This document shows, piece by piece, positions 1 to 38,038 of a stretch of 38,038 nucleotides of DNA. The position numbers and the translations under genes were made by a program. This stretch comes from Sedimentisphaerales bacterium (GTDB taxonomy: Bacteria; Planctomycetota; Phycisphaerae; Sedimentisphaerales; Anaerobacaceae): assembly GCA_030611315.1 (NCBI GenBank), contig JAUWPZ010000016.1:1-38038 (forward strand), read 5' to 3'. The notes beneath the pieces were generated by a model that made no database searches, had not been told where the DNA came from, and saw nothing but the letters and a program-made list of their open reading frames with translations. Each line of letters opens with the position of its first letter. The first letter of the stretch is position 1.

Positions 1-1
1 C

Positions 2-703
2 GGCCTGCTGAAAAACTGCGAGGGTGTCCACATCAAGCCGGGCGGGTTGAAAGTCAAGCAGTGGAGCGGGATGGTCAACGCGACACCGCAGCCCATACCG
101 AAGAGTCTCGACTGGGATATGTACTGCGGCCCTTCGCCGCTGAGGCCTTTTCATCCTCACCGCCATGGCGGCACTCACCGCGGCTACTGGGATTATGAAG
201 GCGGCGGCCTGGCAGATATGGGCCAGCACCATTTCGACCCTATCCAGTGGAGGTTCGCCAAGGACTACACAAGCCCCGTCGAGATTGAGCCCTACGCGCC
301 TCCGGCGCACCCGGAAGCCTGTGGGATGTGGGGATGGGTCGAGATGAAATACGCCGACGGATTGACTTTCGTATTCGAGAGCCGGGAGTGGGGCGAGCCC
401 TACGACCGTAAGCAGGAACGCGGTGTCAGCTTAAGCGACCTTAGCGAAGAGGACCGGAAGAAAATCGCCGAGATGCCCGACCCCGAACCGCTAGTGAGAT
501 TTCCCGAAGCGATTCGCACTCGCAAGCAGCCCGGCGGCCACGCCGAGGCGGCGCATCGCTGTGCAACCCTGCTGCATCTGGCCAACATCGCCATTCGCAC
601 CGGACGAAAGCTGCGTTACGACCCGGTCGCCGAGCAAATCATCGGCGATGAAGAAGCCAACCGCCTGGTCAATCAGCCAATGCGGGCGCCCTGGCATTTA
701 TAA
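2..703 (+). CDS. Gfo/Idh/MocA family oxidoreductase, C-terminal part (5' truncated by window)
   Basis: The frame is open from base 2 to the TAA at 701-703, so the gene begins upstream and about 233 residues are visible. The segment has the composition of the C-terminal alpha/beta substrate domain of planctomycete Gfo/Idh/MocA dehydrogenases. It contains a glycine-rich stretch followed by a GLADMGQHHFDP segment, and further on GWVEMKYADGLTFVFES. The family oxidises or epimerises sugars or sugar derivatives with a nucleotide cofactor bound in an N-terminal Rossmann domain, which lies outside this window. Many planctomycete members are Tat-exported, but the leader cannot be checked here. The HEAT-repeat gene follows after 40 bases on the same strand. 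The family call is fairly sure; the substrate is unknown. Confidence 0.8.
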   Translation, partial: GLLKNCEGVHIKPGGLKVKQWSGMVNATPQPIPKSLDWDMYCGPSPLRPFHPHRHGGTHRGYWDYEGGGLADMGQHHFDPIQWRFAKDYTSPVEIEPYAPPAHPEACGMWGWVEMKYADGLTFVFESREWGEPYDRKQERGVSLSDLSEEDRKKIAEMPDPEPLVRFPEAIRTRKQPGGHAEAAHRCATLLHLANIAIRTGRKLRYDPVAEQIIGDEEANRLVNQPMRAPWHL

Positions 704-743
704 AAAAATCAAACAGGCTTGACCTATAGAAAGGACTGTTATC

Positions 744-1580
744 ATGGGAAGAAGATTACCGGCTCTTGCCGAACTTGTTAATCAAATGCCCGACCCCGAC
801 CAGCGGGGTATGTATTGTACGGACATAGACAAGGAAAAAATCGAACGTGCCGTCGCCCAAATGCACAGGGGCGGCATCAATAGCATCCTTGGTATCATCG
901 ATATGCTCGTAACACCGGGCGAGGGTAACGACGTAAAGGCCCATTACGCCCTGCACTGCCTGTCCCTGCATGTTTGCAAGCTCGATGACGACAGCCTCCG
1001 CCGGCGGTTCGCAAGGACATTAGCCTCGCAGCTTGGCGGGGACCGTCCGAAAGGCGTACAGGCTTACCTTATCCAGGAATTACAGGCCGTCGGCGGTAAA
1101 GAAGTCGTCAAAGCCCTCGGCGAGGTGCTTACAGACCCGGAGCTGTGCGAACCGGCGGCACAGGCGCTGGCCGCTATCGGAGAAGGCGCCGCCGAACAGC
1201 TTCGAGGCGCATTGCCCGACGCCGAAGGCAAATGTCGGCTTACTATCGTCCAGAATCTCGGAGTCGTCCGTGACGCCGGGTCCGTCGATGCGTTGAAGGA
1301 TGCACTCGGCGCCGAGGACCGTGAGATTCGGTTGGCCGCGGCCTGGGCCTTGGCAAGTATCGGCGATTCCGGCTCGGTGGAGCTGCTGCTAAAGGCCGCC
1401 GACGCCGAAGGCTGGGAGCGAATTCAGGCTACCAAGGCCTGTCTGGTTTTGGCTGAAAACCTTCTCGAAGCCGGCAATAAAGACCAGGCGATGAGAATAT
1501 ACAGACACCTGCGCGACACCCGGACCGGTTCGTCCGAGCAATACATCCGCGATGTAGCCGAGAGTGCACTGGCCGGCTGA
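744..1580 (+). CDS. HEAT-repeat protein
   Basis: This 278-residue protein is preceded by GAAAGGA about 8 bases before the ATG. From about residue 100 onward it consists of alpha-helical repeats of HEAT/PBS-lyase type, such as EVVKALGEVLTDPELCEPAAQALAAIG, SVDALKDALGAEDREIRLAAAWALASIG and SVELLLKAADAEGWERIQATKA (each given in part). The N-terminal 100 residues are helical without an obvious motif. I see no signal peptide, so it is probably cytoplasmic. Such solenoids serve as protein-protein scaffolds, and no enzymatic residue can be pointed to. It follows the sugar oxidoreductase by 40 bases and could share its transcript. The fold is clear, but the role is unknown. Confidence 0.75.
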   Translation: MGRRLPALAELVNQMPDPDQRGMYCTDIDKEKIERAVAQMHRGGINSILGIIDMLVTPGEGNDVKAHYALHCLSLHVCKLDDDSLRRRFARTLASQLGGDRPKGVQAYLIQELQAVGGKEVVKALGEVLTDPELCEPAAQALAAIGEGAAEQLRGALPDAEGKCRLTIVQNLGVVRDAGSVDALKDALGAEDREIRLAAAWALASIGDSGSVELLLKAADAEGWERIQATKACLVLAENLLEAGNKDQAMRIYRHLRDTRTGSSEQYIRDVAESALAG

Positions 1581-1617
1581 AAAACAAAGCTTCTGCGCAG
1601 AACAAAAATACTGGCGA

Positions 1618-3748
1618 ATGAATTTGAAATTTGAAATCTCAAATTTGAAATTTGCCCGGATTTGCTGCTTGCTGGGCCTTGCACTGTTCGCGACTTTATG
1701 GCTTGATACCGTTATTGCCGCTGAAGTTCCTCTTGCATCCGTGGTCGTTGAGCCGCAGCAAATCGGCAGTAACTTCGTTGTGACCTTTGCGCATCCGTTC
1801 AAAAAGGGCGACGTTAAGGACTCGCTGCTTTTGAAAATTGGAAAGGCCGATACGCAATCGCAGGTGAACGTCAAGCGGCGTTACCCGGACGGCTCCGTCA
1901 AGCACGCGATTATCTCAACGTTTATTAGCCGGGTCCAGCCGGGCCGGCCGTTAAAGCTGGATATCTATCCGGGTCCTAAGCAGCCGAAAGCCCGCGCACT
2001 TGCCACAAAATTACCCGGCGGTTTCTCGGCAAAGGTCCTCTTCCAGTTCCCCGATGGCAGCCGGCGCCGGGCAGATGCGGCAGAGTTTTTCAGTAAGGCT
2101 TCGGCTGGAAATGGGCCTTTTCGCCTGACCAAATGGCTCGAAGGGCCGCTGATGACGGAAGTCCGGCTCGCAGGACCGCCGACAGGGCCAAATGGCGACC
2201 TCGACCCGGAACCTGCTCGTTCTCTTCGGGCTGCGGTTCTTCAAGGGCGGTAAACAGGTTCGCGTTGAAGTGGTCGTCGAGTCCCCCTGGGTCGATGTGC
2301 CGGGCAATATCCCCTATGACCTGACGGTCTCTGTGGGCGGCAAAGAAGTGTTCGCACAGACCGACGTCGGCTATTGGAAACACCGGATGCCGTATTGGCT
2401 TAAGGACAAAGACCGAAACCTGGGCCACTTCGCGCACGGGCGATGGAGAAAGGTTTTTTTCTGGGGTGATGAACCACCCGAAACGCACATTCGCTATGAG
2501 CTGCCGTACCTGGTCTCTACGCTGCTGTTGCCGCCGTACGATACAGACATTGTCATCTCTAAACAGCGACTTGAACGAGGTCTTAAAAGATGGGAGCAGT
2601 CGCCGAGGGGAATCTTAGAGAACGGTATCATCATGGCCTATTTCCCCACCACCGGCGGGAGGGAGGACCTTGGCCCCTATCCGACATGGACGACAAGGTA
2701 TCTTTTCAGCCGGGATTGGGCCGCCTGGAAAATGGTTCTCGGCACCGGTGAACTCGCCGGCAGCTTCCCCGTCCACATTCGCAGCAGAAAGACCGGGCGC
2801 ATTTTCTCCATCGATGAGCATCCGGGCTATTCGCTCAATCCTCGCGGGACGTTGGAGAAGATTCCTCCACGCGCCTCTGACGACCGACCCTATATAAAGC
2901 CGAAAACGTCTCCGTATCAGGTCGATAACGCGCACCAGCCTTCGCTGGCCTTTGTCCCTTATCTGCTCACGGGCGAGAACTATTACCTCGAGGAGATGTA
3001 CTTCTGGGCGAACTGGTGCATGCTCATCCAGAACGCCGCGTATCGACAAAAACAAGCCGGTCTTGTAACGCCCGACCAGGTCCGCGGCGAGGCCTGGGCC
3101 CTTCGCCAGCTCGTCGATGCCGCGAAGATTTCTCCCGATGCTCATCCCGAGAAGCGATATTTCGATTCGAAAGTGAAAAATAACCTGGATTACTACCGCC
3201 GCTTTATTCAAGGCCCCGATGCGACGGAGCTGGGGACTTACACTATCGGAGCTTCCGATGCCTACGTTCGCGGGCGCTCCCCCCAGGAGCGGCGCAAGTG
3301 GCTGACGCTGGCGCCGTGGCAGCAGAACTTTCTTGCCTGGTCGCTCGACCACGCCGTGCGTGCCGGCTACCCGGCCGCCGCCGAACCACGCGATTATTTC
3401 ACCCGTCTCCAGGTCGGCGTCCTGACGCATCCCGACGACTTCGACCCCCGCTACAGTGTGCCGTATTTCTTTGTCGTCGGCGAGCGAGAGAACGAAGAGA
3501 AACGCTACTATACTACCTGGAAGGAACTGTTCGAAAAGACCTTTAGAGTCGTTTCGCCCGATACCAAGCCGTCCCTGTCGGACAGCAACTACGGCGGTTC
3601 TTATGCCTTTATTGCGCGGGCCGTGCTCTTGAACGCCGTGCGAAACAAAGTTTCTGATGCGGACGAAGCCTTGAAGGTACTCGAGGCTTCGATGCCGAGT
3701 CGCTCGAAAGTGCTTCGCGAAGACCCGACCTGGGCTTTCGCCCCCTAA
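1618..3748 (+). pseudogene. PcRGLX/YetA-like secreted protein (exo-rhamnogalacturonan-lyase-like), interrupted by a +1 frameshift
   Basis: Two overlapping frames form one protein. Frame A starts at ATG 1618 with a signal peptide (hydrophobic core CCLLGLALFATLWL, cleavage near VIAA) and then a beta-rich N-terminal domain containing RRYPDGSVKHAI. It runs off frame near 2205 and stops at 2253. Frame B continues the same domain (NLLVLFGLRFFKGGKQVRVE) to the TAA at 3746-3748. Reading past one extra G in the CCGG at about 2204-2207 joins DLDP to NLLVLF smoothly. The domain order resembles PcRGLX/YetA-like proteins: a RIFT-barrel N-terminus, then a large catalytic-like region. These act on pectin-type polysaccharides outside the cytoplasm. 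It may be a true pseudogene or a sequencing error. The ribosome binding site is weak. The substrate is unverified. Confidence 0.65.
1627..1646. repeat. AT-rich inverted repeat at the start of the secreted protein
   Basis: AAATTTGA (1627-1634) and TCAAATTT (1639-1646) are perfect inverted arms around AATC. The motif AAATTTGAAATTT recurs on either side. It begins three codons inside the gene starting at 1618 and encodes the N-region of the signal peptide (NLKFEISNLKF), so a short repeat supplies the first residues of an exported protein. Confidence 0.6.
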
Positions 3749-5046
3749 TCCTTAGCCGAAAGGTCGGCGCAAACAAGCTCCTCGTCGTTTCTTACGTAAA
3801 CGTGTTTGTCGGCAAAGGCCGGATGTGTCCAGCAGACGCCCCCGCGCTGGTCTAATTGACCCTCCGTGGGTTTAATCAGTTTGGCCCGGCTGATTTCGTG
3901 GAATCCTTTCGGCGAAAGTTTGCTGATAATCAGCTCTCCCCGCTCATTGAACATCCATACTCTATCTTCGTTTCGAATCAGGTGAATATTGGACCACCTT
4001 CCCTGCGGTACCGCGTCCAGGCTCTCCCATATTCGGTCTCCCGTGTATAAATCCAGGCAGCGAAGTTCGCCGTAACTATCGACGCCGTAAATGTAGTCGC
4101 CCTGGAGGATGGGTGTCGATATATTGCAGTGCAGGCTCTCGGTTTTTTTCTCACTGGGGCCTCTTCGCTGCCAGATTTTTTCGACGACGAGCATTTCAGG
4201 GTATAATTTGAGCAGCAGTGAGCCGTCGAAGAAGCCGCTGAAAAACATATAGTTGTTGTGGAATACCGGCGTTGCGATATTATGTATCATTCTTGCCGGC
4301 GGGAATGGATATTCCCAATAGAGCTTGCCCGTAAGCGGGTCGAGGCCGACTACCCTCTTGCCCGTCAAGCAGACCAGAACTCGCTTGCCGGCCTGTTCGA
4401 TAATTATCGGCGCAGAATATGACGCCTGGTCGCCCAGGGCCCGCCACCTTTCTCGGCCGGTCTTCTTGTCGAATGCTACCACGCAGGCATTGTCCCTGCC
4501 GCCTATCAGGACTATGACCAGGTCCTTCTCCACCAGTGGTGACGGGGCAATCCCCCAATAGAGCTTTTGTATATCATATTCGGTATCGAGGTTTTTGCTC
4601 CAGATGACCTTTCCACTCGATGCGTCGAAGCAGAACAAATGCCCCGCGGCGCCGAGCGAATAGGCCCTGTTGTCGTTGAGAGAGACTGAAGCGCGCGGCC
4701 CGTCGCCGTGCCCGATTCTGTTGTAGTTGCATTCGTACTCGTAAGACCAGATTTTCCTGCCGTTCATGGCGTCGAAGCAGTGGACTCGCTCTTTCACGTT
4801 CGGCCGGCTCACCTTGTCGGTAACATAGACTCGGCCTTTGGCAACGCTCGGCCCGCTGTAGCCGTTGCTAATTTTCGCACGCCAGCGAATAGGCAGTTGG
4901 TCCGAGTCGAATTTTCGAATAATACCATCTTCGGGCCAGACACCATCACGATTAGGGCCGCGCCACTGCGGCCAATCCGCGGCGAAACTATGAAGAACGG
5001 ACATCAAAACTGCCGCTATTACCGGTACAAAAATTCTTAGTCGCAT
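3745..5046 (-). CDS. Secreted PQQ-type beta-propeller repeat protein
   Basis: The start is placed at 5046 because AGGAGG lies 12 bases upstream and the protein then opens with a good signal peptide (MRLRIFVPVIAAVLMSVLHSFAA). An upstream in-frame start at 5124 would prefix unlikely sequence. After cleavage the mature protein begins ADWPQWRGPNRDG, the hallmark of planctomycete PQQ-like propellers. Blade motifs of the GKVIWS, GRERWRALG, TGKLYWEYPF and TGDRIWESL type repeat along its length. The fold resembles BamB and quinoprotein dehydrogenases, but I do not see enough to claim quinone binding or catalysis. It probably acts in the periplasm. The stop overlaps the convergent gene ending at 3748 by four bases. 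Confidence 0.85.
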   Translation of the reverse strand: MRLRIFVPVIAAVLMSVLHSFAADWPQWRGPNRDGVWPEDGIIRKFDSDQLPIRWRAKISNGYSGPSVAKGRVYVTDKVSRPNVKERVHCFDAMNGRKIWSYEYECNYNRIGHGDGPRASVSLNDNRAYSLGAAGHLFCFDASSGKVIWSKNLDTEYDIQKLYWGIAPSPLVEKDLVIVLIGGRDNACVVAFDKKTGRERWRALGDQASYSAPIIIEQAGKRVLVCLTGKRVVGLDPLTGKLYWEYPFPPARMIHNIATPVFHNNYMFFSGFFDGSLLLKLYPEMLVVEKIWQRRGPSEKKTESLHCNISTPILQGDYIYGVDSYGELRCLDLYTGDRIWESLDAVPQGRWSNIHLIRNEDRVWMFNERGELIISKLSPKGFHEISRAKLIKPTEGQLDQRGGVCWTHPAFADKHVYVRNDEELVCADLSAKD

Positions 5047-5074
5047 TATTTCGTCGGTCCTCCTGAAGCATTTT

Positions 5075-5212
5075 CTAAAGGCGCCATGGGCTGCGTTTTG
5101 GACGCGAGAGCATTCGGTTTGCATCCTCGTCGTTGATGAATCCTATTGCTGCCACTGCTCCGCTTCCGACTTTTTTCAAAAACCGGCGCCGATTAATCCT
5201 GTTATTTGTCAT
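5075..5212 (-). pseudogene. Tat-leader mini-ORF, probable relic of an exported protein
   Basis: This 45-codon ORF starts MTNNRINRRRFLKKVGSG, followed by a short hydrophobic run AVAAIGF. That is a textbook twin-arginine signal, then about 20 nondescript residues and TAG. Complete proteins with this leader in planctomycetes are normally several hundred residues, so this looks like a 5' remnant. A different frame across the same bases continues to a TAA that overlaps the ATG of the propeller gene (TAATG at 5044-5048). A single indel near 5125 would therefore join the leader to a 55-60 residue product translationally coupled to its neighbour. Whether this is a pseudogene or a frameshifted small gene is open. 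Confidence 0.45.
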
Positions 5213-5246
5213 AATTAAAAGTCCGTAATTGGCATCAAAATCGTTA

Positions 5247-5583
5247 TTATACCCTTAAGGGTAGTAGATGTCCGCGAATAAAGCCTTAACTGGTTATTTT
5301 GGGTGCGAAATTATTTTCTGGCATATCGTAACCCTATTCATAGTAATGTCTTACACTCACTTGTCATTCTGAGCGACAGCGAAAAATCTGACTTGCGAAC
5401 TGAGAGTTTCCTTTGTTCGGTCAGTAACATCTCATTCTATGGCCAGATGCTTCGCTTCGCCTTGCTGCGCTCAGCATGACATAAGGGAGTTTGCTTGCCA
5501 GAAAATAATTTCACACCCGTTATTTTTAAGTTACTACCTGTGGCACAAGTTACCCGCGGATAAACGGGAAAATTCAATTGAGA
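5247..5583. repeat. Dispersed repeat, copy 1, interrupted by a MITE
   Basis: The left part is the palindrome-bearing segment from 5247 with TCCGCGA close behind. The right part, 5531-5558, contains TTACTACCTGTGGCACAAG and then CCCGCG. The second copy at 34211-34328 has the same elements in the same order, with one mismatch across the 28-base core. In copy 1 the two halves are separated by the 218-bp element. Removing that element and one GTTATTTT duplication restores spacing close to that of copy 2. Confidence 0.75.
5301..5518. mobile_element. 218-bp MITE-like element with 23-bp terminal inverted repeats
   Basis: The left end 5301-5323 and the right end 5496-5518 are inverted repeats with one mismatch in 23 bases (GGGTGCGAAATTATTTTCTG on the left). 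The element is flanked by perfect 8-bp direct repeats GTTATTTT at 5293-5300 and 5519-5526, the signature of transposition. It has no ORF, so it is non-autonomous. A second pair of inverted arms is nested inside: TGTCATTCTGAGCG at 5362-5375 and CGCTCAGCATGACA at 5468-5481. No transposase with matching ends is visible in the window, so mobilisation would need one elsewhere. Confidence 0.85.
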
Positions 5584-5727
5584 TCATCATACTTCCATCT
5601 TACCACTAAAGCCCCAGCGGACGCGGCCGTAAGGTTTTTCTTCGCCGCAGGTTGGGATTTGCAAACCTGTGCGGACGACTGTTTATTGTAACGGTTCGGT
5701 TTTTTAAGTGAAAGAGGCAACTTTAGC

Positions 5728-5756
5728 TTGAGAACCGCCTGTTCCTGTGTTATAAT
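5728..5756 (+). promoter_or_regulatory. Sigma70-type promoter for the small ORF and DapA-family gene
   Basis: TTGAGA at 5728-5733 and a perfect TATAAT at 5751-5756 are separated by 17 bases. The expected transcription start near 5763 leaves a leader of about 80 bases to the ATG at 5842. No competing gene lies on the plus strand between them. Confidence 0.7.
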
Positions 5757-5841
5757 CACCATTCAGCGTCTTTAGCAAAAGGTTAAATATGGATTCGATT
5801 TATTAGTTTTCCACTTTTGAGTCGGATCGTCTGGCAGGAAA

Positions 5842-5958
5842 ATGACAAATACTTCATCGAATACAGCTACGGAAAAGCTGCTATTAGCCGCTTGGGAGAC
5901 CTCCTCGCGGTCTAATACGGGTCAGTTTGAGGAAGTTACAGAAGTACGAAAGGACTGA
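5842..5958 (+). CDS. 38-residue small ORF upstream of the DapA-family gene
   Basis: The ATG at 5842 is preceded by AGGAAA, and the frame ends at TGA 5956-5958, three bases before the next ATG. The product begins MTNTSSNTATEKLLLAAWET and is hydrophilic with one amphipathic helix, no signal peptide and no recognised domain. It lies under the promoter at 5728-5756, and its last codons overlap the ribosome binding site (GAAAGGA) of the downstream gene, so translation of the two is probably linked. It could be a leader peptide, a genuine small protein or the stub of a longer gene. Confidence 0.4.
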   Translation: MTNTSSNTATEKLLLAAWETSSRSNTGQFEEVTEVRKD

Positions 5959-5961
5959 ATA

Positions 5962-6852
5962 ATGACTAAAGCATTTCAAGGTGTTTATGCCGTTCTCTGT
6001 ACGCCATTTACCCAGGACGATAAAGTAGATGAGTCAACTTTGAGAGAACATGTCAGTTATCTTGTTGAAGAAGGGAAAATTCACGGTGTTATCCCAGTCG
6101 GCAGTACCGGTGAGTTTGCGGCCCTGTCAGAAGCAGAACGCAAAATGATAGCTGACATTGTTATTGACGAAGTTGCCGGCAAAGTTCCGGTCGTTGTCGG
6201 CACTGCGTCGGTATCCACCAAGGAGACGGTCATGTACACGCAGTATGCTCAAGAGGCCGGTGCTGATGGAGTCATGATCGTCCCACCCTATTACTGCCAC
6301 CCAAACGATGAAGAAATCTTCGCCCATTACAAAACCATAGTAGAGAACAGCGATATTGAGATTATCCTGTATAACAATCCAAGCACATCAGGTGTAGATA
6401 TGCAACCGGGACTGATCGCCCGGTTGGCTGAGTTTGAAAAGATTTCGTACGTCAAGGAGAGTTCCGGCGATATAATCCGCGTAGCGGAGATTCAAAGACT
6501 CTTCGGCGACAAAATGAGGATTTTCTGCGGCTGCGACAATCTGGCACTGGAGATGTTAATGATGGGGGCAGGAGGGTGGATCGCCCCTGCAGCAAACATG
6601 ATTCCTCAATTATGCATTGGATTGTATGAATTTGCCGTAGTCAAAAAAGATTTTGAAAGAGCCAGGGAATTATACTTCAAACTGCTCCCACTATTTACCA
6701 TGTTTGAAACGACTGGGCAATATATCCAACTAACCAAAGCCGGCCTGGAGATTCTTGGCAGGCCTTGCGGCAAACCCAGGTTACCCTTATTGCCCCCAAC
6801 GGACGAGGACAAACGACAACTTAAGGAGATATTGGCGACACTTGCGATGTGA
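5962..6852 (+). CDS. DapA/NanA-family class I lyase, probably not dihydrodipicolinate synthase
   Basis: This 296-residue TIM-barrel protein is of the usual family length. It has the GSTGE loop at 47-51, Tyr137 in LYNNP and the Schiff-base Lys165 in VKES. The family condenses or cleaves pyruvate with aldehydes. In true DHDPS the segment after the tyrosine reads YNVPSRTG, whose arginine holds the substrate carboxylate. Here it reads YNNPSTSG, so that arginine is Thr142. This favours a 2-keto-3-deoxy sugar acid aldolase/dehydratase or related lyase over lysine biosynthesis. The sugar-processing genes nearby fit, but the substrate is inference. A small ORF sits three bases upstream. The next gene is convergent. 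Confidence 0.85.
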   Translation: MTKAFQGVYAVLCTPFTQDDKVDESTLREHVSYLVEEGKIHGVIPVGSTGEFAALSEAERKMIADIVIDEVAGKVPVVVGTASVSTKETVMYTQYAQEAGADGVMIVPPYYCHPNDEEIFAHYKTIVENSDIEIILYNNPSTSGVDMQPGLIARLAEFEKISYVKESSGDIIRVAEIQRLFGDKMRIFCGCDNLALEMLMMGAGGWIAPAANMIPQLCIGLYEFAVVKKDFERARELYFKLLPLFTMFETTGQYIQLTKAGLEILGRPCGKPRLPLLPPTDEDKRQLKEILATLAM

Positions 6853-6922
6853 AGGCTTTCCGGCCCGGTTACAAAAGGGATTTTGCCTTTGTGCCAAAGT
6901 TCTCTTCAATCTGTCCTGAAAA

Positions 6923-7127
6923 TTACAACTGGATATTTTCCCAGTCGTCCTCAAGCAGATCGAAAAAGTGAATTGTTGATTGTTTGGACCGGTGTTTACC
7001 CATGAGAATCTGACAGGGTCTCTGCCAACCCACGAACAGTTGTGCCGTCTTTAACGTCTATCCTGCCGTCCGGATGATTCTTCAGGTATTTGGCGAACAT
7101 GCTCATGAGTTTTACGTTAACAACCAT
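6923..7127 (-). pseudogene. MoaD/ThiS-like small protein gene, frameshifted, downstream of the AOR gene
   Basis: ATG 7127 lies 28 bases after the aldehyde oxidoreductase stop. The first 43 codons begin MVVNVKLMSMFAKYLKN and include GRIDVKDGTTVRGLAETL, the pattern of a beta-grasp MoaD/ThiS sulfur carrier (VKLFG..RKYL...VE...G.TVRDLLE). The frame stops at 6996-6998. The next frame continues plausibly from near 7005 (ILMGKHRS, resembling the NGKHR strand of MoaD proteins) to TAA 6923-6925, but it lacks the C-terminal Gly-Gly needed for sulfur transfer. MoaD-like genes commonly follow AOR genes and serve pterin cofactor assembly. Here the gene looks broken or badly degenerate. Confidence 0.5.
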
Positions 7128-7155
7128 CAGACATACCTCGCCGTGGTTTTTTCAG

Positions 7156-9003
7156 CTATGCCAGATTCAACCGTTCCATTGTTTCCTTCGTTGGTGCTCC
7201 GTTTTCATCCCAGCCTCGCAAGGCGTAGTAGTCTTCCATCAAAGCGTCAAACGGTATCGCTTTGCCGGCACGGAAACCTTCCTCCGCCGCTTTGAACATT
7301 TTCTTGGGAAGGATGTCCGTGGCCTTATTGTAACCATCCCGAATATTGTTAAGCCTTTGCGCTGTGAAGCCTCGCTCTCCGGCGAGCATCAAGTCATCGA
7401 CAGAATAATCCCAGCCGGTAATCGCGTTAAACATCTCAGCAACATCGGTCATGGACCAGTCGCCGCCATCAACCATAAACATGCACAATACCAGCGAATT
7501 GACCAACACTCCGAGGTCCTGGCACTTTACTGCGAGCCTGCTCTGATTCTGCCTTTCAAAGAACTTCACCGTCCCTTCTTTTATGCCAACCTCAGGAATG
7601 AAAAAGCCACCCATCTCGACATCCTCACACGGGCCACGGAAATGACAGGCACCGCGCGTTCCCGTCGCATAGGTAGGCGCCAGCGAGATACAGGCTCGCG
7701 GGTCGTGCGAGGGAAAATCCAGCCCCTTGCAATGCACCACCTCAGCTACAGCGTCCGGATGAATCTTCTTAGCCGCCCGGACTGTGCCCTCCGCAAAGAT
7801 CGCACCGAAACCTTCCCGACGCCCAATCTGCTCAACCAAAGAAAAGAGTGCCCTCGAATCACCCCACCTCAATTCCAACCCGTCAGTATCGTCAGTTGTA
7901 ATCCATCCTCTTTCAAAGCATTCCATAGCAAAGCCTATCATAGCCCCGGTACTGATAGTATCCAGCCCCAGTCGGTTGGCAATATCATTGCCGATAGCAA
8001 CAACCTTGGGGTCGTCTATTAGCAGATTTGTCCCCATCAGTCCGAGAGTCTCATACTCCGGTCCTATCCCTTCATACCTATATTCTTCAGGCTCGGTAAT
8101 AGTAATCTTACGATGGCATCCAATCGGGCAGTATTTACAAGGTAAAGGTTTAGCGTTTAACGCGTCAGTATAATTGGGGCCACCGAGCTTTTTGGCCCCT
8201 TCAGGCCATACGTCCTGCTCCCAGTATTTGATGGGCATGTCGCCTAAGCCTTCCGCAGTCTCACAAAGTCCCGGCGTTCCATGTATCCTGAACTCATTTT
8301 CTAAGACCGTATCGTAAATCTGCTTCTGACACTTTTTGATTAGTTCACGGGTTGCTTGGGGGTCATGCACCTCAACCTTCTTTGTCCCGCGCACAGCGAC
8401 AGCCTTGACATTCTTGGCGCCCATTATCGCGCCGAGGCCACAGCGGCCGGCAAAACTGTGTTTATCTACAGCGATGCATGCAATCGCCACCTTCCGTTCG
8501 CCGGCAGGACCGATAGTTGCGACACTGAGTTTCCCATCCTGCGTCTGTTCGTGAATCGCATCAATCGTTTCAAGCGTATCTTTGCCCCACAGACCAGAGG
8601 CATCTTTGATTTGGACGTCATCATCCACAATTTGAATGTAAACAGGATTCTGAGATACTCCCTGCAGGATAAGCACATCATATCCGGCATCCTTCAACGA
8701 CGGCCCCCATGCTGCACCAGCCGCAGTATCGGCAAACGTGCCGGTGAGTGGGGAAATGCCAACGATGCTAAATTTGGCCCCACCAGGCACTGCAGGCCCC
8801 TGGAATGGGCCAGTCGCAAAGATAACAGGGTTCCGGGGGCTATACGGGTCTATTTTCTCAGGCAGCTCTCTGCGCAGAATCTCAGCACCTAAGCCGGCGC
8901 CACCAATAAAATCTTTCAGGTCGTTTTCGGCTATAGGCTCCACCGTTGATTTGCAGTCTGTCAGATCTACCCTCAGTATCTTCTGCCAATATCCGTTTTT
9001 CAT
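7156..9003 (-). CDS. Aldehyde:ferredoxin oxidoreductase family tungsten enzyme
   Basis: This 615-residue protein has full family length. GGAGLGAEILRRELP near residue 34 and GPFQGPAVPGGAKFSIVG near 65-82 belong to the pterin-binding N-terminal domain. Cys289, Cys292 and Cys296 (CKYCPIGC) with Cys507 (LVLCMFM) are the four ligands expected for the [4Fe-4S] cluster. The family oxidises aldehydes to acids with ferredoxin, using a tungsto-bispterin cofactor, in the cytoplasm of anaerobes. GGAG sits 9 bases before the ATG. A broken MoaD-like gene follows. Oxidation of an aldehyde made by the neighbouring lyase is conceivable, but the two genes are convergent, so that link is speculation. Confidence 0.92.
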   Translation of the reverse strand: MKNGYWQKILRVDLTDCKSTVEPIAENDLKDFIGGAGLGAEILRRELPEKIDPYSPRNPVIFATGPFQGPAVPGGAKFSIVGISPLTGTFADTAAGAAWGPSLKDAGYDVLILQGVSQNPVYIQIVDDDVQIKDASGLWGKDTLETIDAIHEQTQDGKLSVATIGPAGERKVAIACIAVDKHSFAGRCGLGAIMGAKNVKAVAVRGTKKVEVHDPQATRELIKKCQKQIYDTVLENEFRIHGTPGLCETAEGLGDMPIKYWEQDVWPEGAKKLGGPNYTDALNAKPLPCKYCPIGCHRKITITEPEEYRYEGIGPEYETLGLMGTNLLIDDPKVVAIGNDIANRLGLDTISTGAMIGFAMECFERGWITTDDTDGLELRWGDSRALFSLVEQIGRREGFGAIFAEGTVRAAKKIHPDAVAEVVHCKGLDFPSHDPRACISLAPTYATGTRGACHFRGPCEDVEMGGFFIPEVGIKEGTVKFFERQNQSRLAVKCQDLGVLVNSLVLCMFMVDGGDWSMTDVAEMFNAITGWDYSVDDLMLAGERGFTAQRLNNIRDGYNKATDILPKKMFKAAEEGFRAGKAIPFDALMEDYYALRGWDENGAPTKETMERLNLA

Positions 9004-9082
9004 CGCTTGTGCTCCGTATCTTATGCTGCACGATAAACTATGTATGAATAATCAATTAACCAGTGTAATAAATGGTCATGTT

Positions 9083-11377
9083 CTAATCCACATTTTGCAT
9101 CGGCCTTGGGCCGGGGCGAAGGTTTACGTTTAAGTATCTGGTGAGTAACTCATAGAGGTGACGCTTTGTATTTTCGCCCTCTTTTATCGAGTGCGTGCGG
9201 TTCGGATATGACATCATTGAAAAATACTTGTTGTGCTCAATCAGCTCATTGATAAGAGCCTCGCAGCTCTGATAGTGACAATTATCGTCGCCGGTGCCGT
9301 GGATAATCAGGAGATTTCCCTCTAATTGGTGCGCGAACGTTATGGGCGAGCCGTTCTTAAAGCCCTCTTCGTTGTCGTCCGGCAGGCCCATATACCGCTC
9401 CTGGTAAATGGTGTCGTAAAATCTCTGGTTGCTAATGAAGGCGATTGCCATTGCGACTGTGTACAGCTCGGGATACCTGAAAATAGCGTTGAGACTCATC
9501 GAGCCGCCGCCGCTCCAGCCCCAGATACCTATTCTGGACGCGTCAACGTAGGGCCTGCTCTTGATAATCGCCCGCGTTGCCGCGGCCTGGTCGGCCGATG
9601 CGAGGATGCCGATTTGGCGGTAGATGCACTTACGCCACGCCCGCCCGCGGGGCGCCGGCGTTCCCCGGTTGTCGATGTTCATTACCAGATAACCCTGCTG
9701 GGTGAGCATCAGGTGCCAGAGGTATTTTTCCCCCGACCATTTATCCAGTACCGTTTGGCCTGCGGGCTCTCCATATACATAGAAGAACAGCGGATATTTC
9801 TTTTCCGGGTCGAAGTCGGGCGGTTTCATACACCAGCCGTCGAGCAGCACCCCTGCTGTTGCAGGGGCAAGCTTGCCCCCGTGAAAACGGGGGTCGCCGA
9901 TATCGACGCGAAAGAATTCTGCCGGTCCTCTCTTGAGTTTGTTTATCTTGGAGCGAAGCTGCGAATTGTCTTCCAGCGTCCTTATAGTCTTATGCTCCGG
10001 CAGGCGCACCAGCTCGATTACCGGCGGCGTATCGAATCGCGAATATGTGTGAAACGCCCATTTCGAATCTTCCGATATTTTGTATGAATGTGTTCCCTGC
10101 TGTGACTTCGGGCTCAATCGTTCGGCCTTTCCGCTGCCGTCCAGCGGCGTTCGATACAGATAGCGTTGTGTCGGATTGCCCCCGGATGCAATGTAGTACA
10201 CCCAGCCGTCCTCTTCGTCGATGCTCTGAACGCTTATCACGTCGAATTCTCCGGGCGTCAGCAGCTTGAGCTTTTTGCCGGAGCGTGATACTAAGTACAG
10301 ATGTCGCCAGCCGTCGCGCTCGCTCACCCACGTAAAGCTCTGCCCGTTATTGAGCCATTTCAAATCATCCCCAACATCAATCCATGCCTCGTCCCGCTCG
10401 GTCAGAACCTTGCGGATACGCCCCCTGCGGGCCTTAGCCAGTATCACTTCATTGGTATTTTGCAGACGGTTCAGGTGCTGGAGAACGATAGTCCTGGAGT
10501 CCGCGGCCCAATCCATTTTCGGGATATAGTGATTGCGAGGGTCGTCGGAAAGCTCGAACCATTTTGTTTTGCCGCCGGCCGAGCTGATTACTCCGACCCG
10601 GCACGCCGAGTTCGTCTCTCCGACCTTCGGGTATTGTATCGGGATTATCTTTGGATAGAGAGAATCGGTATTATTTATCAGGTGGAAATTACGAACGCCC
10701 TCGGTATCGAACTGCCAGTAGGCGATTAATTTGCCGTCCGGACTCCAGCGAAATCCGTCCCGCAGGTGAAATTCTTCCTCATAGACCCAGTCGCTTGTGC
10801 CGTTGATTATTGTTTCCGAGCCGTCATCGGTCAATTGTTTGATTTTGAAGTCCTTGAGGTTCTGGACGAACAGGTTTCTTTCGTGAACGTACGCGACTCG
10901 AGTGCCGTCCGGCGAGAACTTCGCAAACATCAGCGTCGAAGGCTCGGCGTCGCCGCCCAGCTTGCGCAATTTTCCGCTTTGAAGGTCGAGCACCCAATAG
11001 TCACCCCTCGTGTTTGTCCGCCATACACGCTTGGTATTCGTGAAAACCAGCAGCTTTTTCCCGTTCGGCGACCAGGAGTAATTGTCAATCTCCAGCGGTT
11101 CCGACTCGCCCTTTGGTATCAGCCGTTCCGAGGCGACCATTATTTCACCCTTGCCGGTTTCCGGGTCATAGCGAACGATGTCCTTTCCTTCTTCCTGGGT
11201 ATCCGAATCTTCAAGCGTTGTGTATCCCGAGCCGTCTTCCAGCCAGCGGGCCGGGCCGAATTTCTCGCCTTCAAACTCTTCGTCGGTGAATATACGCTCA
11301 AGCGTAAGAAGCGACTGGTCCGTTTTTTTCTCGTCGTCAGCCTGCACCGCCGCAGTAATAAAAAGCAAGATACTCAA
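9083..11377 (-). CDS. DPP-IV type S9 peptidase, exported, with uncertain start
   Basis: The beta-propeller N-domain includes DWVYEEEF, the glutamate motif that binds the free N-terminus in dipeptidyl peptidase IV. The C-terminal hydrolase domain shows GWSGGG (serine), GTGDDNCHYQ (aspartate) and NRTHSI (histidine), so the triad is intact. The family removes Xaa-Pro dipeptides. A signal peptide core CILSILLFITAAVQA precedes ADDEKK. No ATG or strong ribosome site fits. The best in-frame codons are TTG at 11377 or ATT at 11392, exactly where the MITE at 11392-11556 begins. The frame stays open through the MITE, which may have displaced the original start. A palindromic repeat is translated in-frame at 9849-9895. 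Confidence 0.85.
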   Translation of the reverse strand: MSILLFITAAVQADDEKKTDQSLLTLERIFTDEEFEGEKFGPARWLEDGSGYTTLEDSDTQEEGKDIVRYDPETGKGEIMVASERLIPKGESEPLEIDNYSWSPNGKKLLVFTNTKRVWRTNTRGDYWVLDLQSGKLRKLGGDAEPSTLMFAKFSPDGTRVAYVHERNLFVQNLKDFKIKQLTDDGSETIINGTSDWVYEEEFHLRDGFRWSPDGKLIAYWQFDTEGVRNFHLINNTDSLYPKIIPIQYPKVGETNSACRVGVISSAGGKTKWFELSDDPRNHYIPKMDWAADSRTIVLQHLNRLQNTNEVILAKARRGRIRKVLTERDEAWIDVGDDLKWLNNGQSFTWVSERDGWRHLYLVSRSGKKLKLLTPGEFDVISVQSIDEEDGWVYYIASGGNPTQRYLYRTPLDGSGKAERLSPKSQQGTHSYKISEDSKWAFHTYSRFDTPPVIELVRLPEHKTIRTLEDNSQLRSKINKLKRGPAEFFRVDIGDPRFHGGKLAPATAGVLLDGWCMKPPDFDPEKKYPLFFYVYGEPAGQTVLDKWSGEKYLWHLMLTQQGYLVMNIDNRGTPAPRGRAWRKCIYRQIGILASADQAAATRAIIKSRPYVDASRIGIWGWSGGGSMSLNAIFRYPELYTVAMAIAFISNQRFYDTIYQERYMGLPDDNEEGFKNGSPITFAHQLEGNLLIIHGTGDDNCHYQSCEALINELIEHNKYFSMMSYPNRTHSIKEGENTKRHLYELLTRYLNVNLRPGPRPMQNVD
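9849..9895. repeat. Double-hairpin palindromic repeat inside the DPP-IV coding sequence
   Basis: There are two perfect hairpins: CCCCTGC/GCAGGGG (9850-9856, 9861-9867) and CCCCCGT/ACGGGGG (9876-9882, 9887-9893), each with a four-base loop. They are joined by a CAAGCTTG-like linker. The MITE at 11392-11556 carries the same kind of unit. On the minus strand this copy encodes DPRFHGGKLAPATAG, and the MITE copy would encode CPRFRGGKLVPAKAG. The segment sits at the junction of propeller and hydrolase domains, just before LLDGWCMKPPDFDP. Confidence 0.75.
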
Positions 11378-11391
11378 TATACAAAACTTAA

Positions 11392-11556
11392 TTAGTATCT
11401 GTTGCGGAAAGGCAAAACTGGTGCTGTCACCCCTGCGGAAGCAGGGGTCTATATCGAAAAAACCTGGATTCCTGCTGCCTGCTTTCGCAGGCACAAGTTT
11501 ACCCCCGCGAAAGCGGGGGCAGGAATGACAAATACTGTTTCCGCAACAGGTACTAA
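11392..11556. mobile_element. MITE-like element, family 2, copy A (between divergent peptidase genes)
   Basis: The 19-bp inverted ends are at 11392-11410 (TTAGTATCTGTTGCGGAAA) and 11538-11556, with one mismatch. Internal hairpins CCCCTGC..GCAGGGG and CCCCCGC..GCGGGGG are present and there is no ORF. Copy B at 20289-20428 shares the ends and the internal order of palindromes. A TA-rich target is evident on both sides, but no clean duplication can be read here. The right end lies 20 bases before the ATG of the prolyl oligopeptidase gene, so the element may contribute to its promoter region. Confidence 0.75.
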
Positions 11557-11576
11557 ATAATAATGGAGAGTCTATT

Positions 11577-13733
11577 ATGAAAAATTTATACTTTCGCCTG
11601 CTTATTACTCTGGCTGTTTCCGCTGCTCTGTTCTGCAATTGTCTAAGGCCGATTCCGCCCCAGACATGGACCCTCAAACGAGCTTTTCCATCTGCTCGCA
11701 AGGACCCAACGATGGACGTTTACCACGGCGTCGCGGTTCCCGCCCCCTACCGTTGGCTCGAGGACCCCGATTCGGCCGCAACCCAGGCCTGGGTTGCGCA
11801 GCAGAATATGTGTACGTCCACTTTTCTCGCATCATTTCCCGGCCGGGACGAAATCAAAACCCGCCTGACGAATCTGATGAATTATCCCCGCTATTCGGCT
11901 CCCCGTAAGAAGGTCCGCTATTTCTTCTGGAAAAATGACGGCCTGCAGAACCAGTCCGTCCTTTACGTTCAGCAGACCCTCGCAAGCCAACCTCGCATCG
12001 TCATCAATCCCAACCTGCTCAGCAGCGACGGCACCGTTGCTTTAGCCACCACCGCCGTCAGCGAAAACGGCAATCTGCTTGCCTACGGCCTCTCCCAAAG
12101 CGGCAGCGACCAGCAGGAAATCAAAATCCGAGAAATCGATTCCAAAAGGGATTTCCGTGAAACTCTTAAATGGTGCCGGTTCACCAGTATCGCCTGGAAA
12201 CACGATGGCACAGGATTTTTCTACAATCGCTTCCCCGACCCTAACACCGTTGCCCCCGAAGACCGCACAAATTACAACCGCGTTTACTTTCACGCCCTCG
12301 CCACACCCCAGTCACAGGACAAACTCATCTACGAACGCCCCGACAACAAAGAGCTGGGTTTCGTACCGATTGTTACCGAAGACGGCAAATTCCTCGTCCT
12401 CGACGTCTATCACGGAACCGACCCGAAGAATCGAATTTATTACCGCCCTGTTCAGAGCGCCGCCCCCTTCGTAAAGTTGCTCGATGCCGCCGACGCCCGC
12501 TACGACTTTGTCGGCAATATCGATTCTGTTTTCTATTTTAATACCGACCTTGGCGCCCCGCGCGGACGAATCATCGCTATCGACACCAACAATCCGGCTC
12601 TCGCAAATCGACGCACAATCCTGCCCGAGAGCAGAGATGTACTCGATTATGTTGCCCTTATTAACAATCATTTGGTTGTCGCTTATATGCACGATGTTCA
12701 CCACCTGCTCAAAATCTATAAGCTCGATGGTACTTTTGTCCGTGAAATCCCTCTGCCGGCCCTCGGCACGGTCGGCTCTCTCTCCGGAAGGCAGGACGAT
12801 ACGGAAATGTTCTTTTCTTTCACCTCTTTTCTTTTTCCGAGTACGAACTATCGGTATGATTTTCAAACCAACAAGCCGGAGGTCTTCCAAAAGCCGAAAA
12901 TCGATTTCGACCCTTCCGGATACGAGACCAGGCAGGTCTTCTGTTATTCCAGAGACGGCACCCGCATTCCTATCTTTATCACCCATAAGAAGGGTCTTTC
13001 CCTCGACGGCGCCAATCCGACCCTGCTTTACGGCTACGGCGGATTCAACATCAGCATCAAGCCGCGTTTTTCCGTCTTCACTCTCGTCTGGCTCGAGCAC
13101 GGCGGCGTATATGCCGTCGCCAATATGCGAGGCGGCGGGGAATACGGCGAGGCCTGGCACCAGGCCGGCATGCTCGACAAAAAACAGAACGTCTTTGACG
13201 ACTTCATCGCCGCCGCCGAATGCCTCATCGCAAACAAGTACACCAGCCCCAAAAAGCTCGCCATAAGAGGCGGTAGTAACGGGGGACTGCTCGTCTCCGC
13301 CTGTATGCTCCAGCGGCCCCGGCTCTTCGGCGCCGTCGTCTGCCAGGTCCCCGTTACCGACATGCTCAGGTACCACAAGTTCACCGTCGGCCGCTACTGG
13401 ATACCGGAGTACGGCAGCGCCGAAGCCGACAAGAAGCAGTTCGAGTATCTCTACGCTTACTCTCCGCTCCACAATGTCAGGCCCGGCCTGGATAATCCGC
13501 CCATCCTCGTTACCTCAGCGGATACCGACGACCGCGTCGTTCCCTCGCACGCGAAGAAATTTGTCGCCACGCTTCAGGAAAAGGCCGCCGGGGTAAATCC
13601 TATCCTCCTCCGCGTCGAAACGAAAGCCGGCCACGGCGGGGGCAAACCAACCTCCAAGGTCATCGAAGAGCAGGCCGACATCTACGCCTTCCTCTTCAAA
13701 ATATTCCAAATCCCCTACACCGCCCCCCGGTAG
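11577..13733 (+). CDS. Prolyl oligopeptidase family (S9A) serine peptidase, exported
   Basis: This 718-residue protein is close to the classical prolyl oligopeptidase length. A signal peptide (RLLITLAVSAALF) is followed by the S9A N-terminal signature YRWLEDPDS and PRYSAPRKKVRYFFWKNDG. The seven-bladed propeller then leads to the hydrolase domain with GYGGFNIS, the nucleophile Ser567 in GGSNGG, the acid in the SADTDDRVVP segment (649-652) and His686 in KAGHGGG. It cleaves short peptides after proline, here presumably in the periplasm. GGAGAG precedes the ATG by 7 bases. It is divergent from the DPP-IV gene, and the pair would jointly process proline-containing peptides. Confidence 0.93.
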   Translation: MKNLYFRLLITLAVSAALFCNCLRPIPPQTWTLKRAFPSARKDPTMDVYHGVAVPAPYRWLEDPDSAATQAWVAQQNMCTSTFLASFPGRDEIKTRLTNLMNYPRYSAPRKKVRYFFWKNDGLQNQSVLYVQQTLASQPRIVINPNLLSSDGTVALATTAVSENGNLLAYGLSQSGSDQQEIKIREIDSKRDFRETLKWCRFTSIAWKHDGTGFFYNRFPDPNTVAPEDRTNYNRVYFHALATPQSQDKLIYERPDNKELGFVPIVTEDGKFLVLDVYHGTDPKNRIYYRPVQSAAPFVKLLDAADARYDFVGNIDSVFYFNTDLGAPRGRIIAIDTNNPALANRRTILPESRDVLDYVALINNHLVVAYMHDVHHLLKIYKLDGTFVREIPLPALGTVGSLSGRQDDTEMFFSFTSFLFPSTNYRYDFQTNKPEVFQKPKIDFDPSGYETRQVFCYSRDGTRIPIFITHKKGLSLDGANPTLLYGYGGFNISIKPRFSVFTLVWLEHGGVYAVANMRGGGEYGEAWHQAGMLDKKQNVFDDFIAAAECLIANKYTSPKKLAIRGGSNGGLLVSACMLQRPRLFGAVVCQVPVTDMLRYHKFTVGRYWIPEYGSAEADKKQFEYLYAYSPLHNVRPGLDNPPILVTSADTDDRVVPSHAKKFVATLQEKAAGVNPILLRVETKAGHGGGKPTSKVIEEQADIYAFLFKIFQIPYTAPR

Positions 13734-13793
13734 CTGCGACCCCAAAAGCAAAAAAGGGAAAATAATATTGCAGCGTAACTTATTGTCCGCTGG

Positions 13794-14504
13794 TCATGCG
13801 AATTTCTTCCTGATACCGCCTAACTTTCCGAAGCATATAAGCTCATCGCCGGGGAGGATTTTTGCATTTGCACGCGGGTTCGGCATCGTTTTGTGGCCCC
13901 GGATAATCGCCAGAACCGTAATGTCGTCCTTTCTAAGCTCGGATTCGGAAAGCGTCTTGTCCAGAACCGGGTGGTCGTCGCGGATTTTAATCTTGGAAAC
14001 CCCATACCCCGCCGTTGCAACGACAAGCTCTTCGCACGAAACGGGCTTGATGATACGCTTCTTTATGAGCCGCTTCCTCAAGATGTTCGTCAGTTTTTGG
14101 GCGAACTTCGTGTTCGTAAAAAGCCTGTATGCGAGGTAAATGGTAACGGCAATAAGGGCCAGGTTTATCAGCGGCACCACCTTTTCGGGAATACTCAAGG
14201 GCAAAAAAGGAATGGGTATTTTATCAGCTATGGCCCCGGGCCGCAGCGTGTTGGCAAAGGTGGCTATCATTGTAACAAAACCCGCGTGCCCCAGGACTAT
14301 AAGCACCGACGCAATACGCCGTCTTCGCGGGTCGCCCGTAATCAGCTCGGCCTCTCTCGTTGTAAATCCCGTCGCCGTAAAGCACGAAAGCGACTGGAAT
14401 TTGGCCAGCGACCACTCGAGCCCCGTCAACTGAAACGCAATCGCCCCGATGCGAACAATAACGAACGATATCACCAGCACCATGATAAACAGCAGCAAAT
14501 TCAT
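13794..14504 (-). CDS. Membrane protein with TrkA-C domain
   Basis: This 236-residue protein starts with a transmembrane helix (LLLFIMVLVISFVIVRIGAIAF). A pore-loop-like SCFTATGFTTREAEL near residues 40-54 recalls the TGFST filter of Trk/Ktr potassium channels. Two more transmembrane segments follow at about 64-86 and 108-127. Residues from about 145 to the end match a TrkA-C/RCK-C ligand-binding domain (ISKIKIRDDHPVLDKTLSE-like start, then DITVLAIIRG, LPGDELICFG). This suggests a small regulated ion-transport or sensing protein. The truncated pore architecture makes it unclear whether it conducts ions. It lies 86 bases after the radical SAM gene on the same strand. Confidence 0.75.
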   Translation of the reverse strand: MNLLLFIMVLVISFVIVRIGAIAFQLTGLEWSLAKFQSLSCFTATGFTTREAELITGDPRRRRIASVLIVLGHAGFVTMIATFANTLRPGAIADKIPIPFLPLSIPEKVVPLINLALIAVTIYLAYRLFTNTKFAQKLTNILRKRLIKKRIIKPVSCEELVVATAGYGVSKIKIRDDHPVLDKTLSESELRKDDITVLAIIRGHKTMPNPRANAKILPGDELICFGKLGGIRKKFA

Positions 14505-14590
14505 ATATGCTTCTCCTTATTTGTTGTTCAACTAAGACCTGTGCATAGCTCGGCCACCTTCTCCCCCTGTCACATCCGGCTTTCGAACCT

Positions 14591-15730
14591 TCAAAAGGTA
14601 AGGTGCCTGCTCGCTTTCTTCAGCCGGACCCCGAACTTTCCCACATCTTCGATGCACCTTATCCGCCGTTGCTTACGCCGTTCCAGGATTCGCTCTACCG
14701 TTACCGGCCCGAGCCCCGGAACCCGCAAAAGCGAAAGCCTTGACGCCCGATTCACCTTGACCGGAAACATCTCAGGATGCCTCATCGCCCAGGCCTCCTT
14801 CGGGTCGATTTCCAGCGACAGGCTCCCGCCGTCCTCGAAAACAATATCCTTCCCCGCGAAGGCGTATTTGCGAAGAAGAAAATCCACCTGGTACAGCCGA
14901 TGCTCCCGCATAAATATATCTGTTTGGCTTTTACCGGTCATCTGCTCGCCGGCTATGGACTCTTCCCCCAGTCCTTTTTGATAAGCGCTGAAATACACCC
15001 TGTGCATCTTCAGCCGCTCATACATCCCGGACATATACTTGACGATTTGGGCATCCGCCTCCCCTGCCGCACCCACGATAAACTGCGTCGTCTGCTTGAC
15101 CCTCTCGTATCTAGCCCCACGCCCCGTCAGCCGGCTGATTAGCTTAATCGGCTCGATGATGTCTTTGATATATTTTTTCTTGCTCGATAGCTTTGCGAGA
15201 TTGGCCTCTCCCGGCGTCTCGATATTGAGCGATACCGCACTTGCCAGAGAGACTGCCTCCTCTATCGCCGCATCGCTCGCGCCGGGTAGGATTTTGAGGT
15301 GAATATATCCCTTAAAGCTGTGCTTTCTTCGCAGTAATCTCGCCACCTGGTTGAGCCTGTCCATCGTCGCGTCAGCCGTCCCGGCCACACCCGAGCTGAG
15401 AAACAATCCGAACACTTCCCGCCGCTTAAAATAATCCAGAAAAACCCTCGCAGTCTCCTCCGCCCCGAGACTGCACCTCTGCACGTCCTGCTGCTCTCTC
15501 AACGGACAATACTTGCAGTCGTTCGTGCACACATTCGACATCAGCGTCTTGAATAGCGTGCTCTTGCCCCCGTTTGGGAGCGTTACCGGATATATCCATT
15601 TCCCGTCGCCGCTTCGCCGCCGGTGTTCGTCTTTGCTCGCACTGCACGCGCAAGCCAGGTCGTACTGGGCATCGGCGCTGAGCATCTCCAGCTTCTTCTG
15701 CGTATCAGGCCTGGAAATGATTCCGACCAT
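14591..15730 (-). CDS. Radical SAM protein with C-terminal helix-hairpin-helix, putative DNA modification/repair
   Basis: This 379-residue protein has the radical SAM cluster motif Cys68, Cys72, Cys75 (CTNDCKYC), preceded by KTLMSNV. The N-terminal LACACS segment also resembles the family of putative DNA modification/repair radical SAM proteins (TIGR03916 type). The C-terminus carries a helix-hairpin-helix (RLSLLRVPGLGPVTVERILERR), a DNA-binding element. In many genomes such proteins pair with a small uracil-DNA-glycosylase-like partner (TIGR03915 type), which I do not find in this window. The reaction is not established from sequence. It is probably cytoplasmic. Confidence 0.85.
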   Translation of the reverse strand: MVGIISRPDTQKKLEMLSADAQYDLACACSASKDEHRRRSGDGKWIYPVTLPNGGKSTLFKTLMSNVCTNDCKYCPLREQQDVQRCSLGAEETARVFLDYFKRREVFGLFLSSGVAGTADATMDRLNQVARLLRRKHSFKGYIHLKILPGASDAAIEEAVSLASAVSLNIETPGEANLAKLSSKKKYIKDIIEPIKLISRLTGRGARYERVKQTTQFIVGAAGEADAQIVKYMSGMYERLKMHRVYFSAYQKGLGEESIAGEQMTGKSQTDIFMREHRLYQVDFLLRKYAFAGKDIVFEDGGSLSLEIDPKEAWAMRHPEMFPVKVNRASRLSLLRVPGLGPVTVERILERRKQRRIRCIEDVGKFGVRLKKASRHLTF

Positions 15731-15819
15731 AAAAATCCCATCTGAAGCCTCATCCCCGTCCTGAACCGAGCTTGGATTACCTTGTTTTTCTTCTCAGCCT
15801 GTGCTGTTTTATTTACTAT

Positions 15820-16227
15820 TTACTCTATAGCTGTAATTGTATCAATCAGCGGCTTATACACCGCTAAAAAAGCTAAAAAAGTCAGACCACCTTGAGTAAC
15901 CAATACCAATGCCGACCATATCCTCAAAACGGTTCTGCTTGAGCGGCTCAGTATCAATGTACATATTGCCGCATCGGCCGCTAAAACCACCGCCATAATA
16001 AATAGATAAATAACCCAGTGATTACTTACAATGCTGGAGATTTTCAAAAGACTGGCCGTCATCGGCGGCAGCTCACTACCCATTTCTCCAAACATTGTGC
16101 GAAACCTCGGTATGACAAATGCCGCGCCGATAATCCACGCTATGGGAATAAGCCCATGTATCGCAACGGTTGCGCCCGCTCGCCATCTTATCCTACTCTT
16201 ATCGGATTGTTCGGTGCTGCTTTCCAT
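15820..16227 (-). CDS. Small GspF-like membrane protein
   Basis: This 135-residue protein has three hydrophobic segments at about 22-41, 71-93 and 101-124. Between the first two lies RFRTMFGEMGSELPPMTASLLKIS, which matches the signature loop before the transmembrane hairpin of type II secretion/type IV pilus F proteins (P.F..MF...G..LP..T). Real GspF/PilC proteins are about 400 residues with two repeats, so this is a stand-alone single-unit piece. No other secretion gene is near. It may be a domain-sized paralogue with its own role, or a fragment. Confidence 0.55.
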   Translation of the reverse strand: MESSTEQSDKSRIRWRAGATVAIHGLIPIAWIIGAAFVIPRFRTMFGEMGSELPPMTASLLKISSIVSNHWVIYLFIMAVVLAADAAICTLILSRSSRTVLRIWSALVLVTQGGLTFLAFLAVYKPLIDTITAIE

Positions 16228-16404
16228 TGATTAGTCCTTTACTATTACATTGAAATTTAGCCCTTTAACACTGGTTTTACAAGCAAAAACTCAAAAATTA
16301 AAATGCGAAATGATGCCCCGTAGAAACCTTTGCAAAACGTCATCGCGAGGCCCGAAGCAAGGAAAGCCCTGAGCGCAGCCTGCTCTGAGCGACAACATTT
16401 CTCT

Positions 16405-17967
16405 CTAATCGCAACTGTCAATTAAACTGCAACAGAACACTATGCCGAAAAGACACGCTACGGCCATCAGCGCCGCCGTCCCCACCGCGCCGACTACGAC
16501 CACATCCAGGTTACATTCAGCCCACTTCCACGATTCTTTTATCTGCCAACCGAATTTATCCAGGAATGAGGCCCGCATAAAAGAAGCCCAACTGATTACC
16601 ACGATACTGACCCCTATCGCCGTAAGCCCCTGCCACAAACGAAGCCGAACTCTCAGCAGTGACAAAATAAACAACCCCAGAATCCCTCCGCCGAAGATAC
16701 CCGAAATCTGCCACCAGACATCCAGCACACTCTTTGCCCGTATCATCAAAAGGGCGAATCCCGTCCCTATCAGCCCCCACAATACCGTCGCCAATCGCAG
16801 AAACAACACGCTGCCCCTCTCACTAATTTTCGGCCGGAAATACCGCTTGTAAAAATCCAGCAGCAAAACCGTCGCCGAGCAATTCAAAGCCGAATCCACC
16901 GTGCTCATCGCAGCGGCCACTATCGCCGCGATTATCAACCCCTTCAGCCCCATGGGAACCTGCGTAGCGATGTAGTAAGGAAAAACCTTATCTCCTATTA
17001 CCTTGCCTTCGGCGTTCAGCATCCCGGGAACGTTCGCCAATTCACCGCCCTGCGAATAAAACGCAAACAGAGCCGTCCCGATATACAGAAAAACCGCCGT
17101 CAGCGGTATATATATGAGCATCGCTATCCATATCGAACGCTTCGCCGCCCGCTCCGTCGGGACCGATGAATACTTCTGAACGTAGTTCTGGTCCGCCAGC
17201 AGGTTCCGAAGGTTCTCCGTCAAACCAAAAATAATCATCACCCATATCGTTCTGCTCGACAAAAGTCCCTCCGCATTACTCAACGACAATCTCAGGCTCC
17301 CAAAGCTGAACTTGTTTTGCTCGATGGCCGCCGCTATCAAGGGCTCCTGGCCCGAAAAAACATGGTACGACAAACTGACTGCACAGAACAGAATCCCTAT
17401 TATCATAATCGCCGACTGCATCACGTCCGTCCATATCACCGCCTCCATCCCCCCCAGCAGCGTATAGACAATCGTAATCAGCCCTATCGCTACTATCACA
17501 ATCCCGATATTACACGGCACAAACATTTTCATAAGCAGGCTGACTAAGTAGAGAATCACAGCAACTCGCCCCACCATATACAGCAAAAATGATAACGCCG
17601 CATACACCCGCCCCCACGCCCCCAGCCTTTCCTCTAAAAATGAATACACCGAAATCAGCCGCGCCTTTCGATAATACCCGACTGCGTACCTGCACACCAC
17701 CCACGCCACCGGAAAAATACAAAGAGAGAAAATAATCGGATGCCAGTTACTATCGAATGCCTTGCCCGGCGTCGCGATATACGAAATGCTGCTCGTATAA
17801 GCGCTCATCACCGCTAATCCCGCCGCCCAAGCCGGTATCGTCCTATCCGCGACCATAAATTGGTCCGCCGTTCGGCATTTACGCGCATAGTACACTCCCA
17901 TCCAAATCAGCACCCCCGAATAAGCGAACAAAATCCCGATATCAACCCACTCAAGCCGTCCCTGCAT
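16405..17967 (-). CDS. Sodium:solute symporter (SSS family)
   Basis: The ATG at 17967 is preferred over the GTG six bases upstream because GAGGGAAAG is better spaced to it. The protein is about 520 residues with some 13 hydrophobic helices. Family signatures include VDIGILFAYSGVLIWMGVYYARK at the N-terminus, the TADQFMVADR segment, AYTSSISYIATPGKAF and LKGLIIAAIVAAAMSTVDSALN. SSS proteins couple solute uptake to Na+ across the inner membrane. Planctomycete members near carbohydrate genes often carry sugars or sugar acids, but the substrate cannot be read from the sequence. It stands alone on its strand, with the GspF-like gene 177 bases downstream. Confidence 0.92.
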   Translation of the reverse strand: MQGRLEWVDIGILFAYSGVLIWMGVYYARKCRTADQFMVADRTIPAWAAGLAVMSAYTSSISYIATPGKAFDSNWHPIIFSLCIFPVAWVVCRYAVGYYRKARLISVYSFLEERLGAWGRVYAALSFLLYMVGRVAVILYLVSLLMKMFVPCNIGIVIVAIGLITIVYTLLGGMEAVIWTDVMQSAIMIIGILFCAVSLSYHVFSGQEPLIAAAIEQNKFSFGSLRLSLSNAEGLLSSRTIWVMIIFGLTENLRNLLADQNYVQKYSSVPTERAAKRSIWIAMLIYIPLTAVFLYIGTALFAFYSQGGELANVPGMLNAEGKVIGDKVFPYYIATQVPMGLKGLIIAAIVAAAMSTVDSALNCSATVLLLDFYKRYFRPKISERGSVLFLRLATVLWGLIGTGFALLMIRAKSVLDVWWQISGIFGGGILGLFILSLLRVRLRLWQGLTAIGVSIVVISWASFMRASFLDKFGWQIKESWKWAECNLDVVVVGAVGTAALMAVACLFGIVFCCSLIDSCD

Positions 17968-18306
17968 AATCACTCTTTCCCTCTAATCTTGCTAAAAAAT
18001 CCATTTCCCAATCCAACCGTCTCGTTGAAGCATCCATACAAAATCCCGCCTCTAATTCCTTTTCTTTTGGTTTTTAATCTGTGTCCATCCGTGCAAACTT
18101 GTGCCCCTGTGCCTTAGGTATTAGGTACTTGTGCCTGCCAACTGGGGCATCTGTGGTCAATTTTGGTCATTCGAACATTCGAATTTCGATATTGTTTAGG
18201 ATTTAGTGCTTAGTCTCTTACGGGTAAAATTGAGCGCGCCGCGCGCTCAATATTTTTAGCGGCGACTGTATCTATCTGTATTTACAATAAGTTACGGCGT
18301 TTTTAA
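17968..18306. other. Gene-free spacer upstream of the integrase
   Basis: There is no convincing ORF. The sequence is typical spacer DNA with low-complexity phrases (a CTGTGTCCATCCGTGC-like run near 18080, repeated TTAGG/TTCGAA motifs at 18116-18200). Its only clear structure is the GC-rich palindrome at 18229-18251. Confidence 0.5.
18229..18251. terminator. GC-rich palindrome, possible terminator
   Basis: ATTGAGCGCGC (18229-18239) and GCGCGCTCAAT (18241-18251) are perfect 11-base inverted arms around one base, followed by ATTTTT on the plus strand. It could fold as a rho-independent terminator insulating the integrase region, or act as a protein-binding palindrome. No upstream plus-strand gene close by explains a terminator. 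Confidence 0.35.
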
Positions 18307-19539
18307 AATCGTCCAACTTTTGACTTTCGGTCGCCTGTTTGGTTCCGGCTACGCCGGGTTAGGGGTAAGAGCGGTAAAACCGTTCGCAGGCAGTCTAAGT
18401 TTTGGTATATCGACTACAAGGCCGCTGACGGAACGAGGAAGCGTGTAAAAGGTTTTAAGGACAAACAGGCAACGGCTCAACTTGCTGCACAGCTTGAAAA
18501 AGAGGCTGAGCTCGCACAGGCAGGGATAGTCGATAAGTACAAGGAACATCGAAAAAGACCTTTGAGGGAACATCTTGAGGATTTTCTTTCTTCTCTGCAA
18601 GCAAAGGGCAATACCCCGGAATACTGCAATCTGACTCATTATAAGGCTGAACGGATATGTAACGGCTGCAAGTTTCCTTACTGGGACGATATATCTGCAA
18701 GTGATGTTCAGCTTTATATAGCAGACTTGAGGGATAGTGGGGAAATATCACAAAAGACCTCAAACTATTACCTACAGGCGGTAAAGCAGTTTTGTAACTG
18801 GATGCTGAAGGATAAGCGGGCAGGAGGGGAATCACTCCTCAAACATCTCGATGCGATTAAGGTAACTGATGAGGTCAATCGCAAGGCATTAACACCGCAT
18901 GAACTAATGGAACTGTTAGAAGCTACAGAAGCTGCTCCTGAGCGTTTTGGGATGCTCGGCGCTGAGAGGGCTTTGCTTTATCGTCTTGCTGCTTACACAG
19001 GAATCAGGGCTAATGAGGTGCGAAATCTGATAGTATCCTCATTCGACTTTGATAATTGTACCGTCAAGGTTAAGGCTGCATACAGCAAAAGAAGGCGTGA
19101 AGATATTTTACCACTACGAAAAGATACAGCAGAAGCTATGAGGGAATTTCTTAGGGGCAAAACACCAAACGCGCAGGCTTTCGACCTGCCGAGTAAATAC
19201 CGTATGGCAGATATGGTCAGAGCAGACCTTGAGGATGCAGGGATAGACTGGCAGGACAATGGTGATGGTGTTCTCGATTTTCATTCATTACGGCACAGCA
19301 CGGCAAGTCTGCTGGCAGCTTCAGGGGTGAATCCGAAAACGGCACAGGCAATAATGAGACATTCCGATATAAACCTTACAATGAGCAGATATACCCACGT
19401 TTTCCGGGGGGCAGAATCTGAAGCGGTAGAATCACTGCCAGATTTTTCTTCACAGGGCAGGCAGCGCCAAGCTGCAACAGGTACGGATGGTAAACCTATC
19501 GAACTCCACAAAAGCGCTTACAAAAAAATCCGACTTTGA
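18307..19539 (+). CDS. Tyrosine recombinase (phage-type integrase), damaged at both ends
   Basis: The catalytic domain is complete: Arg in YTGIRANEVRNL, the HSLRHS box, RHSDI and the tyrosine in SRYTHVF. A SAM-like core-binding domain precedes it, and family-typical sequence (RRQSKFWYIDYKAADGTRK) extends upstream to about 18380. Yet the frame, open from 18307, has no ATG, GTG or TTG before the TTG at 18562, which would cut off the arm-binding domain. At the 3' end the frame stops at 19539 after AYKKIRL. Shifting one base at an A7 run (about 19521-19527) would continue with SDFDCKSMSS, which looks like the family's usual tail. Integration next to tRNA-Arg is typical. It is probably inactive or needs frameshifting. 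Confidence 0.8.
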   Translation, partial: NRPTFDFRSPVWFRLRRVRGKSGKTVRRQSKFWYIDYKAADGTRKRVKGFKDKQATAQLAAQLEKEAELAQAGIVDKYKEHRKRPLREHLEDFLSSLQAKGNTPEYCNLTHYKAERICNGCKFPYWDDISASDVQLYIADLRDSGEISQKTSNYYLQAVKQFCNWMLKDKRAGGESLLKHLDAIKVTDEVNRKALTPHELMELLEATEAAPERFGMLGAERALLYRLAAYTGIRANEVRNLIVSSFDFDNCTVKVKAAYSKRRREDILPLRKDTAEAMREFLRGKTPNAQAFDLPSKYRMADMVRADLEDAGIDWQDNGDGVLDFHSLRHSTASLLAASGVNPKTAQAIMRHSDINLTMSRYTHVFRGAESEAVESLPDFSSQGRQRQAATGTDGKPIELHKSAYKKIRL

Positions 19540-19689
19540 TTGTAAATCGATGTCTTCAATTGGCTTTGGTGAAGGTCAAAAGCAGACTGGTTGTGAGCAA
19601 AACAACAATAATCCTAAACCTTTGCAAATGGTAGACTTAGGAACAAAAAAAGAGCCGCTGTCATCAACTGACATAGGCTCAAAAACAAA

Positions 19690-19763
19690 CACGCCCGGCA
19701 GGACTCGAACCTGCGACCTACGGATTAGAAATCCGTTGCTCTATCCGGCTGAGCTACGGGCGC
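19690..19763 (-). tRNA. tRNA-Arg (anticodon UCU)
   Basis: The 74-base cloverleaf has a 7-bp acceptor GCGCCCG/CGGGCGT, a D-arm GCTC/GAGC, an anticodon arm ACGGA/TCCGT around TTTCTAA (anticodon TCT at 19727-19729, reading AGA) and a T-arm GCAGG/CCTGC with TTCGAGT. The discriminator base is G and CCA is not encoded. It is flanked by a recombinase on one side and a recombinase fragment on the other, so its 3' end is a likely attachment site. Confidence 0.95.
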
Positions 19764-19783
19764 TTTAATTCTTAACTGGTTGT

Positions 19784-19813
19784 AACATAACATGTTACCA
19801 TACATCTTGTCAA
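19784..19813 (-). promoter_or_regulatory. tRNA-Arg promoter with overlapping palindrome
   Basis: On the minus strand TTGACA (19808-19813) and TATGTT (19784-19789) are spaced by 18 bases, about 20 bases ahead of the tRNA. A perfect inverted repeat GTAACAT-AAC-ATGTTAC at 19782-19798 covers the -10 region, which is where an operator would sit. Confidence 0.55.
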
Positions 19814-19850
19814 CCCTTGAAACACCAAAAAGGTAGTAAAACCGGCCAAC

Positions 19851-19872
19851 GGTGTCAGTTTGGTGTCAGTTT
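19851..19872. repeat. Tandem 11-bp repeat at the recombinase fragment 3' end
   Basis: GGTGTCAGTTT occurs twice back to back. The stop codon of the recombinase fragment lies inside the second unit. Such iterons near integrase ends can be arm-type binding sites, but this is not shown. Confidence 0.4.
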
Positions 19873-20138
19873 GCCCTCGCTCTGGCTAAAATCTTATCCA
19901 AGAACTTATTTGCAGAAGCCAAGTCTTCTAATCGCACTGCCAAGTAATACTTTCTTGTTGTTGAGATATCCGAATGGCCTGCAAGCTGTTGTACTACCTG
20001 TATCGGCAGCTTCTTTGCCCAATTAGTGATGGCAGAGCGACGAAGGTCGTGTATCACGCATTCATCGACACCTGCCTTTCCTCGGAGAAGCCGAAAATCT
20101 CTATCGAGGTTGTCCAAGGAATTGCTCTTTTTGCGCTG
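19866..20138 (-). pseudogene. C-terminal fragment of a second tyrosine recombinase
   Basis: About 90 codons remain, starting with RKKSNSLDNLDRDF-like sequence and ending ARARAN. The box II residues are present: HDLRRSA, AGHSDI and the nucleophile tyrosine in TTRKYYLAV. The catalytic Arg I and the N-terminal domains are absent. A TTG at 20117 is the only usable start and is unlikely. It is read toward the tRNA-Arg gene from the side opposite the first integrase, so it marks an older integration at the same tRNA. Its 5' end abuts an IS30-like transposase relic. Confidence 0.75.
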
Positions 20139-20201
20139 TTAAGAAGCATGAGCCTAAATTTAAGGTAAAAGAAAATTGGACACAAGATATTGACGAAAAT
20201 T

Positions 20202-20510
20202 TTAACCTGAAGCGCAACATATCTTCCTGCGCCAAAAGACCTCTGCGGGTGTCCGATAGTTCAAACATTTACGTGGACGATTATTTAATATCTGTTGCGG
20301 AAAGCCGAAACTGGCAATGTCACCCCTGCGAAAGCAGGGGTCTACGACGAAAAAACTGGATTCCTGCTACCCGCTTTCGCGGGCACAAGCTTCGCAGGAA
20401 TGACAAACGTTGTTTCCGCAACAGATACTATTTAATAACTTCTCAACTTTGTCAAGCCGCCATTGGCTGACTTGATGAAAATCTGTACCAAGGGAATGAT
20501 AAGCAAAAAG
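20202..20510 (-). pseudogene. IS30-family transposase C-terminal relic, split by a MITE
   Basis: Outside the MITE two pieces join in frame. TDFHQVSQWRLDKVEKLLN (20430-20486) is followed after the element by LLNNRPRKCLNYRTPAEVF (from 20288 downward), with a stop at 20202-20204. LLNNRPRK.L.Y.TP.EVF is the end of IS30 transposases. The upstream catalytic DDE region is not recognisable, so only the tail survives. The bases at the join are duplicated around the MITE. Confidence 0.7.
20289..20428. mobile_element. MITE-like element, family 2, copy B (inside the IS30 relic)
   Basis: The ends TATCTGTTGCGGAAA (20289-20303) and its inverse (20413-20427) match copy A at 11392-11556. Internal hairpins CCCCTGC..GCAGGGG and CCCGC..GCGGG are shared. 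TATTTAATA occurs at 20282-20290 and 20429-20437, consistent with a target duplication of about 6-9 bases. It interrupts an IS30 transposase frame, which gives the order of events. No ORF. Confidence 0.8.
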
Positions 20511-20775
20511 CGTGAAGCCTTCAAAAGTATCTATGGAAATAATGCCAGAGTATTCAAGAACAAATTGTATGAAATATACAAAAACGACAAACGAAAGGGG
20601 AAAAGACCGAGACAAAAGCAATTTGAAGTTTAGAATGTCGAATTCGCCGTGATAATCTCGTATCTCGTAAATAGTGAATCGATACTGCATACTCGCAGAA
20701 ATAGTGAGTGGTTAATCGGGTTGTGGATTAAATGAGGGTGGCTGGACCGGCCGGAGCACGTGAGACGGCAGCGGT

Positions 20776-21456
20776 CTATCCTTTCAGCTTCACGGTCAGG
20801 CGAGCCACCCGCTCTCCGAGTCGGACGGCGCTATCCAGCTCCTCGCCGCTGAGCCCGGGATCGATTGGTCCGGTCATTGCCCCAGCTCCTGTTTCGGCCC
20901 AAATGTCCTGCCCTTCTTCATCTTGATACAGGGGGCCTGCCACGACCATCCGATTGTTGACCATAAACAGCAGAAGCGAGATGACCACGTGTTCCTTGCC
21001 CCCCATCTGACCGCCGCCTGTGGCGAACGCGCCTCCTACCTTGTCCGTGAAATCCACTTTCATTTTCCATGACCAATCATCGATGACGGTTTTCATTCTG
21101 CCGGGTATATTGGCGTAATAGGTGGGGCATCCCAGAACAATCGCGTCTGCGGCTACCAGGTCTTCTTTGGTCACTTCACTGACCTTTTTGAGGGCCGCGA
21201 CCGCACCTGGCACTCGTTTGACTCCTTCGGCCACTGCCTGTGCCATTCTTTCGGTGTTCCCGTGCAGGGAGTCGTAAGCAATCAGAACGTCAGCCGTATC
21301 ATTTTTATTTTTCGTGACAGCCGGCAGCTCCGACTGCAGGATGGAGGCTTTCGGCTTTTGCGCCGGGGCCTCAGGCGAACAACCTGTGACCACCAGCACC
21401 GTGGATAATCCGACAGCGATTAGAATTGCACCAAGCCAACCTGACTTTGGTTTCAT
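20776..21456 (-). CDS. Flavodoxin/WrbA-like lipoprotein
   Basis: This 226-residue protein has an N-terminal export signal ending in a lipobox (VVTGC, Cys26) and about 25 linker residues. A flavodoxin-like fold follows: VLIAYDSLHGNTERMAQAVAEG is the FMN phosphate-binding loop, and AIVLGCPTYYANIPGRMK with GAFATGGGQMGGKEHVV are the flavin ring loops of the WrbA/NADPH-dependent FMN reductase type. WrbA-type enzymes are normally cytoplasmic, so a lipid-anchored version is unusual and implies a quinone or electron-transfer role at the membrane. It lies 26 bases after the beta-propeller gene and is probably cotranscribed. Confidence 0.85.
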   Translation of the reverse strand: MKPKSGWLGAILIAVGLSTVLVVTGCSPEAPAQKPKASILQSELPAVTKNKNDTADVLIAYDSLHGNTERMAQAVAEGVKRVPGAVAALKKVSEVTKEDLVAADAIVLGCPTYYANIPGRMKTVIDDWSWKMKVDFTDKVGGAFATGGGQMGGKEHVVISLLLFMVNNRMVVAGPLYQDEEGQDIWAETGAGAMTGPIDPGLSGEELDSAVRLGERVARLTVKLKG

Positions 21457-21482
21457 GATAAACCTCCGGCGTCTGAACGGCG

Positions 21483-22799
21483 TTACTTGCCCACGCAGTA
21501 TAATCGTTGCGTTGTGCGTATGAACAACCGGCCATGTGCGGCGCTGATGGATGCGCGAACAAGCTCAAGGCCGCTTGGTTTGTCCATAGGGATAGTGTTG
21601 AGGACTTTGCCATTTGCCGCATCGATGACAGCAACACCGCCGGCATGGCTGATTATGTAGATTTTTCCGTCCGCGGCAAGCGGCGAAGCTTCGTATTTGG
21701 CATCGCCCGGCGTCTGAATGGCCCACTTTACTCGGCCCGTGCGAGGTTCCACGCGCGACAGATGCTTGCGGATGTCATTGAGCACGAAGAAATCACCGTC
21801 GTAATAGGCCGGCGTCGGCACGTCTGATGAGATTTCCTTTCTATCGTGGCTGGTCCAGACAACGGCGCTTTCATCAAGTACACCGGCCCGGTTGGGCCGG
21901 ATTGCATAAACGGGGCTGGCTTTGGGGGCACAGGCAAGTACGACGCCGTCACCGGCAATCGGAGAGGGCACCAGCCGCCAATGAGTGATACGCTTCGGAT
22001 TCCAGGTGCCCCATCGCCATAATTCCCTGCCTGTTTCAAGGTCGTGGCCGGTCAGGGCATCGCCTCCGACTATCAATAACTGCTGTTTGCCGTTGAAGGA
22101 ATGAGGGATGGGCGTGCTAAACGCTTCACGTGATTCGGCCCGGGCTTCACTTGGACGGATTTGGCGCCATAAGGTCTTGCCGGTATCCGGGTCTATGGCC
22201 AGGAGATATGATTCGTTCTTTCGGCCTTGCAGGCCGTGACCATGCACCGGCACATCGCGCTGCAATACCTGTATGTACAGTCTGCCGCCAAACAGCGTGG
22301 GGCTGCTGCCGTAAGTCCACAGGAACGCAAAAGGCCCGTAGTCGTTACAAATGTTTCGTGCCCACAGACGCCGCCCGTTCATATCGAAGCATACGAGGTC
22401 GCCGTTGGCGTAGAAGAATACTACGATATTGCCGTCGGTAACCGCCGAGGCGGCGGCGAAAGTGCTGCGTCTATCTCGATAAATTCCCTTTGCAATGTCG
22501 TGCTTCCAGAGGAGCTTTCCGTCGGTACTGTCGAAGCACATCGCCAGCAGTATGTCCTTAGCGGAATCGACGCCCGAGATAAAAACGCGGTTGCCCCAGA
22601 TAATCGGTGTAGCTGCGGCGGAGCCGGTTAAATCGACGCTCCAGGCGATGTTTTTGGTTTTGCTCCAGTCTGACGGCAGGGGCTTTTCGTCGGTAGAGCC
22701 GTTGAAGTAAGGGCCGCGCCACTGCGGCCAATCGGCCGCGCGGACAGTGGATACGATTGCAAATACAAATACCAGAAAAATTATACAGTACTTTCGCAT
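21483..22799 (-). CDS. Secreted PQQ-type beta-propeller repeat protein (second copy)
   Basis: The start at 22799 has GGAGAG 7 bases upstream and gives MRKYCIIFLVFVFAIVSTVRA, a clean signal peptide. The longer frame to 22889 adds non-signal residues. The mature N-terminus ADWPQWRGPYFNG is the same motif as in the protein at 3745-5046. Blade motifs include DGKLLWKHDIA, NGRRLWARN, TGKTLWRQI and TGRVKWAIQTP. It is probably a periplasmic propeller of BamB/quinoprotein fold. Catalysis cannot be asserted. It is followed by the lipoprotein flavodoxin, which would allow a periplasmic redox pairing, but this is inference. Confidence 0.88.
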   Translation of the reverse strand: MRKYCIIFLVFVFAIVSTVRAADWPQWRGPYFNGSTDEKPLPSDWSKTKNIAWSVDLTGSAAATPIIWGNRVFISGVDSAKDILLAMCFDSTDGKLLWKHDIAKGIYRDRRSTFAAASAVTDGNIVVFFYANGDLVCFDMNGRRLWARNICNDYGPFAFLWTYGSSPTLFGGRLYIQVLQRDVPVHGHGLQGRKNESYLLAIDPDTGKTLWRQIRPSEARAESREAFSTPIPHSFNGKQQLLIVGGDALTGHDLETGRELWRWGTWNPKRITHWRLVPSPIAGDGVVLACAPKASPVYAIRPNRAGVLDESAVVWTSHDRKEISSDVPTPAYYDGDFFVLNDIRKHLSRVEPRTGRVKWAIQTPGDAKYEASPLAADGKIYIISHAGGVAVIDAANGKVLNTIPMDKPSGLELVRASISAAHGRLFIRTTQRLYCVGK

Positions 22800-23028
22800 A
22801 AGAGTCTCTCCGAAGAATTTCATTCTTGTTATCGAGTAACAACTTTCCTGCATTTTCCGACTCTTAGAGCCGGCTGCGCAATCAAGCATTCCAATTTCAC
22901 CATAATACCGAAATCCAGGGAAATCGCATTAAAAAAAACGGTGTTTTTTGGCGATAGAGTGTTATCGACACACTGCTTTACGGTCGCGGCTTTGTTGAGC
23001 CGGTGCGGGTACAAGCTTCGCAGGGGTG

Positions 23029-24126
23029 TCAATGGTTTTGTGGGTATTTTACCCATATCGAGCTGCGCTCGAAATCAAGGACCATCACGGTATCCTGAAA
23101 GCACTGCATTCCCAGCAGCCCCTGGCACTGTTCAACAAGTGGGCTGTCATTTGGGAAGACCGAGATAGTTGCATTCCTGACCGTTCTGGCCCCAACGTCG
23201 AGTTTGGGTATGACACCTCGCTTGCAGGCCAGCCATCCGATGTATGGATATAAATCTCTGCCTTTCCTGAGAGTGGTGTTTTGAATTCTGCCGCGTATTT
23301 TCCCCCACAGCTCTTCGTTTATTGCCAATCCTCTTCCGCAGCCGGTATCAAGCTGCAGTTCGGTCTCTTTGCCTGCAATAGGTATCTTCACAAAAAGAAA
23401 GGCATTACCGCCTAAATATTCTTCAATCACGAACGGATATCGCGTCCACAAATCAGGACTGTTGCATTCAAAGACCTTCTCAAGCGAGAATTCCACCTCT
23501 TTGTTTATGCTGTCAAAGGCAATGTACTTAAATCTTCGCAGCGCCGGCAGTCCCACAATAATAGGCTTGGCTTTGGCAATCGGCAGTCCGAGCAACTGCA
23601 CTTCGGTGTGTTGCTCGCCGTAAAAACAGGGCCAGTTAGCCAGAGTTACTTTTCCTATGCGCAGCCTGGGAAGATGACACATTCCCCAACCGAAAGAATT
23701 GTTGTCACCGGCTCCAAGCGGGCGGATGGGCAACTTGTTTTCGAGGATATGGATATCGTTGACAAAAAGAGCCGATGATGCCCCTGTATCGATGACAACC
23801 GGGTATTTTTTCCCTGTGCTAAGCGTACCCTCAACAACCATCCACCGGTTTTGAGAGTAAGATGTGTGAAATTTGACTCTGGCCGGGTCGCTGTTCCTGG
23901 TGCTTTCAAGCATTCGTCCGCCATAGTTCCAATTGCCGTTGATTAGGTCCCTCATCGAATCCTTCTTTGTATTCATGCTGATGACCGGTACGTCCGGCCT
24001 TTTTTGAAGACTTTCAGCATTGACCACAACAGTCCGAACAGGTTCAACAGAACATCCCACCGGCAAAATCGACAGGCTGACCAAGACAACCTTGAACCAC
24101 TGGTTCACGTGGTTGCTTCCATGCAT
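23029..24126 (-). CDS. Two-domain retropepsin-like aspartyl protease, probable lipoprotein
   Basis: This 365-residue protein has two Asp-Thr-Gly motifs: VVIDTGASSALF (Asp113) and LQLDTGCGRGLAI (Asp260). Each sits in a beta-rich domain, and each domain ends with a hydrophobic GLPALRRF or GLLGMQCF segment like the flap-distal strand of bacterial aspartyl proteases. A hydrophobic N-terminus (VVLVSLSILPVGC) suggests lipidation at Cys25, though proline at -3 is atypical. With one DTG per half it could work as a monomer, whereas retropepsins dimerise. The substrate is unknown. A good promoter lies upstream at 24259-24286. Confidence 0.75.
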   Translation of the reverse strand: MHGSNHVNQWFKVVLVSLSILPVGCSVEPVRTVVVNAESLQKRPDVPVISMNTKKDSMRDLINGNWNYGGRMLESTRNSDPARVKFHTSYSQNRWMVVEGTLSTGKKYPVVIDTGASSALFVNDIHILENKLPIRPLGAGDNNSFGWGMCHLPRLRIGKVTLANWPCFYGEQHTEVQLLGLPIAKAKPIIVGLPALRRFKYIAFDSINKEVEFSLEKVFECNSPDLWTRYPFVIEEYLGGNAFLFVKIPIAGKETELQLDTGCGRGLAINEELWGKIRGRIQNTTLRKGRDLYPYIGWLACKRGVIPKLDVGARTVRNATISVFPNDSPLVEQCQGLLGMQCFQDTVMVLDFERSSIWVKYPQNH

Positions 24127-24573
24127 ATAAAATCACCCTTCTCTCAAAAAGATTTACAGAGCATCCGCTTTGTGCCGACGTCAGGTAAGCTCCTCCGGAG
24201 TCAAACGTCAGGATAAAGCCTCCAAAACACAGGGATAGCTTCCTATCAAATCGCACGTATTGTACGGATGTAACTGCTTTTGTCAAGTATTTTTTTCCAC
24301 AACAACCGATAAAACCAATGTTTTTCCCACTACTGAGAGGGGCTGAGATAGTCATCGAAGGTCAACAAAAACCAATAAGAACAGCTTACTGGATACTGGA
24401 AACGCGAGACTCCGATTCATAAACAGACCGAAAGAGCTACTCGAAGAAACATAAGGCCAATAAAATTAATGATTTGTCATCAACAGAGTCGATAAAATAG
24501 CCGAACCAACTAAACTAAAGGTGGTTCTAAAAAAAATACAACAATAATGGGGTAGTAATTGGGGGGATATCTG
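24127..24573. other. Spacer between the protease gene and the polysaccharide locus
   Basis: It contains the minus-strand promoter at 24259-24286. The stretch 24330-24560 shows no ORF and no structure I can assign, although it is long enough for a leader RNA of the polysaccharide operon. A GGGGGG run precedes the next gene. Confidence 0.4.
24259..24286 (-). promoter_or_regulatory. Sigma70-type promoter for the aspartyl protease gene
   Basis: On the minus strand TTGACA (24281-24286) and TACAAT (24259-24264) are 16 bases apart. The start codon at 24126 is about 130 bases downstream with no intervening gene. Confidence 0.6.
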
Positions 24574-25407
24574 GTGCAAAAACTTGATATCAGCATCCGA
24601 TACCGTGTAGTTTTATGGGCTTGTGTTGTCGCATTTAGCATGCTGTGCGTTACAGGATGTGGTCAGAGCTTATCATCTCCTGAGCAGTTGCGAAAGTTTG
24701 AGGAAGCCAGCCTGAAAAAGTCAGAATTAGATACTGCCGGCTTTGCAGGCATGAAGCGTCATATTGGTCCATACCGGGTCGTGTCCGGGGACATATTGGA
24801 GTTTCAGATGCCTGCCGTCCTGCGGGTCATCTCCTCTGATTTACCCGAGTGGCTTCGGCCGCAGTACGGCCATAAGGATGTTGAACCTTATATGGTTCGG
24901 GTTAGCCAGGCCGGAACTATTACTCTGCCGATTGTAGGACAGATGCTTGCATCAGGTAAAACACTTGCCCAGATTGAAGCGGCGGTTATAGATGCTTATT
25001 TTCCGAAGTATGTTGTCAATGCTCCTATGGTGGTCTGTGAAGTAAAGAAGTACCAGGGCGAAAACGAAAGAGTTTTCACTGTTATAGGGCTCGTGAACAA
25101 GTCCGGAGCTTTTCCCTATCCTCCGGATGTTCAATATAACCTGATGGAGGCGCTGGCGTTTGCCGGTGGTTTTGATATGGTTGCGGACCCTCGCTATTTG
25201 AAAATCTATCGACAAGGTGCTACCGGGGAGGTTGTCTCGGCCACCTTCGGAGTGGACAGGAAATCTTTGGCTGAGGCATACAGTCTTGTGATAGAACCAG
25301 GGGACCTTATATACGTGGACCATACGATACGTACGCGCGCCAACAAGTTCTTATCCGACGTGTTTAACATTACAATCGGCGCAGGGAGTAGTTACACGTA
25401 CGAATAG
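24574..25407 (+). CDS. Polysaccharide export outer-membrane lipoprotein (Wza/BexD family)
   Basis: GTG 24574 is chosen because GGGGGA (24561-24566) sits 7 bases upstream; an in-frame TTG at 24559 would overlap that site. The N-terminus has a lipobox VTGC at about residue 29. Next comes the Poly_export domain (YRVVSGDILEFQMP, then VSQAGTITLPIVGQMLASGKTLAQIEAAV) and an SLBB-like region (FTVIGLVNKSGAFPYPPDVQYNLMEALAFAGG). The VLIEPGDLIYV-type end is conserved. Such proteins form the outer-membrane channel for capsule or exopolysaccharide and couple to Wzc. It is the first gene of the cluster. Confidence 0.9.
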   Translation: MQKLDISIRYRVVLWACVVAFSMLCVTGCGQSLSSPEQLRKFEEASLKKSELDTAGFAGMKRHIGPYRVVSGDILEFQMPAVLRVISSDLPEWLRPQYGHKDVEPYMVRVSQAGTITLPIVGQMLASGKTLAQIEAAVIDAYFPKYVVNAPMVVCEVKKYQGENERVFTVIGLVNKSGAFPYPPDVQYNLMEALAFAGGFDMVADPRYLKIYRQGATGEVVSATFGVDRKSLAEAYSLVIEPGDLIYVDHTIRTRANKFLSDVFNITIGAGSSYTYE

Positions 25408-25474
25408 ATTTGAGCGAGTGTGATGAAGAAATATGGGGGTTTTGTTTTTGGGGGTATTTGTATTTTAATCAAGT

Positions 25475-26326
25475 ATGATGTGCTCCGTTAATAACAAGTT
25501 GGTTGGAGCCGAACCGCCCCAGGCTGAAGGATTTAGCTGTCAGCAATACGTCGATATTCACTGCCACTGCCTTTACGGTGTGGACGACGGACCAGCTACG
25601 AAAGCCGAGGCGCTGGCCCTTTGCCGGGGGCTCGTTGACGATTGTGTAAGCGAGGTCGTAGCAACCCCTCATCAATTAGGGCGATTCAGCGGCTGCAATG
25701 AAGCCGCACAGATTAGAGAAGCCGTCTTTACTCTTAATGAAGAATTGAAGAGCAGTGATATTCCTCTGACCGTCAGACCGGGCGGGGACGTTCGGGTGGA
25801 CGAAAGGATATGTCATCTGCTTGAGACCGACAAGGTGCTGACCCTTGCAGACGGGGGCAGGTATATTCTCCTGGAGCTTCCGCACGAAGTCTTTATAGAT
25901 ATCGAGCCGTTAATTGTCGAACTTTCCTCTTTGGGCGTTCAGGCTGTGATATCGCATCCGGAACGACACCCTGTTCTTGCAAAGCAGCCTAAGGTGTTAG
26001 GCAAATGGCTTGCGCAGTCGGCTCATCTGCAGATAACGTCCGCCAGCCTGCTTGGGGAGTTTGGTCTTATGGCTCAAAGGGCGGCGTGGGACTTCTTAAG
26101 CTCGGGCTGGGCCTGCTTAGTAGCGACGGATTCCCACAATTTAGACACGCGCAGGCCGAGGATGAAAGCTGCTTTTCAGCGTATCAGCATCAAATTGGGT
26201 CAGGCGGTCGCTCGCCAGGTTTGTATTGAAAACCCACTGAGAATAATAAAGCAGGAAAATCTGCAGACGGCTCACTTTATAAAAAAAGGGAAGCATATTG
26301 ATGAAGCGGTACCGACAAACTCTTGA
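25475..26326 (+). CDS. CpsB/YwqE-type PHP tyrosine-protein phosphatase
   Basis: This 283-residue protein has PHP-domain metal ligands in order: DIHCHCLYGVDDGP, VATPHQ, PGGDVRVDE, VISHPERHP and ATDSHN. This is the polymerase-and-histidinol-phosphatase fold of CpsB/CapC/YwqE enzymes, which are Mn-dependent and dephosphorylate the tyrosine tail of BY-kinases. The matching kinase is encoded at 30514-32955, so the regulatory pair is complete. The ATG ATG start has no strong ribosome site. The stop lies inside the next gene, so the two overlap by 26 bases and are probably translationally coupled. Confidence 0.9.
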   Translation: MMCSVNNKLVGAEPPQAEGFSCQQYVDIHCHCLYGVDDGPATKAEALALCRGLVDDCVSEVVATPHQLGRFSGCNEAAQIREAVFTLNEELKSSDIPLTVRPGGDVRVDERICHLLETDKVLTLADGGRYILLELPHEVFIDIEPLIVELSSLGVQAVISHPERHPVLAKQPKVLGKWLAQSAHLQITSASLLGEFGLMAQRAAWDFLSSGWACLVATDSHNLDTRRPRMKAAFQRISIKLGQAVARQVCIENPLRIIKQENLQTAHFIKKGKHIDEAVPTNS

Positions 26327-28832
26327 CAACCCGGAGGCTGCTTCGAGTAAGTTCGACACTCTAATCGAAATCTTACTCGTGTGCCTTCTGGTTTTTATGC
26401 CCCTTGCTTTCGGGGTCGTACACGCGTGGAGCGAAGAGGTTGTCATTGCCCTGTCCGGTGCTGTTGTCATTTGCTTTCTGCTCAAGCTTGCAACCAATCG
26501 CGACGAAGGGATAATCTGGACATGGGCCTATGTTCCCTTGGGAATTTTCCTGCTTATCCCGATACTCCAGCTTGTTCCCCTGCCCGCGGCTCTGGTAGAA
26601 ATCATCTCGCCGAATACGGCAGCTCTTAAAACGGAACTCTTAGGCGACCTGCCCAATGCCGGGACCGTGCTTAAGACAATGTCTCTTAGCTTCTATCCGC
26701 ATGCTACCAAACACGACCTGCGTCTGGTCCTGTCGGTTGCGGCAATATTTGTAGTTGTTTTTAATGTTTTCCGCCGACCGGCTCGGATAAAACACCTCCT
26801 GGCGGCTATAGCGGTTGTCGGAGGCATCATTGCTGTGGTCGCTCTGGCACAAAACCTTTTCGGGAACGGTAAAATCTTCTGGGTCGTGCCGACCAACCAC
26901 GGCAAGGGCTATTCAGGTCCGTTCGCCAACCACAGCAACTACGGCCAATTTATGAATCTATCAATTGGCGGGGCACTTGCCTTGCTTTTGGTGAAACTGC
27001 GCGAGGCTTTTGCCGGCAGGAAGAAACGGGCGCCGGAGATATTCGAGTATTTGAGTTCCGGTTCTGCCAAAGCATTATGGCTGCTTATAGCAATGATGAG
27101 TCTTGGTGCGGCAGCGGTTTTTGTTTCGCTAACTCGAGGCGGCGTGGTCAGTATGCTAATCGCCATAACCTTTACAACATTGCTTGCTACTTCGCGACGG
27201 TCATTCAGGAGTCACGGCTGGATAATGGTTGTCGTAGCGCTTATCGCATTTGTCTGCGTTTTGTACATAGGTTTCGACGCCGTTTACGAAAAGCTTGCAA
27301 GTATTCGAGATTTTGATGAAGCCGAAGCCGGTCGCTTGCAGATGCTTAAGGATATATGGGTCGCGTGGACGAAATTTCCGATACTGGGGACCGGTCTCGG
27401 AACTCATTCGGTGGTTTATCCGATGTTCGACCGCTCGACCCTAACCGCATTGGCCACACACGCGGAAAATGAGTACGCTCAGACGGCGGAAGAAACGGGA
27501 CTTCTCGGCCTGAGCCTGCTGATGTTCTTTGGTATAATCGTCTGGTCAAGCTATGCCAAAAGCATCCGCAGTGCCGGGCGGGCTATTCATTCGGCGGCGT
27601 ACGGACTCGGCTTCGGTATTTTGGCCATACTTATCCACAGCTTTAGTGATTTCGGTCAGCACCTTCCTGCGAATGCCGTAATATCGGCCATATTCTGCGC
27701 TCTTTTGCTGACTCTGGCTCGGCAGAGAGAGAATAGTCGCCAAGAGCACAGGAAATCAAGAGTACAAGGCATCAGGCCGCTTTTTACTTGTGCGCTTTTG
27801 ACTTGTGCGCTTGTGATTTGGATATGGGCTCTTGTCGATGCTGATAACGCACGGGCTGCCGAGGCCCACTGGAAAAAGGCGCTTGAAATAGAAAAGGGCC
27901 TTGTGAAGAGCGACTGGAAAGGTACGGATGCCGAGTATGCAAGGTTAATTTCTCACACACGCTCGGCAGCAGACTACGAGCCGGAGAATATAACGTACCG
28001 ACACTGGCTCAATGTGTATCGCTGGCGTTCGGTAAGCCAAATAACAGACCCCGATACGGGGCAAACCGTTATCTCTGAGGCTTTAATGCCGACCGTTCAG
28101 GATATAGTTGCCGAGTTTCATAAGGCGCGCGTAGTTTGCCCCACATACGGACCAAGCTATAGCATGGTTGGCCAGATCGAAAAGTTTGTTCTCAACGATG
28201 AATCGGGCGCAGAGAGGATAAGAAAAGGTTTTCGCCTTGCGCCCTGTGACCCAATAGCCTGCTTTGTCGCCGGGTGTCTTGACGTTTCCCAGAGAAGAGA
28301 TGAAGACTACGTTGAGAAGTTTGAAAAGACCGTACAATTAGACGGCAAATTGTTCAGGGATGTTGTAAATGTATATGTCAATTATCTTAGCCGTCCTCAT
28401 TTGGCTATGTCGGCTGCCGGAAATAATATCGACCGGCTATACCATGCAGCCGGTGTTTTTGAAGATATGCAATATAACGACTTTGCGGAGCAAGCCTGGG
28501 AGAAAATCAAGGATTTGCTTGAAGCACAGTGTTCCCGGCCTGATGCCCGGGCTTCGGCGTTTGCATCTTTAGGTGATATCTACAGAAGAAAGAAGCAGGA
28601 TAACGAGGCGGCAATAGAATGTTATCGTCGCGCTCTGGCGCTTGACTACGGCCAAGTCCACTGGCGGCTTGAATTGGCAAGACTGCTTGCCGAGGTCCAG
28701 CGGTTTCCGGAGGCAATGCGCCAGGCAAAGATATGCCTTCAACTGCGTCCTCAGTTGAAGGCGGCCGAAAAGCTTGTAGCAGATTTTTCGGTCAATCCCG
28801 CTGTCTTCGAGGATGAAATTAAACTGCCCTGA
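26301..28832 (+). CDS. O-antigen ligase/Wzy-like membrane protein with C-terminal TPRs
   Basis: It is about 844 residues, starting at ATG 26301 (GGGAAG upstream). The first 480 residues contain roughly a dozen hydrophobic helices. A Wzy_C-like core follows: SLTRGGVVSMLIAI, the periplasmic loop GTGLGTHSVVYPMF with HAENEYAQTAEETGLLGL, then further helices. From about 520 on, the protein is soluble and TPR-like (AYARLISHTRSAADYEPEN near the start; DIYRRKKQDNEAAIECYRRALALDYG near the end). Members polymerise or ligate undecaprenyl-linked glycans. In this locus it is the best candidate polymerase. TPR extensions of this size are seen in planctomycete and delta-type members. Confidence 0.85.
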   Translation: MKRYRQTLDNPEAASSKFDTLIEILLVCLLVFMPLAFGVVHAWSEEVVIALSGAVVICFLLKLATNRDEGIIWTWAYVPLGIFLLIPILQLVPLPAALVEIISPNTAALKTELLGDLPNAGTVLKTMSLSFYPHATKHDLRLVLSVAAIFVVVFNVFRRPARIKHLLAAIAVVGGIIAVVALAQNLFGNGKIFWVVPTNHGKGYSGPFANHSNYGQFMNLSIGGALALLLVKLREAFAGRKKRAPEIFEYLSSGSAKALWLLIAMMSLGAAAVFVSLTRGGVVSMLIAITFTTLLATSRRSFRSHGWIMVVVALIAFVCVLYIGFDAVYEKLASIRDFDEAEAGRLQMLKDIWVAWTKFPILGTGLGTHSVVYPMFDRSTLTALATHAENEYAQTAEETGLLGLSLLMFFGIIVWSSYAKSIRSAGRAIHSAAYGLGFGILAILIHSFSDFGQHLPANAVISAIFCALLLTLARQRENSRQEHRKSRVQGIRPLFTCALLTCALVIWIWALVDADNARAAEAHWKKALEIEKGLVKSDWKGTDAEYARLISHTRSAADYEPENITYRHWLNVYRWRSVSQITDPDTGQTVISEALMPTVQDIVAEFHKARVVCPTYGPSYSMVGQIEKFVLNDESGAERIRKGFRLAPCDPIACFVAGCLDVSQRRDEDYVEKFEKTVQLDGKLFRDVVNVYVNYLSRPHLAMSAAGNNIDRLYHAAGVFEDMQYNDFAEQAWEKIKDLLEAQCSRPDARASAFASLGDIYRRKKQDNEAAIECYRRALALDYGQVHWRLELARLLAEVQRFPEAMRQAKICLQLRPQLKAAEKLVADFSVNPAVFEDEIKLP

Positions 28833-28902
28833 TGCGTTTTGGAAGCGGATGAAGTAAAGCTTTCAAGGCAGGGCTGAGTAATAAATACAGCTTAGCTGAA
28901 AT

Positions 28903-28925
28903 CCCCGGTCGGTGCACCGACGGGG
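28903..28925. repeat. GC-rich hairpin ahead of the initiating transferase gene
   Basis: CCCC and GGGG flank the perfect palindrome TCGGTGCACCGA (28909-28920). It lies in the 119-base gap inside the polysaccharide operon and could attenuate or stabilise the message. No T-run follows, so it is not a classical terminator. Confidence 0.4.
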
Positions 28926-28951
28926 ACGGAGTTTGCGCCGAGCCGACAAAA

Positions 28952-30400
28952 ATGAACACATACTTAATCGTATATCTTGGTTCAACGTTACTGGCTCTGG
29001 TAACTACACCGATAGTTATTCGTATCGCACGGCGACTCGATATAGTTGACACCCCGGGTATACGCAAAGTCCACAGTAAGCCTGTTCCGCGCATCGGCGG
29101 CGTTGCGATTTTTGTCTCTATGATGGCTCTCATCATACCGGTACTATTATTACCGAATGTCATTGGCCAGAGCTTCCGACTCATCAGGTTGAAAATAATC
29201 ACTCTACTTTGTGCCGGGGGATTTGTATTCCTCGTAGGACTTATAGACGACATTAAGGGGCTTCGGGTAAGAGCAAAGCTTTTAGCTCAGTTGATTGCGG
29301 CCATAGTAGTATGCGGCGTGGGTATTCGAATAAACACCATTGTTCTTACTGATTCATTGGTCATCGATTTGGGCTGGTTCTCATGGCTGATTACGATTCT
29401 CTGGATTGTCGGCATAACTAACGCCATAAATTTCGCCGACGGTCTTGACGGCCTTGCCGCCGGTATATGCGCAGCTACTTGTGGCGTTATTGTGATACTG
29501 ACTTTATACTTTGGTCCTCCAGTAATGACTGTTATTATGCTTTGTCTTATGGGGTCTTTGACCGGCTTTTTGTTCTTTAATTTTAATCCGGCAAAGATAT
29601 TTATGGGCGACTCCGGCAGCCTTTTTTTGGGCTTTACCATAGCCTCTTCAAGTGTATTGTGTGCTTCCAAAACCGAGACCGTGGTGGGATTAGCCTTGCC
29701 CGTTTTAGCCCTGGGGATACCTATCCTTGATACTCTTCTGAGTATGCTCAGGAGATTTCTTGAGCGCAGAAGTATGTTCTCACCTGATTTCGGTCATTTT
29801 CACCACAGGCTTTTGGCTCTTGGTCTTCGTCAGCGTCATGCAGTGATTGCAGCTTATTTGATAACGTTGCTTGCCGCCGGGGGCGGAATGTTTATGCTCC
29901 TTACACGTAACGCTCAGACTGTTATAGTTTTTGTTTGTATTCTGCTTCTGCTTGTTCTGGCGTTCAGGGTGGTGGGCTCTGTCCGGTTGCAGGAGACGAT
30001 AGCCGGCCTGAAGCGAAAACACACAATTTTTCACCAGAAAAAGCAGGAAATAGAGAATTTTGAGAATATCGAGCTCCACTTCAGACAAGCCAGGATATTT
30101 GAGCAATGGTGGCAGGCGGTCTGTTTTGCCGCTGATAAGATGGATTTCATAAGGAGTTTGTTACCTTTAACCAACCGTGACGGAACAAAGCGAGTATTAG
30201 CGTGGGAGAAAACCGGCGAAAGCATTGGGGCGGACGATATCGTCAAAATGACTTTACCTATCCATGACCGTCGCACCGGTTCGGCTCTGAATCTTGAGGT
30301 CCAGGTCCATGCCAACGGCTCTCTTGAGTCCGCAGGCCGTCGGGTAACACTATTTGGCCGACTCCTCGAAGAATACAGCATTGCAAACTTGGCCGGATAA
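28952..30400 (+). CDS. WecA/MraY-type undecaprenyl-phosphate sugar-1-phosphate transferase with a cytosolic extension
   Basis: This 482-residue protein has about ten transmembrane helices in the first 345 residues, with the family motifs in order: RKVHSKPVPRIGG, LIDDIKGL, NAINFADGLDGLAAG, FMGDSGSLFLG and HFHHRLLALGL. These cover the Mg-binding aspartates and the HIHH-like loop. The enzyme loads the first sugar-1-phosphate onto undecaprenyl phosphate and starts polymer synthesis. WecA is about 360 residues, so roughly 130 C-terminal residues are extra. They begin with a charged helix (GLKRKHTIFHQKKQEIENFEN) and continue as a soluble region containing IFEQWWQAVCFAADKM. This extension may bind partners. 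Confidence 0.92.
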   Translation: MNTYLIVYLGSTLLALVTTPIVIRIARRLDIVDTPGIRKVHSKPVPRIGGVAIFVSMMALIIPVLLLPNVIGQSFRLIRLKIITLLCAGGFVFLVGLIDDIKGLRVRAKLLAQLIAAIVVCGVGIRINTIVLTDSLVIDLGWFSWLITILWIVGITNAINFADGLDGLAAGICAATCGVIVILTLYFGPPVMTVIMLCLMGSLTGFLFFNFNPAKIFMGDSGSLFLGFTIASSSVLCASKTETVVGLALPVLALGIPILDTLLSMLRRFLERRSMFSPDFGHFHHRLLALGLRQRHAVIAAYLITLLAAGGGMFMLLTRNAQTVIVFVCILLLLVLAFRVVGSVRLQETIAGLKRKHTIFHQKKQEIENFENIELHFRQARIFEQWWQAVCFAADKMDFIRSLLPLTNRDGTKRVLAWEKTGESIGADDIVKMTLPIHDRRTGSALNLEVQVHANGSLESAGRRVTLFGRLLEEYSIANLAG

Positions 30401-30513
30401 AATGACGATTTGGCGTGCGTTGTGCGTCCCTTCGACTACGCTCAGGACAAGGATGCGTATCGCGTAAAGGAATTTCGGCAACATACATACTACGCAATAC
30501 GAAATACGAGAAT

Positions 30514-32955
30514 ATGCTTATGGATAATAAAACTTTCCAAAATGCCGGTCCGGATGTATCGCTTCCGCAAAGCGACGCCATGCCGCAAAATAATCTTTTA
30601 CAGATAGTTCTGCGTCACCGGTGGACCATTCTGTTAACGACCATATTTTATTTAGTCGTTGCATTGCTTTATCTTTTGAAGGCTACACCAATCTACAGGA
30701 GTACATCGAGGCTGTATATTGAACAAAGCGGCCCGAAGATAATCAACGAGTACGAAGGGATACTGACCCGGTCACACAATTACATTTATACACAGTGCGA
30801 ATTGATAAGGTCTACTCCTATTGTTGCTGATGCGATTGATAACGCCCAGAAAGAGAAGCTGAGAACATTTGCCGGAGTGGACAACGTTATTGGTTCTGTT
30901 AAGAGAATGTTGGATATTAGTGTCGGCAAGCAAGATGGTATCATTAGCGTGTCGTTCGACTGCCCATATCCCGCAGAAGCTGCACAAATTGCGAACGACG
31001 TGGTGAATTCGTATATCAGATATCACTCGAGCCGCAAGCAAAGTACTGTTACAGAAGTGCTGAGAATCCTTCAGAAAGAGAAGGTTAAACGCGATACGGA
31101 ACTGTCGGGAAAATTCGCAGAGATGCTGGAATTTACCCGGGAAAATGGAGTAGTCTCTTTTGACAGTGAAGGCGGTAATATTGTTTTTAACAGGTTGAGC
31201 AAGCTATCCAGCGCGCTAACCGAGGCACAATTGGCTACCCTAAACGCAAAAGCCGATTTTGAAGCAGCCAGGGGTATGGCGAATGAACCTGCCAAAATCA
31301 AGCAATTCGCTTCGGCTTCTGCCGGTGCAGGTGTGCGTGTATCCGTCAACGACCGAGAAACCCAGTTGCTTTCCGAGCTGAGACAGACGCAAATCGAGTT
31401 AAAAAACGCAAGATACCATTGTACCGAGGACCATCCGTCCGTTCATGCGATCCAAGAAAAGATTGACCACATCAAACAAGAGCTTGATGAGCAGGCGAAG
31501 GAATTTGCCGACGCTTATATCGAAGTGATGCGGCTGAGGTGGCTGGCGGCAAAGGAAAGAGAAGATGAATTACAGGTATCCTTTGACAGCCAGCACAAAG
31601 CAGCACGCAATTTAGGTGTTAAGACAGCCGAGTATTCGGTGCTCCAGTCGGGATTAAAGCGGCTTGAAAGGTTTTGCGAGATTCTTGATGAGCGGATTAA
31701 GGAGCTGAACGTTACAGAAGATGTGGGTGCGCTCAATATCAGCATATTGGAAGTCGCACGGGCTGCAAGTAGTCCCTCAAAACCACAGAAGGCCAGAGTT
31801 ATGGCAATAGCGCTCGCCTTGGGACTTATGTTCGGCGGCGGCCTGGCTTTGCTTCGCGACTGGCTGGACTATCGGCTGCGGTCCTCTGAAGAGATATCGG
31901 CGGTGCTCGGTGTTCCGGTCCTCGGTGTGGTACCGACAATGTCAGAAGAACAAAGGATTATTATAAACCAGAGCCGGCAGGTGTGGCTCAAGCTCAAGTC
32001 TATCGTCTCTGAGGCGTCTCGTGCAATAAGAACCGCAGCGTTTTCCACGATACTAAAGCGCAAAGCCAAGCCACAAAAGCAATCCATCCTGGTTCGTGCC
32101 GCCGCCCATCGAGCGATGCGCACCAACGTGCTCTGCGAGGGGCTAAAGAGCAAAGCAAAAACCACTGTTGTCAGCTCACATGCCGCCGTTGACGACAGGA
32201 CAACGTTAGAAAAGCAGCGCATTATAGCGCGCGGCCGGAGGGTGCTTCTGGAGCCTAAATCTGTTGTAGCCGAAGCCTACCGAACGATCCGTACGGCCGT
32301 GTTTTTCGGCGCCCCCAAGGGCGAAGCAAAGACCATCATTATTACCTCTCCGGCGCCGGGTGACGGTAAGAGCACTCTCGTGAGCAATCTGGCAATTGCA
32401 ATGGCACAGGCCGGACAAAGCACGCTTATTATCGACGGCGATTTCCGAGGACCCGTGCAGCACAAAATCTTCGAAATCGATAAGAACAGAGGGCTATCCA
32501 ATATACTTACCGGAAGGCTTACTGTAAATGAAGCAATACAGCCCGGCCCGGTCGAAGGGCTTGGCATTTTGTCCTGCGGACAGGAAGTAACTAATCCGTC
32601 GGAGCTGCTCAACAGTGATGCATTTGCCGCGATGTTGAAGGACCTTTCCGAACGATATGACCGGGTCGTCATAGATTCACCGCCGGTTGGTCCGGTCGCC
32701 GACAGCCAGATTCTTGCAGCCATTTGCGATGTAGTTCTCCTGGTTTTGAAGGCGGAGAAATCTACAAGAAGGTACAGCCAACATGCACGGGATAATCTGC
32801 TGAGCGTAGGAGCACACATACTCGGTGTTGTTGTAAATGGTGTTCCGCAGAAGCGCAGCGGCTACGGTTACTATTCCAGCTACAGTCACTACGGTGGTTA
32901 CGGCTACTACGGCGGTTACGGCTACTACGGCGACAAGAAAAAGAAAACAGGATAA
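30514..32955 (+). CDS. Wzc-type tyrosine autokinase/chain-length regulator (BY-kinase)
   Basis: The start is taken at ATG 30514 (or ATG 30520); the in-frame ATG at 30415 would translate spacer repeat sequence. An N-terminal Wzz domain opens with a transmembrane helix (ILLTTIFYLVVALLYLL), a periplasmic coiled-coil region follows, and a second helix (VMAIALALGLMFGGGLALL) ends it. The kinase has Walker A SPAPGDGKST at 32347-32376, A' LIIDGDFRGP and B VVIDSPPV. It ends in a tyrosine cluster (YGYYSSYSHYGGYGYYGGYG), the autophosphorylation tail. It acts with the Wza-like channel and the CpsB-like phosphatase. Between the second helix and the kinase are repeated segments with a degenerate P-loop (see findings). 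Confidence 0.93.
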   Translation: MLMDNKTFQNAGPDVSLPQSDAMPQNNLLQIVLRHRWTILLTTIFYLVVALLYLLKATPIYRSTSRLYIEQSGPKIINEYEGILTRSHNYIYTQCELIRSTPIVADAIDNAQKEKLRTFAGVDNVIGSVKRMLDISVGKQDGIISVSFDCPYPAEAAQIANDVVNSYIRYHSSRKQSTVTEVLRILQKEKVKRDTELSGKFAEMLEFTRENGVVSFDSEGGNIVFNRLSKLSSALTEAQLATLNAKADFEAARGMANEPAKIKQFASASAGAGVRVSVNDRETQLLSELRQTQIELKNARYHCTEDHPSVHAIQEKIDHIKQELDEQAKEFADAYIEVMRLRWLAAKEREDELQVSFDSQHKAARNLGVKTAEYSVLQSGLKRLERFCEILDERIKELNVTEDVGALNISILEVARAASSPSKPQKARVMAIALALGLMFGGGLALLRDWLDYRLRSSEEISAVLGVPVLGVVPTMSEEQRIIINQSRQVWLKLKSIVSEASRAIRTAAFSTILKRKAKPQKQSILVRAAAHRAMRTNVLCEGLKSKAKTTVVSSHAAVDDRTTLEKQRIIARGRRVLLEPKSVVAEAYRTIRTAVFFGAPKGEAKTIIITSPAPGDGKSTLVSNLAIAMAQAGQSTLIIDGDFRGPVQHKIFEIDKNRGLSNILTGRLTVNEAIQPGPVEGLGILSCGQEVTNPSELLNSDAFAAMLKDLSERYDRVVIDSPPVGPVADSQILAAICDVVLLVLKAEKSTRRYSQHARDNLLSVGAHILGVVVNGVPQKRSGYGYYSSYSHYGGYGYYGGYGYYGDKKKKTG

Positions 32956-32990
32956 GAGCAGAACGCTTATGCCCGAATGGGCTTTTGCTT

Positions 32991-34199
32991 ATGAAGATAT
33001 TGCTTTTAAACCAATTTTATCCGCCCGATGTAGCGGCAAGCGGCCAATTATTAGCCGACTTAGCAGAAAGACTGACTCTTGCCGGACATGAGGTGCATGT
33101 GCTGTGCAGTTGTCGTACGTATGGCGGTGGTACGGAGAAATATCCAGTTGAGCAGATAATAAACGGTGTTTCCATTCATCGTGTGGCAGCGGCTGGTTTT
33201 GGGCGCGGCAGGATAATCGGCCGACTGCTTGATTACATATCCTTTTATATCCTCGCGGCGTGGAAAGCGGTGTTTCTTCCAAGGATGAATATATGCGTCG
33301 CACTTACAACGCCTCCTTTTATTGCATTGTGCGGTGTAATGCTGGGTTTTCTCAAAGGTACCCGTCTGATACTCTGGACCATGGATTTGTATCCGGAAGT
33401 AGCAGTGGCTTACGGTGTAATTAAAAAGGGCGGTCTATTGCATCGCTTTCTTGCCTGTCTGAGCAAATGGACATACCGTCGGGCGTCACACATAATTTCG
33501 TTGGGCGAGGTTATGACAACAAAGCTCATCGAAGCCGGGGCTAAGGCTGAGAAGATTACAACTGTGCATAATTGGGTGCCAAAAGAAGTTGTTCGGCAAA
33601 TCTCGCGCGACAACTCTGCTCTGCGAGATGAGTGGAATCTTGACGGCCAGGTGACGCTAATGTATTCCGGCAACGCGGGTTTGGGCCATGAATTAGACAC
33701 GGTGGTTCACGCGGCGAGAAAAGCTGCCGAGAAGGTGAACCTCCAGGTGTTGTTCGTAGTCAACGGCAAGATGCGAGAGCCTTTGAACAAATTAGCCACA
33801 GAGCTTGGTTTGAATTGTATTAAGTTCCGTCCTCCGGTCGCTTTGAACAGGCTTTCCGATGTGTTGGCTGTTGGTGATATACACCTGGTTTATCAAAAAC
33901 CTGGAACTCAAGGTCTAATTGTTCCAAGTAAGCTTTATGGTGTACTTGCTGCCGGCCGCCCAACACTCTTTATTGGACCGGACGATTGTGAACCTGCAAT
34001 AATCCTTCGTAGAAGCAAGGCCGGTATTATCATTAAGTCGGGAGATGTCGACGGCATTGCCGATGCTATTGGGAAACTGAGCCGGGATAAGCAGCTCCGG
34101 TTATCAATGGGCAGCCGTGCAAGGAGATATTACGAAAGCAATTTTGGCCGCGACCGAAGCACGTCAACAATTGTTGAAGCGATAAAAGCAGTCGCATAA
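32991..34199 (+). CDS. Glycosyltransferase family 4
   Basis: ATG 32991 is the natural start, giving MKILLLNQFYPPDVAASGQLLADLAERLTLAGHEVHVL (in part). About 402 residues form a GT-B fold. The N-terminal Rossmann domain ends near TTVHNWVPKE. The C-terminal donor domain carries YSGNAGLGHELDTVVHAA, RPPVALNRLSDVLAVGDIHLVYQ and GLIVPSKLYGVLAAGRPTLFIGPDDCE, the E-x7-E-like donor motif region. It adds a sugar to the lipid-linked repeat unit on the cytosolic face. It begins 35 bases after the BY-kinase. The donor sugar is unknown. The WcaI/CapM-like subfamily is the closest impression. Confidence 0.88.
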   Translation: MKILLLNQFYPPDVAASGQLLADLAERLTLAGHEVHVLCSCRTYGGGTEKYPVEQIINGVSIHRVAAAGFGRGRIIGRLLDYISFYILAAWKAVFLPRMNICVALTTPPFIALCGVMLGFLKGTRLILWTMDLYPEVAVAYGVIKKGGLLHRFLACLSKWTYRRASHIISLGEVMTTKLIEAGAKAEKITTVHNWVPKEVVRQISRDNSALRDEWNLDGQVTLMYSGNAGLGHELDTVVHAARKAAEKVNLQVLFVVNGKMREPLNKLATELGLNCIKFRPPVALNRLSDVLAVGDIHLVYQKPGTQGLIVPSKLYGVLAAGRPTLFIGPDDCEPAIILRRSKAGIIIKSGDVDGIADAIGKLSRDKQLRLSMGSRARRYYESNFGRDRSTSTIVEAIKAVA

Positions 34200-34210
34200 C
34201 AGGCAAGGTT

Positions 34211-34328
34211 TTATACCCTTAAGGGTATAAATTCCCGCGATTAGGATTGTAAATTATTGTTTTAAGGTTACTACCTGTGGCACAAGTTGCCCGCGAACCC
34301 GCCGCGGCGGGGGAAATTTTAATTGAGA
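34211..34328. repeat. Dispersed repeat, copy 2 (uninterrupted), with perfect palindromes
   Basis: It starts with the perfect 20-base palindrome TTATACCCTTAAGGGTATAA (34211-34230) and then CCCGCGA. The core TTACTACCTGTGGCACAAG (34268-34286) is followed by GCCCGCG and a second perfect palindrome CCCGCCGCGGCGGG (34298-34311). It shares order and sequence with 5247-5583, but without the MITE. The G-run after the second palindrome is the nearest purine-rich stretch to the next gene's start. Confidence 0.75.
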
Positions 34329-34343
34329 AGTATATATATTGTT

Positions 34344-35327
34344 ATGGTAATAGTCGGAATAATGCCGGTGTACGAGGAAGTTGACTGGGTCGAATGGGCA
34401 GTAGAGGGTATCATTGATTTTGTAGATGAATTGATTATAGCGGAAGGCTACCAAGGTCCGGCGTGGCATTTTGGCACCTGCCGTTCACAGGACGGCACTA
34501 TAGAAATAATCGAAAAACTTGCCAAGAAGTACGACAAGATAACGCTTACACAGTGCCAATCGAGGCGGCATGTTTTGAACGGCAAGGCAGCATCGCACAA
34601 TCATGCCTTGGCAATATCGAAGCGTATCAAAGATGCTGATTGGTATATGATATGCGACTGCGATGAATTTTATTCGGACAGGCAGAAAATAACGATTCGA
34701 GAGGCGCTCGAGACTGCTGCACAGGACGCGTTCAAAGTAAATGCGCGGTATTTTTTCTATAACTTCAAATACTTCATTTATATGCACCTAAGCCGGTTTT
34801 TCAGGGTGACGGAAGGTATGTTTTTCAGGCCCGGCCAATATCCATTTTATGCAAATTCGAAGGCATATTACGAAGAAAGCCCGGCGGTTTTATTGCTGGA
34901 AGATGACCCGATGTTTCATTACTCACTTACAAAGAGGCCTTGTTGCGAAATCAATCGTCGCCTCATGGAATATTGTGCGGTTCAACGGAACAGGTGGGTT
35001 TTTGACTGGATTGACCAGGTGTATTTGCAGTGGACGCCGGAGAGGGCTGAAGAGATATATGAGTTGAACAGGAAGCGGTTTAATGGCCAGGGCGGGATAT
35101 TTTTCGGTGGGTGCCATGATGCTCAGCGTTTACAGATATACGAAGGCGAACACCCCGGTGTGCTGGATAATCATCCCTACCGTCATATAGAAGATATCAG
35201 ACAGATTCATTGGCCTGCGAAGCCTGCCTATAAGTATATTACGATGCGGCATCGAGCTTCGCACTACGGTCTGCGCTTCGGCAGAAGTGTAAAATCCGTC
35301 ATTCGGAAAGTTGCGGGATGTATTTAG
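34344..35327 (+). CDS. Glycosyltransferase family 2-like protein
   Basis: ATG 34344 gives MVIVGIMPVYEEVDWVEWAV, a usual GT-A opening. A TTG at 34323 with a GGGGGA run upstream is the alternative start. The protein has about 327 residues. The nucleotide-sugar region contains DWYMICDCDEFYS, whose Asp-x-Asp would bind the metal. Later segments (RYFFYNFKYFIYMHLSRFFR) resemble planctomycete and cyanobacterial GT2-like proteins without a membrane anchor. The QSRRHVLNGKAASHNHAL segment is family-like. The acceptor and donor are unknown. It follows the GT4 gene after a repeat-filled 144-base gap. Confidence 0.75.
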   Translation: MVIVGIMPVYEEVDWVEWAVEGIIDFVDELIIAEGYQGPAWHFGTCRSQDGTIEIIEKLAKKYDKITLTQCQSRRHVLNGKAASHNHALAISKRIKDADWYMICDCDEFYSDRQKITIREALETAAQDAFKVNARYFFYNFKYFIYMHLSRFFRVTEGMFFRPGQYPFYANSKAYYEESPAVLLLEDDPMFHYSLTKRPCCEINRRLMEYCAVQRNRWVFDWIDQVYLQWTPERAEEIYELNRKRFNGQGGIFFGGCHDAQRLQIYEGEHPGVLDNHPYRHIEDIRQIHWPAKPAYKYITMRHRASHYGLRFGRSVKSVIRKVAGCI

Positions 35328-35457
35328 GATTTTCGATTTATGATTTGCGATTTTCGATTAACTTCGTTCATAGTTCATTGTTGTTAGTTCGTCGATGAGC
35401 AATAAACAACGAACAAAAAAACGGAGTTCGGCAATCGGCAATTAGGGCGTATTTAGG

Positions 35458-36183
35458 ATGAAGTATTTGAAAAGTCTGTTCAAAAGGTGGGTGTATCATA
35501 AAAAATGCGAAAGGTTTTATTCACAATTCATAAAACCCGGAGATTTGGTTTATGACATTGGAGCAAATATGGGAACTAAATCTCGTTTGTTTTCTAGGTT
35601 GGTTGGAAGGCGTGGGAAAGTTGTCGCCATTGAACCACAAAGCGGTTGTATGCGAGAATTGAGAAGTAAATTTTCGAAGACAAAGAATATTGAGTTGGTG
35701 CAAAAGGCTATTGGCAAAACGAATGACATTCTGGAGATGCACATTTGCAATTTTCCCACGCTATCCTCATTATCCAAAGATTGGATCAAAAAAGCACAAC
35801 ACTATAGACGTTTCAGGCAAGAAGCAGACTGGTCGCAAACAGAAAAAGTGGATGTTACAACGCTCGATGAGCTAATTTCGGAATATGGAATTCCAAAATT
35901 TATAAAAATCGACGTAGAGGGCTATGAAAAAGAGGTGGTTTCCGGATTGTCAAAGAGCGTACCGTGCTTTCTTTCGGTAGAATTCATTCCAGAGTTAGCT
36001 GAAGAAACCAAGCAGTGTCTTGAGTGCTTAGAGAGATTGGGACATATCCGATGTAACTATTCACTTGATGGGTCGATGAAGATGGAATTCGATGATTGGG
36101 CTCCAATTGATGATGTTATTAAGCAGATAGGCGGATTAGAGAAAGGGAAAGCCTGGGGCGATGTATATATTAAGCTGGGCTGA
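35458..36183 (+). CDS. FkbM-family methyltransferase
   Basis: This 241-residue protein has the SAM-binding motif I VYDIGANMGTKSRLFSRLV near residue 31 and the acidic end of strand beta-2 in VVAIEPQ. The FkbM signature VDVTTLDELI..IPKFIKIDVEGYEKEVVSG lies at about 130-165. FkbM enzymes O-methylate sugars and polyketides, so modification of the exopolysaccharide fits the locus. The N-terminal 30 residues are basic (KSLFKRWVYHKKCERFY). The gene is more AT-rich than those before it. The 130-base gap upstream contains only short repeated ATTTGCGATTTTCGATT-type phrases. The next gene starts 3 bases after its stop. Confidence 0.88.
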   Translation: MKYLKSLFKRWVYHKKCERFYSQFIKPGDLVYDIGANMGTKSRLFSRLVGRRGKVVAIEPQSGCMRELRSKFSKTKNIELVQKAIGKTNDILEMHICNFPTLSSLSKDWIKKAQHYRRFRQEADWSQTEKVDVTTLDELISEYGIPKFIKIDVEGYEKEVVSGLSKSVPCFLSVEFIPELAEETKQCLECLERLGHIRCNYSLDGSMKMEFDDWAPIDDVIKQIGGLEKGKAWGDVYIKLG

Positions 36184-36186
36184 ACG

Positions 36187-36927
36187 TTGCGGGAGACAGA
36201 AGAACTTTTGGATAAGAAAAGAAAAGTGTACATTAGCGGTCAGTTGGGAAATCAGTTGTTGAGATGCTTCATCATTATAGCGGACAGCCTGGAAAATAAT
36301 TACGGAATAGAGGCTATTACAGTAACAAAGTGCCCAGATTATTTGGAGCAATTACTTGAATTAAGGGTCGAGACCAATTCACAGCCGGGAGACATAATTA
36401 GCGAAGTTGACCACAATTCAGAAGGACACGTTCATAAATTGTTCAAGTACAGAACTCGCATTCTTGATGAGGGCTGGGTGAAGCTCAAACAACCGGAGAG
36501 TTTTGTTCGGGCCCGAATGTGTGTTCACATGCGTGGTATGGATAAGAAGGTAGCGCCGCTGCAATGGTATTACAAAAAGGCCAAAAGTATCTCTGATAAG
36601 GATACAGAAATATATGTGTGTACTGATGATAAATGGAGTAAGCGTTTATTGAAAATCTGGCTAATAAGTACAGGTATTTCCGGCATCAGTTTTACCAACC
36701 AAGACGCCGTTAGAGACTGGTTTACGCTGCTGCATGCCGATACAATATATTGCTCATCATCAAGTTTTCCCCTGAGCACGTTGTTATTCGACCCCGACAA
36801 AGAGGTTGTTGTCTGCAGCCGTAAATCGACCAATTATGATTATCGCATAGAGACCGGCAAGATAGCAGAGTTTCCTTTTATTGAGACTGCTATGGAGTAC
36901 TGTCCGAATTTGCGATTTGAGGATTAA
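36187..36927 (+). CDS. GT11-like (alpha-1,2-fucosyltransferase-like) glycosyltransferase
   Basis: This 246-residue protein has features that line up with GT11: SGQLGNQLLRCF near the N-terminus (GGLGNQMFQYA type), CVHMRGMDK (the VHIRRGDY donor-binding loop), WYYKKAKSI, EIYVCTDDKW and ADTIYCSSSSFPLSTLLF (the late N/S-S-S-F motif). Length is slightly short for the family and the R-R-G-D motif is altered to R-G-M-D, so activity on GDP-fucose is uncertain. The start is unclear: TTG 36187 is only 3 bases after the previous stop, and TTG 36208 or GTG 36226 are alternatives. A gutted paralogue lies at 37953-38028. Confidence 0.65.
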   Translation: MRETEELLDKKRKVYISGQLGNQLLRCFIIIADSLENNYGIEAITVTKCPDYLEQLLELRVETNSQPGDIISEVDHNSEGHVHKLFKYRTRILDEGWVKLKQPESFVRARMCVHMRGMDKKVAPLQWYYKKAKSISDKDTEIYVCTDDKWSKRLLKIWLISTGISGISFTNQDAVRDWFTLLHADTIYCSSSSFPLSTLLFDPDKEVVVCSRKSTNYDYRIETGKIAEFPFIETAMEYCPNLRFED

Positions 36928-37039
36928 TCCGTATATGGAGTTTTACAATAATAAGCGGCTATGACAAACACACTATGTAGTAACACCACAGCTTAATACC
37001 TTAAACAACCGGTTTTTTGGTCTTGACAAGTGGGAGTAC

Positions 37040-37075
37040 CTTAGAGACCTAAAAGTAAGAATAAAAACTAAATGG
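37040..37075 (+). pseudogene. Relic of a methyltransferase gene 5' end
   Basis: Bases 37040-37075 repeat the start of the gene at 37089 with substitutions. The relic would read LRDLKVRIKTKW, against LKGLKIRIEAKL in the intact gene. The two copies are 52 bases apart, and the relic carries the ribosome binding site (GGAGG) of the intact gene at its edge. It suggests a former paralogue deleted down to its first dozen codons. Confidence 0.4.
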
Positions 37076-37088
37076 AGGTAATAATACT

Positions 37089-37952
37089 ATGCTTAAAGGC
37101 CTAAAAATAAGAATAGAAGCCAAACTGGCCAACAAATCTACTAGAGAAGTGGGTTATAAGGAACGCAGCTTTCAGGATGTCATAAACCAGAATTATCATA
37201 TAATGAATCCTGAGCAAAGATTAATTGTTGATGTTGCAAAGAATTACTGTAATAAAGAACACTATTTTTTGGAATTGGGATGCGGTGCAGGAAGAAATCT
37301 AGAATGTCTCAGACAACATGGTTATAATAAACTTTACGGAATAGATGTCAGCAGGGAAGCAATAAATGTTGCAAAGCATTATTATCCTAATCTAGCAAAA
37401 GTGGCCCATCTTAGGTCAGGTTATATACAGGAAATACTTAATGAATTTGAAGATAATGAATTTGATGTCGTTTATTCAGTCGCTGTGTTACAGCACATTC
37501 TCTCTGATACAGAGGATATCTTTTACGAAATGTCCCGAATAGCGAAAAAATTTATTATTACTATTGAAAGCGATTTATATGAACAAGAAAAGAAAAATGA
37601 GGAGTTGGGCTTTGATCCTAAGGAACGTGTTGCAAGAGACTATAATGCAATATTTTCAAGTCTCGGTTTTGAGCAAATTGTAGTATTTGGTTGTTGGGAG
37701 GTCCCTGTAAAACTAAACGATATATCGGAGCATTTTACACAAGATAAATTCGATATGCTGGAAGAGATGAGAGATTTCATAGTGAAAAATGGACGTTGCC
37801 CAACGGCAGGCGAGGCCGATGGGTTATTTAAAAACAATTTAAATGTATACGAGGAGAAATTTGGCTCCTGGCTCTTAGCGTTAGAAGCATGCGGAATAGA
37901 AAAGCCATACGCTGGCCAGGCGTATACTGTACGCGTCCTTCAAAAAAAGTAA
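37089..37952 (+). CDS. SAM-dependent methyltransferase with an inserted HEAR/HNH_repeat-like segment
   Basis: This 287-residue protein is preceded by TGGAGGTAATA. Motif I FLELGCGAGRNLECL lies at 60-74, the acidic residue in LYGIDVSREA at 82-91, motif IV in FDVVYSVAVLQHI at 125-137, and strands run to VVFGCWEVPVK at 198-208. This is a class I methyltransferase fold. Residues about 218-272 then read like a homing-endonuclease-associated repeat: EEMRDFIVKNGRCPTAGEA, then YEEKFGSWLLALEACGI. The usual last strand (AYTVRVLQKK) follows, so the repeat sits between the final two strands. That combination is unusual. The gene is AT-rich and probably acquired. Substrate unknown; glycan modification is inferred from context. 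Confidence 0.8.
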   Translation: MLKGLKIRIEAKLANKSTREVGYKERSFQDVINQNYHIMNPEQRLIVDVAKNYCNKEHYFLELGCGAGRNLECLRQHGYNKLYGIDVSREAINVAKHYYPNLAKVAHLRSGYIQEILNEFEDNEFDVVYSVAVLQHILSDTEDIFYEMSRIAKKFIITIESDLYEQEKKNEELGFDPKERVARDYNAIFSSLGFEQIVVFGCWEVPVKLNDISEHFTQDKFDMLEEMRDFIVKNGRCPTAGEADGLFKNNLNVYEEKFGSWLLALEACGIEKPYAGQAYTVRVLQKK

Positions 37953-38028
37953 TATCGGCGGACAACTGGGGAACCAATTGTTGAGGTGCACTGTCCGAAT
38001 TTGCGATTTGAGGATTGATTCGTATATG
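37953..38028 (+). pseudogene. Gutted copy of the GT11-like gene
   Basis: Directly after the methyltransferase stop, the sequence encodes IGGQLGNQLLRC, like SGQLGNQLLRC at the start of the gene at 36187. At 37990 it jumps to 27 bases identical to that gene's 3' end (36899-36925), followed by the similar GTATATG. The interior, about 630 bases, is missing and the join is out of frame. The tail is identical while the head is diverged, so two sources or gene conversion are likely. Confidence 0.7.
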
Positions 38029-38038
38029 ACAGTCAAGT

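Follow-up and report, generated by a model that had tools for sequence, protein, structure and literature searches.

A HEAR (HNH_repeat) domain inserted in the beta6-beta7 loop of a class I methyltransferase encoded in a Sedimentisphaerales exopolysaccharide locus

The window analysed here, a stretch of 38,038 nucleotides from a Sedimentisphaerales bacterium whose genome is a draft of 221 contigs, carries close to its 3' end a gene in which a methyltransferase is fused to a HEAR (HNH_repeat) domain. This gene, its parts and its 5' neighbours, all on the forward strand, are as follows.

34,323 to 35,327, forward strand: GT2-like glycosyltransferase, weak match (Pfam)
35,458 to 36,183, forward strand: FkbM-type methyltransferase (Methyltransf_21; Pfam)
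36,187 to 36,927, forward strand: 5' neighbour, protein without a Pfam family (open reading frame list, Pfam)
37,074 to 37,079, forward strand: ribosome-binding site GGAGGT, 9 bases 5' of the ATG (read from the sequence)
37,089 to 37,952, forward strand: methyltransferase-HEAR fusion gene, ATG start, 287 amino acids (open reading frame list and Pfam)
37,089 to 37,691, forward strand: core of the class I SAM methyltransferase, residues 1-201 with strands beta1 to beta6 (Pfam, homologue alignment, full-length model)
37,692 to 37,931, forward strand: expanded beta6-beta7 loop, residues 202-281 (alignment of homologues)
37,740 to 37,904, forward strand: HEAR/HNH_repeat domain, residues 218-272, Pfam match 222-271 (Pfam and structure prediction)
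37,923 to 37,949, forward strand: core resumed past the insert, with strand beta7 and the last residues (279-287, TVRVLQKK region; homologues, full-length model)

The GT2-like protein and the FkbM methyltransferase upstream agree with the exopolysaccharide or glycan locus that an earlier sequence-only reading of this DNA had proposed. From its motif, we take the product of 36,187-36,927 to be possibly a glycosyltransferase. Of the proteins scanned in the vicinity of the fusion gene, none was recognised as a restriction or defence protein. The contig ends 86 bases 3' of this gene, in a rearranged repeat, and the locus is visible from its 5' side alone. The repeat (37,958-38,028) is a rearranged copy of the 5' neighbour, corresponding to 36,235-36,267 and 36,894-36,937, in which a start piece, GGQLGNQLLRC, is joined straight to the last codons, CPNLRFED (91% identity over 44 bases); it has no match on any other contig of the genome. 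Just 5' of the fusion gene, positions 36,994-37,080 look, when read by eye, like what is left of a lost gene at its 3' end, LNNRFFGLDKWEYLRDLKVRIKTKWR followed by a stop, and the last part of this remnant resembles the start of the fusion methyltransferase gene.

The 287-residue product is a class I SAM methyltransferase, having both the family HMM match, to Methyltransf_11 (PF08241) at residues 61-154 with an E-value of 2.2e-17, and the seven-strand fold, with a best VIA Z-score of 19.5 against methyltransferases over a span within residues 23-286. The core motifs ELGCGAGRNL, GID, AVLQH, IES and ARDY all lie in residues 1-201. Among residues that are invariant or nearly so in homologues, E62, G64, G68-R69-N70-L71, A132-V133-L134, H136, E160, R183, Y185, F189 and R282 are retained, and the SAM-site motifs are intact. 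Four positions that are invariant in 15 relatives (R42, S43, E114 and S141) are E, Q, Q and T in the fusion protein, the alignment around 42-43 being less certain; these changes would be compatible with an altered substrate side. The product matched no nuclease family in Pfam, and its 14 matches with an E-value of up to 1 do not include the N6_N4 DNA methylase family PF01555, which a planctomycete DNA methylase (L032) matches at 8e-55. A PADLOC match to mad2 (E-value 2e-10) was set aside, since it covers the shared SAM-binding core alone and is also given by an ordinary homologue.

Plasmids and phages searched with the protein, and genomes and viral contigs scanned with an alignment, yielded the family of methyltransferases of about 200 residues, about 30-40% identical, to which the core belongs; the scans of genome contigs and viral contigs with the fusion protein as lone query gave no matches. 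Family members occur in haloarchaea, Bacilli, rhizobia, Rhizobium phage 16-3, Chloroflexota, Omnitrophota, one planctomycete, a Nitrosopumilus MAG and viral contigs, and are 31-36% identical to the fusion protein. The nearest named family is TIGR03587, the pseudaminic acid biosynthesis-associated methylase, which scores 49 bits for the fusion protein and 55.6 bits for a relative from Alkalibacillus, the fusion protein being below the curated cut-off of 112 bits. Both TIGR03587 and this family, with members such as Alkalibacillus salilacus L116 and the planctomycete L061, have the class I core of the fusion protein, with the same SAM motifs and the same order of strands.

The genomic company of this family was observed directly. 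Genes of nonulosonic-acid type (NeuB/PseI, CMP-sugar synthetase, PseC, PseF or PseG-like) lie within 4 kb of the methyltransferase in 12 of about 20 non-haloarchaeal homologue loci, as located by tblastn with the neighbours as queries; NeuB, the cytidylyltransferase and the DegT-type aminotransferase were checked with Pfam, and PseG was named from the look of its sequence, with no family match. The haloarchaeal members, which make up most of those fetched, have none of these sugar genes nearby. Methyltransferases are known from nonulosonic-acid clusters, for example PtmH, which N-methylates legionaminic/pseudaminic acid derivatives, and another, non-homologous to it, encoded next to pseF (PMC13317340). 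PtmH is likened to the present family by its kind of genomic association. Many members of TIGR03587 and of the gathered family stand in nonulosonic-acid gene clusters, whereas the fusion gene lies outside such a cluster. NeuB (PF03102) has no match in the source genome, which is 93% complete, and the same search gave matches in 9 of 14 control genomes; a nonulosonic-acid substrate would thus be unavailable by the known route, and the substrate in this organism is probably another sugar.

The HEAR domain is inserted in frame into the beta6-beta7 loop of this core, and both the fusion and its exact place are directly established. From beta6 to the conserved beta7 arginine there are 80 residues in the fusion protein versus 11-15 in 15 aligned homologues, and in about 90 related loci beta6 is followed by a short loop and then RVF or an equivalent; a HEAR profile built in this analysis gave no match in any of them. 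In the full-length model beta6 spans residues 194-201 and beta7 residues 279-286, with a pLDDT of about 96, so that the insert does lie between the last two strands, as had been read from the sequence. The insert itself is modelled with a pLDDT of about 40-70 and its predicted orientation relative to the core is not fixed. When core homologues and HEAR fragments were aligned together, the HEARs came out misplaced, and this alignment was left out of the structure prediction.

The draft genome of 221 contigs and the contig end 86 bases past the gene, in a rearranged repeat, raise the question of whether a HEAR gene fragment was joined to a methyltransferase gene by the assembly. Such an artefact would require two joins, both in frame and both at the exact loop edges, with a beta7 strand of the right family restored, and it is therefore highly improbable. 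The main rival to a lid or contact role of the domain is a passive insertion, in which recombination within a mosaic glycan locus placed a segment coding for HEAR in a tolerant surface loop, where it would serve no selected function. It would account for a fusion seen in one genome alone and flanked by gene remnants on both sides, and for the higher GC3 of the insert compared with the core (30/72 versus 56/204, Fisher p 0.027). However, the intact reading frame, domain boundaries and HEAR core motif speak against a long period of neutral drift, and the edges of the insert fall exactly between two strands. We consider this rival possible but rather unlikely.

The segment is a member of PF18780, the homing endonuclease associated repeat, by score, at 30.2 bits (E-value 5.7e-7) over residues 222-271 and profile positions 5-54 of 54; a segment of 63 residues searched alone reached 33 bits (E-value 7.6e-8), and the gathering cut-off is 26 bits. 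The HEAR assignment of residues of about 218-272, first made by eye, is thus borne out across the full domain, which is also the only PF18780 match in the genome. Folded alone, with an alignment of 24 HEAR relatives, the segment is predicted to form four helices (218-234, 240-246, 251-258 and 261-267; pLDDT about 88-91). The model gave no significant Foldseek match (best E-value 0.4), a search for a solved HEAR structure to superpose it on gave no clear candidate, and its weak VIA matches, to DsrC (Z 6.3) and to helix-turn-helix domains of LexA type (Z about 3), may reflect a common arrangement and nothing more.

Searches for HEARs elsewhere covered 294 genomes of the phylum, 161 of the order and 397 of the class (overlapping sets), with at most 30 loci opened per search and the proteins assigned by Pfam on a sample and by eye for the others. 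The HEAR proteins opened in these surveys are mostly HNH, Mrr-type and MTES_1575-type nucleases, restriction proteins, a ResIII helicase, DPPY-type N6_N4 DNA methylases with a C-terminal HEAR and arrays of several HEARs, together with some HEAR proteins that end in a C-terminal domain without family assignment. On viral contigs, HEARs occur mostly in HNH nucleases and other nuclease-like proteins; L154, the nearest relative found among viruses, shares 42% identity with the fusion's HEAR over the domain. With the HEAR segment as query, the phage search gave no match and the plasmid search gave weak matches (best E-value 0.003), chiefly haloarchaeal and several of them annotated as HNH endonucleases. 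No functional study of the HEAR domain was found in the literature. A second methyltransferase of the fusion's kind with a HEAR was not found among the HEAR proteins opened in the phylum, order and class surveys, nor among the about 90 relatives; within what was searched, the fusion is so far seen in this one draft genome alone.

A planctomycete DNA methylase with a DPPY motif and a single C-terminal HEAR is recurrent (L030, L031, L032, L036, L170, L172, L216 and L220); L032 was confirmed by Pfam and the other seven were assigned by similarity or by eye.

Does the HEAR of the fusion protein still bind nucleic acid and aim the methyltransferase at DNA or RNA? The HEARs opened in the phylum stand mostly in DNA enzymes (HNH, Mrr, REase_MTES_1575, ResIII helicase). 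With the HNH, Mrr and REase_MTES_1575/DUF559 nucleases the fusion shares a domain of 50 residues, predicted in the fusion to form four helices, and the GR-PT and Y---FGSW--AL--GI motifs. The GR-PT and FGSW motifs and a basic residue directly before FGSW are retained, and we counted the GR-PT motif and the basic residue against the lid or docking reading. The N6_N4 DNA methylases (L032, L170 and L172) are a precedent for a methyltransferase and a HEAR in one protein. In these, however, the methylase belongs to a different family (PF01555) and the HEAR is appended at the C-terminus instead of being inserted. Nuclease HEARs usually come in tandem next to a nuclease domain, and most of them are more basic, whereas that of the fusion is single, acidic and inside an enzyme fold: its net charge is -4 versus -3 to +6 (mean +2.5) in a hand-picked set of 24 other HEARs, which would be unfavourable for DNA binding. 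The core is not of DNA-methylase type, its relatives adjoin sugar genes, and no restriction or defence gene was recognised in the neighbouring proteins scanned. Targeting of DNA or RNA by the HEAR thus appears improbable; more doubtful again is the reading that a HEAR still able to recognise nucleic acid has made a sugar-type methylase of the exopolysaccharide locus into one that modifies DNA or RNA under sequence guidance, or whose target is a glycan linked to nucleic acid. The DNA or RNA modification suspected from the sequence is unsupported, because the product has no DNA-methylase domain and a single, acidic HEAR, and the core is nearest to methylases associated with pseudaminic acid.

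The reading that we favour, with a probability of roughly one half, is a glycan methylase that has taken up the HEAR at the mouth of its active site, as a lid or contact domain. In class I folds the beta6-beta7 loop is on the substrate side, the face at which strands beta4, beta5 and beta6 terminate. In this member of a core family tied to nonulosonic-acid sugar synthesis, the HEAR was inserted in frame in this loop; the substrate would most likely be a sugar, nucleotide-sugar or lipid-linked glycan of the adjoining exopolysaccharide locus. The acidic, single HEAR would no longer read DNA but cover or shape the substrate entrance, or dock to a partner protein. A role as substrate-side lid, also suggested beforehand, fits better than DNA or RNA targeting on the basis of position and loss of positive charge, whereas the full-length model does not fix where the HEAR sits.

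The fusion is a clear-cut example in which a module known from DNA enzymes has entered the presumed substrate side of an unrelated enzyme, and its well-sampled relatives without HEAR make the effect of the insertion testable by a simple deletion. Attention is also drawn to a family of uncharacterised methyltransferases that stands next to nonulosonic-acid genes in bacterial and viral sequences and is abundant in haloarchaea. In the latter (L057-L136) the compact methyltransferases are widespread and partly carried on plasmids. In Rhizobium phage 16-3, p028 (L018:2998-3432) is a shortened member of the family adjoining the immX genes.
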